NCBI GenBank assembly: GCA_017470145.1
Contig: JAFUFB010000013.1
Span: forward strand, 102,483 to 166,482
DNA: 64,000 nucleotides
Source: Clostridia bacterium
Lineage (GTDB): Bacteria > Bacillota > Clostridia > Christensenellales > Aristaeellaceae
Reading direction: 5' to 3'
In this document: positions 1 through 64,000 of the stretch, piece after piece
How the letters are laid out: each line of letters begins with the position of its first letter
Numbering within the stretch: position 1 is the first letter of the stretch
Position numbers and translations under genes: made by a program
Notes under the pieces: model-generated
The model's input: only the letters and a program-made list of their open reading frames with translations
Told to the model about the DNA's origin: nothing
The model's database searches: none

Positions 1-1252
1 CGGAGGTCCGATCTTTGAACAGGTGACATCCCAGGCTGTAGAGCACCCGGATGCCATGGGCCGCCGCGTAGGCGCGGATGCCCTCCAGGAAGGTTACATA
101 TCGGCTGCTGGTGCCATTGTAATTCCCCTCCAGGGCCATGACGCTGTCCGCGTTGGGCCCGATCACCGCGATGGTCTTCACCTTGTCAGGGTCCAGGGGC
201 AGAACGCCGTCGTTCTCCAACAGCACCATGCTCTTCTCTGCCGCCCACAGCGCCAGGGCTTGATGGGCGTCCGTATCCACGGCCGTCACCGGAATCTGGT
301 CATATTCGCAATCCTCATCAAACAAGCCCAGCAGATACCGGGTTGTCATCAGCCGCACGCAGGCCTGGGTGATCTGCTCCTCGGAAACCAGCCCTTCCTG
401 ATAGGCCTCCAGCATATGCAGGTAAGTATTGCCGCAGTTCAGGTCACAACCGTTTTCGATGGCCAGAGCCGCGCTTTCCGGCGCGGTGGCGGTCACCATA
501 TGATTCTCGTGGAAATCCCGCACCGCCCAGCAGTCGCTAACCACATGACCCTGGAAGCCCCATTTTTCCCGAAGGATCTTCTTCAGCAGGGTTTTGGACC
601 CGCAGGCCGGCTCCCCATTGACCCGGTTGTAAGCGCCCATGACGCTTTCCACCCCCGCCTCCTTCACCGTTGCTTCGAAAGCAGGCAGATAGGTCTCGAA
701 CATATCCTTCTTGCTGGCCTTGGCGTCAAACTGATGCCGCAGCGCCTCCGGCCCGGAATGGACGGCGAAATGCTTGCTGCAGGCGGCCGTCTTTAAATAC
801 CTCCCGTCCCCCTGCAGGCCCTGAATAAAGCGTACGCCCAACCGACTGGTCAGATAGGGATCCTCTCCATAGGTTTCATGGCCCCGGCCCCAGCGAGGGT
901 CTCGGAAGATATTGATGTTCGGGCTCCAAACCGTCAAGCCCTTATAGATGTCCCGATCCCCGTGGCTGCTCTGGCCATTGTACTTGGCCCGGGCTTCCTC
1001 GGCGATGACGGCGGCAATCTCCTCCTGCATGTCCTCGTCAAACATGGCAGCCAGGCCGATGGCCTGGGGAAAAACGGTGGCGGTGCCTGCCCGAGCCACG
1101 CCGTGGAGCACCTCATTCCACCAGTTGTAGGCCGGAATCCCCAGCCGGGGAATTGCCGGCGCATCGTACTTCAACTGGCTGGCCTTTTCCTCCAGGGTCA
1201 TCTGGGCCACCAGCGCCTCCGCCTTTTGTCTCGCTTCTTCTCTGTTTCTCAT
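1..1252 (-). CDS. Glycoside hydrolase family 3 (beta-glucosidase/beta-xylosidase type), partial
   Basis: This is the first 417 or so codons of a GH3 glycosidase; the C-terminus lies beyond the left edge. The translation opens with the family hallmarks: MTLEEKASQL, then PRLGIPAYNWWNEVLHGVAR, then the WSPNINIFRDPRWGRGHETY substrate-binding stretch, then KHFAVHSGPE. Further on, VMGAYNRVNGEPACGS is followed by GFQGHVVSDCWAV, whose Asp is the expected nucleophile of the family. There is no signal peptide, so it probably acts on imported oligosaccharides in the cytoplasm. The ATG overlaps the stop of the upstream membrane protein as ATGA and has GGAGG eight bases before it, so translation is coupled. 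The substrate is not decided by sequence; the WNEVLHG type is often xylosidase/arabinosidase-like. Confidence 0.93.
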   Translation of the reverse strand, partial: MRNREEARQKAEALVAQMTLEEKASQLKYDAPAIPRLGIPAYNWWNEVLHGVARAGTATVFPQAIGLAAMFDEDMQEEIAAVIAEEARAKYNGQSSHGDRDIYKGLTVWSPNINIFRDPRWGRGHETYGEDPYLTSRLGVRFIQGLQGDGRYLKTAACSKHFAVHSGPEALRHQFDAKASKKDMFETYLPAFEATVKEAGVESVMGAYNRVNGEPACGSKTLLKKILREKWGFQGHVVSDCWAVRDFHENHMVTATAPESAALAIENGCDLNCGNTYLHMLEAYQEGLVSEEQITQACVRLMTTRYLLGLFDEDCEYDQIPVTAVDTDAHQALALWAAEKSMVLLENDGVLPLDPDKVKTIAVIGPNADSVMALEGNYNGTSSRYVTFLEGIRAYAAAHGIRVLYSLGCHLFKDRTS

Positions 1253-3240
1253 GGTCTTCCCTCCTGTTTTACTTGATATATATTTGCTTCGCTGTTACTG
1301 AAAATCAAGTCATAATTCCTCTCCAGCGCCGCCTCATCCACCTCATAGCTGCTACGCTCATAGGAGGATACATAGATGTAATCCACGCCATACTTTTCAA
1401 TCACATCCTGGTTTTCCTCCGGCGCTTCATAGAATCTTGTCAAATCCATCTGCCGCTCCCAGGTGTCGAAGCCATGCCAGTACAGCCAGAGATCCGGCCC
1501 GCAGACGATGGTCCTTCCGGCGATGGAGGCGATGGGATTCAGGTGCTGCGTTCCCGTCAGGAACGTGGCCTCCGGTTCCGTCTCCTCCCGGGCATAGACC
1601 CCCGCGGCCACGGCGCTGGCGTTGAAGGCCTGATAGGTGGAAACCCATTCCCGGGCAATCGTCAGCGCCGGGCTCAGAAAAAGGACCACCGCCAAGCCCG
1701 CGGCCATCCAGCCCCGGCCCCGTAGGCCCTTTAGCATCCGCCACACCCGGGCTGCCCAGTTGCTGACGATCATGCAGCCAAACATCCAGGCCAGATAAAG
1801 CAGCTTATTGTTGTCATATTCGTTGGGCTGGAAGCGGATCAACTCCGCCGCCAGCACGATCAGAATCATCCCGCTGAACAGCCGCCGCTGCTTTGAGTCC
1901 TTCTCCGCCGCCGCCAACAGGAGCATCAGGAAGGGCAGGCCGATGTTCTTCACATAGAACCAAATATAAAAATCCCGCATGCCATTACCGGAGGGATTAT
2001 TCACCCAGTTGAACTGGAATTGAATAAAGCTGGGATGACTATCCCCCGGCTGGAAGGCCTGGGAGAAGGTAAAGCCGATCAATTGAGGCAGCGCCAGCAC
2101 CGCGGCCAGGCATCCATAGATCAGGTATCTCCGGAGAATCTCCCCTCGTGTCCATCCCTGGGCCTTCCCGCCGCGAATCAAATCATAGCCCATGATGCCC
2201 ATGGAGCTCAGCGCCAACGCCACAAAGGTATGGGTGTGAATCAGCGGCAGCGCCCCAGCCCAAATTCCCAGCAGCAGCAAGCCCCGCAGATCCCCCCGCT
2301 TGTTTCGCAGATCGGGGCGGAAAAGGGTCTCCAGCAGGTAGAAGCAGGGCAGCCCCATGGCCCATCCGCCCAGCAGCGTCCGCTGGGGGATCATCAGATC
2401 CGCGATCACGTTACTCCATCTCAGGTTGTTGGGCTCCGGCTGATTCGTAGGGGTTTTATAATATCCCTCCAGGATGTTCCGCAGCCGGTCCAGCACTCGC
2501 AGCCCGCCGGTGGCGTTGTATCCCGCCGCCTGATCAAAATCGTAGAGGAAGCCCAGCCCCCCGTTGAAGAAGAACAGCGCCGCCGCCAACAGAATGGTCT
2601 TCTTTCCCGTAGTCATCTCCCGGCCCAGGATCAGCACCCCTGCGTAACACAGCGCCATCAGATAGGTCCCCGGCAGCGTGGTCGCTGCCTGCAGGGTGCA
2701 CCCCATCAGATAGAAGCTGGAGCTCAGGCTGTCCGCCAGAAAGGGGTAGCTCAGCCGATGCCCCGGATAGAAGGGATAATCCGCGGGAAAATGCTTCCCC
2801 AGCAGCCCGGTGATGAAGCTGAGATGCATGGGTAAATCCCCATAGGTGCTTTGCCCCACGTTCCAGTTGCCATAATCGTCCACCCGCATCACGTGGGTAT
2901 ACTGCAAATAGCCCCCCAGGATGGTCATAGGCAGAACGAACCAGAGCATCTGGCGGAAAAGGGCGCTTTCCGTTTCATCCCATCCCCGCAGGGAGCGTCG
3001 ATCCCGCAGGAGCCAGCAAAGCAGCGCGATCCCTCCACCAACAGCCAGCGCCAGCATATGAGCCCAGGCGTCGAATTTTCCGAAGAAGGCGAAGCCGGCG
3101 GGCAGCCACATCATCTCCAGCGTCCCGAAGCTCAGGCCCAGCCAAATCCGATCCAACGGCCGCCGCCGAGGCAGCAGCCATCGAACGCTTACGAGCCCCA
3201 GAATCTGGAAGCATATAAAGTATCCAACCGCCAGCAGCAT
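1249..3240 (-). CDS. Polytopic membrane protein, possible GT-C type glycosyltransferase
   Basis: A 663-residue integral membrane protein with roughly a dozen hydrophobic segments and a soluble C-terminal domain of about 120 residues. After the third segment an extracytoplasmic loop carries acidic motifs (RVDDYGNW and YGDLPMHLSF) that resemble the acidic first-loop motif of lipid-linked-sugar (GT-C) glycosyltransferases. The C-terminal part (TIVCGPDLWLYWHG, then YGVDYIYVSSYE) resembles tails of large uncharacterised membrane mannosyltransferase-like proteins. Its stop overlaps the GH3 start by four bases, so both are probably made together; it sits three bases after whiA. The GT-C assignment is inference. 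What is certain is a large membrane protein with a soluble tail. Confidence 0.6.
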   Translation of the reverse strand: MLLAVGYFICFQILGLVSVRWLLPRRRPLDRIWLGLSFGTLEMMWLPAGFAFFGKFDAWAHMLALAVGGGIALLCWLLRDRRSLRGWDETESALFRQMLWFVLPMTILGGYLQYTHVMRVDDYGNWNVGQSTYGDLPMHLSFITGLLGKHFPADYPFYPGHRLSYPFLADSLSSSFYLMGCTLQAATTLPGTYLMALCYAGVLILGREMTTGKKTILLAAALFFFNGGLGFLYDFDQAAGYNATGGLRVLDRLRNILEGYYKTPTNQPEPNNLRWSNVIADLMIPQRTLLGGWAMGLPCFYLLETLFRPDLRNKRGDLRGLLLLGIWAGALPLIHTHTFVALALSSMGIMGYDLIRGGKAQGWTRGEILRRYLIYGCLAAVLALPQLIGFTFSQAFQPGDSHPSFIQFQFNWVNNPSGNGMRDFYIWFYVKNIGLPFLMLLLAAAEKDSKQRRLFSGMILIVLAAELIRFQPNEYDNNKLLYLAWMFGCMIVSNWAARVWRMLKGLRGRGWMAAGLAVVLFLSPALTIAREWVSTYQAFNASAVAAGVYAREETEPEATFLTGTQHLNPIASIAGRTIVCGPDLWLYWHGFDTWERQMDLTRFYEAPEENQDVIEKYGVDYIYVSSYERSSYEVDEAALERNYDLIFSNSEANIYQVKQEGRP

Positions 3241-3243
3241 TTT

Positions 3244-4206
3244 TTACTCCAATCCCTCCGCGATTTCCATCAATCGTCTCATGCGATGATTCACCGCGCT
3301 TTTGCTCAGCTTCGGTTCCATCATCTCTCCTAATTCCGTCAAACTCATGTCCGGGTTTTCCATCCGGGCCCGGGCCATCTCCCGCAAGGCCGGCGGCAGC
3401 GTGAACAGGCCCTGCTGCAGGCTGATGTTTCGGCAGGCTTCCGCCTGCTTTTGTGCCGCGTCCAGCATCCGTTCGCTGTTATGCTCGTCGCAATTGGCCG
3501 CCCGGGTGGCCTGCAGTCTGGTTTGCTTGCGCACGCGGATATTTTCCATCTTCAGCACGCTGCCGGAGGCCCCCATCAAGGCTAACGCGGCCGCGATCTG
3601 GTCCGCTTCCTTCAGATAAACCACCCGCAGCCCCTTGCGCTCATAGCTGTGGAAGGGCAAGTCGCTTTTCTCGATCAGCTTCTGCAGGGTATCCAGCAGC
3701 CGGTCATCCTCCGACTTCCATTCCAGATGGTACCCTTTTTCCGGATTCGACATGGTCCCAGCCCCCAAGAACGCACCCCGCAGGAAAGCCCGCCGGCAGC
3801 ACTGTCTGGTCAGGGGGTGGCGAGGCACCGTGCGCCGCAGGGTGACCTCCCCCTCCTCGTCTGTCTCGATCATGTGCAGGGCGGTGAGCAGCACCCGGGA
3901 ATCCGCCTCGTTCAGTGTGAGCACCCAGGTCCGCCTTCCCCCTAACTTCTTCGTTTGCGTGTAATGCAGCAGGGGGCTGACGCCGATCCGGGTTTTCAGC
4001 AATTGGAAAAGCCGCCGGGCAGCGCCGGTGTTCTCCATTCGGTAATGAACCGTGATACGCCCCCGTCCCCGGAAGGACAGATGTCCAGAGGTCTGGGTCA
4101 AGGCGCCGATTTCGCTCAGCTGACAGCAGCTTTTCCCCAGGGGCAGTCGAACCAGCTCCTCCTTCACCCGGGAGGAAAAGCTAAGCCCTTCTTCTCGCCT
4201 GGCCAT
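3244..4206 (-). CDS. whiA: WhiA, DNA-binding cell-division/sporulation regulator
   Basis: A 320-residue protein with the two-part WhiA fold: an N-terminal LAGLIDADG-like domain that has lost endonuclease activity (start FSSRVKEELVRLP, with SGHLSFRGRG) and a C-terminal helix-turn-helix (NLSLTELGEMMEPKLSKSAV type, here DMSLTELGEM then KSAVNHRMRRL). NCDEHNSERMLDAAQKQ is typical of the inter-domain region. In Gram-positives WhiA affects cell division and nucleoid segregation. It lies three bases behind rapZ with GGAGG eight bases before the ATG. In most Bacillota yvcK (mgfK) sits between rapZ and whiA; here it is missing. Confidence 0.96.
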   Translation of the reverse strand: MARREEGLSFSSRVKEELVRLPLGKSCCQLSEIGALTQTSGHLSFRGRGRITVHYRMENTGAARRLFQLLKTRIGVSPLLHYTQTKKLGGRRTWVLTLNEADSRVLLTALHMIETDEEGEVTLRRTVPRHPLTRQCCRRAFLRGAFLGAGTMSNPEKGYHLEWKSEDDRLLDTLQKLIEKSDLPFHSYERKGLRVVYLKEADQIAAALALMGASGSVLKMENIRVRKQTRLQATRAANCDEHNSERMLDAAQKQAEACRNISLQQGLFTLPPALREMARARMENPDMSLTELGEMMEPKLSKSAVNHRMRRLMEIAEGLE

Positions 4207-4209
4207 GGG

Positions 4210-5112
4210 TTAATCCTCCATCGTTGTTTCCCACCGGGCCTGCTCCAGCTGCATGTCTCGATGGCTAACCTCCGTGGGCATACCGCTTTGGCGTAGAAAT
4301 TCGCCGATGGCCTCCGCGATGGCCACGGAGCGATGGGCGCCCCCGGTGCATCCCACGGCGATTACCAGCCGATGCTTCCCTTCCTCCTGATAATGAGGGA
4401 TCAGGAAATTCAGCATGTTCTTCCACTGCGCCACAAATTCCTGAGTCAGGGGATTATCCATGACATAATCCCGCACATCCGCGTCCAAGCCGCTGTGAGT
4501 CCGCAGGCTTTCGATATAAAAGGGGTTGGGCAGGAACCGAACGTCCATCACCAGATCCGCCTGCCGGGGCAGCCCCCGTTTGAATCCAAAGCTCATGACC
4601 TCCGCCCGCATGGAGGGAGTCTCCGCCTCGTCCAGCTTGCCCAGCGTCTTCTTCAGCAAGGACACCATGGCCCGAGAGCGCATTCCAGTGGTATCGATGA
4701 CATAATTCGCCGTTTCCCGCAGGGGCTGCAGCCGGGTCCGCTCCTCCGCGATGGCTTCCATCAACGTCAAGCCTTCCTGAGTCAGGGGATGATCCCGTCT
4801 GCTCTCTTTATACCTGTCCAGCAGGGTTTCATCGCTGGCTTCCAAAAAGATGATATCCATCCGATGGCCCATTTTTCTCAATTCACTGATCATCCCCGCC
4901 ACCGCGTCCGCGTCGAAGAATTCTCCGCTGCGAACGTCCATAGCGATGGTCACCGTGCTTTGCCGAATGGGCGCGGCTGAAAAAGCCTCCACCAGTTTAG
5001 GCAGCATCATCGGCGGCATGTTATCCATGCAGAAGCTGCCCTGATCCTCCAAAAAATGCACGCAGGCCGTTTTCCCTGCGCCGCTTTGCCCCGTCACGAT
5101 CAAATACCTCAT
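4210..5112 (-). CDS. rapZ: RapZ/YvcJ family nucleotide-binding protein
   Basis: A 300-residue P-loop protein. Walker A is GQSGAGKT at residues 8-15, followed by the family signature ENQGSFCMDNMPP type (here DQGSFCMDNMPPMMLPK). The C-terminal domain carries the ligand-binding motif GCTGGAHRSV near residue 255. In E. coli RapZ is an RNase adaptor for GlmS control; in Bacillus YvcJ hydrolyses GTP and affects competence. No RNase-adaptor role can be inferred here. It follows murB by 21 bases, with AAGGAGG before the ATG, and is followed directly by whiA. Confidence 0.96.
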   Translation of the reverse strand: MRYLIVTGQSGAGKTACVHFLEDQGSFCMDNMPPMMLPKLVEAFSAAPIRQSTVTIAMDVRSGEFFDADAVAGMISELRKMGHRMDIIFLEASDETLLDRYKESRRDHPLTQEGLTLMEAIAEERTRLQPLRETANYVIDTTGMRSRAMVSLLKKTLGKLDEAETPSMRAEVMSFGFKRGLPRQADLVMDVRFLPNPFYIESLRTHSGLDADVRDYVMDNPLTQEFVAQWKNMLNFLIPHYQEEGKHRLVIAVGCTGGAHRSVAIAEAIGEFLRQSGMPTEVSHRDMQLEQARWETTMED

Positions 5113-5133
5113 GAATGATGATCCTCCTTGGAC

Positions 5134-6015
5134 TTATTTAATGTCTTCCCCCATGATTTTGATCTCCGGTTCCAAATGAATCCCTGTTTTTTCCTCCACG
5201 ATGCGCTGTACGCTTTTCATAAGCTCTAAAAAATCCTGGGCGCTGTCCCCCGTGTTCACCAGAAATCCTGCATGCTTGGTGCTGACCCTGGCACCGCCCA
5301 CGGCATAGCCCTTTAGCCCGCACTGATCGATCAGCGCCGCGGCGAAGGCCCCTTCCGGCCGCTTAAAGGCGCTGCCGGCGCTGGGCACATCCAGGGGCTG
5401 CTTATCCCTCCGCTGGCGGTTCAGCTCGCTCATTTTTTCCCGAATGGCCGCCATATCGCCGGTATTTAGTCTCATGGTCACCTGGCAGACGATATCCTCC
5501 CCCGCCTGCAGGGCGCTGGCCCGGTATCCAAAGGCCAGGGCATCCTTCTCCCTGGTTTCCAGGGTGCCATCCCGATGGGCAATGGTCACCTCCTGAACGA
5601 TCTGGCTCATCTCTCCGCCATAGGCGCCGGCGTTCATGAGGACGCCGCCCCCTACAGTGCCGGGAATGCCGGAGGCAAACTCCAGCCCGCTGAGGCCCTT
5701 CTCCGCCGCCAGGTTCGCCGCGGCGCCCATCATGACTCCCGCCTCCGCCACCAGGAGTTTCCCCTGCACGAAGCAGTCTCGCAGGCCCTGGGCCATGCGA
5801 ATCACCAGCCCGCGAATTCCGCCATCCAGCACCAGCAGATTGCTGCCATGACCGATGACGGTCACCGGCAAGTCCGCCTCCCGAGCTTCCGATAAAACCT
5901 GAATCAGCTCCCGGGTGGACCGGGGCGTCACCAGCCAGTCCGCTGGCCCGCCCAGCCGCAGGGTGGTATACTCACGCATGGGCGCGTGTTCAATTGTCTG
6001 AAAGCGTTCAAACAA
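5134..6015 (-). CDS. murB: UDP-N-acetylenolpyruvoylglucosamine reductase
   Basis: MurB reduces UDP-GlcNAc-enolpyruvate to UDP-MurNAc with NADPH and FAD in cytoplasmic peptidoglycan synthesis. The FAD-binding part shows YTTLRLGGPADWL, VIGHGSNLLVLDGG and SGIPGTVGGGVLMNAGAYG. The catalytic loop is SAGSAFKRPEG, and the C-terminus has the Glu of LEPEIKIMGE. At 293 residues it is the short Gram-positive type lacking the E. coli C-terminal extra segment. The start is a TTG at 6015-6013, preceded by GAGGAGAG; no better ATG lies near. It leads the murB-rapZ-whiA operon from the promoter at 6064-6091. Confidence 0.96.
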   Translation of the reverse strand: MFERFQTIEHAPMREYTTLRLGGPADWLVTPRSTRELIQVLSEAREADLPVTVIGHGSNLLVLDGGIRGLVIRMAQGLRDCFVQGKLLVAEAGVMMGAAANLAAEKGLSGLEFASGIPGTVGGGVLMNAGAYGGEMSQIVQEVTIAHRDGTLETREKDALAFGYRASALQAGEDIVCQVTMRLNTGDMAAIREKMSELNRQRRDKQPLDVPSAGSAFKRPEGAFAAALIDQCGLKGYAVGGARVSTKHAGFLVNTGDSAQDFLELMKSVQRIVEEKTGIHLEPEIKIMGEDIK

Positions 6016-6063
6016 AGCCTACTCTCTCCTCTAAAACGCAAAAATCCTCTTCGCTTCGACTCA

Positions 6064-6091
6064 TTATACCTCACAAATTTCCCCTGCTCAA
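6064..6091 (-). promoter_or_regulatory. Promoter of the murB-rapZ-whiA operon
   Basis: On the minus strand a perfect -10 box TATAAT (6064-6069) lies 16 bases downstream of TTGAGC (6086-6091). This gives a leader of about 40 bases to the murB TTG start. The -35 box abuts the secG terminator at 6094-6119, so the two transcription units are cleanly separated. Confidence 0.7.
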
Positions 6092-6093
6092 CT

Positions 6094-6119
6094 AAAAAAA
6101 TGCCCCGAAGGGCATTTTT
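6094..6119 (-). terminator. Intrinsic terminator of secG (bidirectional in form)
   Basis: Stem TGCCC / GGGCA with loop CGAA (6101-6114), flanked by an A-run on one side and a T-run on the other. Read on the minus strand it follows the secG stop by 13 bases and ends in TTTTTTT. Confidence 0.85.
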
Positions 6120-6132
6120 ATGACCGGCTGTC

Positions 6133-6363
6133 TTATTTGATCAGCAGCACCAGCAGGCTCAGAACTACAAAAATCGCCGCGGCAATCTTCGTCCCCAAAG
6201 CCAGGCGAGCTTCCATCGTCTTGGCCTTGCTCTTGCTGAAATAGCTGTCGCTGGAGCGGCCGGACAGCGCGCCCATGCCATCGTCATCAGAGCTCTGGAG
6301 CAGCACCGTCACGATCATGAACAGGGCGTCAATAATCAACAGGATGGATAACACTGTACTCAT
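6133..6363 (-). CDS. secG: Protein translocase subunit SecG
   Basis: A 76-residue SecG with two transmembrane helices: STVLSILLIIDALFMIVTVL near the N-terminus and an Ile/Val/Leu-rich helix ending LLVLLIK. The short loop between them has LLQSSDDDGMGALSGRS, close to the conserved QSSKGxGLSGAxGG stretch of the family. SecG assists SecYEG-SecA protein export in the membrane. A longer reading frame starts 42 bases upstream, but GAGGAGG lies about eight bases before the ATG at 6363, which decides the start. It is monocistronic, with its own promoter and terminator. Confidence 0.92.
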   Translation of the reverse strand: MSTVLSILLIIDALFMIVTVLLQSSDDDGMGALSGRSSDSYFSKSKAKTMEARLALGTKIAAAIFVVLSLLVLLIK

Positions 6364-6395
6364 ACCAAACAAACCTCCTCGTCTGTAGCCCGAAT

Positions 6396-6424
6396 AGTCT
6401 ATCATACCGGGCGATAAAATGCAA
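6396..6424 (-). promoter_or_regulatory. Promoter of secG
   Basis: Minus-strand boxes TTGCAT (6419-6424) and TAGACT (6396-6401) with an exact 17-base spacer. The start point would be about 25-30 bases before the secG ATG. The -35 box lies just inside the intergenic gap after the gntR stop. Confidence 0.55.
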
Positions 6425-6431
6425 GAAGAAA

Positions 6432-7118
6432 TTAGATTTCTCTGTTCTGTTTTTGCGCTGCCAAGGCGGTGAGGCAGTTTTCCATGCTGCGCTCAATATG
6501 CTTCCGCGTCAACTCCGTGAAATTGTCCAAATCCTTGGCTTCCACGTAGTCCACCAGCAGATGGTGCTCCTGATGGGCCGCAGGCCGGCGGCTCTCCCGA
6601 TGAATGGACATGGCGGAGAAGCGGCGGATATATTCGTCCTGCCCCTCAATCACCCGCAGAATTCGCTTCTGCTGGCTGATGGAGGTCAGCTGCCAGTGGA
6701 ATTCCCGGGCCAGGGGGCTCAGCCCCTCCACATCGTCCTTCTCCTGCAGCCGGTCCATCTCCGCCAGCTTTTCCCGCAGGGAGGCGATGTCCTCCGCTGT
6801 GGCGTTTTCAATAATGCTGGGCAGGGTCAGCATCTCCAGGGCGTTCCGAATGGTATAAATCTCCCGCACATCCTCGATGGTAAAGGCGCGAACCACCACG
6901 CCCCGGCGCATGACATATTCCACCAGCCCATCCCGCTCCAGCTTCCGCAGGGCCTCCCGCAGGGGCGTCCGCGAAATATGAAGCCGATCGGCATAATCCG
7001 TCTCCACGATGCGTTCCCCTGCGGGAATCTCCCCGGTAATGATCGCCTTTTTCAATACCTCGTAGGCGATCTCGCGAATCGGGCGGCTCTCCATCATCGG
7101 CTGAAAGGTCAAAGACAT
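6432..7118 (-). CDS. GntR family regulator, FadR/FCD subfamily
   Basis: A 228-residue regulator. The N-terminal winged helix (residues 10-75) shows IREIAYEVLKKAIITGEI, then LHISRTPLREALRKLERDGL, the classic GntR recognition helix. The C-terminal all-helical FCD domain (about 80-215) has the Asp/His pattern of ligand- and metal-binding members (AREFHWQLTSIS, HIERSMENC). Such proteins sense small acids or sugars. The start is the ATG at 7118, nine bases after AAGGAGG; an earlier in-frame ATG touches the Shine-Dalgarno and is unlikely. A palindrome over its own transcription start suggests autoregulation. The effector and other targets are unknown. Confidence 0.88.
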   Translation of the reverse strand: MSLTFQPMMESRPIREIAYEVLKKAIITGEIPAGERIVETDYADRLHISRTPLREALRKLERDGLVEYVMRRGVVVRAFTIEDVREIYTIRNALEMLTLPSIIENATAEDIASLREKLAEMDRLQEKDDVEGLSPLAREFHWQLTSISQQKRILRVIEGQDEYIRRFSAMSIHRESRRPAAHQEHHLLVDYVEAKDLDNFTELTRKHIERSMENCLTALAAQKQNREI

Positions 7119-7158
7119 CCACAACATCCTCCTTTAAGGAGCTTCATTCAACGATTCT

Positions 7159-7191
7159 AAAGTGCAACAAAATGCTTTTTCGCTGCACTTT
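7159..7191. promoter_or_regulatory. Candidate GntR operator (inverted repeat)
   Basis: Perfect 8-bp inverted repeat AAAGTGCA (7159-7166) and TGCACTTT (7184-7191) separated by 17 bases. It lies immediately downstream of the -10 box of the gntR promoter, so a bound dimer would cover the transcription start. Its position points to autoregulation by the adjacent regulator. Confidence 0.55.
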
Positions 7192-7197
7192 GGATAC

Positions 7198-7226
7198 AAT
7201 CTACACCGAAAATACAAAAAAGTCAA
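7198..7226 (-). promoter_or_regulatory. Promoter of the gntR gene
   Basis: Minus-strand TTGACT (7221-7226) and TAGATT (7198-7203) with a 17-base spacer. The inverted repeat at 7159-7191 begins right after the -10 box. Confidence 0.65.
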
Positions 7227-7358
7227 GAGTCCAGATTGTCGTATTTTCGTCAATCTGCCACCCCTGACTTTCATTTTCTTCTATTTCATAGGGAATTCGC
7301 CGCGGAAAGGAAAGCTCCTTTGTGGATCACTCTGCTCTTCTGCGCTGAGCAAGATATT

Positions 7359-7598
7359 TCATTCCTCGATTCCGTTGATTTTGAAGCGCAACCGCCGGGC
7401 AGGAATTCCCTTCTCCGCCCCCAGGCTGTACATCATCTCCATGAGCCGGGCTTTGGCCACCCGTTCCGTCACCTCGGCGCTGCTGATGCTGACCACCAGA
7501 TCGGGATAATCCGGATGCTGGCTCACCAGCATATACTCGCAGGGATCCTTCTCCCTGTCCACATGCCATCGAATCCGGATCAGCTCTTCTTCCGCCAT
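7359..7598 (-). CDS. Small conserved-looking protein of unknown function
   Basis: A 79-residue soluble protein with many charged residues and no recognisable motif (start MAEEELIRIRWHVDR, end RLRFKINGIEE). I do not recognise the family. The ATG at 7598 has AAAGGG before it and overlaps the end of the AlaX-type gene by 19 bases, so the two are probably co-translated. No membrane segment or signal is present. A reading frame start 51 bases further up exists but has no ribosome binding site. Confidence 0.6.
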   Translation of the reverse strand: MAEEELIRIRWHVDREKDPCEYMLVSQHPDYPDLVVSISSAEVTERVAKARLMEMMYSLGAEKGIPARRLRFKINGIEE

Positions 7599-8785
7599 GT
7601 TTTGCCCTTTCCTTCCGTAATCAAAATCTTTTTCGCCACCTCCGCGCAAGTGGAAATGCCCGCTCCGCTGGCCAGTTCCGGCCGGCCGCCACCCCGGGCC
7701 ACCCGGCGAATCAGCTCGTTCATATCGATGTCCACATCCTGGCTGCGGGCGAAGGTCAGCCTTTCCCCAAAGCTCAGCAGCAGCGCCTTGCCATCCTCCG
7801 CGATGTATTTGCTTACAGCTTCTGCCACGGGTTTGCTATCTGCCGGATCCATCATCACGAGGCTTAGCGCGACTCCCTTCAGGCTCTCCGTCTCCTCCGC
7901 CTCGTATATCCGATTCAGAATGCGTTCCGTTTCAAATCGGTTCACCTGTCTTTCTGCCTCCGCCAGCCTGGCTTTCAGCTCTCCAGCGCTGGAGGCCAGC
8001 TTCTCCACAGGGCAGCTAAGCACATTTCCCGCTTTATGGGCGAAGCGCATGTACACCTGAAACAGCTTCTCCGCCCGCTGTCCGCAGACGAAGGTCACCC
8101 GAATTTTCCCTTTGCTGGGGATAGCGCTCAGAATCTTGATCTGTCCAATCCTACCCGTGCTGGAGGGATGGGTTCCCCCGCAGGCTACCATCTCAAAATC
8201 CCCCATGGCGACGATGCGAACATGCTCCGTGACGGTAGGGGCCTTTCGCAGCGGAAGAGTCCGCAATTCCTCCTCCGAAGGGAACCAGCATCGGATGGGA
8301 GTGTCCAGCCGGATTCGGTCGTTCACCGTATCCTCCAGCATCAGGATCTCATCCTCCGTCAAATGGGTTCGCCCGTCCGGCATCTGCACGTCAATGCTGC
8401 TATCTTCCTTCCCCAGATGCAGGCCGATGGTGGTACCCCCCAGCTTTTCCCAGATGGCGCCAGCCAGCATGTGCTCTCCCCCGTGCTGCTCCATATGATC
8501 CCGTCGCCGATCCGCGTCGATGCGGCCCTGAACCGTTTCTCCCTCTGGGATTTTGTCCGTCACTCGGTGCCAGACGATCCCCTCTTGATCCACCTCCACG
8601 TCCATCACCTGAACAGCGCCCCCTGGCCACCGGATTTCTCCCGTATCGTAGGGCTGGCCCCCGGAGGTGGGATAGAAGGCGGAACGATCCAATGCCAGCC
8701 AGATCCCTTTCTCCTCTCGTTGCGCGATCACCTTCCCCTCGAATTGAAGAAGATAGGCGTCCTCGTAATATAATCTATCCGTCAT
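7580..8785 (-). CDS. AlaX-type alanyl-tRNA editing protein (AlaX-L, DHHA1-containing)
   Basis: A 401-residue free-standing editing enzyme that would hydrolyse mischarged Ser- or Gly-tRNA(Ala). The N-terminal beta-barrel starts RLYYEDAYLLQFEGKV and includes AFYPTSGGQPYDTG. The zinc-binding editing site is seen as HGGEH near residue 100 and CGGTH near residue 197, with GDFEMVACGGTH. The C-terminal third (GELKARLAEAERQ, then ARGGGRPELASGAG) matches the DHHA1-like tail of alanyl-tRNA synthetase. Length fits the long AlaX class. GGAAG precedes the ATG. It is divergent from cca, so two tRNA quality/maturation genes share one regulatory gap. Confidence 0.9.
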   Translation of the reverse strand: MTDRLYYEDAYLLQFEGKVIAQREEKGIWLALDRSAFYPTSGGQPYDTGEIRWPGGAVQVMDVEVDQEGIVWHRVTDKIPEGETVQGRIDADRRRDHMEQHGGEHMLAGAIWEKLGGTTIGLHLGKEDSSIDVQMPDGRTHLTEDEILMLEDTVNDRIRLDTPIRCWFPSEEELRTLPLRKAPTVTEHVRIVAMGDFEMVACGGTHPSSTGRIGQIKILSAIPSKGKIRVTFVCGQRAEKLFQVYMRFAHKAGNVLSCPVEKLASSAGELKARLAEAERQVNRFETERILNRIYEAEETESLKGVALSLVMMDPADSKPVAEAVSKYIAEDGKALLLSFGERLTFARSQDVDIDMNELIRRVARGGGRPELASGAGISTCAEVAKKILITEGKGKTWRKKS

Positions 8786-8817
8786 CGGCTTCCGTCCTTT
8801 CCGGTGGTATTGCCCTC

Positions 8818-8846
8818 ATCTTATCGCACTTTTCCCTTGGATTCAA
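8818..8846 (-). promoter_or_regulatory. Promoter of the alaX-type gene
   Basis: Minus-strand TTGAAT (8841-8846) and TAAGAT (8818-8823), exact 17-base spacer, giving a leader of about 25 bases. It is back-to-back with the cca promoter. Confidence 0.6.
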
Positions 8847-8874
8847 GTTATCCTTTCTTTTTCTCCGGGGATTA

Positions 8875-8883
8875 TGATATACT
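8875..8883 (+). promoter_or_regulatory. Extended -10 promoter of cca
   Basis: Plus-strand TGATATACT (8875-8883) matches an extended -10 element (TG, one base, TATACT). No good -35 is seen, as expected for this class. The leader to the cca ATG is about 65 bases. Confidence 0.5.
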
Positions 8884-8953
8884 CATTCCAGGATCAGTTT
8901 CCGTACGCGACCGGGTCTTATGCGCCTGCGTGACGATATTTGGGAGGGATACC

Positions 8954-10264
8954 ATGATTCTGCCGTCCCCTGTCCAATCGATTCTTTCCCGGCTCCATGC
9001 CGCGGGGTTCACCGCTTACGCCGTCGGCGGCTGTGTTCGCGATACCCTTCTGGGCGTCCCGCCCAAGGATTGGGATATCTGCACTTCCGCCCTTCCCGCC
9101 CAGATGAAGGAGGTTTTTGCCGGAGAGCACGTGGTGGAAACCGGGCTGCAGCATGGAACGCTGACCGTGGTGCTGAATCATGTTCCCTATGAGATTACCA
9201 CCTATCGGGTGGATGGGGCTTATACGGATCATCGGCATCCAGATTCCGTTTCCTTCGTGGATCAGATTGATCAGGATCTGTCCCGGCGGGATTTCACCAT
9301 CAACGCCATGGCTATCGGCAATCAGGGGGAATTGATCGACCTTTTTCAAGGCCGGCAGGACCTGTCGGATCATCTAATTCGCTGCGTAGGCAACCCCTCC
9401 CAGCGTTTTGAGGAGGATGCCCTGCGGATTCTTCGGGCCCTTCGCTTCGCCTCCGTGCTGGATTTTTCCATCGCGCCTGAGACCGCTGAGGCGATTCGGA
9501 AGCTCTATCCCACCCTGGAAAAGGTCGCCGCGGAACGAATTCGGGTCGAGCTGGTGAAGCTTCTTTGCGGCCCCGGCGTGGGCCGAATTCTCCGGGAGTT
9601 TACGGAAATGATCGTCTACCTGATCCCCTGCCTCCAACCCGCCGTCGGATATCAGCAGGATAACCCCCATCATCTGTACACCGTTTGGGAACATACCGTC
9701 CGGGCGGTGGAAAATGTCCCGCCGGAGCCGGCCCTCCGGTTAACCATGCTCCTGCACGACAGCGGCAAACCCTTCACCCGGACGACGGATGAGCAGGGCG
9801 TCGGGCACTATTATGGTCACCAGGCCTATTCTGCTCGCTTAGCCGAAGAGGTGCTGGAAAAGCTGCGGTTCGACCGCGCGCTTTCCGACCGCGTCATCCG
9901 CCTGGTGGAGGCCCATGACATCCCCCTCAGCACGGATCGTAAAATTCTTCTCCGGCGGCTCAACCAATTTGGGGAGCAGGATCTTCGGGCCCTGTTCCAG
10001 ATCCACCAGGCGGACCGGATCGCCACAGGTACTCGAAACCCAGCCCATGCCCGGCAGCACTGCGAGGAATTGAACGCCGCTCTGGACGAGCTCCTGGCCC
10101 AGAACCCCTGCTTTACCTTGAAGGATCTGGCCGTGAACGGGAAAGACCTGTTAGCCCTGGGCTTCCAGGGGAAGGAAATTGGCGATCGATTGAATTCCCT
10201 TTTGAATCAGGTCATGGATGGCCAAGTGATTAATCAGCGGGAAGCGCTGCTCCAGCTGCTTTGA
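8954..10264 (+). CDS. cca: CCA-adding tRNA nucleotidyltransferase
   Basis: A class II CCA enzyme that builds or repairs the 3' CCA of tRNAs. The head domain shows YAVGGCVRDTLLG and the metal-binding DxD of KDWDICTSA. It is followed by RRDFTINAMAI and the RNA-binding segment RFEEDALRILRALRFA. The C-terminal half has an HD-type segment (LLHDSGKP, GHYYGHQAYSA), so it is the HD-containing Gram-positive/E. coli-like variety. The frame extends 150 bases upstream, but GGGAGGG five bases before the ATG at 8954 and the family N-terminus fix this start (436 residues). A terminator follows at once. Confidence 0.95.
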   Translation: MILPSPVQSILSRLHAAGFTAYAVGGCVRDTLLGVPPKDWDICTSALPAQMKEVFAGEHVVETGLQHGTLTVVLNHVPYEITTYRVDGAYTDHRHPDSVSFVDQIDQDLSRRDFTINAMAIGNQGELIDLFQGRQDLSDHLIRCVGNPSQRFEEDALRILRALRFASVLDFSIAPETAEAIRKLYPTLEKVAAERIRVELVKLLCGPGVGRILREFTEMIVYLIPCLQPAVGYQQDNPHHLYTVWEHTVRAVENVPPEPALRLTMLLHDSGKPFTRTTDEQGVGHYYGHQAYSARLAEEVLEKLRFDRALSDRVIRLVEAHDIPLSTDRKILLRRLNQFGEQDLRALFQIHQADRIATGTRNPAHARQHCEELNAALDELLAQNPCFTLKDLAVNGKDLLALGFQGKEIGDRLNSLLNQVMDGQVINQREALLQLL

Positions 10265-10271
10265 GCCGAAG

Positions 10272-10311
10272 AAAAATCCCCTCCATTGTGCGGATGGAGG
10301 GGATTCCTTTT
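10272..10311. terminator. Bidirectional terminator between cca and rplQ
   Basis: 12-bp perfect stem AATCCCCTCCAT / ATGGAGGGGATT (10275-10286 and 10294-10305) with a 7-base loop. A T-run follows on the plus strand (CCTTTT) and TTTTT on the minus strand, so it can end both converging transcripts. Confidence 0.85.
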
Positions 10312-10352
10312 GCTTGATTGTGCGTTTCCTAATTATTATTTTTCTGGCGATC

Positions 10353-10865
10353 TTACACCAGTTCCAATACGACCATTTCGGCAGCGTCGCCGCGGCGCGG
10401 ACCAAGCTTATAGATCCGGGTATATCCGCCGGAGCAGTTCTTTTCCGCGTTGCGGGCCTTGTACTTGGGCCCAATTTCACGGAACAGCTTCTCCACCACG
10501 GGATGCTTGTTGTCCTTGGTGCGTTCCTTGTATTCGGCCTTGTTCTCGTCGTCCTTCTTGGGCTCCTTCAGGTCGTACAGGTACGCCATCATGATGCGAC
10601 GGGCATGCAGCTTGCTGGGAGCGTCGTTCTGTACTTCCAGGGTGATCAGCTGGCCCTTGTCGTTGTGGGTCTCCTTGGTGGCCGAGACCGTGTTGTCGCA
10701 TTCGCGAATAGCCAGCGTGATCATCTTATCAGCGATCCGGCGGACTTCCTTCGCCTTGCTCTCGGTGGTCTCAATCCGGCCATACCAGATCAGATTGGTC
10801 ACCTGGTTGCGCAGCAGCGCCTTGCGCTGATCAGCCGTGCGACCCAGCTTACGTTGGTTAGCCAT
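10353..10865 (-). CDS. rplQ: 50S ribosomal protein bL17, extended form
   Basis: Last gene of the alpha operon. The N-terminus [19 protein letters not shown] and the C-terminus [22 protein letters not shown] are standard bL17. At 170 residues it is about 50 longer than the usual Bacillus protein. The extra length is an inserted, highly charged middle segment (about residues 68-125: [17 protein letters not shown], then [19 protein letters not shown]). Such an insertion occurs in several clostridial lineages. GGAGG precedes the ATG. Confidence 0.97.
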
Positions 10866-10921
10866 GGGATGTTCCTCCTTCTGGTAATGCGCTCAGGAAA
10901 CAACTCCTTCGCGCCTGACAA

Positions 10922-11869
10922 TTATTCTTCAATGGGGCGCAGGCCCAGCCCGAGGCCTTCCAGCTTCTGCTGTACTTCCTCCAGGCTCTTGCGGCCAAGA
11001 TTGCGAACCTTCATCATGTCGTCCTCGTTCTTCTGAACCAGCTCGGCGACGCTGTTGATGCCAGCCCGCTTCAGGCAATTATAAGCCCGAACAGAAAGAT
11101 CCAGTTCCTCGATGGTCATCTCCAGAACCTTGTCCTTCTTATCCTCTTCCGGCTGCACCAGGCTCACCGGAATGACCTGATCCGTCAGGCCCACGAACAG
11201 CTCCAGATGCTCCATCAGGATCTTAGCGGCGCCGCTGATGGCCTCTTCCGGCTTCAGGGTTCCGTTGGTCCACAGTTCCAGGGTCAGTCGGTCATAGTCC
11301 GTAATCTGGCCTACACGGGTATCTTCTACGGTGTAGTTCACCTTGCGAACCGGGGTAAAGATGGAGTCGATGGGAATCACGCCGATGGGCATGCTCGGAT
11401 TCTTATTCTTATCCGCACTTACATATCCACGGCCCCGCTCCAGGGTCAATTGCATCTGCAGATGAGCGTCCTCGTTCAGGGTGGCGATATGCAAATCTTT
11501 ATTTATAATCTCGACTTCGTCATCCGTCTTAATGTCCCCCGCGGTCAGTTCCATGGGGCCCTTGAAGTCAATGACTACCTGTTTCGGCCCTTCGGCAAAC
11601 ATCTGGCAAGCCATGCTCTTCAGGTTCAGGATGATCTCCGTCACATCTTCCTTCACACCAGGAATGGTGGAAAACTCATGCTGCACACCTTCAATGTGCA
11701 CCGAGCTGACAGCCACGCCCGGCAGGGAGGACAGAAGTACACGGCGCATGGAGTTACCCAGCGTATGTCCGAAACCACGTTCCAGCGGCTCGATGACAAA
11801 CTTGCCATACTGACCGTTCTGGCCCACTTCGGCGCATTCAATCCGTGCCTTTTCGATTTCAACGATCAT
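10922..11869 (-). CDS. rpoA: DNA-directed RNA polymerase subunit alpha
   Basis: A 315-residue alpha subunit. The N-terminal dimerisation domain shows [20 protein letters not shown] and [18 protein letters not shown]. The C-terminal domain (from about 245) shows [16 protein letters not shown] and the DNA-binding helices [15 protein letters not shown]. The open frame begins 51 bases earlier, but GAGGAGG just before the ATG at 11869 and the start [11 protein letters not shown] set the real beginning. It lies between rpsD and rplQ, as in Bacillota. Confidence 0.98.
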
Positions 11870-11919
11870 TGGTACCCTCCTCAATTGCTTTCTGATAAGG
11901 CGGCCAAAGCCGCTTATCA

Positions 11920-12516
11920 TTAACGGCTGTAGTACTCGACGATCATGTTCTCCGCCACTTCCAGGTCGATATCTTCCCGGGTGGGCAGAGCGGCAACATT
12001 GCCGGTCAGATTGGGAGCGTCAAAGCTCAGCCACTTGGGAGTCAACGTCGTCGTGCCCTCCCGCAGGCCCTTGAACAGCTCGCTCTCCGCGGAGCGGGGA
12101 CGCAGGGTAATCACATCGCCCACCTTCACCTGATAGGAAGGAATGTCCACCTTCTGTCCGTTCACACGGATGTGTCCATGACCCACCACCTGGCGAGCCA
12201 TCCGGCGGGTCTTGGCCAGGCCCAGACGGAACACCACGTTGTCCAGCCTCAGCTCCAGCAGCTTCAGCATGTTTTCACCGGTGATGCCCTTCATGTTGGA
12301 GGCCTTCAGATAGTACTTGTGGAACTGCTTCTCCTGCACGCCGTACACAAACTTGACCTTCTGCTTTTCCTTCAGCTGTGCGCCGTACTCGGAAACCTTT
12401 TTCCGGCGATTGCCGCCGGGATTGCGGGTAGATTTTTTATTGCTATAGCCCATGACGGCCGGAGAAATGTCAAAGCTCCGGCACTTCTTGGCAATAGGAT
12501 CCTTATTGACAGCCAT
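11920..12516 (-). CDS. rpsD: 30S ribosomal protein uS4
   Basis: A 198-residue uS4 with the S4 RNA-binding domain in the middle ([35 protein letters not shown]). The N-terminal zinc-binding Cys cluster of C+ paralogues is absent; only one Cys remains (KCRSFD), so it is the zinc-independent form. Unlike in Bacillus subtilis, where rpsD is separate, it sits inside the alpha operon, so S4 may autoregulate this operon. Confidence 0.97.
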
Positions 12517-12537
12517 TCTTGCTTGTCCTCCTTCACA

Positions 12538-12939
12538 TTAAACGCGACGGCGCTTGGGCGGACGGCAGCCATTGTGCGGAATGGGGGTGACGTCCTTAAT
12601 CATGTTCACGTCCAGACCGGCGGCCTGCAGGGAACGAATCGCGGCTTCACGGCCGGACCCGGGGCCATTGACGTAAACTTCTACGGTCTTCAGACCATAT
12701 TCCATCGCGGCTTTGGCGGCGGTTTCCGCAGCCATCTGGGCGGCGAAGGGCGTGCTCTTCTTGCTTCCGCGGAAGCCCAGCCCGCCGGCGCTGGCCCAGC
12801 TCAGGGCGTTGCCCTGGGTGTCAGTAATGGTCACGATGGTATTGTTGAAAGAAGACTTAATATGGGCGGCGCCGCGCTCGACCAGTTTGCGCTCACGGCG
12901 TTTCCGCGAAACCTTCTTAAGCTTTTGCTTAGGTGCCAT
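12538..12939 (-). CDS. rpsK: 30S ribosomal protein uS11
   Basis: 133 residues with the full uS11 signature: [37 protein letters not shown] and the basic C-terminus [15 protein letters not shown]. It is encoded between rpsM and rpsD in the alpha operon. Confidence 0.98.
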
Positions 12940-12988
12940 GAATTTTTCTCCCTCCGTAACCCATCCTTTGGACGGGTTCTCAATCTAA

Positions 12989-13366
12989 TTACTTGGTAGC
13001 CTTCTTCTTTCCGGCAATGGTCTTCTTGGGGCCCTTGCGGGTACGAGCGTTCTGCTTCGTATTCTGTCCGCGGACGGGAAGGCCATGACGATGACGAACG
13101 CCACGGTAGCAGCCGATTTCGATCAGGCGCTTGATATTGAGGGACACCTCGCGGCGAAGATCGCCTTCCACCTTCAGGTGATGCTCAATGTATTCACGCA
13201 GCTTGCTGATTTCAGTCTCGGAGAGATCCTTCACCCGGGTGTCCGGATTGATGCCGACTTCCGCCAGCAGCTTCTGCGACGTGGTCAGACCGATGCCATA
13301 AATGTAGGTCAGGCCGATCTCCACGCGCTTTTCTCTGGGCAGGTCAACGCCTGCAATGCGTGCCAT
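12989..13366 (-). CDS. rpsM: 30S ribosomal protein uS13
   Basis: 125 residues. [20 protein letters not shown] at the N-terminus, [19 protein letters not shown] in the C-terminal part, and a basic tail. It is the first gene of this transcription unit. The rpmJ, infA and map genes that usually precede it are not here; instead a strong promoter and a leader of about 325 bases lie in front. GGAGG stands 12 bases before the ATG, further than usual. Confidence 0.98.
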
Positions 13367-13693
13367 GTGTGTCTTACACCTCCATAAATTCTTGACCTGT
13401 GGTCAAATGGGGAAACATCGCGACCTCTCCCATAAGCCCTGTCCGGAGAGACCGCTGGACTGCACCCCTTCCCAGGGGCTCAATCCGCCGCCCCCAACCC
13501 TCGCGGCAACCCACCGCTCGAAATCGAGGCTCAGCACCTGTCGCCGCCTGGTGAAAGCAGGCGCACGACAACGCCACCCAGCCGCTTATGGAAGGCGCGG
13601 CCAGAAAGCGCATCAAAGAGACGTAGAGACCAGCCTTCGGAACACATACTCTTTGAAGCACATGCAGCCGCCCGAAAGCCGACCGGGCCTAAC
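13367..13693 (-). ncRNA. Long structured leader (or small RNA) upstream of rpsM
   Basis: A GC-rich stretch of about 325 bases between the promoter at 13700-13728 and rpsM, with no credible protein. Strong helices are visible: TCAAAGAG (13613-13620) with CTCTTTGA (13649-13656); the 11-bp hairpin at 13540-13569; CTCG/CGAG near 13517-13528; CCCCT/AGGGG-type stem near 13465-13478; and TTGACC/GGTCAA (13391-13405) just before the rpsM Shine-Dalgarno. I could not match it to RNase P, SRP, tmRNA or 6S RNA. A ribosomal-protein autoregulatory leader is the simplest reading; an independent RNA is possible. Confidence 0.45.
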
Positions 13694-13699
13694 CACTGA

Positions 13700-13728
13700 A
13701 TCTTATCACAGCCGATGGAGAAATGCAA
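13700..13728 (-). promoter_or_regulatory. Promoter of the ribosomal alpha operon
   Basis: Minus-strand TTGCAT (13723-13728) and TAAGAT (13700-13705), exact 17-base spacer, with an AT-rich segment directly upstream that would suit an UP element. The predicted start near 13693 opens the structured leader. Confidence 0.65.
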
Positions 13729-13774
13729 TCCTTTTCTTTAACAAAATCTAACAATTTTGTTAACTTTTTGATCC

Positions 13775-13803
13775 TTGCCATTCCTATTCCCATCTGTTAC
13801 AAT
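13775..13803 (+). promoter_or_regulatory. Promoter of the small membrane protein gene
   Basis: Plus-strand TTGCCA (13775-13780) and TACAAT (13798-13803), 17-base spacer, with TG one base before the -10 (extended -10). It is divergent from the alpha-operon promoter about 50 bases away. Confidence 0.65.
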
Positions 13804-13841
13804 GGCTCCGTTGATTTCATTTCAAGAAAGGGGTCTTCCTC

Positions 13842-14333
13842 GTGCATGCTTTATATACGGAGCAGGATCTTACCGCTCTTCGTAAGCAGATTAAAAATCG
13901 TTGGTTTGGCTTTCTGGCCATTTTTCTGGTTGCAGTGGTCGTCCTGGCCCTGCTCCTGATTTCCGATAATCATAAGGAGAATCGTCCGGAGCTGATTACC
14001 ACCCTGGTACTGATTCTGTCCGGCGGTCTTCTTATCTTTTACTATGATCTTTTGATCCGCCCCCTGCGGGCCTATGAGCGCCATATGGATACCGCCCTGC
14101 ATGGCCGCTCCCATCAGGTGACGGTGCTTTTCGACCATTTGAACGAGGAATCTTCCCTGGTGGAGGGCGTTACCTATCGAGATCTGATCTTTCTGGGAGA
14201 AGCGGACAAGCATGGGGACCGGGAGCGGATGTTCTACTGGGATATGGAGCTGCCCCTGCCTGAATTCAAGAAGGGACAGGAGATCACCCTGACTTATTTC
14301 GACCGCTTTATTACCGCTTATTCTCTCGCCTGA
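13842..14333 (+). CDS. Two-helix membrane protein of unknown function
   Basis: 163 residues. A short N-terminal cytoplasmic segment is followed by two hydrophobic helices (about residues 21-43 and 51-70), then a soluble domain of about 90 residues with no motif I recognise. The second helix ends LLIFYYDLLIRPLRAYERH. The soluble part ends EITLTYFDRFITAY. The start is GTG at 13842 with AAAGGGG nine bases before; a nearby ATG is out of frame. It has its own promoter and terminator, so it is monocistronic. Confidence 0.7.
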   Translation: MHALYTEQDLTALRKQIKNRWFGFLAIFLVAVVVLALLLISDNHKENRPELITTLVLILSGGLLIFYYDLLIRPLRAYERHMDTALHGRSHQVTVLFDHLNEESSLVEGVTYRDLIFLGEADKHGDRERMFYWDMELPLPEFKKGQEITLTYFDRFITAYSLA

Positions 14334-14359
14334 AAACAAGGAACTGACCTAATTTTTCG

Positions 14360-14384
14360 CTCCCCTTTCATGGGGAGTTTTTTG
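14360..14384 (+). terminator. Intrinsic terminator
   Basis: Stem CTCCCC / GGGGAG (14360-14365, 14372-14377) with loop TTTCAT, followed by TTTTTTG. It ends the membrane-protein transcript. The converging DUF4340 gene stops six bases further on. Confidence 0.88.
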
Positions 14385-14389
14385 TTTCC

Positions 14390-15892
14390 CTATGGCATCT
14401 CTGGAAAGCTGTTCTTAATTAAGTAGTACAATGTTCGACCATCCACGGTCACCGCGTCGTGCAATCCATCAAAATCACTCATTTCGACGGTATGGGTTTT
14501 TCCGGCCAGTGTTCGGAAAGCATAGCTTATTTCCGTGCTTTTCTTTTGCCATCCCGCTGGCAGCGTACCGCTGACATTGATCACCAGCCATCTTTCATAG
14601 GCCGCTTCAAAGACGGAATAGGGGATTTCTTCCCCATCCTTTCGGCAGCTGATCACGACCTGGTCCGCCTCCCCTTCCACCTCTGCGGAAACGGTGCTTC
14701 GCTGAAGCTCATAGGAAGTGATCGTGCCGTCCGCGTGGTGAATTTCCATGCTGCTCAAATTTTCAAGCGCCACCAACACCGGATATCTGGCGGTGGTATC
14801 CTTGGAACGCGTCTCCGTCAGGGGGGCGGTGGTAAAATGATTCATGGTATAGATGGTTCCCTGATAAAGGGCATAATCCGTCATATCATTCCGGGATGAA
14901 CCGATGTCGAAAGTCAGGCATTCCTCTTCCCAATCCTTCACATCATAGGCCCCTTCTGACAGAATTTGTCCCGTGGTTCCCGCAGCCAGATGGATTTCGA
15001 TTCGGTATCTCGGCTGGGATAACCCATATTGGACCAGGTTTTCCTCCGTTCCCTCCGCCACATACAGGCCAAGCCGGAGGTTCCCCGCGTTCTTCTTCAA
15101 ATTGGACATCTGGTCCTGATCCGCCGGATAGGTGATCCAAGCCCTCTCCTCTTCCCACCCGGCCAGCCAGTTGCCCGCTGCGTCCGCGTCTGTAATCTGC
15201 CCCTCCAGGGTCCACTCATTGATTTTCTTCCCATCTTTATCCCATACAGTGATGCGATCCAACCGGCTGATCTGGATTTCCGGCTGCACTACTGGATGCA
15301 GCACCTCATGCTCGATGGTCAGGTCTTCCATCAGGCTCCCCGCCACCGCAAACAGTCGATCATCCCCGTCGATCAGCATGAATCGAAGATCCTGATCAGC
15401 GATTTCGCTTTTATCTCCAATTCGAATGGTTTTCTCTGTGCCATCCGTATACCTGACCTCCGCAATCAGCGCCGGCTCCGCAAGCCCGAATTCCGCCAAT
15501 CGCTGCTGATAGTCCGTCGCGTCCTCCGTCAGAATTTCTTCATACACCATGTTGGCCAGGGCATCCAGCATTTGGTCTCCCAGAACTTCATCCAGCACCC
15601 AGTCCTCAGCGTTTTCCCTTTCCGTAGCCGCGGCCTGCGTCACCATTTCCCCTGCTTCATTCCGCTCCGCGATCCAGGCATTTCTGCCCTTCACCTGGAT
15701 TTTCATCCATTCGATCTCTCCCGGGTCCCTTTGCCATAAGCTGCCCCTGGTATCTATCCTTACAGGAAACGGCTCTTGAGGCTGGAGCGCGATATAGGCC
15801 AGTATTCCGCTGCCCAGGAGCAGCAGGAAAAAGCCCCCAAAGATGACCTTTTTCCCGGGCCCTTTCTTTTGCTTCTTTTCCACCTTCAGCAT
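14390..15892 (-). CDS. DUF4340-type membrane-anchored protein of a Gld-like ABC system
   Basis: 500 residues. A basic N-terminus and one signal-anchor helix (residues 17-37) precede a large extracytoplasmic beta-rich part with repeated DUF4340-like units (RVDTRGSLWQRDPGEIEW type starts, AEFGLAEPALIAEVRYTDG, QYGLSQPRYRIEIHLAAG). In many Bacillota such a protein follows a GldG-like subunit and an ABC-2 permease, and the set is thought to act as one exporter or envelope machine of unknown substrate. It starts four bases after the GldG-like stop, so it is the last gene of the three-gene operon. Confidence 0.78.
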   Translation of the reverse strand: MLKVEKKQKKGPGKKVIFGGFFLLLLGSGILAYIALQPQEPFPVRIDTRGSLWQRDPGEIEWMKIQVKGRNAWIAERNEAGEMVTQAAATERENAEDWVLDEVLGDQMLDALANMVYEEILTEDATDYQQRLAEFGLAEPALIAEVRYTDGTEKTIRIGDKSEIADQDLRFMLIDGDDRLFAVAGSLMEDLTIEHEVLHPVVQPEIQISRLDRITVWDKDGKKINEWTLEGQITDADAAGNWLAGWEEERAWITYPADQDQMSNLKKNAGNLRLGLYVAEGTEENLVQYGLSQPRYRIEIHLAAGTTGQILSEGAYDVKDWEEECLTFDIGSSRNDMTDYALYQGTIYTMNHFTTAPLTETRSKDTTARYPVLVALENLSSMEIHHADGTITSYELQRSTVSAEVEGEADQVVISCRKDGEEIPYSVFEAAYERWLVINVSGTLPAGWQKKSTEISYAFRTLAGKTHTVEMSDFDGLHDAVTVDGRTLYYLIKNSFPEMP

Positions 15893-15895
15893 TTT

Positions 15896-17350
15896 TTATA
15901 AATTCCTTCTTCTGATCAATACCACCAAGGCCACCAGTAGCACGCTCAAGGGCAATACCGTAACCATCAAGCTGCCCAATCCATTCCCCCGGGCGCTGAT
16001 TCCTGGACGAAGAGCGTTTCTGGCCATAATCTCCAGATTCGTGTTGCTCTCCCCTAACAGATATTCCACCATGCGAATCATCAGCTGCTGCACATCCGTC
16101 ATGGCGTAAATCTGCTCCTCCGTCATCGCGCCGCTGCTGCCGATGATGAAGGCCCGGCTGATATATCCCCCCGAGGTCACCCGCTGCGCCTGCAGCGCCA
16201 GAGCAAAGGGACCAGTTTCATCCCCCTCTTCCTTTTCCACGTTAGTCATGCTGGCGCTCAGCTTCTTCAGGTAGGACTTTTCCCCACTTGCTAGCACGGG
16301 AAGCACCGTCAGGTTTCGATCCGTCTCCCCCGGGGTCTCGAAGGCTCGGCTGCCCGGCAAAAGCACGGTATCCGCGCCGGAGGCCACCAATTCCATGGTC
16401 ACGTCCGTCCGCTGCATCTCCGGAATCAGATCGATGCGGATATTATTATAGTAGCTATTGGTGTCCTCCCGATCCGCGATCACAATCCCTTCCTTGGGCA
16501 GGAACCCATAGGAGCGCAGCAGCGCCAAATAGTTCGGCATCTCCTCCACCGGATCCGTGTAATCGCAGGTAAACAGCAGACATCCGCCTTGGTCAATAAA
16601 GCTGTTCAGCTTCGACAGCTCCACCTCCGTCAAGTCCCGCATGGGGCTGAAGAAAATGATCAGCTCCGATGGATCCGGGTTATATTCCGCATCGGAGAGG
16701 TCCTGATAGGTGACCTCATAATGGTTTTCCGTCAGAAAGCGATCAAAGGCGCTGATGGTTTCCCCATCCAGTTCGCCATGTCCCTGCAGGATGCTTACCC
16801 GGGGAATCTCCTCCCGGGTCACATAAAGGATGGCGCTGGTGATCGCTCGCTCATAGGTATATCCGGCATAGGTGTAAGTCCCTGTTTCCTCGTCCATGCT
16901 CAGGCTGATGAAGTCCGTCGGGTTGAGAATCCGCCAGCGGTTGGTTTCCCCGCAATAGACGATCAGGCTGTCGGAAGTGACGCTCTCCGTCCCCGTGGAA
17001 AAGCGAGTCACCAGCGCAGGATTCAGGCTGGGATCCGCCTGCTCCCAGGTCACTTGATCCGAAGCCGCCGCGTATCTGTCCAGCAGCTCCATCAGCGGAG
17101 CATCCTCCTGCCCTTTCGAGAAGAAGGCGTAGATATGTACGGCTTTATCCAACTGCTGAAGCGCGAGCTGGGTTGTTTCGCTTTGGGTCGTAATTCCGTT
17201 GAAGGAATAGTCCACCCGCCAGCCCTTTTTCTTCTCCAGGGCCGTGATTCCGATGTTCAGCCCGATCACCGCCGCCATCAGCAGGATGAGCATGCCCGTG
17301 CCTGCCCGCTTCCGCCAAAACCGGCGGCCCTTGTTTCCGTCTTTTTTCAT
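15896..17350 (-). CDS. GldG-like ABC-type auxiliary membrane protein
   Basis: 484 residues. An N-terminal helix (about 17-36) and a C-terminal helix (LMVTVLPLSVLLVALVVLIR) bracket an extracytoplasmic domain. The domain shows the GldG/IFT52-like features: GITTQSETTQLALQQLDKAV, then VSILQGHGELDG, then SELIIFFSPMRDLTEVELSK and FIDQGGCLLFTCDYTDP. In gliding bacteria GldG works with GldF and GldA; in non-gliding Bacillota the role is unknown. It overlaps the permease stop by four bases (ATGA). Confidence 0.8.
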   Translation of the reverse strand: MKKDGNKGRRFWRKRAGTGMLILLMAAVIGLNIGITALEKKKGWRVDYSFNGITTQSETTQLALQQLDKAVHIYAFFSKGQEDAPLMELLDRYAAASDQVTWEQADPSLNPALVTRFSTGTESVTSDSLIVYCGETNRWRILNPTDFISLSMDEETGTYTYAGYTYERAITSAILYVTREEIPRVSILQGHGELDGETISAFDRFLTENHYEVTYQDLSDAEYNPDPSELIIFFSPMRDLTEVELSKLNSFIDQGGCLLFTCDYTDPVEEMPNYLALLRSYGFLPKEGIVIADREDTNSYYNNIRIDLIPEMQRTDVTMELVASGADTVLLPGSRAFETPGETDRNLTVLPVLASGEKSYLKKLSASMTNVEKEEGDETGPFALALQAQRVTSGGYISRAFIIGSSGAMTEEQIYAMTDVQQLMIRMVEYLLGESNTNLEIMARNALRPGISARGNGLGSLMVTVLPLSVLLVALVVLIRRRNL

Positions 17351-18051
17351 CCTCTCCGCCTTCTTTCCAAATGATGAACCGTCATCCCAAGGAAAATCAG
17401 TACGAAGCTGATTTCATAGAGCACCCCCGCCCAGCTGAATTGTCCCATCAGGAAGGGCTCGTTTCGATGATACAGGCTGATGAAATTGATGCACTCGGAA
17501 AGCCAGGCCATGCTGACCTGGCCCTCCAGCAGATCGATCATCCAGATCAGGAAATTGGCGCCAAAGGCCATGACCGCGGCGGTCACCGGGGTGCCCGCGC
17601 ATCCGCTGATGTACAGATCCAGCGCCACGAAGGCGCATCCCTGCAGCAGGAAGCCTAAATAATTCACCAGCAGCTCGGCGAGATAGATTTTGCCATAGAT
17701 CGCCACCACAGCGACATAGAGCAGCGTGGCTCCAGCGGTAATGACCAGCATGGTCACCGCGGCCAGGTATTTCCCTACTGCGATCCCCACCTGATTCACT
17801 GGGCTGGTCACCAGCAGCTGATCCGTCTTTTTTTGATGCTCCTCCGCCAGCAGTCGCATGGTCAGCACCGGACTCAGCAGCATCCAGAGATAGCTCATCT
17901 GCCCGATGAAGGTGGGCAGATCCCCGCTGTGCTGCCGCAATATGGATAAAAAGAACAGCACAGAGGAAATCAGCAAAAACACGCCCAGAAACACGTATCC
18001 CACCGGCGTGTAAAAATAGCTTTGCAGCTCCCGTTTCCAAATGGCTTTCAC
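17347..18051 (-). CDS. ABC-2 type permease, GldF-like
   Basis: 234 residues with six hydrophobic segments, starting KAIWKRELQSYFYTPVGYVF, the typical opening of GldF/ABC-2 permeases; the last segment ends VLIFLGMTVHHLERRRRG. The start is GTG at 18051 with GAGG upstream. The ATP-binding partner (GldA-like), normally the gene just before, is missing: only a promoter and a hairpin lie upstream before the his operon end. The ATPase must come from elsewhere in the genome. Confidence 0.85.
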   Translation of the reverse strand: MKAIWKRELQSYFYTPVGYVFLGVFLLISSVLFFLSILRQHSGDLPTFIGQMSYLWMLLSPVLTMRLLAEEHQKKTDQLLVTSPVNQVGIAVGKYLAAVTMLVITAGATLLYVAVVAIYGKIYLAELLVNYLGFLLQGCAFVALDLYISGCAGTPVTAAVMAFGANFLIWMIDLLEGQVSMAWLSECINFISLYHRNEPFLMGQFSWAGVLYEISFVLIFLGMTVHHLERRRRG

Positions 18052-18073
18052 TTGCGCATCCTCGATGTCAGAT

Positions 18074-18102
18074 AAAAATCTCGCGGCGGATTTCCCGCCG
18101 CG
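18074..18102 (-). terminator. GC-rich hairpin with T-run directly after the ABC-operon promoter
   Basis: Perfect 8-bp stem CGCGGCGG / CCGCCGCG (18082-18089, 18095-18102), followed on the minus strand by GAGATTTTT. It starts a few bases after the predicted transcription start. It could be an attenuator, a 5' stabilising hairpin, or the terminator left from a lost upstream gene. Confidence 0.5.
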
Positions 18103-18105
18103 ATG

Positions 18106-18114
18106 ATTATATCA
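18106..18114 (-). promoter_or_regulatory. Extended -10 promoter of the GldF/GldG/DUF4340 operon
   Basis: Minus-strand TGATATAAT: a perfect TATAAT (18106-18111) with TG one base upstream. No well-spaced -35 is visible. The GC hairpin at 18082-18102 begins within the first transcribed bases. Confidence 0.55.
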
Positions 18115-18175
18115 TATCTTTTCCTGGGGATATGTGAACATCCGGTAAATTAAACTATGCTGAATACCCCCATTT

Positions 18176-18952
18176 TCAATTCCAAGGAGCGCCCATCAGT
18201 ACCTCTTCTTCATTCTCATTCAGCCAGTAGGCCAGATGCCGCTCATCAATCGCTTCCTCCGGCATGGTCCATCTCTCCTTAGGCACGTGCAGTCCAATAG
18301 GGCCGCCCTGGCGGATCAGACTTACATAATCGTAAATATCGTTGAGCTTATTCTCCAGCTCCACGCCGAATAGCTTTTCCGTCGGGGAATGATGGTTATC
18401 GCTGCCCGCGGTCATCAGTAGCCCTTTGGCCTGCCCATAGGCCAGGGCCCGTGCGTCGTCCAGAGGCGTGTTGCCGGCGTTGGCCCCTTCGATGCCATCG
18501 GCGAACAGCTCCCCTACCCGAATGATATCCACATAGTCCCGCAGGCGGAAGGGATGAGCCTGAATCACAGCGCCCCCGGCCCGGTGAACCTCCTCCAACT
18601 GCTGCCGGCGGGTCCAGTGCTCCATCTCTGGATGATCCTTCATGTAGTCCTTCGTTAGCCCATAGACCAGGAACTCATCATGGATGAAGTTCTGCTCCAG
18701 CCCGAAGAACACATCCAGCCCCACCTTCTGCCCTTCCTCCCAGGCGTCCTCATATCCCCGGAAGAACAGATCGATCCGCTCCTCCCAGGGCAGATTCCGG
18801 GGCACGGCGGTGTTTCCGCCGAAGAAATGATCCGTAATAATGATCCCGGCGTATCCCCGTTCCTTATAAAAGCGCACATGCTCCTTCCCCGTGCTGACGC
18901 CGCAGGCGCTGGACAGGCAGGTATGCATATGAGTCTCATACAGATAGCTCAT
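18176..18952 (-). CDS. PHP-domain metal-dependent phosphoesterase
   Basis: 258 residues with the PHP metal-binding motifs: ETHMHTCLSSACG at the N-terminus, ITDHFFGGN, GLEQNF, QAHPFR and AGSDNHH. The family includes histidinol phosphatases, polymerase-associated PHP and other phosphoesterases. This one is closer to uncharacterised stand-alone PHP proteins than to HisJ. It is the last gene of the his transcription unit, 60 bases after hisJ. The ATG at 18952 has GGAGGG nine bases upstream, but that site lies in the 3' arm of a hairpin. A longer frame start 60 bases up has no ribosome binding site. Confidence 0.85.
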   Translation of the reverse strand: MSYLYETHMHTCLSSACGVSTGKEHVRFYKERGYAGIIITDHFFGGNTAVPRNLPWEERIDLFFRGYEDAWEEGQKVGLDVFFGLEQNFIHDEFLVYGLTKDYMKDHPEMEHWTRRQQLEEVHRAGGAVIQAHPFRLRDYVDIIRVGELFADGIEGANAGNTPLDDARALAYGQAKGLLMTAGSDNHHSPTEKLFGVELENKLNDIYDYVSLIRQGGPIGLHVPKERWTMPEEAIDERHLAYWLNENEEEVLMGAPWN

Positions 18953-18958
18953 CGAAAA

Positions 18959-18982
18959 ATTCCCTCCGTTTCCGGAGGGAAT
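18959..18982 (-). promoter_or_regulatory. Hairpin that sequesters the PHP-gene ribosome binding site
   Basis: Perfect 9-bp stem (18959-18967 with 18974-18982), six-base loop, followed on the minus strand by TTTTC and then the ATG. The 3' arm contains the GGAGGG Shine-Dalgarno. It looks like an intrinsic terminator fused with the next gene's start site, so read-through or translation would both be limited. Confidence 0.55.
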
Positions 18983-19011
18983 GATACCACGATTGTTTCC
19001 GGGAGGCAACA

Positions 19012-19752
19012 TCAGATTTCCGCCGCAAATCGATCAAACTGGAAACAGATATTCTCCTTCTGATGGGCATCGCTGGAGAGGATCAGCTTTGCTCCTCGCT
19101 CCTTTAGGTAAGTCCGGATTTCCTTCGCGGGATAGGCGTCCGTCCGATATCCCCGGGAGATGGCGCCGGTGTTGACCTCGAAGGTCTTTCCCGTACGCAG
19201 CAGCGTCTCCGCCGCCCCCTGCCAGGCTGCCCGGTATCGGGGATGGGCTGGATCGAACCATCTCCGCTGTTCGTTGAATTTTGACACCAGGTCAAAATGG
19301 CCGATGATGTCGCATTTCGTCTGTCGAACCACATCCGCCTCCAGCTGGAAAAAGGCTTCCGTCAGGGCGTACCAGTCCCCGCCGAAATAGGTTTCGCAGT
19401 CCCGCTCCATCCGCTCCGGCATCCAGTCCACGCACAGATAATAGCCATCCGGCATGCGCATGGCGTGCACCGACCCAATGACATAATCATACTCGGAAAA
19501 ATCATCGGAGTAGTAGTCCCGCTCCAGCCCGCATTTGATCTCGATTTGCCCGGCATAGGCCTCCTTCAGCCGGCGCAATTCCTGATGATAGGCGGGAATG
19601 TTTTCTGCCGGCATGCAGACCTCGTCCCAGTCCGCGTGGGAGTGGTCAGAAATACCGTACTGGTGCAGGCCTTTGGCGATGGCCTCTTGCACCATCTCCT
19701 CCGGGGAATGGGCGCCGTCGGAAAAGGAGGAATGGGTATGCAAATCCATCAT
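19012..19752 (-). CDS. hisJ: Histidinol-phosphatase, PHP (HisJ/HisK) family
   Basis: 246 residues. It removes phosphate from L-histidinol phosphate, the step before HisD. PHP motifs are in order: [38 protein letters not shown] and SSDAHQ. It starts at an ATG overlapping the hisIE stop by four bases. This supplies the phosphatase missing from the monofunctional HisB of the operon. Confidence 0.93.
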
Positions 19753-20402
19753 TTCGCCGTCATCTTCTCCTGCTTTACTTTGTGATCGATCACATGCCGG
19801 CCAGCCAGCTCGTTCCGAATCTCCTCCAGGCTGATGCCCGCTTCCACCATCAGCACCATCACGTGATAGGCCAGGTCCGCAATTTCATAAATGGTTTCCT
19901 TCTTGTCCTGGTCCTTGGCGGCGATGATCACCTCCGTGGATTCCTCTCCCACCTTTTTCAGGATCTTATCCAGCCCCTTCTCGAAAAGATAGGTGGTATA
20001 GGAGCCCTCCTTCTTTTCCGCCTTCCGGCCCTGCAGCAGCTCGTACAGCCCCTGATAGGTAAAATCCTGCCTGGATTCGCTGATATACAGGGGATCATTG
20101 AAGCAGCTGTCCGTCCCCAAATGGCAGGCCGGGCCGTCCTTTTCCACCAGCACCACCAGGGCGTCCCGGTCACAGTCAGCGGTGATGGACACGATGTGCT
20201 GATAGTTCCCGCTGGTTTCCCCCTTCAGCCACAGCTCCTGCCTGCTACGGCTCCAGAAGCAGGTCAGCCCCTTTTCCAGGGAAATAGCCAGGCTCTCCCG
20301 GTTCATGTAAGCCAGGGTCAGCACTTTGCGGCTCTTTGCGTCCACCACAATAGCGGGAATCAAGCCCTTTTCGTCGAATTTCAAATCCTCAATTGTTAAC
20401 AT
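19749..20402 (-). CDS. hisIE: Bifunctional phosphoribosyl-AMP cyclohydrolase / phosphoribosyl-ATP pyrophosphatase
   Basis: 217 residues carrying steps 2 and 3 of histidine synthesis. The HisI half (1-120) has [35 protein letters not shown] and the metal-binding Cys motif with CDRDA and HLGTDSCF. The HisE half (125-217) has the MazG-like [13 protein letters not shown] and [12 protein letters not shown]. The order and fusion are as in most Bacillota. It starts 12 bases after hisF. Confidence 0.96.
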
Positions 20403-20414
20403 GCTTTTCTCCTT

Positions 20415-21173
20415 TTATACTCTGGCGGGAATGCCCGCCGCTTTCATCGCCTGTTTCAAATCGCTGATGCTGACCTCTCCGAAATGAAAGATGGAAGCGG
20501 CCAGCCCGGCGTCCACCCCGGGAATGGACTGGAACAGCGTCAGAAAATCCTGAATTTTCCCCGCGCCGCCGCTGGCGATGACGGGCACCTTCGCCACTTC
20601 GCATACCTTTTCCAGCATCTCCAGGTCAAAGCCCTGCTTTACGCCGTCGGTGTCGATGGAGTTGACCACCACTTCTCCCGCGCCGTCTCCCACGCCCCGG
20701 CGAATCCATTCCAGGGCTTCCAGGCCCGTGTTTTCCCTGCCGCCCTTGGCAAACACCCGGAAAACGCCGTCCACCCGTTTCACGTCCACGCTCAGCACCA
20801 CGCACTGGTCGCCATATTTCTTCGCCGCCTGACCGATGAGGGAGGGATCGCGAATGGCCCCGGAATTCACCGACACCTTGTCTGCCCCGCATTTTAACAC
20901 CCGGTCAAAGTCCCCCACGGTGTTGATGCCGCCCCCCACCGTCAGGGGGATAAACACCTGCCGGGCCGTTTCCGTCAGGATGTCTGTAAACAGGGCCCGG
21001 CCCTCCGCAGAGGCGGTAATATCGTAGAACACCAGCTCGTCCGCCCCTCGCTCGGAGTACATTTTCGCCAGCCGCACCGGGCTGTCCACGTCCCCCAGGC
21101 CTTGAAAATTGACGCCCTTCACTACCCGGCCGTTCTTTACATCCAGGCAGGGAATAATCCGTTTTGTAATCAT
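20415..21173 (-). CDS. hisF: Imidazole glycerol phosphate synthase, cyclase subunit
   Basis: 252-residue (beta/alpha)8 barrel that, with HisH, makes IGP and AICAR. Catalytic Asp residues are seen in PCLDVKNGRVVKGVNF and in VVLSVDVKRVDG. Phosphate-binding motifs are LTVGGGINTV and VIASGGAGKI. Its ATG overlaps the hisA stop by four bases. Confidence 0.97.
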   Translation of the reverse strand: MITKRIIPCLDVKNGRVVKGVNFQGLGDVDSPVRLAKMYSERGADELVFYDITASAEGRALFTDILTETARQVFIPLTVGGGINTVGDFDRVLKCGADKVSVNSGAIRDPSLIGQAAKKYGDQCVVLSVDVKRVDGVFRVFAKGGRENTGLEALEWIRRGVGDGAGEVVVNSIDTDGVKQGFDLEMLEKVCEVAKVPVIASGGAGKIQDFLTLFQSIPGVDAGLAASIFHFGEVSISDLKQAMKAAGIPARV

Positions 21174-21883
21174 TCTGCCTCCTTCATGGCCGCCCGCAGG
21201 TCGATGGCCCCGGTGTACCAGGCTTTGCCGATGATGGCGCCATACAGGTTCATCGCCCGCAGGGCCCGCACATCCTCCAGGGTGGATACGCCGCCGCTGG
21301 CGGTGATCTGCAGGCTCAGCTCCTGGCTCAGCTGGCGGTACAGCTCCCGATTGGTCCCCCGCATAGCCCCGTCTCGGCTGATGTCGGTGCAGATTAGGGT
21401 TTTCACCCCCTGCCGAGCCATCTTTTCGCAGAATTCCAGGAAGGGATAGGCGGAGTTTTCCGTCCAGCCCCGGATGGAAACATATCCATCCCGGATGTCC
21501 ACCCCCACGGCGATGCGCTCGCCGTATTGGTCCAGGGCCTCCGCCAGAAAGTCCGGATCCTGCACCGCGGCCGTGCCCAGGATGACCCGGTCAAGCCCAT
21601 TGTCCAGATAAGTCCGAACCGTGTCCATTCCCCGGATGCCGCCGCCAATTTCACAAAACAGACCGGTTTCTTCTTTGAGTTGCAGCACCGTTTTCAGGTT
21701 GGGAGCGGTGCCCTCCCGGGCGCCCTCCAGGTCCACCAGGTGCACGTGGGTGGCCCCCTGGGCCACGAACTGCCGCCCCACTTCCGCCGGGCGCTCGCTG
21801 TACACTGTCATCTGGGTGTAGTCCCCCTTCAGCAGGCGAACCGCCTTCCCTTCGTAGAGGTCAATGGCCGGAAAAATGATCAT
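21170..21883 (-). CDS. hisA: Phosphoribosylformimino-5-aminoimidazole carboxamide ribotide isomerase
   Basis: 237-residue half-barrel duplicate related to HisF. Catalytic Asp residues lie in PAIDLYEGKAVRLLKGDY and AVGVDIRDGYV. Phosphate sites are CEIGGGIRGMD and ITASGGVSTLED. It lies six bases after hisH, whose tail provides GAGAGGG as ribosome binding site. Confidence 0.97.
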   Translation of the reverse strand: MIIFPAIDLYEGKAVRLLKGDYTQMTVYSERPAEVGRQFVAQGATHVHLVDLEGAREGTAPNLKTVLQLKEETGLFCEIGGGIRGMDTVRTYLDNGLDRVILGTAAVQDPDFLAEALDQYGERIAVGVDIRDGYVSIRGWTENSAYPFLEFCEKMARQGVKTLICTDISRDGAMRGTNRELYRQLSQELSLQITASGGVSTLEDVRALRAMNLYGAIIGKAWYTGAIDLRAAMKEAE

Positions 21884-21889
21884 CTTTTC

Positions 21890-22528
21890 TCATTCCCTCT
21901 CCATTTCGCAAAATGCTTGCAGGATTCGCAGTCCCGTCTGGCCGCTCTTCTCCGGATGGAACTGACAGCCCATCACGTTCCCTTTTCCGACGCAGGCGGT
22001 CAGGGAAGCCCCGTATTCCGTATCCGCGATCAGGGAATCCTCGCAGCCCGTGGCGGCGTAGGAGTGGACGAAGTACACATACTCCCCTTCTCGTAGATAC
22101 TTCATCAGCGGGCTTTCCCGCCGGAAGCGCAGGGCATTCCATCCCATTTGAGGGATTTTCAACTGCTCCTCCGGGTCGGCGCCTGCCTCCGTCAGGATCT
22201 CCCGAATGGGACGCACCGTTCCCGCCAGCAGACCCAGCCCCGAGTGTTCCCCGTATTCCATGCTCTTTTCGAACAGCAGCTGCATGCCCAGACAGATGCC
22301 CAGCAGCGGGCGCCCCGCAGCGGCGGCATCCTTCACCACCAGATCCAATCCCGTAGCCCGCAGCTTCTCCGCCGCGTCGGCAAAGGCCCCCACTCCAGGC
22401 AGAATCACCCGATCCGCCTGCAAAATCTCCGCCGGATCAGCGGTAATCCTGGGCGCATCCCCCAGGGCTTCTAGGCTGCTGCGCAGGGAAAACAAATTCC
22501 CCACGCCGTAATCCACAATGGCTGTCAT
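21890..22528 (-). CDS. hisH: Imidazole glycerol phosphate synthase, glutamine amidotransferase subunit
   Basis: 212-residue class I glutamine amidotransferase that feeds ammonia to HisF. It has IVDYGVGNLFSLRSSL, the nucleophile Cys in LLGICLGMQLLFE, and the His-Glu pair in CQFHPEKSGQTGL. It follows hisB by four bases. Confidence 0.97.
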   Translation of the reverse strand: MTAIVDYGVGNLFSLRSSLEALGDAPRITADPAEILQADRVILPGVGAFADAAEKLRATGLDLVVKDAAAAGRPLLGICLGMQLLFEKSMEYGEHSGLGLLAGTVRPIREILTEAGADPEEQLKIPQMGWNALRFRRESPLMKYLREGEYVYFVHSYAATGCEDSLIADTEYGASLTACVGKGNVMGCQFHPEKSGQTGLRILQAFCEMERE

Positions 22529-22532
22529 GGCT

Positions 22533-23120
22533 TTATAGCATTCCTTTCGTCGACGGAATTTCCCCGGCCAGGGTGGGATCGATCTCCACCGCTTCCTTCA
22601 AGGCCCGGGCCACGCTTTTGAAGGTTCCCTCCAGAATGTGATGACTGTTGGCGCCGGCCAGCTGACGAATGTGCAGGGTGCACCGGGCATGGCGAACAAA
22701 CCCCTGAAAGAATTCCTCCCCCAGCTCCGTATCAAAGGTGCCCACCTTTTCCGTAGGAATCTGCAGGCTGTAACCCAGATAGCTGCGGCCGCTGAGATCC
22801 ACCGCCGAGAGGATCAGGGTTTCGTCCATGGGCAACAGCCGCTGCCCATAGCGACGGATGCCCTTCTTCTCTCCCAAGGCCTGGTCGAAGGCCTGGCCCA
22901 GGGCAATGCCGATATCCTCTACGCTGTGGTGGTCGTCCACCCAGGTGTCCCCCTTGCAGGAAACCTGCAGATCAAACCGACCGTGGCGGGCGAAAAGCTC
23001 CAGCATGTGGTTCAAAAAGCCCACTCCGGTGTCGATTTCACATTTTCCGGCGCCGTCCAGGTTCAGGGCGACCCGGATGTCCGTCTCTCCTGTTTTTCGG
23101 ATGATTTCCGCTGTCCGCAT
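22533..23120 (-). CDS. hisB: Imidazoleglycerol-phosphate dehydratase
   Basis: 195-residue monofunctional dehydratase with the manganese-binding duplicated motifs: GVGFLNHMLELFARHG with DDHHSVEDIGIALG, and the second set FVRHARCTLHIR with NSHHILEGTFKSVARAL. No phosphatase domain is fused. The open frame runs 258 bases further up, inside hisC, but the ATG at 23120, two bases after the hisC stop, gives the family N-terminus MRTAEIIRKTGETDI. Confidence 0.96.
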   Translation of the reverse strand: MRTAEIIRKTGETDIRVALNLDGAGKCEIDTGVGFLNHMLELFARHGRFDLQVSCKGDTWVDDHHSVEDIGIALGQAFDQALGEKKGIRRYGQRLLPMDETLILSAVDLSGRSYLGYSLQIPTEKVGTFDTELGEEFFQGFVRHARCTLHIRQLAGANSHHILEGTFKSVARALKEAVEIDPTLAGEIPSTKGML

Positions 23121-23122
23121 CT

Positions 23123-24181
23123 TTATTCCTCCAGCAGCTGTTGAACCGCGTGAACCAGGGTTTCCATTTCCTCCTGGGCGCCGATGGTGATCCGGCTCCA
23201 ATCCCGAATCCGCTCCTGATCGAACCAGCGAATCAGGATTCCCTTCTCCCGCAGAGCGTCCCGCAGCCGGGAGCCCGGGAAGGCGGGATGCCGGACGAAG
23301 AGGAAATTTGTTCGGCTGTCCGTCATTTCGAAGCCCATCTCCTCCAACCGGGCCCGGGTCCAGCTTCGGGTTTCGCACACCTTTTTCACGTTTTCTAAAT
23401 TGTATTCGTCCGCCTCCAGGCAGGCGATCCCCGCGGCCTGGGCCAGCCGGTCCACGTTGTAAGGATTGGTGGAATACTGCATGGTCTTCATTTCCTGAAT
23501 CCGCTCCGGAGCCGCCGCGGCAAAGCCCAACCGCAGTCCCGCCAGAGATCGGGATTTGGAGAAGGTCCGGGTAACGATCAGATTTTCGTACCTATCGATT
23601 AGCTTCACCGCGCTTTCTCCCCCGAAGTCCACATAGGCCTCATCCACCACCAGGATGTGCTCCTTCCGGCGCAGCAGCAAGTCCTCGATGACATCGAGAT
23701 CCAGGGCCAGCCCGGTAGGGGCGTTGGGATTCGCCAGGAAAAGCGTGCCCGGAATCCCGTCGTAATCCCGAGGATCGATCCGGAAATCCGCCGTCAGGGG
23801 AATCTCCCGGAAGGGCAGCCGATTGATCCGGGCGAACACCGGATAGAATCCATAGGTAATGTCCGGAAAGACCGCCGGCCGCTCCTCATCGCAGAAGGCC
23901 ATGAAGGCATAGTTCAGCGCCTCGTCGCTGCCATTGGTCATGATCAGGTTTTCCGCCCCGATCCCCAGCCTCTCCGCCAGCTTTTGCCGCAGGAGGCTGC
24001 TCTCCGGGTCGGAGTACAGGTTCAGCCGCTGTACTTCCTCCGCCACTTTTTCCCTGACCCCTGGCGCGGGCGGAAAGGGGCTTTCATTGGTGTTCAGCTT
24101 GATATATTTTCGCTGCTTCGGCTGCTCCCCGGGAGTGTAGGCTTTTAAGTCCTGATACCGTTGGGAAAAATATGGGCTCAT
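23123..24181 (-). CDS. hisC: Histidinol-phosphate aminotransferase
   Basis: 352-residue PLP enzyme of fold type I. Seen are KLNTNESPFPPAPGV near the start, LANPNAPTG, VVDEAYVDFGG and the PLP Lys in TRTFSKSRSLAGLRLGFA. It overlaps the hisD stop by four bases. Confidence 0.96.
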   Translation of the reverse strand: MSPYFSQRYQDLKAYTPGEQPKQRKYIKLNTNESPFPPAPGVREKVAEEVQRLNLYSDPESSLLRQKLAERLGIGAENLIMTNGSDEALNYAFMAFCDEERPAVFPDITYGFYPVFARINRLPFREIPLTADFRIDPRDYDGIPGTLFLANPNAPTGLALDLDVIEDLLLRRKEHILVVDEAYVDFGGESAVKLIDRYENLIVTRTFSKSRSLAGLRLGFAAAAPERIQEMKTMQYSTNPYNVDRLAQAAGIACLEADEYNLENVKKVCETRSWTRARLEEMGFEMTDSRTNFLFVRHPAFPGSRLRDALREKGILIRWFDQERIRDWSRITIGAQEEMETLVHAVQQLLEE

Positions 24182-25458
24182 GCCTCCTCCTCTCCCCGGC
24201 TCAGGGCGCTGCGGGCATGGCCCGTCAGCCCCTCCTTCCGGGCGAACAGCGCCACGTCCGCCGCTACTCGGTTCAGGGCGTCCCGGGTGAAATAGGTGAA
24301 CTGGGTCTTCTTTACAAAGTCATCCACGCTTAGGGGGGAGGAGAACTTGGCCGTCCCTTGGGTAGGCAGGGTATGGTTGGGCCCCGCCAGGTAATCCCCC
24401 AGCGCCTCCGGACAATTCCGCCCCATGAAAATGGACCCCGCGTGGCGAATCCCGTCCAGATAATCGAAGGGGTTATCCATGCACAGCTCCAGATGCTCCG
24501 GGGCGATCTCGTTGGCGATTTCGATGGCCTCCCGCAGGTCCTCCGCCAGAATGATCTTCCCATGGTTTTCGATGGATGCCCGGGCGATTTCTTCCCGCTC
24601 CAGCAGAGGCAGTTGGCGTTCAATCTCCGCCTGCACCGCCAGGGCCAGGTCCTCGCTGTCCGTCACCAGCACCGCGCTGGCCACCTTGTCGTGCTCCGCC
24701 TGGCTCAGCAGGTCCGCCGCCAAGTGCCGGGGATTGCTCTTTCCATCCGCCACCACCAGAATTTCGCTGGGGCCGGCAATCATGTCGATGCTCACCACGC
24801 CATAAACCTGTCGCTTCGCCTCCGCCACGAAGGCGTTCCCCGGGCCCACGATCTTGTCCACCTTTGGCACGCTCTCCGTGCCATAGGCCAGGGCTGCGAT
24901 AGCCTGGGCGCCCCCCGCCTTCACGATGCGGTCCGCCCCCGCCACCTTCGCCGCCGCCAGGATGGAGGGATCGATCTTCCCATCCTTCCCGGGAGGCGTG
25001 GTCATGACGATCTCCTTCACCCCCGCGATCTTAGCAGGAATGATGTCCATCAATACCGTAGAGGACAGGGCCGCCGTACCGCCGGGCACATATACTCCCG
25101 CCCGATCCACCGGGATCACCTTCTGGCCCATGACGATGCCGTCTTCATCGTTGATGACGAAGGAGTTCCGCACCTGCCGGCTGTGGAATTTCCGGATATT
25201 GGCTGCCGCCTCCTCCAGCACTCGCAGGAATTCGGGCTCTACTTGGGCCACGCCCTCCGCCATTTCCTCCGGGGAAACCAGCAGGCTGTCCAGCGCTGCG
25301 CCATCGAATTTGGCGGTATATTCCTTCAGCGCCGCGTCTCCCCGGGCCCGCACCTGGGCGATGATGTCCGTCACGATGTCCGCCACGTTGGCCGTGGGCA
25401 TATTGCGATTGAAAATCTCCTCCGTGGGCACCTCGCCCATTTTCAGAATCCGGATCAT
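24178..25458 (-). CDS. hisD: Histidinol dehydrogenase
   Basis: 426 residues; catalyses the last two oxidations to histidine with NAD and zinc. Motifs: VYVPGGTAALSSTVLM, VGPGNAFVAEAKRQVYG, DMIAGPSEILVVADG, the zinc/catalytic stretch QAEHDKVASAVLVT, and the C-terminal HAGSIFMGRNCPEALGDY then GPNHTLPT. Its ATG overlaps the hisG stop by four bases. Confidence 0.97.
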   Translation of the reverse strand: MIRILKMGEVPTEEIFNRNMPTANVADIVTDIIAQVRARGDAALKEYTAKFDGAALDSLLVSPEEMAEGVAQVEPEFLRVLEEAAANIRKFHSRQVRNSFVINDEDGIVMGQKVIPVDRAGVYVPGGTAALSSTVLMDIIPAKIAGVKEIVMTTPPGKDGKIDPSILAAAKVAGADRIVKAGGAQAIAALAYGTESVPKVDKIVGPGNAFVAEAKRQVYGVVSIDMIAGPSEILVVADGKSNPRHLAADLLSQAEHDKVASAVLVTDSEDLALAVQAEIERQLPLLEREEIARASIENHGKIILAEDLREAIEIANEIAPEHLELCMDNPFDYLDGIRHAGSIFMGRNCPEALGDYLAGPNHTLPTQGTAKFSSPLSVDDFVKKTQFTYFTRDALNRVAADVALFARKEGLTGHARSALSRGEEEA

Positions 25459-26084
25459 TTTGCCTGCGCCTCCAATCCCGCCATCAGCCGTTCGATGGCG
25501 GTTCTTTTGAATTTGAACCCACTCTTGTTGGCGATCAGCCGCGCGGAGATGGGCACGATGGTTTCCCGCACCTCCAGGTGATTCTCCCGCAGGGTGGTCC
25601 CCGTTTCCACGATATCCACAATCACATCGCTGAGTCCTAAAATCGGGGCGATCTCGATGCTGCCGTTCAGGTGGATAATATCGATCTCCCGACCCTTACT
25701 GCCATAATAATCACGGGCGATGCGGCTGAACTTCGTCGCCACCCGCAGGGTGCGAGCCGGGTTTTCCTCGAATCCCTCCGGGGCGGCCACCGCCATGCGG
25801 CATTTGCCAATGCCCAGATCCAGCAGCTCATAAACCTCCGGCTGATATTCCAGCAGAATATCCTTCCCGGCCACCCCGATGTCCGCCGCGCCCCGAGCCA
25901 CGTAAATGGCCACGTCGCTGGGCTTGACCCAGAAATAGCGAACCCCCGCCGCCTCGTTTTCGAAAATCAGCTTCCGGCTGTTTTCCAGCAGCGCCGGGCA
26001 TTCAAACCCCGCCTGGGCGAAAAGCCCGTATACCTTCTCGCCCAATCTGCCCTTAGGCAGGGCCACATTCAGCATCTGACTCAT
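25455..26084 (-). CDS. hisG: ATP phosphoribosyltransferase, short catalytic form
   Basis: 209 residues, the short HisG lacking the C-terminal regulatory domain; such forms need HisZ. It commits PRPP and ATP to the pathway. Motifs: NVALPKGRLGEKVYGL, GAADIGVAGKDILLEY, RVATKFSRIARDYY, and the PRPP loop DVIVDIVETGTTLREN. Encoded directly after hisZ with a four-base overlap. Confidence 0.96.
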   Translation of the reverse strand: MSQMLNVALPKGRLGEKVYGLFAQAGFECPALLENSRKLIFENEAAGVRYFWVKPSDVAIYVARGAADIGVAGKDILLEYQPEVYELLDLGIGKCRMAVAAPEGFEENPARTLRVATKFSRIARDYYGSKGREIDIIHLNGSIEIAPILGLSDVIVDIVETGTTLRENHLEVRETIVPISARLIANKSGFKFKRTAIERLMAGLEAQAK

Positions 26085-27022
26085 CCCCGCGCGCCTCCTT
26101 CCAGCCGATCCAGCCGGTGCAGGAACACGGCGAACCCGATGGCCCGATCCTTCCGATGCATCCGCTTCATCAGCGCGTCATACTGCCCGCCGCTGAGCAC
26201 GGGATCCGGAATCCCCTGCAGGAAGCCCTTGAAGGCGATGCCATTATAATACTTCAGATCCCCCGTGGCGGAAAAATCGATCCACAAATGGCTTTCCGCC
26301 TCCGCGCCGGCGAAGGAGGCCACGGCCTCCCCCAGCTCTCGGGCGGCTTCCTCGCATCCGTTTTCCTCCGCCAGGCGGCGGATTTTCGGCATCACGGTCT
26401 TCGGCGGCCCGTAGATCCCCAGCAGGGAGATCAAGGGCTCCTCCGCCCCCGGGTGAAGCCCCGCCTGCCGGCAAAGCTCCCGAATGCCGTGCTGATTCTT
26501 TTCCCCGGCGCATTTCAGCATGGCCTCCCGCATGCCATGATCCGTGGCGATGCTGTCCACCAGGGCCCCCAGGAGATCCAGATGGCTGATTTCCAGAATA
26601 TAGTCCGGGCTCAGCAGAGCCAGACTCTCCGCCGCCAGCTCCAGCACCTGGCTGATGGCTTTCCCGTCCACCTGGCCCATGCATTCCACGCCCACCTGGG
26701 TCTCCTCCCGGAAGCCATCCGCCCCAGCGGAAACCCGGTACACGTTCTCGTGGTAGTACAGCTTCTGCAGCCCGGCGCCGCAATCCCCCACGTTCTTGAC
26801 GATACTCAGCGTTACGTCCGGCTTCAAGGCCAGCAGCCGGCCATTGATGTCCGTAAAGGTAATGACCCCTTCGCTCAGCAGGAAATCCTTGTTCCGGCTG
26901 TAAAGGTCGTATTCCTCAAATTTGCTCATCCGGTATCGAGCAAAGCCCTTTCGTTGGTAGAGCCCGCGCAGCCGGAAGCCGATTCGCTCCAGCTCGTCCA
27001 TCACATCCTCGTTCCAGTCCAC
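26081..27022 (-). CDS. hisZ: HisZ, regulatory subunit of ATP phosphoribosyltransferase
   Basis: 313-residue HisRS-like paralogue without tRNA-binding domain; it activates short HisG and mediates histidine feedback. Seen are class II synthetase-like blocks: SKFEEYDLYSRNKDFL, INGRLLALKPDVTLSI, YYHENVYRVSAG and ETQVGVECMG, then the C-terminal GIAFKGFLQGIP and SGGQYDALM. The start is GTG at 27022, seven bases after GGAGGGAGG. A longer TTG start lies inside that site and is unlikely. First gene of the his operon. Confidence 0.92.
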   Translation of the reverse strand: MDWNEDVMDELERIGFRLRGLYQRKGFARYRMSKFEEYDLYSRNKDFLLSEGVITFTDINGRLLALKPDVTLSIVKNVGDCGAGLQKLYYHENVYRVSAGADGFREETQVGVECMGQVDGKAISQVLELAAESLALLSPDYILEISHLDLLGALVDSIATDHGMREAMLKCAGEKNQHGIRELCRQAGLHPGAEEPLISLLGIYGPPKTVMPKIRRLAEENGCEEAARELGEAVASFAGAEAESHLWIDFSATGDLKYYNGIAFKGFLQGIPDPVLSGGQYDALMKRMHRKDRAIGFAVFLHRLDRLEGGARG

Positions 27023-27054
27023 CGAGGCGCCTCCCTCCAAATTGATTCTTTGCT

Positions 27055-27083
27055 ATGCTATCACATTAGCGTGCTAAAGTCAA
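27055..27083 (-). promoter_or_regulatory. Promoter of the histidine operon
   Basis: Minus-strand TTGACT (27078-27083) and TAGCAT (27055-27060), exact 17-base spacer, leader of about 25 bases to hisZ. That is too short for a T-box or leader peptide, so control must be at initiation. Confidence 0.65.
27066..27077. promoter_or_regulatory. Candidate his operator within the promoter spacer
   Basis: 12-base palindrome TTAGCGTGCTAA (arms TTAGC/GCTAA, two central bases) lying entirely between the -35 and -10 boxes. Geometry and arm size resemble TrpR-fold operators; a YerC/HisR-type TrpR-family repressor is a plausible binder, but that gene is not in the window. Confidence 0.5.
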
Positions 27084-27190
27084 TCCTTCCTCTAGAAAAC
27101 TTTTGTATTCTATCACAGAACATAATGCTTTTCAAAGAAACATTTTCTTAATAATTCCTTAAAATTTTCTTCTCTTTCGTTGAAAAACTA

Positions 27191-27219
27191 TTTACATTTT
27201 GAGCCACCTTTGGTATCAT
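27191..27219 (+). promoter_or_regulatory. Promoter of the SH3b-protein gene
   Basis: Plus-strand TTTACA (27191-27196) and TATCAT (27214-27219), exact 17-base spacer, preceded by an AT-rich stretch. It is divergent from the his promoter. Confidence 0.55.
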
Positions 27220-27266
27220 AAGCGTGGTATATTCTCACCTGAGTGGTGATTGGGAGGTTTGTTTTC

Positions 27267-28475
27267 ATGAAAAAGCGGTCTCTGTTACTGTTCCTGCTGG
27301 TGTTGACCCTGGTTTTTCCCCTGGTGTCCGCTTCCGCTGCAACTTATTATTATGTCAGCGGAACCTCATCCTTAAAGATTCGGGAAAAGCCGGACGCCAC
27401 CTCCAAGGTGAAGGATTCTTATCGCGCGGATTTTGCTGTCGTTTCCTATAAGAAGTATGACACCAATTGGGCTTATGTCCATTTTTCAGATGGCGCGGAA
27501 GGCTATGTCATGCGGAAATATTTGAAGGCATCTTCTAGCTCTACCGCATACGTAACCAAGGATAATTCTGCGCTCCGTTCCGGCCCGGCCACCTCCTTTG
27601 GTCAAACGGCGACGCTGTATCAGGGTGATAAGGTCAAGGTGCTCAGCTCCGGCGCCACCTGGAGCTATGTGTCCGCCTCCGCTGGGACCGGTTATATCAA
27701 AAAATCCCTGCTTTCCGACAAGGTGGTAAAAAAGTCCGGCAACGCTGGCACGCCTTATACCGCTTATGTTAAGAACCCCAGCGGCCGCACGGTGAATGTT
27801 CGCCGAGGCGCTGGCAAGGGCTATGCTGTGGATGGGGAGCTGGAGCCCGGCACAGAGGTGACCGTAGAGCAGGTCAACGGCAGCTGGAGCCGCATTTCCG
27901 ATCCGCTTTCCGGCTGGATGATGAATTCTTATCTGACAAAGACTGCCCCCGCCCCGACCAACACCCCCGATCCGAATGCGACCCCTGCGCCCACCAAGGA
28001 TCCCAGCACGGGCAAGGTACGCTATATCACCTCCGCCAATGGCAAATCCGTTAACGTTCGCAGAGGCCCAAGCGAAAAGGGCTACGCGGTCATGATTTCC
28101 CTGCCCGTAGGTTCTGAGGTAACTTTGGTTTCCACGGAAAAGGGCTGGTCCAAGATTACCTCCACTGCCATGCTGGGCGCCGGCTATGTGAAGAATGAAT
28201 TTCTTTCCTCCAAGAAGCCTGGCGTCACGGCTACCCCGAAGCCCGGTGAAACCCCTGAGCCCACCAAGGCGCCCTATAATTCCTTCTCCGCCACCATCAC
28301 CAATCCCAATGGCGGCAAGGTCAACATCCGCCGTGATGCAGGCCTGGGCTATGCAACTGTGACGCAGCTGGAGCCCGGCACGAAGATCACCGTGCTGGAT
28401 GAGAAGGGCAACTGGTATAAGATCTCCTTCGATGATGGCAGCGGCTATGTGAAGAAGGAATATGTGAAGAAGTGA
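27267..28475 (+). CDS. Secreted protein with five bacterial SH3 domains
   Basis: 402 residues with a Sec signal peptide (KKRSLLLFLLVLTLVFPLVSASA). It then has five SH3b repeats at about residues 27-88, 92-150, 165-225, 250-310 and 340-400, each with an N/L-R-x-G or R-R-x-x-G core (SLKIREKPDATS, ALRSGPATSFG, VNVRRGAGKGYA, VNVRRGPSEKGYA, VNIRRDAGLGYA). Linkers are Pro/Thr-rich (TNTPDPNATPAPTKDP). No catalytic domain is present, so it likely binds cell wall. ATG at 27267 has GGGAGG nine bases before; a start eight codons earlier would spoil the signal peptide. Confidence 0.88.
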   Translation: MKKRSLLLFLLVLTLVFPLVSASAATYYYVSGTSSLKIREKPDATSKVKDSYRADFAVVSYKKYDTNWAYVHFSDGAEGYVMRKYLKASSSSTAYVTKDNSALRSGPATSFGQTATLYQGDKVKVLSSGATWSYVSASAGTGYIKKSLLSDKVVKKSGNAGTPYTAYVKNPSGRTVNVRRGAGKGYAVDGELEPGTEVTVEQVNGSWSRISDPLSGWMMNSYLTKTAPAPTNTPDPNATPAPTKDPSTGKVRYITSANGKSVNVRRGPSEKGYAVMISLPVGSEVTLVSTEKGWSKITSTAMLGAGYVKNEFLSSKKPGVTATPKPGETPEPTKAPYNSFSATITNPNGGKVNIRRDAGLGYATVTQLEPGTKITVLDEKGNWYKISFDDGSGYVKKEYVKK

Positions 28476-28489
28476 TTCGTTCAAAAAGG

Positions 28490-28522
28490 ACAACCCTGAG
28501 CAAGCACTCAGGGTTGTTTTTT
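28490..28522 (+). terminator. Intrinsic terminator of the SH3b-protein gene
   Basis: Perfect 11-bp stem ACAACCCTGAG / CTCAGGGTTGT (28490-28500, 28507-28517), loop CAAGCA, then TTTTTT. Confidence 0.92.
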
Positions 28523-28581
28523 GCTCTCTGGAGCGGAGAAATACGCAAAAAAGCAGTGTAAATTTAGTAAAAGCTAAAGAA

Positions 28582-28606
28582 GCTCCCCCCGCGGAGCGGG
28601 GGGAGC
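28582..28606 (-). repeat. GC-rich hairpin downstream of lacZ; related copy at 45,872
   Basis: Perfect 11-bp stem GCTCCCCCCGC / GCGGGGGGAGC with a three-base loop. On the minus strand it follows the lacZ stop by 14 bases and is followed by TTCTTT, so it may terminate lacZ. A near-copy in the opposite orientation lies at 45,872-45,900, which suggests a dispersed hairpin repeat. Confidence 0.6.
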
Positions 28607-28620
28607 GACAATTCCATTTT

Positions 28621-31600
28621 TTATATTTTCGGCTGGATGCAGCAACGGAAGGTCAGTTTCTTGCTGGCGTCGATCAGATATTCCTCATGGGTTCTGGCGC
28701 CCCAGCTGTCATCTCCCGCCACGCCCATCTGGCGCAGGGCTGCCCGTACCACGGTGTACTGCCGCTGGGGCAGCTCATTCCCATGGGTGGCGTTTTCAAT
28801 CTCATGCGCGGTCCAGGGCAGGGCATTGAATTCCATGCCATCCCCCAGAATCTTCAGCCCCCGGCCCCGGAAATCCGTCACCTCTGCCCATCGGACATCC
28901 GTGCGGTTCCCCGCCTCCTGGGGCACCAGGTAGGGAGTCAGATTCTCTCCCGCCTGGAATTCATAGATTCCCAACCGGGCCCCTTCCTGCCGGTCCACAT
29001 AGCATTCCGCCGGGCCGCGGCCATAATACTTCACCTGATCGAAATCCGCGTCCATCTTGAAGGTAATACCAAAGATGGGCATATCTCCCAGCTCCTGGAT
29101 CGGTTCATATTCCAGCCACAGCTCCGTCCGGCCACAGGGATGGATGGTAATGATCATCTGGCATTCCGTTGCCGGCGTCGTGGGCAGGGTCCACCAGGTG
29201 CGGAAGGTCACTCCGCCCTCGGCGGTCTGCTCCACCGGAGGGATACCCTTTTCCTTTTTCAGCTGGCCATCGCTCATGGGTGCGGCGTACAGATCGGCGA
29301 TCTTCCACTGGGCGTATCTGGCGGGCATACGGTTGCCGTAATCGTTGTTGGTGGGTGCCCTCCAAAGGGCTGGCCGTGGCGGCGTTTTCAGCATCTCCCG
29401 GCCACACACGGTGTAGGAAATCAGGGTACCGTGCTCCATGGAATACATGGCGGAGAACCCATCTCCGAAAACGCCGGTGTTATGGTCTCCCACCACTACC
29501 CGCAGCTTCGGGACGGCGGTCTGCTTCTTCTCTGCTCTCTCAACACGCCACACGCCCTGGCCCCAGGCGATTTCATGCCCCGCCGGGGCCCATTCCGTGT
29601 CCTCCTTCAGCCGGAAGGAGACGGTAACGGTGTATTCCCCTGCCTTGTCCGGAATCGTTATCGGCAACGGATACTTCTTTTCGCTCAGAGGCGCCACGTC
29701 CGTATCCAGGGATACCTTTTGAATCTCTACGCCTTCCCGAGCCAGGGTCACCAGGCCAGCGAAATCCGCCGTGCTGCGGAACAGATGCCGGTTCCGGATC
29801 AGAATACCGGAAGCATCCACCTCCGCCTCGATATTGCGGTAGTTGTATTTGACTTCTTGCATCTTAGGGGTCGGATCGCCGTTACCGAAACAAATGCCGT
29901 TGCCGGAGAAATCTCCGTCGTTGGGACGGTCGTCGTAATCCCCGCCGTATAGGTACGCCGTCTTCCCCTGCCGATCGCGCACGTGGATGCTCTGGTCGAT
30001 GTAATCCCAGATGAATCCACCCTGATACCGAGGCTCCTGGTAGGCGTATTCCGTGTACCAGTGCATGGCGCCGTTGGAGTTACCCATGCTGTGAGTATAC
30101 TCGCAGAGGATGAAGGGCTTTTCCTTGTTTTGCGCCAGCCATTCCTTGATTTTCGCCACGGGGGTATACATCTGGCTTTCCATGTCCGTGGTGTCCTTAT
30201 AGCTCATGTCCTTCCCCTGGCAGACGCCTTCGTAATGGACCAGGCGGGTATCGTCCATCCGGCGGAATTCCTGGCTCATCTCGTAGATCACCCGTCCGCC
30301 GTAGCTCTCGTTGCCGCAGCTCCAAATGATGATGCTGGGATGGTTCTTGTCCCGCTCCACCATGCTGTGCACCCGGTCCAGCATCAGGGGCAGATATTCC
30401 ATCCGGTTTCCCGGCAGACTGCCCTCCTCTGGAATCTTTCCGGAATAGATCTGGGTCCAGACTCCATGGGTTTCCATGTTGCATTCGTCAATGATGTACA
30501 GCCCCAGCTCGTCCGCCAGATCGTACAGCACGCTGCTGTTGGGATAATGGCTGGTGCGGATGGCATTAATGTTGTGCCGCTTCATGGTGATCAGATCCCG
30601 GCGAATCTTTTCAGGCGTCACCGCCCGGCCCGTCTCCGCGCAGAAATCATGCCGGTTGGCACCCTTGAAGACGATGCGCTGGCCGTTGATCAGCATGAGC
30701 CCGTCCTTCATTTCGAACCGGCGGAAGCCCACCTTCTGGCTTACCTGCTCCGAGATTCCCCCATCAGGATTCAACAACCGGATCTGTAAGTCGTACAGAG
30801 AAGGAATTTCCGCGCTCCATTTCCGGGGATTTGTCACCGGGATGGCCAGGGAGGTCTTCTCCTCCTGGAGGTCAAACTCAACTCCCGCAACAAGCTTCTC
30901 CCCATCCCATAGCTCCATCACCGCTTTGCTGCCCGCGGGGGCCGTGGCCTTTACTTCAACCTCCAGCACCGCGTCCTGGTAATGCTCGTCCAGAGTGGTG
31001 ATCACCCGCAAATCCTCCAGATGAGCCTTCGGAATCCTCTGCAGATAGACGTCCCGGAACAAACCGCTGAAGCGCATGAAGTCCTGATCCTCCAGCCAGC
31101 TGCTGATGCCCCAGCGATACACCCGGCAGGCCAGCTTGTTCTCCCCAGCCCGGAGATAGGGAGTGATGTCAAATTCATCCGGGGTAAAGCTATCGGAGGC
31201 GAAGCCCACGTACTTCCCGTTCAGCCATACAGCCACGCAGCTTTCCGCCCCCTGGAAGCTGAGGATCACCCGATCCCCCGCCCAGTCTTCCGGCAGAGTA
31301 AAATAGCGGGCATAGCACCCTACGGGGTTGAAAAACTCCGGAATGCCTCCTATGTCAATATTCTCGGTGCCGTCCCAGGGATACTGCACATTGGCATACT
31401 GCGGATGTCCATAGCCCTCCATCTGGATATGGGCAGGCACGGGAATGGTAGCCCAGGGGCGGCAATCATATTCCGCGCTTTCGAACCCAGGGATCACCTG
31501 CCCCTCGTTCCGGGCATAGAAGAAGTACCAGGCGCCGTTCAGGCTCTGGCGCAGGCTTTCGCCCTGCCCGTCCAGAGCCACATGGTCAGAATGAGCCTCC

Positions 31601-31656
31601 AGCCGATTTTCCCGGAAATAGGCCGGATCCTTCAACTTCTGGAATTCAAAACTCAT
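28621..31656 (-). CDS. lacZ: Beta-galactosidase, GH2 LacZ type
   Basis: 1011-residue LacZ-like enzyme. Domain order: jelly-roll sugar-binding domain (about 35-210), immunoglobulin-like domain, TIM barrel (about 325-610), second Ig-like domain, and C-terminal bgal small chain (about 725-1005). The acid/base Glu is in IIIWSCGNESYGG; the nucleophile Glu is in PFILCEYTHSMGNSNG. CNMETHGVW and the metal-site region match the family. No signal peptide: cytoplasmic. The start is the ATG at 31656, eight bases after AAAGGAG; the frame begins with a TTG 18 bases earlier that overlaps the Shine-Dalgarno. It hydrolyses beta-galactosides, lactose not proven. Confidence 0.95.
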   Translation of the reverse strand: MSFEFQKLKDPAYFRENRLEAHSDHVALDGQGESLRQSLNGAWYFFYARNEGQVIPGFESAEYDCRPWATIPVPAHIQMEGYGHPQYANVQYPWDGTENIDIGGIPEFFNPVGCYARYFTLPEDWAGDRVILSFQGAESCVAVWLNGKYVGFASDSFTPDEFDITPYLRAGENKLACRVYRWGISSWLEDQDFMRFSGLFRDVYLQRIPKAHLEDLRVITTLDEHYQDAVLEVEVKATAPAGSKAVMELWDGEKLVAGVEFDLQEEKTSLAIPVTNPRKWSAEIPSLYDLQIRLLNPDGGISEQVSQKVGFRRFEMKDGLMLINGQRIVFKGANRHDFCAETGRAVTPEKIRRDLITMKRHNINAIRTSHYPNSSVLYDLADELGLYIIDECNMETHGVWTQIYSGKIPEEGSLPGNRMEYLPLMLDRVHSMVERDKNHPSIIIWSCGNESYGGRVIYEMSQEFRRMDDTRLVHYEGVCQGKDMSYKDTTDMESQMYTPVAKIKEWLAQNKEKPFILCEYTHSMGNSNGAMHWYTEYAYQEPRYQGGFIWDYIDQSIHVRDRQGKTAYLYGGDYDDRPNDGDFSGNGICFGNGDPTPKMQEVKYNYRNIEAEVDASGILIRNRHLFRSTADFAGLVTLAREGVEIQKVSLDTDVAPLSEKKYPLPITIPDKAGEYTVTVSFRLKEDTEWAPAGHEIAWGQGVWRVERAEKKQTAVPKLRVVVGDHNTGVFGDGFSAMYSMEHGTLISYTVCGREMLKTPPRPALWRAPTNNDYGNRMPARYAQWKIADLYAAPMSDGQLKKEKGIPPVEQTAEGGVTFRTWWTLPTTPATECQMIITIHPCGRTELWLEYEPIQELGDMPIFGITFKMDADFDQVKYYGRGPAECYVDRQEGARLGIYEFQAGENLTPYLVPQEAGNRTDVRWAEVTDFRGRGLKILGDGMEFNALPWTAHEIENATHGNELPQRQYTVVRAALRQMGVAGDDSWGARTHEEYLIDASKKLTFRCCIQPKI

Positions 31657-31725
31657 CAAGGGGTCTCCTTTCAATTTGGAATAATTTACATGCGAAGGGA
31701 TGTTTCCCTCCGGGGCCCTTGCCTC

Positions 31726-33141
31726 TTATTTTACCTTTTCTACTTTGATTGTATTGGTGTTTCCGGGCTCGCCGTGAATCTGGCCCCCCGTCAGCACCAC
31801 GTTATCCCCGCTCTGCAGGTTCAGTAGCTCCTTGGCGTATTTCAAATCCTGCCAAAACATGACGTCCATGCTATTGTATTCTTCGCTCAGCACCGGCGTT
31901 ACCGCCCAGCTCAGGTTCAGCTTTCGCCAGGCCTTTTCATCCGTGGTAGTGCCCAGGATGTTAACCGGTCCCCGGAAACGGGAAACCATGCGGGCCGTCC
32001 GGCCGGAAATAGAGTTCACCACAATGGCCTTGGCATCCACGTCCACCGCCATGGCGCAGGTAGCGTGGGAGATAGCGTCCAGGTTGTTCCGCATCTTGAA
32101 CTTCGTGGTGTGGAACCAGTCCGCGTAATCGATGTGGCTCTCCGTGTACTCCGCCGTCTCCGCCATGGTCTTCACCGCCTGGACAGGATATTTGCCCGCG
32201 GCAGTTTCTCCGCTAAGCATGATGGCGGACGAGCCGTCATAGACCGCGTTGGCTACGTCGGAAATCTCCGCCCGGGTGGGCCGTGGATTATGGATCATGC
32301 TCTCCAGCATCTCCGTGGCGGTGATGACCCGCTTGCCCAGCAGCCGGCAGCGGCTGATCAAATACTTCTGTACCGCGGGCACCTCCATGAAGGGGATTTC
32401 TACTCCCAGATCGCCCCGGGCTACCATGATGCCATCCGCCACCTCGCAGATCTGTTCCACCTCTTCCACGCCTTTGCGGTTCTCGATCTTGGCGATCAGG
32501 TCAATATCCTTGCCTCCGTTTTCATCCAGCAGGGTGCGGAGGGCCTGCACGTCCTCCCGGCAGGAGACAAAGCTGGCGGCGATAAAGTCCACATCGTTAG
32601 CGATGCCAAAGAGAATATCGCTTCGATCCTGCTCGCTCAGGTAGTCCTGCTTCAGCACCTTTCCCGGGAAATTCATGCTCTTCCGGTTGCTCAGCTCCCC
32701 GCCGGTCACCACCTGACAGATAACATCCGCTCCTTGAATCTTCGTCACCTTCAGAATCACCAGTCCATTGTTGATCAGCACCGTGTCTCCCGGCGCCAGC
32801 TCCTCCGTCAGCTTGGTGTAGGTAACGGATACTCGGGTCTCATCCCCCTCAATATCGTCGGTGGTCAAGGTAAAGGTGTCCCCGTCCTTCAGGAAAATCT
32901 TGCCGTTCTGGAAGGTCTTAATCCGGTATTCCGGGCCCTTGGTGTCCAGCATAATGGCTATGGGCAGCTTTTTCTTTTCCCGAACCCGCTTGATCAGTTC
33001 AATCTTAGCCAGGTGTTCCTCATGGGTGCCGTGGGAAAAATTCAGCCGGGCCACGTTCATTCCCGCGTCGCACATGGCTTCCAGGGTAGCCTCGTTCTCG
33101 CAAGCCGGGCCAATGGTGCAGATGATTTTTGTCTTTCGCAT
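31726..33141 (-). CDS. pyk: Pyruvate kinase
   Basis: 471 residues; makes ATP and pyruvate from PEP in glycolysis. It has KTKIICTIGPACEN, NVARLNFSHGTHEEH, the Mg/substrate site KIENRKGVEEVEQI, MVARGDLGVEIP, and TATEMLESMIHNPRPTRAE with SDVANAVYDGSSAIMLSGETA. The extra C-terminal PEP-utiliser domain of Bacillus enzymes is absent; it has the normal short form. AAGGAGG stands seven bases before the ATG. It lies 11 bases downstream of the C39-like gene, in the comB operon. Confidence 0.97.
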   Translation of the reverse strand: MRKTKIICTIGPACENEATLEAMCDAGMNVARLNFSHGTHEEHLAKIELIKRVREKKKLPIAIMLDTKGPEYRIKTFQNGKIFLKDGDTFTLTTDDIEGDETRVSVTYTKLTEELAPGDTVLINNGLVILKVTKIQGADVICQVVTGGELSNRKSMNFPGKVLKQDYLSEQDRSDILFGIANDVDFIAASFVSCREDVQALRTLLDENGGKDIDLIAKIENRKGVEEVEQICEVADGIMVARGDLGVEIPFMEVPAVQKYLISRCRLLGKRVITATEMLESMIHNPRPTRAEISDVANAVYDGSSAIMLSGETAAGKYPVQAVKTMAETAEYTESHIDYADWFHTTKFKMRNNLDAISHATCAMAVDVDAKAIVVNSISGRTARMVSRFRGPVNILGTTTDEKAWRKLNLSWAVTPVLSEEYNSMDVMFWQDLKYAKELLNLQSGDNVVLTGGQIHGEPGNTNTIKVEKVK

Positions 33142-33152
33142 GCTTTGCCTCC

Positions 33153-34421
33153 TTAATTAACATTCGTCCACGCCCAAATTTGGTCTATTACGCCTTTGTG
33201 ATATCTTTTTAGCAAGGGGCTCTGTATCCTCGCTCCCTTCTCTCCCTTTTCGATCAAAATCGGAATAACCATATCCCGCTCCTGCCCGCCGGGAAAAACC
33301 GAGGTATTCACCCGCTGCCCGGAGGTGATGGCATAGAACAGCTCTGGGTCCTCCTCATCCCGGGCCACCAGCAGCAGAGCATGCATCCCTCCCTCGTACT
33401 CAAAATGCAGCGAAACAGGGGATGCCTCCCCCGCCTGATAAGCCGCCCAAAGGGTTTCCAGATCTCCCGAAAGCCGCTGTACCCCACCAATCTTCTCGCA
33501 CACCCGGTCATAGGTGTATTCTATCTCCTTGCTGCGAACCAACTCAGACATCCGGATGGGAGAGCAATCTATCCCCAGCCAGCTGAGGGCCATAGAGAAA
33601 ACCGCCCGGGAACATTTTTGATTCGCCACTGGCCGCAGATCGAAGGCGCCGCTGAACCAGTATCCCTTGACGAACAGCTTATCCTTCGGGTCCTGGGCGA
33701 TGTATCGAATCTTCCCCGCCTCGACGAAAACCTCCTCTCCCCCTTCCGCCCCCAGGATCATCTCCCGAACCTGGGGCAGTTGATCCATCTTCAGGGGGAG
33801 AGCGGAAGTGATCTGTACCTCCAGGCTCCTCGTTGTTTCTCCTTTTCCCTCCGCGTAGGCCGTAATCTCCATTCGCCAGACTCCCGGTGCGCTGTTGCTG
33901 GGAAACAGGGCGTTGATTCCCTCGCAGGTGTCCACTCCCCGCGCCATGACGAATCCTGCGGATCGATTTGGATCCCATCCATTGTTCACATGGCGCCGAG
34001 TACGAAAGGAAACTGCTTTTCCCTCTGGGTTGTAGATCCGCAACACCAGCCGATCCGCTCCTGGGGCATAGGCGTCCAGGTATACGTAGTGAAAAAGCAC
34101 ATTGGTGAAGCTAACGGGCGTGGTGGGCCGCAACTCCAGCGTCAGAGACTCCGCCTCCGGATCTTCGGAATCGATGGACGCGACAGGTTCCTCCGATGCC
34201 TCGGCCAGGACAATGGCCGTTACTGAAGCTTCGGCTTCCCCCTCCTTCTCTCTCTCTCCTTCTGGCGCAAGTGGAACCTCGGTCTGTTCCACACTTCGTT
34301 TCGTCACGGTGGTAATCACCAGGGATTCCCCTGTGGCCCAACCTCCGCCACTCCAGATCAGGCAGCCAGCCACCAGCGCCGCCAGCCCGCACTGCCAGCG
34401 ATCACGCCCATCCTTGATCAA
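33153..34421 (-). CDS. Membrane-anchored protein with C39-like cysteine peptidase domain
   Basis: About 422 residues. An N-terminal signal anchor (CGLAALVAGCLIWSGGGWA) is followed by an acidic linker, a beta-rich domain (about 90-210), and a C-terminal domain that resembles Peptidase_C39-like proteins. The latter has a Cys in NQKCSRAVFSMALSWLGI and a His in YEGGMHALLLVARDEED, the spacing expected of the Cys/His pair; the third residue is less clear (AITSGQ). The best start is TTG at 34421 with GGAGG six bases before; an ATG at 34436 has no site. It overlaps comB. Whether it is active is unknown. Confidence 0.55.
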   Translation of the reverse strand: MIKDGRDRWQCGLAALVAGCLIWSGGGWATGESLVITTVTKRSVEQTEVPLAPEGEREKEGEAEASVTAIVLAEASEEPVASIDSEDPEAESLTLELRPTTPVSFTNVLFHYVYLDAYAPGADRLVLRIYNPEGKAVSFRTRRHVNNGWDPNRSAGFVMARGVDTCEGINALFPSNSAPGVWRMEITAYAEGKGETTRSLEVQITSALPLKMDQLPQVREMILGAEGGEEVFVEAGKIRYIAQDPKDKLFVKGYWFSGAFDLRPVANQKCSRAVFSMALSWLGIDCSPIRMSELVRSKEIEYTYDRVCEKIGGVQRLSGDLETLWAAYQAGEASPVSLHFEYEGGMHALLLVARDEEDPELFYAITSGQRVNTSVFPGGQERDMVIPILIEKGEKGARIQSPLLKRYHKGVIDQIWAWTNVN

Positions 34422-35130
34422 TTGATTCCTCCACATTTCTTACGAATTCCCGCACGCTGCGCAGCCCGATCTCGTCCCGCTCCATCCGCAGCACGAAGGG
34501 GAACCGATCCACCTGCATGCACAGCCAGAAATCCTGCTCCGGAAACACATCCTGGGTCTCCGGGTTGAAAAAATGCTCCGCGCCATGAGTGGGTAAGGCC
34601 TGAATCCGCTCCCGCAGGTCCGCCAGGGGGCGGCCCTCCAGCAGGCTTCGAATATACTCCGCGCAGAGCAGATCCTCCTCCGCCCGGCGGACGCCACCGT
34701 TGCCCATGCAAACCAGGGAAACTTCCTCCGGCTGCTTCGCTTTGATATATGCGGCCACTGCCGCCGCGTTTACCAGGCTGCCGGAGATGATCTCTGAGGC
34801 TCCTGTGGCCTGAACGACCCCCTGGGTGCCGGCGCTGGTGGTGTGAAAAACCAGCCGATCCTTTACCGCTTCAGGGGGAATCCCGCCAGGGGTGTTTCCA
34901 AAGTCGAACCCATCGATCATCTTCCCCTGTCGCTCGCCGACCAGCAGGCTCCCCGGATGCGCCTTCCGCAGGGCAAAACCCTCCTCCACGCGCCCCACGG
35001 GGCGAACCAGCTGCGCGCCAAAGTCATACAAATAACACTCCAGGGAAAAGGCCCGAAGCACGTCGATGATCACCGTCAATCCCCGGGCCTGCTTCGCTCC
35101 CTCGATCAGCTCTAAAATCCGTATACGCAT
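34402..35130 (-). CDS. comB: 2-phosphosulfolactate phosphatase (ComB family)
   Basis: 242 residues. ComB hydrolyses 2-phosphosulfolactate in the coenzyme M / sulfolactate pathway, though many bacterial members have unproven roles. Seen are TVIIDVLRAFSLECYL, LLVGERQGKMIDGFDFGNTP, VFHTTSAGTQGVVQAT and SLVCMGNGGVRRAEEDLLCAEYI, the usual metal and substrate motifs. The frame runs 108 bases further upstream past the promoter, but the ATG at 35130 gives the family start MRIRILELIEGAKQARG. First gene of comB-C39-pyk. Confidence 0.88.
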   Translation of the reverse strand: MRIRILELIEGAKQARGLTVIIDVLRAFSLECYLYDFGAQLVRPVGRVEEGFALRKAHPGSLLVGERQGKMIDGFDFGNTPGGIPPEAVKDRLVFHTTSAGTQGVVQATGASEIISGSLVNAAAVAAYIKAKQPEEVSLVCMGNGGVRRAEEDLLCAEYIRSLLEGRPLADLRERIQALPTHGAEHFFNPETQDVFPEQDFWLCMQVDRFPFVLRMERDEIGLRSVREFVRNVEESIDQGWA

Positions 35131-35169
35131 GCCAGCTTCTTCCATTTCCTCTTGCGCTTTCTCTCGACC

Positions 35170-35198
35170 ATTATACAGAAAGAAGCTTTTCAGCGCAA
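35170..35198 (-). promoter_or_regulatory. Promoter of the comB-C39-pyk operon
   Basis: Minus-strand TTGCGC (35193-35198) and a perfect TATAAT (35170-35175), 17-base spacer. It lies just after the terminator at 35200-35224, so a new transcript starts here. Confidence 0.6.
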
Positions 35199-35199
35199 C

Positions 35200-35224
35200 A
35201 AAAAAGCCCGGAAAATTTCCGGGC
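35200..35224 (-). terminator. Intrinsic terminator of the S24-regulator operon
   Basis: Perfect 9-bp stem GCCCGGAAA / TTTCCGGGC with one loop base, followed on the minus strand by TTTTTT. It ends the transcript that carries the XRE/S24 regulator and the two small genes after it. Confidence 0.88.
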
Positions 35225-35260
35225 GAATTTCTCCTCAAGAAGGGCGAAATCAGTCCTCTC

Positions 35261-35368
35261 TTACAGTAAAATCATCATCCCCATCAGCAACGCAATGCAG
35301 GCGGAGCCGAAGGCCATGCACTTTACATAGTTGAGTCTTTCCTCTTTCTTATCCCGCGTAATCCACAT
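35261..35368 (-). CDS. Small single-helix membrane protein (35 residues)
   Basis: A very short gene: start MWITRDKKEERLNYVK, then one hydrophobic helix CMAFGSACIALLMGMMILL ending at the TAA. GGAGG lies eight bases before the ATG at 35368, a terminator follows 37 bases after the stop, and the sequence is flanked by co-oriented genes; all three support a real gene. The topology would be basic N-terminus inside. Function unknown; location suggests a link with the S24 regulator. Confidence 0.6.
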   Translation of the reverse strand: MWITRDKKEERLNYVKCMAFGSACIALLMGMMILL

Positions 35369-35420
35369 CTTCTTTTCCTCCTGCTTCTCTGTTTTTTCGA
35401 AAATTGTTAGGGGACAAACC

Positions 35421-35699
35421 TTAAACCGCGATGCCGCTTTCCCGCATCCGCATCCGACGGTTCACCCGATCATCCAGGCACATCCAGATCTCAGCATCCT
35501 CCATGGTTTCCAGTGGCGGAATGTAGGAAGGCGGCACCAGGCCCATGTCCCTGTATTTCATCTCTACATATTGCCAGGGGCGCACCTCGGACTGGGGCTT
35601 TTTCAGCCCGGATTGAAAGAACACCCGGGCGTTCATTTCATGAATCAGGCGAGGATCCATCCGGTTCATCTCTTCGGTGTAAACATAATTCTCTGTCAT
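35421..35699 (-). CDS. Small protein of unknown function in the S24-regulator operon
   Basis: 92 residues, soluble, rich in Met, Arg and Glu, with no motif I recognise (MTENYVYTEEMNRMDPR, then MKYRDMGLVPPSYIPPLE, end RRMRMRESGIAV). The ATG at 35699 overlaps the regulator's stop as ATGA and has GGAGG seven bases before, so it is translationally coupled. The pairing with an S24 regulator resembles SOS-operon partner genes, but there is no sequence support for that. Confidence 0.65.
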   Translation of the reverse strand: MTENYVYTEEMNRMDPRLIHEMNARVFFQSGLKKPQSEVRPWQYVEMKYRDMGLVPPSYIPPLETMEDAEIWMCLDDRVNRRMRMRESGIAV

Positions 35700-36514
35700 T
35701 TTGATTCCTCCAACCAACGCTTTTCTTCCTCCGTCAGCCGCTGTTCCGCTTTCACCTTGCCCAGCACCCGGCCTACCAGGCGAACATCGCTGTTCTCGCT
35801 GAACCGCAGAGGCGCGTAATCCGAATTGTGGGAATAGAGCCCATCTGCTCTGTATTCCTTAATGTATCCTTCTCCATCCACCAGGAAGAGGCCAATCTCC
35901 CCTTCCCGCAGGCGATCCGTGTGCTGCACAAGCACCTGGTCCCCATGGTCGAAGGTAGGCTCCATGCTGTGCCCGTTGACCGTCACGATTTCATTGGCCT
36001 TTTCGGTGCTTTCATCCTTCCACAGCCAAACGGCTTCGCCCTGTTCCCCTTCCAGGGGGAACCCTGTCCCAGCAGCGGCGAAAAGATTGCTGCGATAGAG
36101 GGCAACCACCTGACCCCGCAGGAGCTGAAGATGCTGTAGATGCCTCTCCTCCTGCTCCTGCTTTTCCTTCCGCTTCGCGGCTCGGCCAGCGGCCAGGGCC
36201 TCCACCTGCCAAAGGATGGCCTGTTGATCCTCCGCCTCCAGGGACCGGAAGGCGGTCAGCAATTGTCGCTCCCCCCGGGTCACCCCTTCGCGGGCCCCGA
36301 AGAACCCGCCCAGGGACAGCCCCAACGCCTTACACAGCGCGGGAAGGGAGTCCAGATCGGGCCGGCTGTGCCCCGTTTCCCACCCGGCAACGGTATTCCG
36401 GCTCAGGCCCAGAGCCTCCGCCAATTGCTGCTGATTCAGCCCAGCAGCTTTCCTGGCCTCCTTAATCCGGTCCGCGTACTTCCCGCTGCCGGCGGTCGTC
36501 CCTCTCTGTGCCAT
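35696..36514 (-). CDS. XRE-HTH / S24 peptidase repressor (LexA/CI-like)
   Basis: 272 residues. The N-terminal XRE helix-turn-helix (about 10-70) shows YADRIKEARKAAGLNQQQLA and LSRNTVAGWETGHSRP. A charged linker precedes the C-terminal S24 domain (about 155-260). The S24 domain has the catalytic Ser in VNGHSMEPTFDHGDQVLV and the Lys in DGEGYIKEYR. Such repressors can self-cleave on RecA filaments. The ATG at 36514 has GGAGG seven bases before; the frame's earlier start has no site. Several TTTCAA-type repeats in the divergent promoter region suggest autoregulation and control of the antiporter operon. Confidence 0.9.
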   Translation of the reverse strand: MAQRGTTAGSGKYADRIKEARKAAGLNQQQLAEALGLSRNTVAGWETGHSRPDLDSLPALCKALGLSLGGFFGAREGVTRGERQLLTAFRSLEAEDQQAILWQVEALAAGRAAKRKEKQEQEERHLQHLQLLRGQVVALYRSNLFAAAGTGFPLEGEQGEAVWLWKDESTEKANEIVTVNGHSMEPTFDHGDQVLVQHTDRLREGEIGLFLVDGEGYIKEYRADGLYSHNSDYAPLRFSENSDVRLVGRVLGKVKAEQRLTEEEKRWLEESK

Positions 36515-36540
36515 GGCCTTTCCTCCCTTCAACGTTTCAA

Positions 36541-36569
36541 ATTGTAACACAATTTGTTTCAATTGTCAA
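36541..36569 (-). promoter_or_regulatory. Promoter of the XRE/S24 regulator
   Basis: Minus-strand TTGACA (36564-36569, perfect) and TACAAT (36541-36546), 17-base spacer, with TG one base before the -10. The operator ACAATTTGTTTCAATTGT (36549-36566) fills the spacer. Confidence 0.8.
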
Positions 36570-36604
36570 CATTTTAAATAATATTTTGTTTCATTCTGAA
36601 ACAA
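36549..36604. promoter_or_regulatory. Cluster of candidate operators for the XRE/S24 regulator
   Basis: Two palindromes and repeated GTTTCA units. ACAATT-TGTTTC-AATTGT (36549-36566) lies within the regulator's own promoter. TTGTTTCA-TTC-TGAAACAA (36586-36604) is a perfect 8-bp inverted repeat just upstream of the antiporter promoter. Another GTTTCAA stands at 36534-36540. Shared sequence units on both promoters suggest one regulator for both. Confidence 0.6.
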
Positions 36605-36606
36605 TT

Positions 36607-36634
36607 TTGTTTTTTCAAAAAAAAGGAATATAAT
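36607..36634 (+). promoter_or_regulatory. Promoter of the Mrp/Mbh-like antiporter operon
   Basis: Plus-strand perfect TATAAT (36629-36634) with TTGTTT (36607-36612) 16 bases upstream. The palindrome at 36586-36604 touches the -35 side. Confidence 0.55.
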
Positions 36635-36662
36635 GGGTTGATTTTCCCTGGAGGAGGCGCTT

Positions 36663-37130
36663 ATGCTTTTTCTGCTATTGTATCTGCTGTGGGTGTTTTT
36701 CAACGCCCATGTGACCGTCGAAATCCTGCTGATCGGGCTGCTGGCGGTGGGCTGCGTCTGGCTGCTCTCCTTGCGTATGCTGGATCTGACCCCTGGGGAG
36801 GATTTTCGACGGCTGCGGTTTCTTCCCCGGGCGGTAAGCTATCTTTTTTATTTATTGAAGGAGGTCATTTTTGCCGCCCTTTCCGTCATGCGGCGAATCT
36901 GGACCCCCGGCCAACCCGACTCCTCCCTGGCGGATTTTGATCCGTCTTTAAGAACGAATATGGGCCGGATCATCCTGGCGGATTCCATTACCCTGACCCC
37001 CGGCACCATTACGGTGGAATCTGAGGAGGGTCATTTCCAGGTGCATTGCCTGGAGCAGGCCTCCGGGCAAGATCTGGATTCCAATGAAATGCTGCGCCGG
37101 GTGCGCCGGCTGGAAGGAGGCCAGGCATGA
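36663..37130 (+). CDS. mrpE: Cation/proton antiporter subunit MrpE (MbhA-like)
   Basis: 155 residues. Two N-terminal membrane segments (LLYLLWVFFNAHVTVEILLI and the next) and one more at about 55-75 precede the cytosolic tail. SLRTNMGRIILADSITLTPGT is the MnhE family signature. It is a small subunit of the Mrp/Mbh membrane complex. It opens the ten-gene operon; GGAGGAGG stands before the ATG. Confidence 0.93.
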   Translation: MLFLLLYLLWVFFNAHVTVEILLIGLLAVGCVWLLSLRMLDLTPGEDFRRLRFLPRAVSYLFYLLKEVIFAALSVMRRIWTPGQPDSSLADFDPSLRTNMGRIILADSITLTPGTITVESEEGHFQVHCLEQASGQDLDSNEMLRRVRRLEGGQA

Positions 37131-37444
37131 TGGATTTCTATGCCCGGTTGCTCTGGGTGGCCCTGGGGGTGCTGGCCCTGCTGATTCTCGGCTGCATCTT
37201 CCGGGCTGTACGTGGACCCAAAGTCGCAGATCGGCTGGTGGCGGTGAATATGATGACCACCCTGGTCACCATCGGCATCTGTATCCTGACCTTTTTGCTG
37301 GGGGAAGGTTATTTGGTGGACGTGGCGCTGATCTTCAGCCTCCTGGGCTGCCTGGCCGTGGTGGTGCTGACCCGCATTTTCCTTTCCCTGGCCCAGCAAA
37401 AGGAATCTACCCGGAAAGGGGGCGCCGCCGCCCATGTGGAATAA
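37127..37444 (+). CDS. mrpF: Antiporter subunit MrpF (MbhB-like)
   Basis: 105 residues with three membrane helices. FRAVRGPKVADRLVAVNMM is the MnhF/MbhB signature, followed by the helix GEGYLVDVALIFSLLGCLAVV. It overlaps the mrpE stop (ATGATG start) and runs 11 bases into mrpG. Confidence 0.92.
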   Translation: MMDFYARLLWVALGVLALLILGCIFRAVRGPKVADRLVAVNMMTTLVTIGICILTFLLGEGYLVDVALIFSLLGCLAVVVLTRIFLSLAQQKESTRKGGAAAHVE

Positions 37445-37745
37445 CATTCGCTTTGGCCTCGCCACCGGGCTGATGGTCCTTTCTCTCTTTACGTTATGCA
37501 CCGGGGTGCTGGGCGTTTTCCGCTTCCGGGATACCCTGCAGCGCATGCATGCCGCCGCCGTCAATGATACCCTGGGGCTGCTGCTGGCGGTCTGCAGCCT
37601 GGTTCTGGCCCAAGGGGCGGATTTTACCTCCCTGAAGCTGATCCTGGTGGTGGTTTTCCTGTGGGTGGCCTCCCCGGTTTCCTCCCATCTCATCGCCCAA
37701 CTGGAGGTTCGCTCCCGGCAGGCGCAAAAGGAGGCGAAGCGCTGA
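37434..37745 (+). CDS. mrpG: Antiporter subunit MrpG (MbhC-like)
   Basis: 103 residues with three helices. GVLGVFRFRDTLQRMHAAAV is the characteristic MnhG motif. The C-terminus is basic. It overlaps mrpF and ends in the start of the next gene (TGATG). Confidence 0.92.
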   Translation: MWNNIRFGLATGLMVLSLFTLCTGVLGVFRFRDTLQRMHAAAVNDTLGLLLAVCSLVLAQGADFTSLKLILVVVFLWVASPVSSHLIAQLEVRSRQAQKEAKR

Positions 37746-38011
37746 TGGAAATGGTAATGACGCTGCTGCTGATCATCGTCCTCCTCAACGCGATCATGGT
37801 GGTGCGGACGAAGCATCTGCTGGCGGCCTGCATCATCTTTATGGCCCAAAGCCTGGTGATGGTGCTGATCTGGATTTTGCTGCAGTCCCCCGATCTGGCC
37901 ATTACCGAGGCGGCGGTGGGCGCGGGGGTCTCCTCCCTGCTGTTCTTCCTGGCCCTGAAGAAGATTCAGGCCATCGATCAGGGAAAGGAGAATTCCGCTC
38001 ATGAAAAATGA
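37745..38011 (+). CDS. MbhD-like subunit (DUF4040, equals MrpA C-terminal part)
   Basis: 88 residues with three helices. The family stretch QSPDLAITEAAVGAGVSSLLFFLALKK splits as QSPDLAITEAAVGAG then VSSLLFFLAL and matches MbhD/DUF4040, which corresponds to part of the MrpA C-terminus. As a separate gene it marks the Mbh-like layout rather than classical seven-gene Mrp. ATG at 37745 follows AAGGAGG; the frame opens earlier inside mrpG without a site. Confidence 0.88.
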   Translation: MEMVMTLLLIIVLLNAIMVVRTKHLLAACIIFMAQSLVMVLIWILLQSPDLAITEAAVGAGVSSLLFFLALKKIQAIDQGKENSAHEK

Positions 38012-38897
38012 TTTGGATCGGGATCTGAGCCTTTCCCTGGAGGAGTCCTCACCCCAGGCCTCCCGGCTCGACGCGGCTCATCTGCATGCCCATGACACTC
38101 GGATTCACAGGCAGGATCGGGCTTTTTCCACCCGGGAAAATCAGGCCCATGCCCTGTCCCTGGGGGGCTATCGCGCCCTCTCCGTCCTGGTGGCGGTGGG
38201 CGTCATTCTGGTGCTGCTCTGGGGCGTCATGGACCTGCCAGCCTTCGGCCGGGACACCAACCCGGTGGAAAACGAGGTGGCGGAGCGTTATCTGGCCCAG
38301 GGGCTGCAGGAGGGCGGCGCTACCAACCTGGTGGCCAACATGATCCTGGATTACCGTGCCTTTGACACGCTTGGGGAGAGCAATGTGCTCTTTACCGCGG
38401 CCACCGCCGTGCTCCTGCTGCTGCGAGGGTTGCAAACCCGGGAGGCGGACCGTTCCCTGGCGGCCGCGGCCCCGGAGGCCCCCGCGGATCCCATCCTGCG
38501 GGCCGGCGCCCGGGCCCTATGCCCGGTGATCCTGCTCTACGGGCTGTATATTATTTTGAATGGACATCTGGGCCCCGGCGGCGGTTTCTCCGGCGGGGCA
38601 GTCATGGGCGCAGCCCTGATCCTGTATCGGGAAGCCTATGGATCGGAAAAAATGGGCCATCTCTTCTCCTTCCGGACCTATCGGGCCATCTCCTTTTTCG
38701 CCCTGGCTTTCTACGCCCTGTCCAAGGCCTATTCCTTCTTTACCGGGGCCAATCATTTGCCCTCCATCATCTCCACCGGCACCCCCGGCGCCATTCTTTC
38801 CGCCGGGTTGATTCTGCCCCTGAACATCGCCGTGGGGTTCGTGGTTTGCTGCACCATGTATGGCTTTTTCGCCCTGTTTGAGAAAGGAGAGATCTAA
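38001..38897 (+). CDS. MbhE-MbhF (MnhB-domain) fusion subunit
   Basis: 298 residues. A hydrophilic, His-rich N-terminus of about 50 residues (HLHAHDTRIHRQDR) is followed by an MbhE-like part (helix near 60-80, then ILDYRAFDTLGES near 118-130). The MnhB/MrpB domain fills the rest: LYIILNGHLGPGGGFSGGAV and TGTPGAILSAGLILPLNIAVG are family motifs. In Pyrococcus Mbh these are two proteins; here they are fused. The His-rich N-terminus is unusual. Confidence 0.88.
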   Translation: MKNDLDRDLSLSLEESSPQASRLDAAHLHAHDTRIHRQDRAFSTRENQAHALSLGGYRALSVLVAVGVILVLLWGVMDLPAFGRDTNPVENEVAERYLAQGLQEGGATNLVANMILDYRAFDTLGESNVLFTAATAVLLLLRGLQTREADRSLAAAAPEAPADPILRAGARALCPVILLYGLYIILNGHLGPGGGFSGGAVMGAALILYREAYGSEKMGHLFSFRTYRAISFFALAFYALSKAYSFFTGANHLPSIISTGTPGAILSAGLILPLNIAVGFVVCCTMYGFFALFEKGEI

Positions 38898-38900
38898 CGA

Positions 38901-39302
38901 ATGAATCTGCAGATACTCCTGGAGAACCGGGTGGAAGCGGCGGCCATTATTCTCTTTGGCATCGGGCTCACCACCCTGCTGCTGAATCGGAATCTGATCA
39001 AGAAAATCATCGGCTTTTCCTTTATGGATTCCGCCATCTTCCTGTTCCTGGCCTCGGAGGGTTATATCGCCGGCCACACCGCCCCCATTCAGGACGCGGC
39101 CGGCTCCCTGTCCGCCGCCTCCTTCATTAACCCCATCCCCGCCGGTCTGGTACTGACGGGCATCGTGGTTTCCGTGTCCGTTACGGCGGTGATGCTGTCC
39201 CTGACGGTGCGGCTGTATCAGCGCTTCCATACCCTGAATCTGGATGAAATCGTCCAGCTAGCCCGGGAAGCCAATGAAGAGGAAGAGGAGGCAAATGACT
39301 GA
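38901..39302 (+). CDS. mrpC: Antiporter subunit MrpC (NuoK-like, MbhG)
   Basis: 133 residues with three helices, homologous to NuoK. Seen are IILFGIGLTTLLLNRNLIKK, then FMDSAIFLFLASEGY, and NPIPAGLVLTGIVVSVSVTAV, the typical NPIPQALVLTAIVI-like block. An acidic tail NEEEEEAND ends the protein. AAGGAG lies ten bases before the ATG. Confidence 0.93.
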   Translation: MNLQILLENRVEAAAIILFGIGLTTLLLNRNLIKKIIGFSFMDSAIFLFLASEGYIAGHTAPIQDAAGSLSAASFINPIPAGLVLTGIVVSVSVTAVMLSLTVRLYQRFHTLNLDEIVQLAREANEEEEEAND

Positions 39303-40795
39303 TGCTCTGGTGGCAAAACATTCCCTTCTTCTCCATTATCCTGTGCCTGCTGTCCGCCGCAGTCTGCTCCGTGCTGCCGCCCCGGGGCGCCCGAGCCTGG
39401 GGCCGGGGGGTGCTGGGGCTGTGCCTGGCGGGCGGCGCCCTGCTGCTTGCCATCCTGGGACAGCCCGGCAGCGCTTCCTTTACCTTTATGATGGGCCACT
39501 TTCCCGCCCCCTGGGGCAATGAGATTCGCGCCGGCGCCCTGGAAGCCCTGCTGGCCTGCCTTTTCCCCGGCGTCATGCTCTGCGCCCTGCTTTCCGGCGC
39601 CCCGGCCCTGTCTTCCGGCCGTCAGGCCTCCCGGGAGCCCCAGTATCTCTCCCTGTGCATGCTGCTGATGGCCGCACTGCTGTCCCAGGCCTATTCCAAT
39701 GACCTGTTTACCTGCTATGTCTTCCTGGAGATTATGACCCTCAGCGCCGGCGCCCTCATCGTTTTTCAAAATTCCAGCCAGGCCCTGGCTGCGGGCATGC
39801 GCTATATGGTGCTGAACCTGGTGGGCTCCGGGCTGTTCCTGCTGGGGGTGGTCCTGCTCTATTATCTGACCGGCCATCTGCTGATGGAGAATCTGTTTGT
39901 CTCCCTGCAGGCCCTGGCCGCCACCGGGGAATATCATCGCTCCCTGACCATCATCATCGCCCTGATCACCGTGGGGCTTTCCATTAAGAGCGCTCTCTTT
40001 CCCTTCCACTCCTGGGCGCCAGACGCTTATTCCTCCGGCGTACCCTCCTCCAACGCGATTCTATCCTCCCTGGTTTCCAAGGGGTACATTCTGCTGCTGC
40101 TCAAGGTCTATGCCCGGGTCTTTGGATGGGATCTGGTGCTCCTTTCCCATGTGGATCATCTGTTGCTGGTGTTCGCCTGGGCCGGCATGATCTTTGGGTC
40201 CCTAGCCGCCATCCGCACCTCCCGTTTCACCCGCATGATCGCCTGGTCCTCCGTGGCCCAGATTGGTTATATCTTCCTGGGCATAGGCCTGGGCGCGGGG
40301 GGCGGCTACCAGGCGGCGGTGTACCATCTGTTGGTCCATTCCTGCTCCAAGGCGCTGCTTTTCCTCTCCGGGGAGGAGCTACGTCGCGCCGCAGGAGGCA
40401 GCGATACCTTTGCGGATCTGGCGGGGGCTGCTCGAAAGCATCCGGTATATGGCGCGCTGTGGACCGTGGGCGCCTTCTCTCTGGTGGGGCTGCCCTTCAC
40501 TGGAGGGCTCATATCCAAGCTGCTGCTGGGGGGCGAGGCCCTGCGTCACAGCCCGCCCGTGGCCCTCATTACCCTGGCAGTTCTGGCCCTCAGCACTCTT
40601 TTGAACGTGCTCTATTTCCTGCGGACCATGCTGATCCTTTGGTCTCCCGGCCAGGAAGGCTCCTCCAAGCGGGGGACTCTTTCTCCCCTGGGGCTGGGGG
40701 CCTGCGGCCTGCTGGCGGCGGGGATTCTCGCTTCCTTTTTCCTGGCCCAGCCCCTGCTGGAGGTTATTACCCTGGGCCTGTCCCAGTTCTCCTGA
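39302..40795 (+). CDS. Proton-conducting antiporter subunit 1 (MrpD/NuoN-like)
   Basis: 497 residues with about 14 helices. The conserved Glu of the fifth helix is in CYVFLEIMTLSAG (E143) and the Lys of the seventh helix in LSIKSALFPFHSWAPDAY (K229); both are essential for proton transfer in complex I antiporter subunits. SKGYILLLLKVYARVFG carries a further Lys. Starts one base into the mrpC stop. First of four such subunits in the operon. Confidence 0.93.
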   Translation: MLWWQNIPFFSIILCLLSAAVCSVLPPRGARAWGRGVLGLCLAGGALLLAILGQPGSASFTFMMGHFPAPWGNEIRAGALEALLACLFPGVMLCALLSGAPALSSGRQASREPQYLSLCMLLMAALLSQAYSNDLFTCYVFLEIMTLSAGALIVFQNSSQALAAGMRYMVLNLVGSGLFLLGVVLLYYLTGHLLMENLFVSLQALAATGEYHRSLTIIIALITVGLSIKSALFPFHSWAPDAYSSGVPSSNAILSSLVSKGYILLLLKVYARVFGWDLVLLSHVDHLLLVFAWAGMIFGSLAAIRTSRFTRMIAWSSVAQIGYIFLGIGLGAGGGYQAAVYHLLVHSCSKALLFLSGEELRRAAGGSDTFADLAGAARKHPVYGALWTVGAFSLVGLPFTGGLISKLLLGGEALRHSPPVALITLAVLALSTLLNVLYFLRTMLILWSPGQEGSSKRGTLSPLGLGACGLLAAGILASFFLAQPLLEVITLGLSQFS

Positions 40796-40836
40796 TTCGT
40801 TCCAAATAATTTGATCCCCTTTGATGGAGGTTTACG

Positions 40837-42309
40837 ATGGAAGGTAATCTGTTTCTGTTGATTCCCGTGCTTCTGCCCATTCTGGCGGGTCTGGGCGTCG
40901 GACTCATCCCTGCGCTGCGGGAAAGATCCTCCGCCCGGCGCTGGACGGGGCTCTTCCTGGTTTTGTCCTCTGCTGCCATGGCCTATGCCACCTGGCGGCT
41001 GGCCGGACAGAGCCTGATTCTCTGGCATCTGACGGCGTCCATTCCCATTCAGCTGTCCCTGGACGCCCTCAGTCGCTTCTTCCTGGCCCTGGTGGCGCTG
41101 ATGTGGCCCCTGGCGGGCTATTTCGCCTTTGAGTATATGCACCATGAAGAGGATGAGCATCGGTTCTATGCCTTCTATCTGGCGACCCAGGGGGTGCTGT
41201 CCGGCCTGACCATGGCGGGCAATCTGGTCACCTTCTATCTGTTCTATGAAGCCATGACCCTCATCACCCTGCCCCTGGTGCTCCATACCCGCACCAAGGA
41301 GGCCATCGCCGCCGCCATCAAGTATCTGATCTATTCCGTCTTCGGGGCCAGCGCCGCCCTGCTGGGCATCTTTTATCTGAACCATGTCTGCGAGACCCTG
41401 GCCTTCATCCCCGGCGGTTCCTTGCGCCTGGCGGAGGACCAGCGGAGCGCCCTGCTGTGGGTGGCCTTCGCCATGATCCTGGGCTTCGGCACCAAGGCGG
41501 GCATGTTCCCCCTCCATGGCTGGCTGCCCACCGCCCATCCCGTGGCCCCCGCCCCCGCCTCCGCGGTGCTTTCCGGCGTCATTACCAAGATGGGCGTCCT
41601 GGGCGTCATTCGCGTGGTTTATTACTGCATCGGTGCCGAGGTTCTCCGGGGCTCCTGGGTGCAGATCGCCTGGATGATCCTGGCCCTGGTCACGGTGTTC
41701 ATGGGCTCCATGCTGGCCCTGAAGGAAGATCTGTTCAAGAAGCGGCTGGCGTATTCCTCCGTGTCCCAGGTCAGCTATGTGCTCTTCGGCCTGTCCACCC
41801 TGACCGCCGTCGGCTTCCAGGGGGCATTGCTGCATGTGCTGTTCCATTCCACCATTAAGATTACCCTGTTCATGACAGCCGGCGTGGTCATCAGCAAGAC
41901 CGGTCTCTCCCATGTTTCCGACCTGAAGGGCCTAGGCAAGCGGATGCCCCTGGTGCTGGTACTCTTTACCCTGGTTTCCCTGGGGCTGATCGGCATCCCC
42001 CCCACCGGCGGCTTCGTCAGCAAGTGGTTCATCGCCTCCGGCGCCATGGATCTGGGCTCCGCCTTCTCCTTTATTGGACCGGCAGTGCTGCTGATTTCCG
42101 CCATTCTGACCGCCGCATATTTGCTGACCATTACCATTCAGGGCTTCTTCCCCGGCCATGATGCGGATCTCTCCGCCTGCACCCCCGTGCGGGTGGGCCC
42201 GCTGATGTGGGTGCCCATGCTGCTGCTGACCCTGCTGGTGGTTTTCGGCGGCATGTTCCCCGGCCGGTTCATTTCCTTCTTCCAGTCCATTGCCACTGCC
42301 ATTGTATAA
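40837..42309 (+). CDS. Proton-conducting antiporter subunit 2 (MrpD/NuoM-like)
   Basis: 490 residues with about 14 helices. Key residues: E138 in YLFYEAMTLITLPL and K220 in FGTKAGMFPLHGWLPTAHPV. The motif HPVAPAPASAVLSGVITKMG is the best preserved of the four and close to MrpA/NuoL. It begins 41 bases after the previous gene with GGAGG at -8. Confidence 0.93.
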   Translation: MEGNLFLLIPVLLPILAGLGVGLIPALRERSSARRWTGLFLVLSSAAMAYATWRLAGQSLILWHLTASIPIQLSLDALSRFFLALVALMWPLAGYFAFEYMHHEEDEHRFYAFYLATQGVLSGLTMAGNLVTFYLFYEAMTLITLPLVLHTRTKEAIAAAIKYLIYSVFGASAALLGIFYLNHVCETLAFIPGGSLRLAEDQRSALLWVAFAMILGFGTKAGMFPLHGWLPTAHPVAPAPASAVLSGVITKMGVLGVIRVVYYCIGAEVLRGSWVQIAWMILALVTVFMGSMLALKEDLFKKRLAYSSVSQVSYVLFGLSTLTAVGFQGALLHVLFHSTIKITLFMTAGVVISKTGLSHVSDLKGLGKRMPLVLVLFTLVSLGLIGIPPTGGFVSKWFIASGAMDLGSAFSFIGPAVLLISAILTAAYLLTITIQGFFPGHDADLSACTPVRVGPLMWVPMLLLTLLVVFGGMFPGRFISFFQSIATAIV

Positions 42310-42331
42310 AGGGAAGGAGGCCCAGATCGCT

Positions 42332-43777
42332 ATGTTGCTGTTGCTTCCTGCCCTGCTGTGCGCGCTGGGATGTCTGTGGATCCCCCGCCTTCGCCAGCGC
42401 CGATCCTGGAATATTTATGTCTTTTCCCTGACTCTGGTCACCTCGGTGCTGCTGTTTCTCGTGACGAGGAAGGGCAACGCCGAATGGACGCTGCTGCAGG
42501 TGACACCCCTGTTTTCCATCGCCTTCCGGGTGGATGCGGTGAATCGCGTCTTTCTGCTGCTCCTCGCCTTTCTCTGGCCCCTGGCAGCCCTCTATGCCTT
42601 TGAGTACATGGCCCATGAGGAGCGGGAGGCGCGGTTCTTCACCTTCTATACCCTGTCCTATGCTGTGACCCAGCTCCTGGCCCTATCCGCTAATCTGTTT
42701 ACGCTGTATCTGTTCTATGAATGCCTGACCCTGATTACCCTTCCCCTGGTGACCCATAAGGAGGATGGAGATTCTCTCCGGGCGGGCGTGACCTATCTGA
42801 AGTATACCATCGGCGGAGCGGCCCTAGGCCTGGTGGGGCTCATGGTCCTGGGCCATTTCGGCGCTTCCGGCAGCTTTGCGCCCGGGGGCTTGCTGGACCT
42901 GGAAGGGCTTTCCTCCGCGGACCTGGCCCTGCTGCGGGTCGCCTTCCTTTGCGCCTTCCTGGGCTTTGGCGCCAAAGCCGCTCTTTTTCCCCTGTCTCCC
43001 TGGCTGCCCCGGGCCTCCGTGGCCCCCACGCCGGTCACCGCCCTGCTGCATGCCGTGGCGGTGGTCAATGCCGGCGTGTTCGCCTGCCTACGGCTGACTT
43101 ACGATTGTTTCGGACCGGCGGTGCTGGCCGGCTCCTGGGCCCAGACGGCCGTCCTGCTTCTTTCCGCCTTCACCATCCTCTTCGGCGCGGTCATGGCGGT
43201 GCGGGAGCGCCATCTCAAGCGCCGCCTGGCCTGGAGCACAGTGTATCACCTGTCCTATATGCTTTTCTCCCTGTCGCTGTTGACCCCGGCGGGGCTGAAT
43301 GGCGCCCTGACCCATCTGGTGTTCCATGGCTTCATGAAGATTTCCCTTTTCTTCTGCGCCGGCGCCTTCCTGGTCCGGGCCGAGGCGGAGTATCTGCCCC
43401 AGCTGCGGGGCATGGGCCGCGCCCTACCCTGGACCGTGAGCTTCTACACCCTGGCCGGCTTGGCCCTGACGGGTATTCCGCCCCTCATCGGTTTCCAGTC
43501 CAAGTGGGCCATTCTCACTGCGGCGGTGCCCCTGGGTACATGGCCCGCCTGGATCGGCGCGGCGGCGGTCATTCTGTCCTCCGTGCTGGCCGCGGTGTAT
43601 CTGCTGGAGCCAGCAGTACAGATGATTTTCCTGCCCGGCGGTTCCCGCCCGGAAGTCTCCGACCCCTCCTGGCGGATGCTGCTTCCCCTGGGCCTGCTGG
43701 CCGCCTGCATCGTTCTGCTGGGCATCTGGCCCGGTCCCGTCCGGTCCCTGATCGATGCGGCGGTAGCGCTTTATTAA
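42332..43777 (+). CDS. Proton-conducting antiporter subunit 3 (NuoM-like, divergent)
   Basis: 481 residues with about 14 helices. E130 in YLFYECLTLITLPL and K215 in FGAKAALFPLSPWLPRASV are kept, but the usual HP of the HPxAPxPxS loop is altered (RASVAPTPVTALLHAVAV), so it is the most divergent copy. It starts at 42332 after GGAAGGAGG; an earlier in-frame ATG lies within the previous gene. Confidence 0.9.
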   Translation: MLLLLPALLCALGCLWIPRLRQRRSWNIYVFSLTLVTSVLLFLVTRKGNAEWTLLQVTPLFSIAFRVDAVNRVFLLLLAFLWPLAALYAFEYMAHEEREARFFTFYTLSYAVTQLLALSANLFTLYLFYECLTLITLPLVTHKEDGDSLRAGVTYLKYTIGGAALGLVGLMVLGHFGASGSFAPGGLLDLEGLSSADLALLRVAFLCAFLGFGAKAALFPLSPWLPRASVAPTPVTALLHAVAVVNAGVFACLRLTYDCFGPAVLAGSWAQTAVLLLSAFTILFGAVMAVRERHLKRRLAWSTVYHLSYMLFSLSLLTPAGLNGALTHLVFHGFMKISLFFCAGAFLVRAEAEYLPQLRGMGRALPWTVSFYTLAGLALTGIPPLIGFQSKWAILTAAVPLGTWPAWIGAAAVILSSVLAAVYLLEPAVQMIFLPGGSRPEVSDPSWRMLLPLGLLAACIVLLGIWPGPVRSLIDAAVALY

Positions 43778-43792
43778 AAGGAGCGAAGGCTT

Positions 43793-45784
43793 ATGATATT
43801 TTCCTTTCCTTTGTGCGGATTCCCCCTGACCTTCTCCCTGGAAGGCTTTCATGGCATATATGCCCTGATCGGGGTCTTTATGTGGGCCATCTCCCTGCTG
43901 TTTACGCCCCGCTATTTCCGCGGCCATCATCATCAGGGCCGGTATTATTTCTTCACCCTGCTGACCTTTGTGGCCACCATCGGCGTTTTCCTGTCGGAGG
44001 ATCTGTATACCACCTTCATTTTCTTTGAAATCATGTCCTTCGCTTCCTATCCCTGGGTCGCCCAGGAGGAAACGCCCCAGGCCCTGCGTGCCGCCCAGAC
44101 CTATCTGGCGGTGGCGGTGTTCGGCGGCATGGTGACCCTGATGGGCCTCTTCTGGCTCTACCGTCTGGCGGGCACCCTTTCCTTCTCCGGCCTCCAGGCC
44201 TATGCCGAGTCCCTGTCGGATCGCAGCGCCCTTTATTGGCCCGTCGCCCTGGCCTTTGTGGGCTTCGCCGCCAAGGCCGGCGTCTTCCCCCTGCATATCT
44301 GGCTGCCCAAAGCCCATCCCGTGGCCCCGGCTCCCGCCTCGGCCTTGCTTTCCGGCATTCTGACCAAGTCTGGCGTCTTCGGCATGATCGTCCTCTCCAC
44401 TCGGCTGTTCCATTCGGATGTGGTCTGGGGCAATGTGCTGCTGATGCTGGCGGGCATTACCATGGTGCTGGGCGCGGTCAAGGCGGTGTTCTCCACCGAT
44501 TTGAAGCACACCCTGGCCTGCTCCTCCATGTCCCAGATCGGCTTTATCCTCACGGGCCTGGCCTTCGCCGTGCTGCTGGGGCATGAAAACGCCCTGGCCG
44601 CCCGCGGCGCCTTCCTGCATATGGTGAATCACAGTCTCATCAAGCTGGATCTGTTCCTTTGCGCCGGCGCGGTGTTCATGAATACCCATTCCCTCAATCT
44701 GACGGAGATTCGGGGTTTCGGCCGCAAGAAGCCCCTGCTGCATCTTTGCTTTCTCCTGGGCTATCTGGGCATTATCGGCATGCCCCTGTTCAATGGTTAT
44801 CTTTCCAAATCCCTGATTCATGAAGCGATTCTGGAATACGCGGAGGAGGCCTCCGCCGGCGCGGTCTGGTATTCACTGTATGAAAAGCTGTTCCTGTTCT
44901 CCGGCGGTCTCACCGCCGCATATATGACCAAGCTGTATCTGTGCCTCTTCTGGTTCCGGAATCGGAATGCTGCCCTCCAGGAAAAATGGGATGCCAAGCG
45001 CACTTATCTCTCCCCCGCCTCCGGCGCTGCCCTGGTGCTGGCCGCGGCGGTGCTGCCCCTGCTGGGCATGCTGCCGGATCGCACCGCCCGTCCTCTGGCG
45101 GAGGCCGCCATTCCCTTCCTGCGGGGCGCGGCTCATCCTGGCGCCATCGCCTGGTTCTCCCTGGAAAACCTGCAGGGAGCCGCCATTTCCCTGGCCATCG
45201 GGGCGTTGGTGTGCTACTTGATTCATCGTTTCCTGGTACACCAGGGGGAATATCTGAACCGCTGGCCCGCCTGGCTGGACCTGGAGGATGGTTTCTATCG
45301 CCCCCTGGTGGTCCGGTGGCTGCCCGCAGTCGGCTCCGGCTTCGCCAAGGCCTGTGACCATCTGCTGGATAATCCCCTGGTGCTTCGCTGGATTCCCAGC
45401 GGGGTCGTGTCCTGCACCCGGGGGCTGGATCGAGCCATCGAAAATCCGCTGATGCTGCGCTGGGTTCCCACTGCAGTCACCTTCCTGACCCGCGGCCTGG
45501 AAAAAGCCACCGACACCCTGGCCCTAGCCCTGCGCCATTCCCTTTTCCGCCCTCAGAAGGTTCAGGATTATCAGCTGTCCCTTTCCGAAAAGACGGATCT
45601 GGCCCTGGGCGAAGCCTGGGATAAGCTCTCTCCCCAGAAGGATCATGTGGCCCTGCTGGTCTCCACAAAAAAAGAAGTGGAAAAGGCAAATCATTACCTT
45701 TCCCACTCCATGTCCTTTGGTCTCCTGACCCTGGCGATCGGCCTGCTGATCGCCCTGGTCTATCTGCTGGCCGCCTTTAAGTAA
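43793..45784 (+). CDS. Proton-conducting antiporter subunit 4 (NuoL/MrpA-like) with repeat-bearing C-terminal extension
   Basis: 663 residues. The first 400 or so hold the antiporter fold, with E79 in FIFFEIMSFASYPW and K161 in FAAKAGVFPLHIWLPKAHPV. From about residue 490 a non-membrane extension contains three tandem 24-residue repeats (504-574), then a charged segment, then one last helix (LLTLAIGLLIALVYLLAAF). The layout recalls the lateral helix plus anchor of NuoL, but the repeat sequence is not that of NuoL. It is the last gene of the operon. Confidence 0.9.
   Translation: MIFSFPLCGFPLTFSLEGFHGIYALIGVFMWAISLLFTPRYFRGHHHQGRYYFFTLLTFVATIGVFLSEDLYTTFIFFEIMSFASYPWVAQEETPQALRAAQTYLAVAVFGGMVTLMGLFWLYRLAGTLSFSGLQAYAESLSDRSALYWPVALAFVGFAAKAGVFPLHIWLPKAHPVAPAPASALLSGILTKSGVFGMIVLSTRLFHSDVVWGNVLLMLAGITMVLGAVKAVFSTDLKHTLACSSMSQIGFILTGLAFAVLLGHENALAARGAFLHMVNHSLIKLDLFLCAGAVFMNTHSLNLTEIRGFGRKKPLLHLCFLLGYLGIIGMPLFNGYLSKSLIHEAILEYAEEASAGAVWYSLYEKLFLFSGGLTAAYMTKLYLCLFWFRNRNAALQEKWDAKRTYLSPASGAALVLAAAVLPLLGMLPDRTARPLAEAAIPFLRGAAHPGAIAWFSLENLQGAAISLAIGALVCYLIHRFLVHQGEYLNRWPAWLDLEDGFYRPLVVRWLPAVGSGFAKACDHLLDNPLVLRWIPSGVVSCTRGLDRAIENPLMLRWVPTAVTFLTRGLEKATDTLALALRHSLFRPQKVQDYQLSLSEKTDLALGEAWDKLSPQKDHVALLVSTKKEVEKANHYLSHSMSFGLLTLAIGLLIALVYLLAAFK
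45302..45517 (+). repeat. Three tandem 24-residue repeats inside antiporter subunit 4
   Basis: Three consecutive 72-bp units encode PLVVRWLPAVGSGFAKACD..., PLVLRWIPSGVVSCTRGLD... and PLMLRWVPTAVTFLTRGLE.... The conserved core is PLxLRWxP with (R/K)GLD/E about ten residues later. Each unit would form an amphipathic helix with an Arg-Trp anchor, suited to lying on the membrane surface. Confidence 0.85.
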
Positions 45785-45871
45785 CAACCACTCAGGAAGC
45801 ACTGATTCGTTCAAATCAGCATGAAAGCATTCCTATTTGCTTCGCTTCGTCCATTTACAAGCTTCTTGCTC

Positions 45872-45900
45872 GCTCCCCCGCTCCGCGAGGGAGCTTTAAT
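45872..45900. terminator. GC-rich hairpin between converging antiporter operon and GNAT gene
   Basis: Stem GCTCCC-C-CGC / GCG-A-GGGAGC with loop TCC, followed by TTTAATTATT on the plus strand. It closes the antiporter operon. It is a relative, in inverted orientation, of the hairpin at 28,582-28,606. Confidence 0.7.
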
Positions 45901-46667
45901 TATTGATTCATCTCATCTACGATTCTCGCCGGTTTGGCCGTCATCTCCACCCAGGCCGGAAGGAATCCGCTCTTGATCGCATTTCTCGCTGACCGAATGT
46001 TCGACCAGGCTGAGCAGTAAAAGGGTACTTTCCCTCGGGACAGGATTTCCCTGGCGAGCTTGCTTGTCAAGGCGGAGGCGATCCCTTGACGCCGATATGC
46101 TGGCAGCACGTCCACCCCGATCTGCCACATCTCCTCGCAGTCCGCGGAGCAGGCGGCTAGTCCGACCAGCTTCCCATCATCATAAGCGCCGACCCCCAGC
46201 ACGTCCAGCTGCTTCCGATCCTCGCATAGCGCGTTGCTCCACTCCGGCTTGTACAGTTCCGCAAAGTCCGCCTGTGTCAGCAGCCGCGTTTCGTAGCCGC
46301 AAGGGAGATCCGGGATCCCCTCTGTCGCGGGAAGATAGTATTCCGCCATGAAGCAGATTCGGTGTCCCTTCGCCATCAAGCGGTCATTCAGCCAGTGCAT
46401 GTTCGGCGTTTCGAAGCAGTGATAGAACTCATATTTGCCGATGTATTCCTCGACGATGCCTGCCACCTCGTCTGTTGCCGCCGCCACAATGTTGTTGCCA
46501 TAGGATACAAGGTTGCAGGTGATGGGCTCCTTCAGGTATCTTCTCGCCGCCTGTCCTAAGCGGAAAGGAACGACGACGTTTTCTGAAAGCACGAAGTCAC
46601 CTGCCTTGCATCCGATATCCTCCGCGGATTGCGCCATGGCGATCCGTCTTATTTCTTGGTCAGTCAT
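45900..46667 (-). CDS. GNAT family N-acetyltransferase
   Basis: 255 residues. The C-terminal half holds the GNAT fold with the acetyl-CoA loop in QIGVDVLPAYRRQGIASAL (R-x-x-G-x-A) and the following SAWSNIRSARNAIKSGF. The N-terminal half is a separate, unassigned domain (FVLSENVVVPFRLGQAARRY). The substrate cannot be told. GAGGAAG precedes the ATG. It is followed, in transcription direction, by the hairpin at 45,872. Confidence 0.85.
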   Translation of the reverse strand: MTDQEIRRIAMAQSAEDIGCKAGDFVLSENVVVPFRLGQAARRYLKEPITCNLVSYGNNIVAAATDEVAGIVEEYIGKYEFYHCFETPNMHWLNDRLMAKGHRICFMAEYYLPATEGIPDLPCGYETRLLTQADFAELYKPEWSNALCEDRKQLDVLGVGAYDDGKLVGLAACSADCEEMWQIGVDVLPAYRRQGIASALTSKLAREILSRGKVPFYCSAWSNIRSARNAIKSGFLPAWVEMTAKPARIVDEMNQ

Positions 46668-46693
46668 GCTTCCTCAGTCCTATCCTCTGTGCC

Positions 46694-47164
46694 TTATTCT
46701 GAATCCTTGCGGATATCCACCCAGGCCTCATATCCGCTGCACTGCTCCAATTCAGCTATGGTCAGCCGCACACCACTATGGTCAGAGCCAACCGCCGGAT
46801 ACACTACTTCATGTTGTTTCAGGCTGACATCCAGAAACACCTTCACCCCTTCGTTGATCCCGAAGGGGCATACGCCACCCACCGCATGACCTATCAGCTG
46901 CTCCACCTGATCGCCAGGGATCATCTTTGCCTTACAGCCAAAGGTTTCCTTGTACTTGTGATTATCCACCCGCGCCAATCCATCCGCAAGGATCAATACT
47001 GGAGTCTCCCCCTGCAGAAAGGAAAGTGTTTTTGCGATCATCCCCGGCTCACAGCCGATTGCCTCTGCCGCCTCTGCAACTGTGGCGCTGCTGCGTTCCG
47101 GAACCACGATTCGATCTCCGAACCCATAGGATACCAGATGGGCCTTCGCCCGTTCAAATGCCAT
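46694..47164 (-). CDS. YbaK/ProX-type aminoacyl-tRNA deacylase
   Basis: 156 residues of the YbaK/EbsC family, which clears Cys- or Ala-mischarged tRNA(Pro) or similar. Motifs: GCEPGMIAKTLSFL with the conserved Lys, then HAVGGVCPFGINEGVKVFLD, and YPAVGSDHSGVRLTIAEL. The length fits a stand-alone enzyme. The ATG at 47164 has GGAGA nine bases before; an in-frame ATG at 47185 is less well placed. It lies 26 bases before the GNAT gene and may be co-transcribed. Confidence 0.88.
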   Translation of the reverse strand: MAFERAKAHLVSYGFGDRIVVPERSSATVAEAAEAIGCEPGMIAKTLSFLQGETPVLILADGLARVDNHKYKETFGCKAKMIPGDQVEQLIGHAVGGVCPFGINEGVKVFLDVSLKQHEVVYPAVGSDHSGVRLTIAELEQCSGYEAWVDIRKDSE

Positions 47165-47239
47165 ACCATTTTCTCTCCTTGCCATAAATCATAAGAGCTC
47201 CGGGAGCCTCCATCGCTTCTCCCGGAGCCCGTTTGCATT

Positions 47240-48769
<1,530 letters not shown>

Positions 48770-48849
48770 TCATTTCGAGTGTCTGGAAGAGAAACTCTCT
48801 CCAATTCCCACTCTTTACCTTTTCAACCCAGCATTCCCATGCATGGCGA

Positions 48850-48872
48850 GATCATCTGCTTTCCCGATGATC
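48850..48872. promoter_or_regulatory. Candidate operator in the abfA leader
   Basis: Inverted repeat GATCATC (48850-48856) and GATGATC (48866-48872), nine-base spacer, about 20-40 bases downstream of the predicted start. It contains the small palindrome CCGATGATCGG (48864-48874). A roadblock-type repressor site is plausible. Confidence 0.4.
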
Positions 48873-48897
48873 GGAATGTAGGTCCGGAATCGAGGGG

Positions 48898-48906
48898 ATT
48901 ATAGCA
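48898..48906 (-). promoter_or_regulatory. Extended -10 promoter of abfA
   Basis: Minus-strand TGCTATAAT: a perfect TATAAT (48898-48903) with TG one base upstream. No good -35 at 17 bases. Confidence 0.55.
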
Positions 48907-49077
48907 CAATGAAGTATCATTCGTCTACGCTTTCGTTTTTTATTTAGCAGAAGCTTTGAACTTCGCCATGGAAAGCTTCCGTCCATCTCAAGCACGCTTC
49001 ACATTCACGATGATAGGGAGAGCATTCTCAATTAGTCTATTTCTTCCCTTATCTCCGCACGCCAAATTTACCTCAGC

Positions 49078-50259
49078 TCATCCCATAATCATCTTTACGA
49101 TTCTCTCTCGCAGTTGATCTGCCTGCAAGTCCTCCAGATCGATCATCTGGATATTCAGATCCGCCGCCCGATGGCGAGCTGCGGAACCAGCCGGTTCCGC
49201 GCTGACGATTGCCGCCTGCGCAATTTTCCCGCCGAATCGATCCCGCAGCACCGCCAGCTCATTGATGGCTTCCGTCCGAACGGCGCATGTCTTACAGCTG
49301 ATGAACAGCGGCACAATACCTCTCGTAGCCATCACGTCCAGCTCATTGCTGACCTTGCCCGTTTTTTCACTGGCGTCCCAGTCCACCACCGCGCTGGTAT
49401 GTACATCGTCGAACAGCCCCGTATCCAGACAAGCCTTGTATGTTTTCAGCTCCAGCACGCTTCCCACGTCCCGCAGCCAAGCCCGGATTTGCGCATCCTT
49501 AAACTTGAATTGGACCTTCTCTTCAGGAATGATCTCCAGGGAGCTGATCAGCCCGATCTTTTCCATCTCCCGCAGCGCGTCCTCCGGCGCGGCCAATTGG
49601 GCGCCCCGCTCCCCCTTCACGGCGTAGCTGGATGCCACCTGCAGGGTAAAGTTTCCCTCTCGATCCGCCGCGGATGCTCGCTGCATCCAGATGACAATAT
49701 GATCCCAGGATGTCCGGTGCCTCATATACAGGTCAAAAAAAGGATCCACCATCGGCAGATATTTCTGCAGAATAGCGTTATCGACTCTTCCCTTGCGCAT
49801 GGTTCCTCCGGCCATCAGGAAGGTGTCCTCCACAGTGAAGGAGATATCGCAATTCAGTTTTTCCGCGAATTCTGCGTTCCGGATATTGTAGAACCGATTC
49901 ATCCGCCGGCTGTAGGTGATGACCGGGATGTTCATCTCTCCACAAACCAGCCCCGCGGCGAAAAGCACAGCGTCCGTTCCGCCGGTGATGTCCATTACGC
50001 TGTCCGGATATTGTTGAATTAGCCCACGGAAGGCCTCCGCCAGCTTCTCCGTGTCATAAATATCCACATACACGAAGCCCATCTTCGTCTGGATGCCCCG
50101 ATGCGCAAAATAATCCCTGAGCTGTTTCCGGATTTGCTCCTGATCTCCTTCTCCTTCGGCGCAGATGTAGATAACCCGCTCCGGGTGCCCGACTTCCACT
50201 CCGAGCACGTTCTCTAAAGGCCGCTCATCATACAGCTCAATTAGCGTTGTGATGTCCAT
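49078..50259 (-). CDS. CARF-domain nuclease of the DUF1887 family (Card1-like)
   Basis: 393 residues. The N-terminal CARF (Rossmann-like) domain has VYVDIYDTEKLAE and the ligand loop VMDITGGTDAVLFAAG; members bind cyclic oligoadenylates. A winged-helix linker follows (about 200-270). The C-terminal PD-(D/E)xK nuclease (about 290-360) shows LELKTYKAC, NELDVMATRG and LFISCKTC. The usual E-x-K is S-C-K here. In Card1/Can2 proteins ligand binding triggers cleavage of nucleic acid. No CRISPR array or Cas10 is in the window. The start is ATG at 50259, seven bases after GGGAGGG, two bases after the phosphatase stop. Confidence 0.85.
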   Translation of the reverse strand: MDITTLIELYDERPLENVLGVEVGHPERVIYICAEGEGDQEQIRKQLRDYFAHRGIQTKMGFVYVDIYDTEKLAEAFRGLIQQYPDSVMDITGGTDAVLFAAGLVCGEMNIPVITYSRRMNRFYNIRNAEFAEKLNCDISFTVEDTFLMAGGTMRKGRVDNAILQKYLPMVDPFFDLYMRHRTSWDHIVIWMQRASAADREGNFTLQVASSYAVKGERGAQLAAPEDALREMEKIGLISSLEIIPEEKVQFKFKDAQIRAWLRDVGSVLELKTYKACLDTGLFDDVHTSAVVDWDASEKTGKVSNELDVMATRGIVPLFISCKTCAVRTEAINELAVLRDRFGGKIAQAAIVSAEPAGSAARHRAADLNIQMIDLEDLQADQLRERIVKMIMG

Positions 50260-50261
50260 TC

Positions 50262-50741
50262 TCATTCCCTCCCGGACCGATTTCCCTGCTCCCGCAGCCA
50301 TGCCAATAGCCCCTCGCATCCTTCTTCGATCTGGCGGATGGTCCCCCGAAAGTCCCGCGTATACCAGGGATCATCAATTTCCTGCCCAGCCTCCCCGGCC
50401 CAATCCATCAGCAGGGACAGCTTCCCTTCTGGGTCGCCACCGTAAATGCGTCGCATGTCCATCATGTTCTCGCTATCCATGCCGATGATGTAATCCCAGG
50501 CATTGTAATCGGCCCGGGTCGTCTGTCGTGCCGCGTGAGGGTGACAAATATAGCCCGCAGCCTGCAGGGTCTTCTTCATCGGCGGGTAAATATCGTTCCC
50601 GATTTCTTCCCGGGTTGCGGCCGCCGAAGCGACGCGATATCGTCCCCCCTCCGGCCGTTCCTCCAGCTTCTGCCGCAGAATCATTTCCGCTGCCGCGCTC
50701 CGGCAGATGTTGCCGTGGCAGATAAATAAAATCCTGATCAC
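50262..50741 (-). CDS. Low-molecular-weight protein-tyrosine phosphatase
   Basis: About 159 residues with the LMW-PTP signature: P-loop CHGNICRSAAAE (C-x5-R) at the N-terminus, GMDSENMMDM, and the acid-loop DDPWYTRDF. The likely start is GTG at 50741 (V/MIRILFICHGN). An ATG 48 bases earlier would add 16 residues absent from the family and would run into the 10-bp tandem repeat at 50,771. Translation of the CARF nuclease is probably coupled to it. Confidence 0.9.
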   Translation of the reverse strand: MIRILFICHGNICRSAAAEMILRQKLEERPEGGRYRVASAAATREEIGNDIYPPMKKTLQAAGYICHPHAARQTTRADYNAWDYIIGMDSENMMDMRRIYGGDPEGKLSLLMDWAGEAGQEIDDPWYTRDFRGTIRQIEEGCEGLLAWLREQGNRSGRE

Positions 50742-50770
50742 TGTCTTGTCCTGCCTTCTGATGCCCGAAG

Positions 50771-50876
50771 ATGCCGCATTATGCCGCATTTCCGGGGATG
50801 TCTAATCTGGTCATATATTTCTGGGTGATTTTTCATGCGCGGCAAAACGCGGCAAAACGGGGCAAATCGCGGCAGC
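50771..50876. repeat. 10-bp iterons at the integrase end of the mobile element
   Basis: ATGCCGCATT occurs twice in tandem (50771-50790). On the other strand sense, CGCGGCAAAA-type units repeat about 3.5 times with exact 10-bp period (50838-50876). The shared GCGGCA core is inverted between the two groups. The one-turn spacing and place next to the integrase suggest integrase arm-type binding sites near the element end. Confidence 0.5.
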
Positions 50877-50891
50877 CAAAAGTAGTAGAAA

Positions 50892-50919
50892 AGTAGTAAA
50901 ACGCTGATTTTTTACTACT
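50892..50919. repeat. Inverted repeat downstream of the integrase gene
   Basis: Perfect 10-bp arms AGTAGTAAAA (50892-50901) and TTTTACTACT (50910-50919), eight-base loop, with a further AGTAGT just before. It may terminate the integrase transcript or form part of the attachment site. Confidence 0.5.
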
Positions 50920-51043
50920 CGGGGAGCCTGCTCAAGGATACCATATCCGGCCCCGACCGGCAACAAAAATTCCCGACTGAGCTCGTCAGCCGGGGTAAAA
51001 TTCGCTGTCCTCTTTCCGGGATCCGGATCAAATCTTCTGTCCA

Positions 51044-52327
51044 TTAACCTGCCCTGAACTGGTTCTTCGAAATCTTCACTTCGTCTGTTTTACCGTTCAG
51101 CTTTTCCTGCTCCTTCCGGGCGTTCTCCACATCTTGCATCCGGCTCATTTCCTCTACTGCATCCTCCAGCCCAAGGTGGGTATAGGTGTTCATCGTCACG
51201 CTGATGTCGCTGTGGCCCATCAGGTACTGCAGCGTCTTCGGGTACATGCCTGCCTTCGCCTGCAGGCTGCAGTAAGTGTGGCGGCATACGTGAGGCGTAA
51301 TGTTCGGCATCTGCTCCCGGAAGATCTCGTTGTACCGGTGCACCATGTGATTGAAGCGGTGTTCCCAGTGCATAGCCACCTCTGGCATCCCGTTGTCATC
51401 CAGAAACAAGAATCCGCTGTGACCGTCAATGATCTTCTCAACCTCCGGAGCCTCCCGTGCCTTCAGAATCCTCCTGAAGCACTCTGTCACATCATCATTC
51501 ATCGGCAGCTTCCGGGTGCCTGCGTTCGTCTTGGTCTTCTCAATCACATACTTCATGTCGCTGGTGCGCTGGAGCTGGTGATCGATGTTGAGAATCCTGT
51601 TCTTCAGGTCAACATCCCGGATGGTCAGTCCGCAGAACTCAGAAATCCGGATCCCGGTGTGGAACAGGATGTAAACCACGTCGTAGTACTTGCAGTAACA
51701 GTTGTCATCATGGATGAACTTCAGGAATTTGTTCATCTGCTTTTTCGTAATCGCTTCTCTTGTCACGGAATCATTCACCACCACTCCTGCTAATGCGAAC
51801 CCGAAGGGGTTCTTGTTCAATGCGTCATCGTCCACCGCCATCTGGAAGGCAGGCCGGAGCACCCCGCGCACCGTCTTGATGGTGCTATGCCCCTTCCCAT
51901 CGTTCTGCAGTTTGATCAGAAACAGCTTCGCGTCAGAAGTCTTCACGTCACCGATCTTCCATCCGCTGAAATCCTCCTTTTCCAGCAGGTTCTTCACAAA
52001 TTTGTAGTTGGTCATCGTATTGGGCCGCATGCCGGTCTTGGTGGAAAGATACTTTTCCACTAGTTCCATCACGCTCATTTTCTTCTGCGTCGGATCCATC
52101 CTGTGCTCCAGGTCGTATCCGATCTTCTTTTCCAGCTCCCGAAGGGAAAGACAGGGGCGTTTTCCCGCAGGCAGCTTATCAGTCGGTTCCAGCTTCCAGC
52201 TGTACACAAACTTCGGTTTCCCGTTTACCAGGTATTTGAACTGGTATTTTCCGTCAGCCCGGATACTTTCGCCACTTCGCAGAACTCTTCGCTTGGAATC
52301 GCGTCTTCTTTGTTGGTTCTCTGACAT
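51044..52327 (-). CDS. int: Tyrosine recombinase / integrase, Tn916 type
   Basis: 427 residues. N-terminal arm-binding domain (about 25-75), core-binding SAM-like domain (about 80-180), and a C-terminal catalytic domain with Arg in HTGIRISEFCGL, Lys in KTNAGTRKLPM, H-x-x-R in TPHVCRHTYCS, His in LMGHSDISV and the nucleophile Tyr in MNTYTHLG. It integrates and excises the element. The ATG at 52327 has AAGGAGAGG eight bases before and lies 103 bases inside the preceding gene, an unusually long overlap. Confidence 0.95.
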   Translation of the reverse strand: MSENQQRRRDSKRRVLRSGESIRADGKYQFKYLVNGKPKFVYSWKLEPTDKLPAGKRPCLSLRELEKKIGYDLEHRMDPTQKKMSVMELVEKYLSTKTGMRPNTMTNYKFVKNLLEKEDFSGWKIGDVKTSDAKLFLIKLQNDGKGHSTIKTVRGVLRPAFQMAVDDDALNKNPFGFALAGVVVNDSVTREAITKKQMNKFLKFIHDDNCYCKYYDVVYILFHTGIRISEFCGLTIRDVDLKNRILNIDHQLQRTSDMKYVIEKTKTNAGTRKLPMNDDVTECFRRILKAREAPEVEKIIDGHSGFLFLDDNGMPEVAMHWEHRFNHMVHRYNEIFREQMPNITPHVCRHTYCSLQAKAGMYPKTLQYLMGHSDISVTMNTYTHLGLEDAVEEMSRMQDVENARKEQEKLNGKTDEVKISKNQFRAG

Positions 52328-52536
52328 TTCTTCAGCCTCTCCTTTTCTTCCGGATGTTCGTCCAGATACTTGTCAAACTCTGCACGGATGATCAGCTTCC
52401 GCTTATGGTACAGTGCCAGAAACGGCAGTTTCTTTTTGCTCTGAATCAGGCGTTGAAATCGCCGGGCGCTCATCCCGTACAACTGTATGGCTTCCCCCGG
52501 ATTGAGGATTGCCTTCGTTTCCAGTGCTGGCCGCAT
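52225..52536 (-). CDS. Small integrase-associated HTH protein (DUF6462-like)
   Basis: 103 residues. PGEAIQLYGMSARRFQRLIQ is a MerR/excisionase-like helix-turn-helix, followed by LPFLALYHKRKLIIRAEFDK. The C-terminal third overlaps the integrase gene. The assignment to DUF6462-type proteins, which sit beside Tn916-like integrases in Clostridia, is from memory of their layout. ATG at 52536 follows GGAGG by eight bases. Confidence 0.7.
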   Translation of the reverse strand: MRPALETKAILNPGEAIQLYGMSARRFQRLIQSKKKLPFLALYHKRKLIIRAEFDKYLDEHPEEKERLKKCQRTNKEDAIPSEEFCEVAKVSGLTENTSSNTW

Positions 52537-52622
52537 ATCCTGTCCCTCCTTCCTCTTCAAGGTATGGTATTACTTGCTCTGAAGCCGAAGAAAGTCAACT
52601 ACTTTCTGGCAGAGAAACGAAA

Positions 52623-52820
52623 TCAGATGGCAGAGGTTTTGGACAGGAATTCTTCGAACCGTTCCCGGATGATCAGATACTTGTTTCCATGGAAAATGGC
52701 GAAGTCTCCGAGGTGCTCCTCCGCCATCTGCCGCAGCCGCTTGATCCCGATGCTGTAGTATTGGGCTGCCTCCACAATGGTTATCGCATACCGCTCGTTT
52801 ACCGGAATATCATTTTTCAC
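52623..52820 (-). CDS. xis: Excisionase (Tn916 Xis-like)
   Basis: 65 residues with the winged-helix excisionase layout: RYAITIVEAAQYYSIGIKRL, then HGNKYLIIRERFEEFL. The spacing and length match Tn916-family Xis. It directs excision by bending attachment-site DNA. It precedes the DUF6462-like and integrase genes. Confidence 0.85.
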   Translation of the reverse strand: MKNDIPVNERYAITIVEAAQYYSIGIKRLRQMAEEHLGDFAIFHGNKYLIIRERFEEFLSKTSAI

Positions 52821-52908
52821 TGCTTTACACTCCTTCCGAGGGCATCTCGTTCCCTCAATGAAGGCCTAAAAAGTAAAGCCCCCTCTCCGCAGAAATTCCG
52901 CAGGCATG

Positions 52909-52934
52909 AAAAAAGCCGGGGTGACATGCCCCGG
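52909..52934 (-). terminator. Intrinsic terminator downstream of the ATP-grasp genes
   Basis: Stem CCGGGG / CCCCGG (52916-52921, 52929-52934), seven-base loop, then on the minus strand TTTTTT. It separates the cargo operon from the xis-int genes. Confidence 0.85.
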
Positions 52935-52968
52935 AAATTGTCTGCCGTTTCATTTTTTCACTGCCGTT

Positions 52969-53802
52969 TCAAATTCTATTCTGCATGGCATTAACAGTAT
53001 TATGCCAGAGAATTAATGGATTTACACCAACATAACCGCTTTCTTGTGCATCATTTACTTCTATGATAATCCATTCACCTTCTGCTGTTTTCGCAACGTC
53101 AATAGCTGGAAATGAGACTCCAAGTTTTTCAGCAGCCCAGTCTGTCAGCTTGAGCACTTTAGATAATTCTGTTTCTGGCAGGGCATATCGTTGCCCTATA
53201 TTCCAGTAAGGTCCATATGCCATGCATTTTCCTTCAAAATAAAAAAAACGAAACTCATAGCTGATCGGAACCTGATCTGGAAATGACTCGGAATCAATTA
53301 TCTGTAACGGTATGAACTCCCTAACCGCTACTTTTTGCCATGAGAGGATAGGGTCTCGTTTCCATTCTTTCTGCAGATTAAGATATTGAACAGCATTTTC
53401 TATAATGCATTGTGACCGTTTGTGCCGGTTTGTTTGCCTATTCCCTTTAATGAAAACTGGAAATGAAAAATCGTTAAGTATTTCCGTCACATCGGGGAGT
53501 TCCTCATACACTTTTGTGAATGGTGTCTTTTCTTGTAAGATTGGATACCATTTTTCAATCGTACTACATCTTAGATGCTCACCCTGATGAACAAGTAGCT
53601 TCATTCCATGTTCTTCCAATGCCTCTTCTATACCTGTATAATCCTCAATAGCCCCAATATGCAGAAGAACAGGAGCGTTTACATCAGAAACAACAGATTT
53701 ACATTCAAAGTTGTTTCTGAAATCAAAATCGTAAGCACCATCTCCTGTGCTCCGATTTAGGACGGCGATGTTTCCAATCGTGAAGAAATCATCATATTTC
53801 AT
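52969..53802 (-). CDS. ATP-grasp protein A (R2K_3/DUF4343-like)
   Basis: 277 residues. The C-terminal two thirds look like an ATP-grasp fold: FPVFIKGNRQTNRHKRS (first ATP-binding Lys), VAVREFIPLQ (hinge), ISYEFRFFYFEGK, AIDVAKTAEGEWIIIEVND (metal-binding Glu-x-Asn). The pattern resembles the R2K clade formerly called DUF4343, found in phages and mobile elements with unknown amide- or ester-ligase substrates. GAGG before the ATG. It lies 24 bases after ATP-grasp B, so the two may form one enzyme pair. Confidence 0.75.
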   Translation of the reverse strand: MKYDDFFTIGNIAVLNRSTGDGAYDFDFRNNFECKSVVSDVNAPVLLHIGAIEDYTGIEEALEEHGMKLLVHQGEHLRCSTIEKWYPILQEKTPFTKVYEELPDVTEILNDFSFPVFIKGNRQTNRHKRSQCIIENAVQYLNLQKEWKRDPILSWQKVAVREFIPLQIIDSESFPDQVPISYEFRFFYFEGKCMAYGPYWNIGQRYALPETELSKVLKLTDWAAEKLGVSFPAIDVAKTAEGEWIIIEVNDAQESGYVGVNPLILWHNTVNAMQNRI

Positions 53803-53826
53803 TAGCGCCTCACTATCAATTTCAAT

Positions 53827-54579
53827 TCAAATCACGAACTGATCCATTGAATATGGATCAGGCACATCCATCAGCTCTGCCCATCGAGTTGCGAGAAATC
53901 TCGCATAAACGCTCGGCTCTAAACCATATGCTCCAATCGAATAGCCATCATTCAATTCGAGAAAAACTGTCCGCCGGTCATCTGTCACAGCAAAGTCAAG
54001 AGCACATGCAGCAGGGTGTTCTTTCCATTTTGCAAATGAAGCTACGGCTTCATCTATTAACTCAGTGTCCACATAATAGTGATAGTCCCCATGGTAATGT
54101 CTGATATCAAGGATTGAATCATTGCGTACAAAAACACGATATTCACTCCGAATATCAATCAGTTCACTGCAATAAACCTTTTGATTTAATGGGATATTGA
54201 TGAGTGAAGCCCAATCATGCGGTGCCAAGATTACTCTACCAGTAAATTGTTTCTCTTGAACAGGCTTTACGAACAAGGCGAGTGAACCGTTTTTGCGAAG
54301 ATTTCCGATAGTATCTAACCAGATTTTTCTTCCTGCAAATGGCAACAAAGAATCAGGATAATCCGTAGTGGTTTTTATAACTTCGTATTTCTCAAAGACC
54401 ATCCTCGATTGCGACACACCATCAACAACGATATCATCCCGTGTAATCCAATGCAAAGCATCATGAATCTTTTCATATTTTTCTATATCAGCGCCTAGTG
54501 ATTTAAAGCCAAATGCAGCAGTTGCAACGTTCACACTTGCGTAATCGCCATCCGCCATTGTCCTGCACCATACACGCAT
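53827..54579 (-). CDS. ATP-grasp protein B (R2K_3/DUF4343-like)
   Basis: 250 residues related in layout to its neighbour. LALFVKPVQEKQFTGRV gives the ATP Lys, YCSELIDIRSEYRVFV the hinge and Arg, and CALDFAVTDDRRTVFLELND the metal-binding end, then GYSIGAYGLEPSVYARFL. The N-terminal 80 residues differ from those of protein A. The start is uncertain: ATG at 54579 has a poor site; an ATG seven codons later has AGGA. Two linked ATP-grasp genes suggest a two-step ligation. Confidence 0.72.
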   Translation of the reverse strand: MRVWCRTMADGDYASVNVATAAFGFKSLGADIEKYEKIHDALHWITRDDIVVDGVSQSRMVFEKYEVIKTTTDYPDSLLPFAGRKIWLDTIGNLRKNGSLALFVKPVQEKQFTGRVILAPHDWASLINIPLNQKVYCSELIDIRSEYRVFVRNDSILDIRHYHGDYHYYVDTELIDEAVASFAKWKEHPAACALDFAVTDDRRTVFLELNDGYSIGAYGLEPSVYARFLATRWAELMDVPDPYSMDQFVI

Positions 54580-54617
54580 ATAACAACATCACCGCCCATC
54601 CCATCTCTGTCACACAT

Positions 54618-56099
54618 TTAGGCATCTCTTATCTGTTCTCTGACTTCCATCAAAGCAAAGCCCAGCAGATTCTTCCCCCGCCATTTACTGATATCCTTGC
54701 GTTCATCATCATCCAGATGCCACCCGCAAGCCCAATTCAGGTCTTTATATGCACATTCCACAAGGAAGGCGTCATCTGTTTCCAGAAGCTGTTTCTTCAG
54801 TTCTTCATTCTGAGAGAACTTCGCATAAAGGCCCCGTGCTGCAACCATTTGCCGCATTCCATGCCAGAGAGCATCGTTATAGCCTTTCGCATTTTGTCCC
54901 AGATTCTGTTGTTCCGCAGGCGTGTCTGCTGCAAGAATCGCTTCTGCAGTCTCATCATCCCCGAGAAGCTTTGCCTTCCTGTACATGATGTACTGTTCAT
55001 TGGAGTTGAATTCTATTCCGTCCAGCACAAAATCAGACATGTACCAGTTGCTTAAGAAACCATATGGCTCCTCTGGCAAATGGAAATAGATCGCCGAAAC
55101 AGTCCTGCCTTCAATGGTCAGGCTATCAAATTGCTTCTGTTTCTGAATAGCGATTAACGTCTCTTCGAGCCATTCATGGTAATAATCATACTTTGGCTGT
55201 GTCCACCAGTCCAACAGCATGTTAAGGTTCTTTTCGTCTCCTGCGGTGTCTGTGCAGCCATACTGCTCGGTAAATCTGTTTACTGTAACCAGATGCTCCT
55301 TTTTGCCTGGATTCATCTGCAGAATGTAGATGCAGTATCCCGTCCAGCTCCGATGCGCATATAACGTATTCCCTTCGCAGTACCAGAACCACTTGTCCTC
55401 CATCTCCTGTGGAATATTGCCCATTTTGAGAACGGCCACATCCGCTTCTGAAAGCATTCTGTGCAGGATGAACGAATCATGCTCTTCCGGCATGTCTACC
55501 GTCTGCCAATCCGCCTTCACCGCAAGAACCGTTTTCTCTGTTGGTTCTGGCCGCTCCAGCACAATTACCTTTTCATCTTCTGGAGCGATGCTGTGCAGCA
55601 TATCCCGTCCCATGAACAGGGTTTCATCATCCAGTACAGCAAAGATGATCTCGAGTTCATAATCACTGTTTTTCTGCAGGAAATCGTGACAAGCCTGAAT
55701 GGCCTTCCTCCAGGCTTTATCCTTTGGATATCCGTAGATCCCTGAAGAAATCAGCGGAAACCCGATCGAATGACAGTTATGCTTTCTGGCCAATCGTAGC
55801 GATTCCCGGTAGCAACTGTAAAGCATCTGCGGCTCATTCTGTGTGCCGCCCTGCCATATGGGCCCAACGGCATGAACGACATATTTTGCCTTCAGACGAA
55901 ATCCAGGTGTGATCACCGCAAACCCGGTATCACAATGTCCAATCTGATCACATGCCGCCTGCAGCTCCGTATATCCCGCAGCGCGGAAAATGGCACCGCA
56001 AACACCTCCGCCAGCCTGCAGTCCAGCATTCGCAGCATTCACAATAATATCTGTGTCCAGCTCTGTAATATCAATTGAGCGAATATCAATCGAGCTCAT
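54618..56099 (-). CDS. Macro domain / unknown domain / NADAR fusion protein
   Basis: 493 residues in three parts. Residues 1-175 are a macro domain (VNAANAGLQAGGGVCGAIFRAAG, HAVGPIWQGG, FPLISSGIYGYPKDKA), a fold that binds or removes ADP-ribose. Residues about 180-335 are an unassigned domain with Trp-rich stretches (KWFWYCEGNTLYAHRSWTGY, LDWWTQPKYDYY). Residues about 340-490 are a NADAR (DUF1768) domain (EPYGFLSNWYMSDFVLDG, FNSNEQYIMYRKAKLLGD, WHGMRQMVAARGLYAKF); NADAR enzymes strip ADP-ribose from guanine bases or act on related N-glycosides. AGGAGG precedes the ATG. Confidence 0.88.
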   Translation of the reverse strand: MSSIDIRSIDITELDTDIIVNAANAGLQAGGGVCGAIFRAAGYTELQAACDQIGHCDTGFAVITPGFRLKAKYVVHAVGPIWQGGTQNEPQMLYSCYRESLRLARKHNCHSIGFPLISSGIYGYPKDKAWRKAIQACHDFLQKNSDYELEIIFAVLDDETLFMGRDMLHSIAPEDEKVIVLERPEPTEKTVLAVKADWQTVDMPEEHDSFILHRMLSEADVAVLKMGNIPQEMEDKWFWYCEGNTLYAHRSWTGYCIYILQMNPGKKEHLVTVNRFTEQYGCTDTAGDEKNLNMLLDWWTQPKYDYYHEWLEETLIAIQKQKQFDSLTIEGRTVSAIYFHLPEEPYGFLSNWYMSDFVLDGIEFNSNEQYIMYRKAKLLGDDETAEAILAADTPAEQQNLGQNAKGYNDALWHGMRQMVAARGLYAKFSQNEELKKQLLETDDAFLVECAYKDLNWACGWHLDDDERKDISKWRGKNLLGFALMEVREQIRDA

Positions 56100-56119
56100 C
56101 CCAGACCTCCTGATAGTCT

Positions 56120-56695
56120 TCAGCGTTCCAGCAGAAATGTCGCCGCTTCATCCGCAACATGCACGATCCATGCCAGCGGGAACTGCTGGTAAGCATTGCT
56201 TACATCTCGGACTGTTGTCGCGCTGCCATCAGAGAATCCCATGTGGCAGTTTATGGCTGCCGCTTCCTCGGTGGTCAGCTTTATAAACTGCTGTGCAAGA
56301 AACACCGACTTGGAACCGTGACCTCCAAAGTGGAATTTTTCATCAATCACATAGTACGGAACTTCCTGCCACTCCCCGTTGATCTTCTGGTTCCGTTTAT
56401 CCATCTTATACAGGTTAACCTTGCAGATATCATGCATAAGCGTAGCTATCGCCAGGGACTCTTCGGATGGTGGCGCCGGCATAAGGAACGTCAGTCTCTT
56501 CGCATATTTGTAAACGTCAATAGAATGCTGGCACAGCCCTCCAGGATAAGCGCCATGGTATTTGGTGCTGGCAGGCGCTGAAAAGAAATCTGCCTTACAT
56601 AGCCAATCCAGTAAGCCATCTATTCCTTCTCGCTGAATGCTTGCTTTGCAGATTGTTAAAAATTCCTGCTTTTGAGCTTCAATGTTCAGTTCCAT
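56120..56695 (-). CDS. HD-domain phosphohydrolase
   Basis: 191 residues. Metal motifs of the HD family: YPGGLCQHSIDVYKYAKRL, then LMHDICKVNLY (the HD pair), FGGHGSKSVFL and INCHMGF with VHVADEAAT at the C-terminus. It most resembles 3'-5' exonuclease-like or nucleotidase HD proteins of phage and mobile DNA. It overlaps the next upstream gene by 17 bases and precedes the macro-NADAR gene by 20 bases, so all are in one operon. Confidence 0.82.
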   Translation of the reverse strand: MELNIEAQKQEFLTICKASIQREGIDGLLDWLCKADFFSAPASTKYHGAYPGGLCQHSIDVYKYAKRLTFLMPAPPSEESLAIATLMHDICKVNLYKMDKRNQKINGEWQEVPYYVIDEKFHFGGHGSKSVFLAQQFIKLTTEEAAAINCHMGFSDGSATTVRDVSNAYQQFPLAWIVHVADEAATFLLER

Positions 56696-57023
56696 GTGTT
56701 TTGCCTTTCTCTGGTTCCTCCAGGTAATTCACGTTTTTCCCGGAAGCAATAGCATAATCGATCTCAGATCGAGTACTGCTTCCAATGTATCCGCCCGGAT
56801 TAATCACATAGATTTCATCCGCCATGTCAATTTTAGCGCGGTGCATATCATCCAGCATTTCCTTGGTTCCCGGTGTCCAGACCTCTTCATCGCCCGAATG
56901 CCCAAATAGCCCAACGCTGATGACAATATTCCCTTCCAGAGTCAGACGCTTCTGAGTCTCAATAAAAGCGTCTTTGAAGCGGGTACTTCCGCAAAGAGTG
57001 ATTACCTTATATTTGCCAACCAT
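56679..57023 (-). CDS. Nucleoside 2-deoxyribosyltransferase-like small protein
   Basis: 114 residues with a short Rossmann-like fold: VITLCGSTRFKDAF at the N-terminus, IDMADEIYVINPGGYIG and STRSEIDYAIASGK. These are the marks of the nucleoside deoxyribosyltransferase/DUF4406 group, which cleave or transfer N-glycosidic sugars or bind nucleotides. The start is ATG at 57023 after AAGGA; a TTG six codons earlier lies in that site. The stop overlaps the HD gene. A substrate among nucleotides or NAD-like molecules is inference from neighbours. Confidence 0.75.
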   Translation of the reverse strand: MVGKYKVITLCGSTRFKDAFIETQKRLTLEGNIVISVGLFGHSGDEEVWTPGTKEMLDDMHRAKIDMADEIYVINPGGYIGSSTRSEIDYAIASGKNVNYLEEPEKGKTHGTEH

Positions 57024-57037
57024 GATGTCATCCTTTC

Positions 57038-58081
57038 TCAAGCAGCCTGATCGCCGAAAAACTGTTTTACGATAGCATCCAATTGCTGCCTGATGAGTGT
57101 AAACTCACAGTTCAGATCCAATGTTCGCACCGCAATGGTGTTACCGCTCATCCGATATTCATGGTCGGGATAAATCGTTTCATCCGTCTTGGCATACAGG
57201 AGCATTCCTGAGACCGTATGAGGCTTTTCCCTGAGTTCTGCCTCTTTATTCTTCACATAGGTGAATATCTGGTTCAGGTTGCCGGAATGCACGGTATGGA
57301 CATCAAAGCGTTCCTGCGTCGTATGCGTATAGTATTTGGCATCAATGATCAGAATCCGATCCTGTTGGGACAGCATAATGTCCGTCTGCAGAATTGGAAG
57401 CATATCACTGAATCCATCGTCCAACTGCCATGGAATCTGTGCGGCATTCGCCGAGATTTCTCTGTGTTCTTTACGAAAGTACTCCAAAATGAATTTCTCG
57501 TACAGGCGGCACATCCGTTGCTCATCCAGGAAATCCATCAGGCGAGTTGTTCCATCAGATTGCGTTTGGAGGAGGCCCTTTACCACTAAATAGCAAATCG
57601 AAATGAGCATCCGATAGGTCTGATTATTCCGGTTGTACTGTACATTCCAGTCAATCGTATGAACATTCAAAGGTTCAACATCTCTGAAAAACGCCAGGAT
57701 TCTTCGCAATTCCTTTTTACGGCTGCTTGAGATGTCAGCATGTTGCAGCAACTCCATGGTTGTTTTGATAATTCGGTTCATATAGGAGTTCACCGAAAAA
57801 TCGTCATATGCACAGACCAGCTGTTTACGCTGTATGCTCCTGGTTTTCAGAGATTCTGATATTTCCAGTTTTCCTCGCGGCGTTGAGAGTGCATCGCTCT
57901 TCTCAATATACTCCCGGTTCAATCCTCTTTTTAGCTGGATAGCAGTTCCCTTCACCAGAATGGCAGCGCATAGCTCTGCAACGTTGCCAAATTGCTCTGT
58001 GGCAACGTCCCTGTAGCCCCGCTCATGCAGCACCTGAAAGGCATAAGCAAGCATGTGGTAAACATTCTGAATCGGTATCAC
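57038..58081 (-). CDS. mcrC: McrC-like nuclease subunit of a McrBC type IV restriction system
   Basis: 347 residues. The N-terminal half is the McrC helical/DUF2357-like part that stimulates McrB (NVYHMLAYAFQVL start, YDDFSVNSYMNRIIKTT). The C-terminal half has a PD-(D/E)xK nuclease: DMLPILQTDIMLSQQDRI, then ILIIDAKYYTH (D-x-K), and NLNQIFTYVKNKEAE. The start is GTG at 58081, overlapping the mcrB stop as GTGA. It cuts modified DNA with McrB. Confidence 0.92.
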   Translation of the reverse strand: MIPIQNVYHMLAYAFQVLHERGYRDVATEQFGNVAELCAAILVKGTAIQLKRGLNREYIEKSDALSTPRGKLEISESLKTRSIQRKQLVCAYDDFSVNSYMNRIIKTTMELLQHADISSSRKKELRRILAFFRDVEPLNVHTIDWNVQYNRNNQTYRMLISICYLVVKGLLQTQSDGTTRLMDFLDEQRMCRLYEKFILEYFRKEHREISANAAQIPWQLDDGFSDMLPILQTDIMLSQQDRILIIDAKYYTHTTQERFDVHTVHSGNLNQIFTYVKNKEAELREKPHTVSGMLLYAKTDETIYPDHEYRMSGNTIAVRTLDLNCEFTLIRQQLDAIVKQFFGDQAA

Positions 58082-60237
58082 TTGATCGCGCTCCTCAGAT
58101 TGCTAATCCAGTCCTTGACCTTTAACGGTTCGTCAAACCAGTACTCCTTCAGCAGTGGAATCAATTCAAATTCCACGATACTGTTCAGAGCGCGGTCTGT
58201 CACTTCTTTCAGATTGCAGAAATAGCTATGGCCAATACAGAAGCCTTCACCAAGAGATTCATCTGCGACAATTGCGTTATTCAGGCTTTCAACACACGCA
58301 ATCAGTTTATCGAACTTCTCGCTTCCAAGCCCCATCCTGTACGCACGGAACTGGTCCGCCTCAAAACCTGGTTTAATCTCGAAGAAGCCAAACCTTCTGC
58401 GCAGCGCATAATCCATCATCGCCAGGCTGCGATCCGCTGTATTCATCATGCCGATAATATATACATTCTCAGGAATGGAGAATTTCTCATCGGAGTACAG
58501 AAGCTGAAGCTCAATTCCGCGCTTGTCCGCTTCAATCAGCATGAAGAGTTCGCCGAAAATCTTGCTGAGATTCCCGCGATTGATCTCGTCAATGATGAAA
58601 AAATATTCATTGTCGCTGTCAATCTCGGCAGCTTTGCAGAAGTTGTAAAACGCACCACGTTTTAGTTCAAAACCTTTTTCCGAAGGTCTGAAACCCATGA
58701 TGAAGTCTTCATAGGAATAGCTCTGATGGAACTGGATCATCATAACACGATCGGGATCTTTGACACCCATCATGGAATAAGCAAGTCGTTTTGCCGCGAA
58801 TGTTTTACCGACCCCCGGCGCACCTTGAAGAATAACATTTTTCTTGCTCTTTACCAGTTCAACCAACGTTTCATAGCTTTCCTTATCCATATAGACTTCT
58901 TCCAAAAACTTCTCCGCTGAATAAGGTTTAAGCTCCGTTACCTGTTCCTCGACATCCTCTTCTACTTCGCTTTCAAACAAAGCGCAAAGCTCCGCCACAT
59001 AATCTGTGTATTGCGTGATGTCTGTTAATGTTTTCATGGCAGCCTGGCCGGGATGCGGCCATTCGCCTTTATGAGTCCATGTAACCTTTCGCACATTCTT
59101 GTCTTCAGTGCGAGAATCATCGAATTCATAGTCTGACTGAACAACGCCTCGTCCTATGACAATACTCCGACCTTTTTTTGCAAAAATGATATCGCCCGGT
59201 TTGATATCATTGGCGAATTGCCACGTCGCGTGTGCCGCCATGGTGTACGGTTTGCTTGGGTCAATGTGCTCCTTCATGGCTTCCTTCATTTCCGTTTTGG
59301 AGGAGTACTGACTCAGATCACCGATTCCATCCCAGCCAATGGCCATGATTCCTTTTTTATAACATTCATCCCACAGATGAGCGTTCTCTCCAGGTGAATA
59401 CAGCCAGTAATGAACGGTCTTCACATCATCATCCGCAACCGCAGCGCCTTTTGTTTCCTGCTGATTTTTGGCCTTTAAAGCATTCTGCTTATTCACTTCT
59501 TCTGAGTATCGCCATGCCTCAAAGCTGAGTTCCTTAAAATCTTTCAGGCTGCTGGCATCGCTCTGCAGATACGCCCTTAGTTTCTCAACGATATCAAAAT
59601 ACTTTTCCGCAGGAATCTTCGCTTCAATTTCAGGCAACGTTTTTACAATTTCAGGAGGAATTTTGCCAGACTCATAGATATACCATGTGTTGCGCTGATC
59701 CAAATTCAAGAATGCATCTGGAGCAATCCAATACAAACCCATGGTGATCTTGCTGTTTCCATTGTACTTGATGTTCACAGCCACATCAAAATGCTTTGCA
59801 ACACGAGTTCGGTTATCTGCTGCCGAACTCCCGGCATAAGCCAACGCCGCATCAAACAGCTCCCACAATTCATCAATATCTGACTCTTGCCGTTCCGTAA
59901 TAAAAGGATAGAAGGTTGCGTTCTGTGGATTGAGCACAGGGAGGCTGTCAAATGAGTGCGGTACAGGCGACGAGACGCCAAAAAGATCCGCAACTGAATT
60001 AAGGATTGTTATCCGATTAGCATCTGTCAGTTTTTTGTTGAAGAGGCCAAAAACCGTAAAAGGATCAATGTCCACGATCTGGTTGTCTTTCTCCAATGTG
60101 GGCATTTTGAAACCAGTAATCTCATAGATCTGTTTGACCTTCTCTATGAGTGCCTTACGGTTGGATTTATACTGAAGGAGCTTCTGCGCCAGTTCCATGT
60201 AGAAATCAACCCAATCAAACTGATTTGTGTTGTTCAT
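58078..60237 (-). CDS. mcrB: McrB-like AAA+ GTPase with EVE-like reader domain
   Basis: 719 residues. N-terminal domain of about 270 residues (FDWVDFYMELAQKLLQ, HFDVAVNIKYNGNSKI) of unclear function. Then a PUA/EVE-like domain (about 280-400: VHYWLYSPGENAHLWDECY, GIMAIGWDGIGDLSQY, PGDIIFAKKGRSIVIGRGVV) that in other McrB proteins reads modified bases. The C-terminal AAA+ part has Walker A GAPGVGKT near 473, Walker B YFFIIDEINRGNLSKIFGEL and sensor MMNTADRSLAMMDYALRRRF, all typical of the McrB GTPase. GAGAGGG before the ATG. Confidence 0.92.
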   Translation of the reverse strand: MNNTNQFDWVDFYMELAQKLLQYKSNRKALIEKVKQIYEITGFKMPTLEKDNQIVDIDPFTVFGLFNKKLTDANRITILNSVADLFGVSSPVPHSFDSLPVLNPQNATFYPFITERQESDIDELWELFDAALAYAGSSAADNRTRVAKHFDVAVNIKYNGNSKITMGLYWIAPDAFLNLDQRNTWYIYESGKIPPEIVKTLPEIEAKIPAEKYFDIVEKLRAYLQSDASSLKDFKELSFEAWRYSEEVNKQNALKAKNQQETKGAAVADDDVKTVHYWLYSPGENAHLWDECYKKGIMAIGWDGIGDLSQYSSKTEMKEAMKEHIDPSKPYTMAAHATWQFANDIKPGDIIFAKKGRSIVIGRGVVQSDYEFDDSRTEDKNVRKVTWTHKGEWPHPGQAAMKTLTDITQYTDYVAELCALFESEVEEDVEEQVTELKPYSAEKFLEEVYMDKESYETLVELVKSKKNVILQGAPGVGKTFAAKRLAYSMMGVKDPDRVMMIQFHQSYSYEDFIMGFRPSEKGFELKRGAFYNFCKAAEIDSDNEYFFIIDEINRGNLSKIFGELFMLIEADKRGIELQLLYSDEKFSIPENVYIIGMMNTADRSLAMMDYALRRRFGFFEIKPGFEADQFRAYRMGLGSEKFDKLIACVESLNNAIVADESLGEGFCIGHSYFCNLKEVTDRALNSIVEFELIPLLKEYWFDEPLKVKDWISNLRSAIK

Positions 60238-60252
60238 GTTTGATCCCTCTCC

Positions 60253-60978
60253 TTATTGCATATCGACAATCCGAACAATGACGCCCTTTATCGTACCCGT
60301 TTCTGTTTCGATCTCAACAATATCTCCTACTGAAATATTTGGAGTATCGAAATAAAAATCCTCAGTGCTCCCATTATCTAATCTGGAAACAAGACAATGG
60401 ACATGAGTGGAATTGTGAATGTCTTTAGCAATGGCCTCCTCCGGAATCGCCGTCCAATCTTCAAAATAATCTTCCTGACATTCTTGTTCCATGTTCATGT
60501 CAGATTTTTGCAGCTCCAGTGCTTCGTTATATTCTTCTCTTGTTTCGTAATCCTCCGGATCAATACCATATTGCCATCCAGGTTCGCAATTAAGCCGCCA
60601 TGCATACCGATTGTCATTCATAACGCTATCTGATATGGCGTTTAACAGTGGATCATCACTGACAATGAATTCATCTTCCCTGTCAGACCAGGTTCTCTCG
60701 TTTGGATCCTTTCCGGGAGGGTCGGTTGTTACATTGAAAGAACCCTTCGCTCCAAGATATGCTCCTGTTCGCATTATTTGCCTTGTCGTTTTCATTCGTC
60801 CGGAAGCGATTCCAATAGCTGAAACACGATAAGGATTGATTTTCCCCTTGGCAGAATAATGGTATTTCTTTTCCATGTGGTTTGCCACTGAATTCATCGC
60901 AGCGCCACCAGCCAGATCAATCAATCCGTCCAGAATGCCCAGTCCGAAGGAACTGCTTTTTTTCCGTTTCTTTGCCAT
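60253..60978 (-). CDS. Unknown protein between brxL and mcrB
   Basis: 241 residues. Basic, Gly/Ser-rich N-terminus (MAKKRKKSSSFGLGILDGL, then DLAGGAAMNSVANHMEKKYHY), a middle with many Asp/Glu/Asn, and a C-terminus shaped like a small beta-barrel (VHCLVSRLDNGSTEDFYFD, ISVGDIVEIETETGTIKG). I do not recognise the family. GGAGG precedes the ATG; 33 bases after brxL and 15 before mcrB, so it is in the same operon. A nucleic-acid-binding or adaptor role is only a guess. Confidence 0.75.
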   Translation of the reverse strand: MAKKRKKSSSFGLGILDGLIDLAGGAAMNSVANHMEKKYHYSAKGKINPYRVSAIGIASGRMKTTRQIMRTGAYLGAKGSFNVTTDPPGKDPNERTWSDREDEFIVSDDPLLNAISDSVMNDNRYAWRLNCEPGWQYGIDPEDYETREEYNEALELQKSDMNMEQECQEDYFEDWTAIPEEAIAKDIHNSTHVHCLVSRLDNGSTEDFYFDTPNISVGDIVEIETETGTIKGVIVRIVDMQ

Positions 60979-61011
60979 CAGTTTCGCCTCCTTTCACAGT
61001 TTCATCCTTGT

Positions 61012-63072
61012 TTATTCCACGCCCAAAGCCTTATAAACAGCATCCTCCGGCGTCTGATAGAAAATCAAATTAAAGCAGCCAATCAGTTCTGCCGGAACAG
61101 TGCTGAGATCTGCAGCAGATGTAATCGGAAGCAGTACTTTCTTGGCTCCACTGTCCAGACACACCTGTAGAGAGTTGGCTAGTTCTTCCACCTTCATTAA
61201 CGTTCCGCTGATACTGATCTCACCCATCACAGCCAGAGAACTCAGCGCAGGTTTCCCCAACGCAATCGAACAGAGCGCAATCAGAGACGGCAGTGCCAGC
61301 TTCCCGGTCATGCCAATCCCCTGAAGATCCTGATAGTTGATGATATAGTCCTTCGTGGTGGTACTGATAGCTCCGCTGATCCTGTTTCCATTTGCTTTCA
61401 GATAGTTGAACGCAGTCATGCTGCTTTCTCTGGAATCACGCTCTGAACCGATCCCGGTTCGGTCAAATTTTCCATTACCCGGCAGCATCTGGCTTTCCAG
61501 TCGGAATAGCCCGATCATCCCGCTCTTGCCCTGACTGACCGTATAGATCTGTCCAGGATTGCTCATGCCTTCCGGGATCAGTTTCCCTCCGCCCTGTTCA
61601 GGCACAGACACAAAGTGCTCCTCAAAGTTATCATTATCGATGTAGCTGAAGTTGACATCATAAAATTCCATGCCACCCAGTTTCTTCAGTTGCTCCTTCA
61701 CGCGACGGCGCATTTCAAGGGCAAGAATCAAAATCTCTTCCAGCTCCTCTTTCGTATACTCACCGTCCGGATAGAGAAGCTTTATGAAACCACCAACCAT
61801 ACGGCGTACTGCGATGGTGTCGCGCTGATTCAGGTTGCGGCCCAGATGGAAATACTGATCCAGTGCATCACCAAACTGTTCCTTACGTAACTCCCTCAGG
61901 AACTCAGCCAGATAGTCCGTGATAAAGCCCCAGTCATTGGTAAAGTGCTCCGGCCTAAACTTCGGGATTTCCCAACCAGGAATATAGCAATGCATACGAT
62001 CCAGGAAAGCTGTGTCGGTGCCCATTTCTGGTGGGAACGGGTCAAACAGACTACTGGTTTTGAGCAGCACATCCACGCTTTGATTGATGTTTCCGACAAA
62101 AACCATAGAAGCGGACGCAGCTTTTTCCTCTTTGCCACGAGCAAAAGAACCGGATGCCATGTAGTCTTTCATGATCTGGATGCCATCTTTATCCTTAAAA
62201 TTAATACCGGCAACTTCATCGAAGGCCACGACATCCCACAAACCTACCAGACCAACCTGCTTACGTGCCATGTTATAAAACAGGTTAGCCACTGTCGTTT
62301 GTCCGCCTGAAACCAGGATACTGTTTGGCGAGATTTCCTTATACAGATGACTCTTACCAGTTGATCGGGGTCCGAGTTCACAGAGGTTAAAATTGTTCTC
62401 CACAAGCGGAATCATACGGGCTAACAGTAGCCATTTCTCGCGAGACTTCAGCGAATCTGGTTCCATTCCGATAGATCGCAGAAGAACATCCATCCATTCA
62501 TCCTTTGTGAAGGCTTTTCGCCCTGATTTCAGTTCATCAATGTCCACATGGGGCATTTGAATGGGTGTCAATTTCCGGATCTTGATAGGTGAATCGTGCT
62601 TCTCTTCTTCGTTATAATCATATTCCAACTGTACAATACACCAGATACCGCCACAGAGCAGCCTGTCAAACTTCTCAGGATATTCTTCACTGATAGGTAA
62701 CCCTTTCAGCCCGAGATTTGAAAATTCTGCCATATAGGTATCTTTTCTGACATCCAGCTGAACCGTGATTTTATCGATGACCGTATAGCTTCCCTTCTGA
62801 CGGAGCATGGAAAGAATCTTCTGCGCCTCATCCGGACGTACGAAGTTGTCTGCCAGAATATGCTTTACATTCTGAACACCACGCTCAATAATGGCTTCAT
62901 CATCAGAAGAACAGTACTGGCCTAGCAGAAACTCAAGAACATAGACCGGAACATTCGCACCTTCTTTGATCTTCTTTGTAAGATCTTTCCGGACAATTTT
63001 CCCATCAAAGCACTGACGAAGCTTCTCTTTTATGGTTTCCCTAGTATCTACCATGGATTCATTCTCAGTCAT
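61012..63072 (-). CDS. brxL: BREX protein BrxL (Lon-like AAA+)
   Basis: 686 residues. An N-terminal DNA-binding part (about 1-200) precedes an AAA+ domain with NLCELGPRSTGKSHLYKE as Walker A (about 235-250), VVAFDEVAGINFKDKDG as Walker B and FVGNINQSVDVLL as sensor. The C-terminal part is Lon-like (LQGIGMTGKLALPSL, AVMGEISISGTLMKVEELA, CLDSGAKKVLLP). The Lon Ser of DGPSAG is not conserved, in line with BrxL being an MCM-like DNA-binding ATPase rather than a protease. The ATG at 63072 has GGAGG seven bases before. It normally closes a BREX type 1 operon after pglZ. Confidence 0.93.
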   Translation of the reverse strand: MTENESMVDTRETIKEKLRQCFDGKIVRKDLTKKIKEGANVPVYVLEFLLGQYCSSDDEAIIERGVQNVKHILADNFVRPDEAQKILSMLRQKGSYTVIDKITVQLDVRKDTYMAEFSNLGLKGLPISEEYPEKFDRLLCGGIWCIVQLEYDYNEEEKHDSPIKIRKLTPIQMPHVDIDELKSGRKAFTKDEWMDVLLRSIGMEPDSLKSREKWLLLARMIPLVENNFNLCELGPRSTGKSHLYKEISPNSILVSGGQTTVANLFYNMARKQVGLVGLWDVVAFDEVAGINFKDKDGIQIMKDYMASGSFARGKEEKAASASMVFVGNINQSVDVLLKTSSLFDPFPPEMGTDTAFLDRMHCYIPGWEIPKFRPEHFTNDWGFITDYLAEFLRELRKEQFGDALDQYFHLGRNLNQRDTIAVRRMVGGFIKLLYPDGEYTKEELEEILILALEMRRRVKEQLKKLGGMEFYDVNFSYIDNDNFEEHFVSVPEQGGGKLIPEGMSNPGQIYTVSQGKSGMIGLFRLESQMLPGNGKFDRTGIGSERDSRESSMTAFNYLKANGNRISGAISTTTKDYIINYQDLQGIGMTGKLALPSLIALCSIALGKPALSSLAVMGEISISGTLMKVEELANSLQVCLDSGAKKVLLPITSAADLSTVPAELIGCFNLIFYQTPEDAVYKALGVE

Positions 63073-63117
63073 TTTCATTCCTCCCCATGTCAGAGCAATG
63101 GTGTTTCATCCAGCATT

Positions 63118-63876
63118 TTATTTGATTGAAGCAAGTACATCTTCAAAGATGGCATAGTTGTGTTTCACACCGTCGTCCAGATCAATGGAAATCATCTGAT
63201 CCGCCAGATGGTGCACCTTTTCCTCGTACTTTAGCAGTTCTGCATCCTGCCCCTGGATCTTGGTCAGCTGTTTCTGCAGGCGGACACGCTCAGAACCGTT
63301 GGCATTATCCACCCGTCTGGTCAGTTCCTCGATGGCTGTACGGTAACGACTCTGCATCTCATGCACATAGTCGGTGCGAACACGAGCGACCGTATCCTTT
63401 GCCCAGCGATGCATATAAACCAGGCACTTGAATCCATTCTTCTTGCCAGAATCGAACATCCAGTAAATAGGGCGCTTCTGATAGATTTTCAGGTGATCCT
63501 TATAGAAGTCGTTGAGGAAATACTGTCGGATCAGATCGCGGGCAGAGCCGCTGCCATTGAGATAGAGGGCGCTGGCGATGTACTTCAGGTTTTCCTCCAG
63601 CATTTCTTCGCCGAAAGCTTTCTTAACCCACTCCACAAACATCGTCACAATGTCGTCGCCGAAATACTCATCGTCCGTGATCGGCAGGATGCCGTCCTTA
63701 TCCGGGAACAGGGATTCATACCGATCCGGTGGCAGATCCACGACAGACAGAAACTCTGCGTTTTTCTCTCGTTCTTCCTGCTTTTCCTTTTCGAGCTGCT
63801 GCACAAACTCCTGCCAATTGCCACCGGCAAACTGCAGCCCGGGTTTCTTCTGACTATACCACAACTTCCACGGAAT
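63118..63876 (-). pseudogene. pglX: 5'-truncated pglX (BREX adenine methyltransferase), C-terminal part only
   Basis: About 250 residues matching the end of PglX/BrxX: PWKLWYSQKKPGLQFAGGN, the segment RPIYWMFDSGKKNGFKCLVY, the coiled-coil ARVRTDYVHEMQSRYR with the following charged helix, and the terminal SIDLDDGVKHNYAIFEDVL. Full PglX is about 1200 residues and carries its methyltransferase motifs far upstream; none are here. An in-frame TAA at 63877-63879 closes the frame just before the homology starts. The frame itself is intact to its stop. It is followed after 45 bases by brxL with no pglZ between. Confidence 0.78.
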
Positions 63877-63879
63877 TTA

Positions 63880-64000
63880 GGTAGGAAATTTGCCGACTTC
63901 GTCTGAACAGGAATCCAGATCATGTAGAAAACGGGATTTTTACCCCAATATATGGCTGTTTGAGCCACTTTTTTGTATTTTCAGGCTTGCATTTTTTGTC
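63880..64000. other. Unassigned sequence upstream of the pglX remnant
   Basis: About 120 AT-rich bases to the right edge. All minus-strand frames are closed by stops and I see no pglX-like sequence, so the break in pglX lies close to 63,880. A weak GGCT/AGCC hairpin is present. No promoter of good quality is seen. Confidence 0.4.

What the first reader, a model, noticed from the sequence alone, without database searches (positions are those of the whole stretch)
52969..57023. Five-gene ADP-ribose/nucleotide-themed block in a mobile element: candidate undescribed defence or modification system
Seen directly: five tightly spaced co-oriented genes encode a deoxyribosyltransferase-like protein, an HD hydrolase, a macro-X-NADAR fusion, and two ATP-grasp proteins, ended by a clear terminator and placed between McrBC and the integrase. 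Known: macro and NADAR domains process ADP-ribose adducts; HD and deoxyribosyltransferase folds act on nucleotides; R2K-type ATP-grasp enzymes occur in phage and mobile DNA. Inference: the set could reverse or build an ADP-ribose-type mark on nucleic acid or protein during phage infection, or be an anti-defence module for ADP-ribosylating toxins. No toxin (DarT-like) is visible in the block.
Basis: partly seen in the sequence, partly recalled or inferred. Interest (0 to 1): 0.78.

Follow-up and report, generated by a model that had tools for sequence, protein, structure and literature searches.

The report
Patchwork cargo with unnamed ADP-ribose domain
The five genes do not look like one conserved machine but like separately travelling parts at the end of a bacterial antivirus (BREX-McrBC) operon; the real surprise is an unnamed protein domain inside one of them that in other bacteria keeps being joined to enzymes that act on ADP-ribose, which suggests an overlooked part of that chemistry.

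Summary
They end one co-oriented run, PglX(C-term)-BrxL-U241-McrB-McrC-G1..G5 (gaps 39 bp or less), followed by a terminator and a Tn916-type Xis/integrase. By tblastn over 204 loci from other sources (partly redundant, some with short flanks) only the two ATP-grasps co-occur: adjacent in one locus, about 8 kb apart in one jumbo phage. That R2K.2-R2K.3 pairing is published. Profiles add a NADAR near G1 in one phage and near an R2K.2 in another. The new element is the middle of the macro-X-NADAR fusion: ~135 aa, consensus EMEDKWFW...HRSWTG, no Pfam match, no significant PDB match. X is fused to macro (both orders), NADAR, ADP-ribosylglycohydrolase and NUDIX, and lies in a (macro)/nucleotidyltransferase-NADAR/NADAR operon. 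In one scan 34 of 50 X loci have an ADP-ribose hydrolase fused or within 100 bp (macro share inflated by the query); beyond 2 kb there is one hit in 394 kb. 15 of 50 show no partner. Best reading: G3 is a multi-domain ADP-ribose eraser and X an undescribed ADP-ribose/NAD-network domain. No structure could be predicted; X's chemistry is unknown.

The parts
56679..57023 (-). G1: small protein, nucleoside 2-deoxyribosyltransferase-like (weak); found singly in phages and chromosomes and downstream of BREX/McrBC genes
   Evidence: (PHROG E 0.0079)
56120..56695 (-). G2: single HD-domain phosphohydrolase-like protein
   Evidence: 56 of 181 order genomes, own included, four of them weak; YhaM 9h3f, E 0.0016
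54618..56099 (-). G3: macro-X-NADAR fusion
55605..56099 (-). macro domain of G3; loop GGGVCGAIF where solved relatives 1spv and 5cb3 have GGGVDGAIH
55110..55562 (-). X domain of G3 ('HRSWTG domain'), no Pfam or PHROG match, no significant PDB match
54618..55100 (-). NADAR domain of G3, relative of solved NADAR 8bau and YbiA 2b3w
53827..54579 (-). G4: R2K family 2 ATP-grasp ligase-like; conserved lysines and D...E-x-N-D retained
52969..53802 (-). G5: R2K family 3 ATP-grasp ligase-like; its 68% relative in L088 is preceded by a G4-like gene
52916..52934 (-). intrinsic-terminator-like hairpin after G5
57038..58081 (-). McrC
58078..60237 (-). McrB-like AAA protein
60253..60978 (-). U241, unknown protein between BrxL and McrB
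   Evidence: no significant match; no relative in viral contigs
61012..63078 (-). BrxL (BREX Lon-like protease)
63118..63864 (-). C-terminal part of a PglX-like BREX-1 methyltransferase, near the contig end
52623..52820 (-). Tn916-type excisionase
51044..52327 (-). Tn916-type tyrosine integrase

Best explanation
The five genes are the cargo end of a BREX-McrBC defence operon in an element with a Tn916-type integrase, assembled from parts that elsewhere are found separately: G1 (a small nucleotide-enzyme-like gene that recurs downstream of BREX/McrBC and in phages), G2 (an HD protein found in many genomes of the order), G3, and the G4-G5 pair of R2K ATP-grasp ligases. G3 most likely removes ADP-ribose adducts: its NADAR domain is expected to release ADP-ribose from guanine bases of DNA or RNA, its macro domain binds or processes another ADP-ribose linkage, and the middle domain X is an undescribed member of the NAD/ADP-ribose network that recognises the ADP-ribosylated substrate or handles a further linkage. 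In the cell it would work as a stand-alone eraser protecting the host or its element from ADP-ribosylating toxins or phage enzymes. The G4-G5 pair probably ligates amino acids or peptides to a protein, as proposed in print for the R2K clade, and may or may not work with G3. Shown here: gene order, domain content, the repeated fusions of X, the lack of co-occurrence of the block in the loci held. Inferred: every enzymatic activity, the single transcript and the protective role.
For: One co-oriented run with gaps of 39 bp or less. No co-occurrence by tblastn except G4+G5 in 204 loci. G4/G5 differ in composition from their neighbours (GC3 0.35/0.32 against 0.46-0.53 for G1-G3). X partners: macro-X-NADAR, macro-X, X-macro, ADP_ribosyl_GH-X; NUDIX-X with a gene annotated ADP-ribosylglycohydrolase two genes upstream (Pfam found no family in that neighbour); an Inositol_P-ADP_ribosyl_GH gene, then NUDIX, then X; X-X / CTP_transf_like-NADAR / NADAR, with a macro gene in L180 only. 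34 of 50 X loci are fused to or within 100 bp of a macro, NADAR or ADP_ribosyl_GH domain; more than 2 kb from X on the same loci there is one such hit in 394 kb. The ADP_ribosyl_GH link (10 of 50) cannot come from the query, which has no such domain. The X tree needs 20 partner changes among seven states. NADAR enzymes reverse guanosine ADP-ribosylation of RNA and, as cited there, of DNA (PMC11833690, passages read).
Against: 15 of 50 X loci show no ADP-ribose partner and stand-alone X has no conserved neighbour (in L050 the contig begins at X, so a partner may be cut off). X is rare: 2 of 299 phylum genomes, own included. The macro share of the 34 is inflated because the query holds macro and NADAR. 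The macro domain of G3 lacks the Asp and His of the canonical loop, so it may bind rather than cleave. No ADP-ribosyltransferase partner was identified in the block; DarT is absent from the held genome, other transferase families were not searched. X has no structure or known homologue. U241 also has a low GC3 (0.39), so the compositional break is not unique to G4/G5. Co-transcription is inferred from spacing only.
Confidence: 0.6

Rival explanations
1. The five genes are one undescribed defence or modification system that builds or reverses an ADP-ribose-type mark.
For: Tight co-oriented spacing; an R2K pair next to an ADP-ribose hydrolase recalls the published R2K.2-ADP-ribosylglycohydrolase-R2K.3 operons (PMC4431377, passages); profiles find a NADAR domain about 0.9 kb from a G1 relative in phage contigs L094/L095 and 5.4 kb from an R2K.2 gene in L204.
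Against: 0 of 54 G3-relative loci hold another block gene; by tblastn only G4+G5 co-occur in 204 loci; compositional break between G3 and G4; G2 relatives stand without block neighbours in the 29 genome loci (1.5 kb flanks or less) and 4 viral loci examined.
Confidence: 0.1
2. G3-G4-G5 is the functional sub-module: an ADP-ribose eraser plus two peptide ligases acting on the same target protein, the macro-X-NADAR protein standing in for the ADP-ribosylglycohydrolase of the published R2K operons; G1 and G2 are bystanders.
For: R2K.2/R2K.3 with an ADP-ribosylglycohydrolase gene between them in certain Firmicutes (PMC4431377, passages); an R2K.2 gene 1.5 kb from an ADP-ribosylglycohydrolase in contigs L208-L210 (identical profile scores, so probably one lineage), with a SIR2-like protein nearby (by eye); X is fused to ADP_ribosyl_GH elsewhere, so the hydrolase types replace each other beside X.
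Against: Of 21 viral R2K loci scanned, 17 show no macro, NADAR, ADP_ribosyl_GH or X hit; none in L088, L113-L117, L119-L123 (NUDIX boxes in L120 only); G4/G5 composition differs from G3.
Confidence: 0.25
3. X is only a structural or nucleic-acid-binding spacer with no ADP-ribose-specific role; its fusions follow from general shuffling in mobile DNA.
For: One X-PDDEXK_4 fusion (L048), X with a Sel1 repeat (L180), stand-alone X without conserved neighbours; macro-NADAR fusions without X exist in L175-L177 (Pfam for L175), so X is dispensable to that pair.
Against: The identified partner domains are mostly ADP-ribose/NAD enzymes of unrelated families, with one hit in 394 kb further away; W, H, R, S and G are invariant in 25 sequences from several phyla.
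Confidence: 0.25

Closest known systems
NADAR ADP-ribosylhydrolases (DarT-NADAR antitoxins, YbiA, T4 NADAR)
   Same: C-terminal domain of G3 is NADAR (Pfam 4.2e-44; solved relatives 8bau, 2b3w)
   Different: Fused behind macro and X; no DarT-like partner gene in the block or the held genome
MacroD/YmdB-type macro domains
   Same: N-terminal domain of G3, Pfam Macro 5e-40; best solved relatives 9w48 (DR_2288), 5cb3 and 1spv (YmdB, name recalled)
   Different: Loop GVCGAIF instead of GVDGAIH
Tandem NADAR/macro proteins of viruses (PMC9503650, passages)
   Same: Macro and NADAR in one chain
   Different: A third unnamed domain between them. Whole G3 matches 685 phage records, none over 80% of its length; X alone matches none; G3 patterns gave no relative in viral contigs
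R2K.2-R2K.3 ATP-grasp pairs, sometimes around an ADP-ribosylglycohydrolase gene (Burroughs et al. 2015, PMC4431377, passages)
   Same: G4 and G5 best match R2K family 2 and 3 and are adjacent; a like pair in L088 (where the G4-like gene scores R2K_2 and the G5-like gene R2K_3 best)
   Different: The neighbouring ADP-ribose enzyme is macro-X-NADAR and lies upstream, not between
BREX type 1 and McrBC islands
   Same: PglX C-term, BrxL, McrB, McrC in one run
   Different: Five extra genes appended at the 3' end; BREX upstream part not held

Membership tests
DarTG / DarT-NADAR toxin-antitoxin | DarT-type ADP-ribosyltransferase gene next to the hydrolase | tested here: not met
   none in the block; no PF14487 match in the own genome, 84% complete
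NADAR family | NADAR domain over the curated cut-off | tested here: met
   151.1 bits against a cut-off of 35.1
NADAR family | removal of ADP-ribose from guanine | not testable with these tools
   needs an in vitro assay
MacroD-type hydrolase | GGGVDGAIH loop with Asp and His (role recalled, no call) | tested here: not met
   GGGVCGAIF in the window; of the 20 macro-X(-NADAR) loci whose loop was readable 19 have GVCG[AY]IF and one (L022) GVDGAIH; the X-macro proteins L042 and L052 have GVDGAIH
R2K clade ATP-grasp | R2K Pfam domain over cut-off in both genes | tested here: met
   G4 145.4 bits (R2K_2), G5 67.7 bits (R2K_3), cut-offs 26.2 and 26.3
R2K clade ATP-grasp | two conserved lysines in the RAGNYA part (definition from PMC4431377; ATP-grasp E-x-N motif recalled) | tested here: inconclusive
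   alignment of 8 members: one lysine and the E-x-N-D block invariant; second lysine clear in the G4 group, not clearly aligned in the G5 group
R2K.2-R2K.3 operon pair | adjacent co-oriented genes of both families | tested here: met
   window, and L088 in the same order
Known domain for X (Pfam, PDB) | a significant match | tested here: not met
   25 members against Pfam up to E 10: 8 scattered single-member matches, best 0.019; PDB profile best E 0.17
BREX type 1 | full gene set (BrxA, BrxB, BrxC, PglX, PglZ, BrxL; set recalled) | tested here: inconclusive
   PglX C-term and BrxL present; contig ends there
   by tblastn only G4+G5 co-occur in 204 loci from other sources, partly redundant and some with short flanks

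The most novel reading that the evidence does not exclude
X is a previously undescribed superfamily of the NAD/ADP-ribose network, a fourth ADP-ribose-processing or -reading fold beside macro, ARH and NADAR, that bacteria repeatedly combine with unrelated ADP-ribose hydrolases, NUDIX and a nucleotidyltransferase-NADAR protein; its conserved H-R-S and acidic/lysine residues form an active or ligand site, and G3 is a three-activity eraser that clears a set of different ADP-ribose linkages in one pass.
Probability: 0.3. Interest if true: 0.8.

Novelty: new variant of a known kind. Interest (0 to 1): 0.52.

Why it matters
If X is an ADP-ribose domain, a hidden part of bacterial ADP-ribose chemistry becomes testable at once: the domain is small, occurs alone in a number of Clostridia and on Streptomyces plasmids, and has clear conserved residues to change. 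It would also give a sequence handle for finding further ADP-ribose erasers and the toxins they answer. The negative part matters as well: tightly packed co-oriented genes at the 3' end of a defence operon can look like a new five-gene system while being separately acquired cargo.

Tried and rejected
One region asked for beyond the contig end does not exist. A passage search in a paper failed on a two-letter term and was repeated with longer terms. Rfam on 48-64 kb: nothing. X in phages by tblastn: none; G3, G4 and U241 patterns in viral contigs: no relative (an alignment of G4 relatives did find 14 loci). Promoter-like sites: 20 found, shuffles 19.7, uninformative. G1 against solved structures: best E 0.33, rejected. 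The 2xp1 (SPT6) match to X at E 0.17-0.22 was rejected. A GC3 value printed for X was out of frame and was replaced. A conserved neighbour for stand-alone X was looked for in 15 loci and not found. Rows not followed: of the plasmid records with X seven were fetched; Methylobacterium (L131) gave no gene that I could assign to the match and was left out of alignment and tree; Tritonibacter and four further Streptomyces records were not read. The X match of L055 holds masked residues and was left out of A1 and A2 but kept in the tree. Considered and rejected: that X is phage-derived (no hits), that the block is a DarT system (no DarT).
Full report
What is there. The five ORFs exist at the stated coordinates on the minus strand, with domain content largely as described: HD, macro plus NADAR, two R2K ATP-grasps. 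G1 is only weakly a deoxyribosyltransferase-like protein (PHROG E 0.0079; no significant Pfam match). A terminator-like hairpin follows G5. The block, however, is the tail of a longer co-oriented run: PglX C-terminus, BrxL, an unknown 241-aa protein, McrB, McrC, G1-G5, with gaps of 39 bp or less throughout. After a 148-bp gap follow a Tn916-type excisionase, a helix-turn-helix protein and a Tn916-type integrase. The contig ends at the window's end, so neither the BREX start nor the far end of the element is visible.

Is it one system? I looked for each gene elsewhere. G3: 54 loci in genome contigs hold none of G1, G2, G4, G5 (several of these contigs are only a few kb long). In 200 genomes of the own family, 159 have some match to G3; the listed ones (the list is cut) are mostly single domains. 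The only other full-length match at the top of that list is G809 (L135/L174), the same contig as L003 in reverse complement, a MAG titled Christensenella sp. UBA1224. Macro-NADAR fusions without X occur in G905, G971 and G937 (L175-L177; Pfam for the first). G2: 56 of 181 order genomes, own included and four of them weak; 29 other loci read with 1.5 kb flanks or less and four viral loci, none with block neighbours. G1: 12 viral loci and 16 of 245 class genomes, own included. It lies one gene behind PglX-BrxL in L091 (the gene between is GmrSD-like), two small genes behind McrBC in L092, and two genes behind BrxL in L187; the other contexts I read were phage-like or plain chromosomal. G4: 1 of 181 order genomes, the own one. 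G5: 3 of 291 class genomes, own included and one weak. R2K_2 and R2K_3 families are rare: 5 of 348 and 4 of 249 phylum genomes, own included. A final tblastn (E 1e-3) over all 204 loci not from the own genome found two or more block genes only as G4+G5: adjacent and in order in L088, and about 8 kb apart in L119 and L212 (an uncultured 485-kb phage, by length and match the same phage twice). These loci are partly redundant and some have only 1.5 kb of flank. Profile searches, which reach further, add a NADAR domain about 0.9 kb from G1 in L094 and L095 (identical over the 3 kb compared), one 5.4 kb from an R2K.2 gene in L204, and an ADP-ribosylglycohydrolase 7 kb from G1 in L092. G4 and G5 also differ in composition (GC3 0.35 and 0.32; G1-G3 0.46-0.53; BrxL, McrB, McrC 0.51-0.54; but U241 is low too, 0.39; GC of window 1-45000 is 0.58). 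The five-gene unit is therefore not supported by the data held, while the G4-G5 pair is.

The G4-G5 pair is known in kind. Burroughs et al. 2015 (PMC4431377, passages read) describe R2K.3 and R2K.2 genes linked in operons of certain Firmicutes and Actinobacteria, in certain Firmicutes around an ADP-ribosylglycohydrolase gene, and propose peptide ligation to proteins in phage-host conflict. In an alignment of eight members one lysine and the E-x-N-D block are invariant. Of 21 viral R2K loci scanned by profile, four have an ADP-ribose domain: NADAR in L204 and ADP_ribosyl_GH in L208-L210, 1.5 kb from the R2K.2 gene (probably one lineage: identical scores); L209 also shows a SIR2-like protein by eye and a second ADP_ribosyl_GH. 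None of macro, NADAR, ADP_ribosyl_GH or X lies near the R2K genes of L088, L113-L117 or L119-L123; L120 has NUDIX boxes.

The new element: domain X. Between macro and NADAR, G3 carries about 135 residues with no Pfam match, no PHROG match and no significant PDB match. In the loci, 50 of 54 hold X. By a six-frame search with profiles built here: 5 macro-X-NADAR, 17 macro-X, 2 X-macro, 8 ADP_ribosyl_GH-X, 2 with an ADP_ribosyl_GH gene 64-67 bp upstream, 1 with one 3.3 kb away, 15 with none. Pfam confirms ADP_ribosyl_GH in the five of these that were scanned with success (L033, L036, L039, L047, L051) and Macro in the two X-macro proteins; of the ten proteins scanned, L028 and L038 had no family and L048 had PDDEXK_4. 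The macro share is inflated because the query holds macro and NADAR; the ADP_ribosyl_GH share is not. More than 2 kb from X on the same loci there is one macro/NADAR/ADP_ribosyl_GH hit in 394 kb; in 46 control loci around G1, G2 and G5 relatives (343 kb) there are the NADAR of L094/L095 and two pieces of one ADP_ribosyl_GH in L092. X is rare in a thin sample of the phylum: 2 of 299 genomes, own included. X alone as tblastn query reached other phyla (7 plasmid records; the Streptomyces ones at only E 5e-3 to 6e-3, but down to 6e-10 with the Paracoccus X as query): a NUDIX-X fusion in Aeromonas with a gene annotated ADP-ribosylglycohydrolase two genes upstream (Pfam found no family in that neighbour); in Rhodobacter an Inositol_P-ADP_ribosyl_GH gene, a NUDIX gene and X in two overlapping frames; stand-alone X in Streptomyces and a 288-aa X protein in Paracoccus. 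In the own family, L178 and L180 hold an X-X protein followed by a CTP_transf_like-NADAR fusion and a NADAR gene; in L180 a macro domain, seen in two frames, lies between. In 25 sequences W, H, R, S and G of the core (consensus EMEDKWFW...L..HRSWTG) are invariant. In Clostridia more is invariant, but the scan selected for EMEDKWFW among other words, so that is partly ascertainment. A quick tree of 63 X domains needs 20 changes among seven partner states (least possible 6, shuffled mean 34.1), 4 for ADP_ribosyl_GH (2 forced by well-supported branches); 32 of 59 inner branches are weak and some distant rows have long branches. X was not found in phage records.

Mechanism. NADAR enzymes reverse guanosine ADP-ribosylation of RNA and, as cited there, of DNA (PMC11833690, passages); G3's NADAR aligns with solved members. 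The macro domain has Cys and Phe where solved relatives have Asp and His, so binding or an altered specificity is as likely as the classical reaction. X is then a substrate-reading or third processing domain. I judge 'G3 is an eraser with an ADP-ribose-network domain X, in composite defence cargo' the best reading (0.6). Whether X itself acts on or reads ADP-ribose as a new superfamily is open (0.3).

Print status. Searches for NADAR with macro domain and ATP-grasp, R2K, NADAR with anti-phage, macro/ADP-ribosylglycohydrolase/NUDIX neighbourhoods, NADAR/macrodomain/BREX, the string HRSWTG (0 papers) and ATP-grasp with ADP-ribosylglycohydrolase gave no description of X in what I saw: passages of PMC9503650, PMC4431377, PMC11833690 and PMC7824862, and for the other papers only the search listings. 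The library holds open-licence papers only, figures and supplements were not seen, and CDD/InterPro were not searched, so X may be known elsewhere under another name.

Noticed in passing
window 49078-50319 (-): A 413-aa protein with a Card1-like endonuclease domain (Pfam 8.1e-8) lies close to the integrase side of the element, next to a low-molecular-weight phosphatase gene at 50262-50789.
   Followed up: partly
window 60253-60978 (-): U241, between BrxL and McrB, has no significant match in Pfam, PADLOC, NCBIfam or PHROGs and no relative in viral contigs.
   Followed up: partly
window 56679-57023; L091 8001-8348; L092 8001-8324; L187 6483-6815: The small G1 gene recurs within zero to two genes behind BREX or McrBC genes in four settings; it may be a standing accessory of such islands.
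   Followed up: partly
L178 5097-8140, L180 418-4862: Gene row of an X-X protein, (macro in L180), a nucleotidyltransferase-like-NADAR fusion and NADAR: a possible NAD/ADP-ribose system of its own.
   Followed up: partly
L209 8709-17457: Viral contig with a SIR2-like protein (by eye), an R2K.2 ATP-grasp and two ADP-ribosylglycohydrolases within 9 kb.
   Followed up: partly
L092 3401-16306: McrBC, G1, a WYL-like and ZorA/ZorB-like proteins (by eye) and an ADP-ribosylglycohydrolase in one stretch.
   Followed up: no
L094 8001-9665: Viral contig with a G1 relative and a NADAR gene within 1.7 kb.
   Followed up: no
L048 127-1065: X fused to a PD-(D/E)XK nuclease domain.
   Followed up: no
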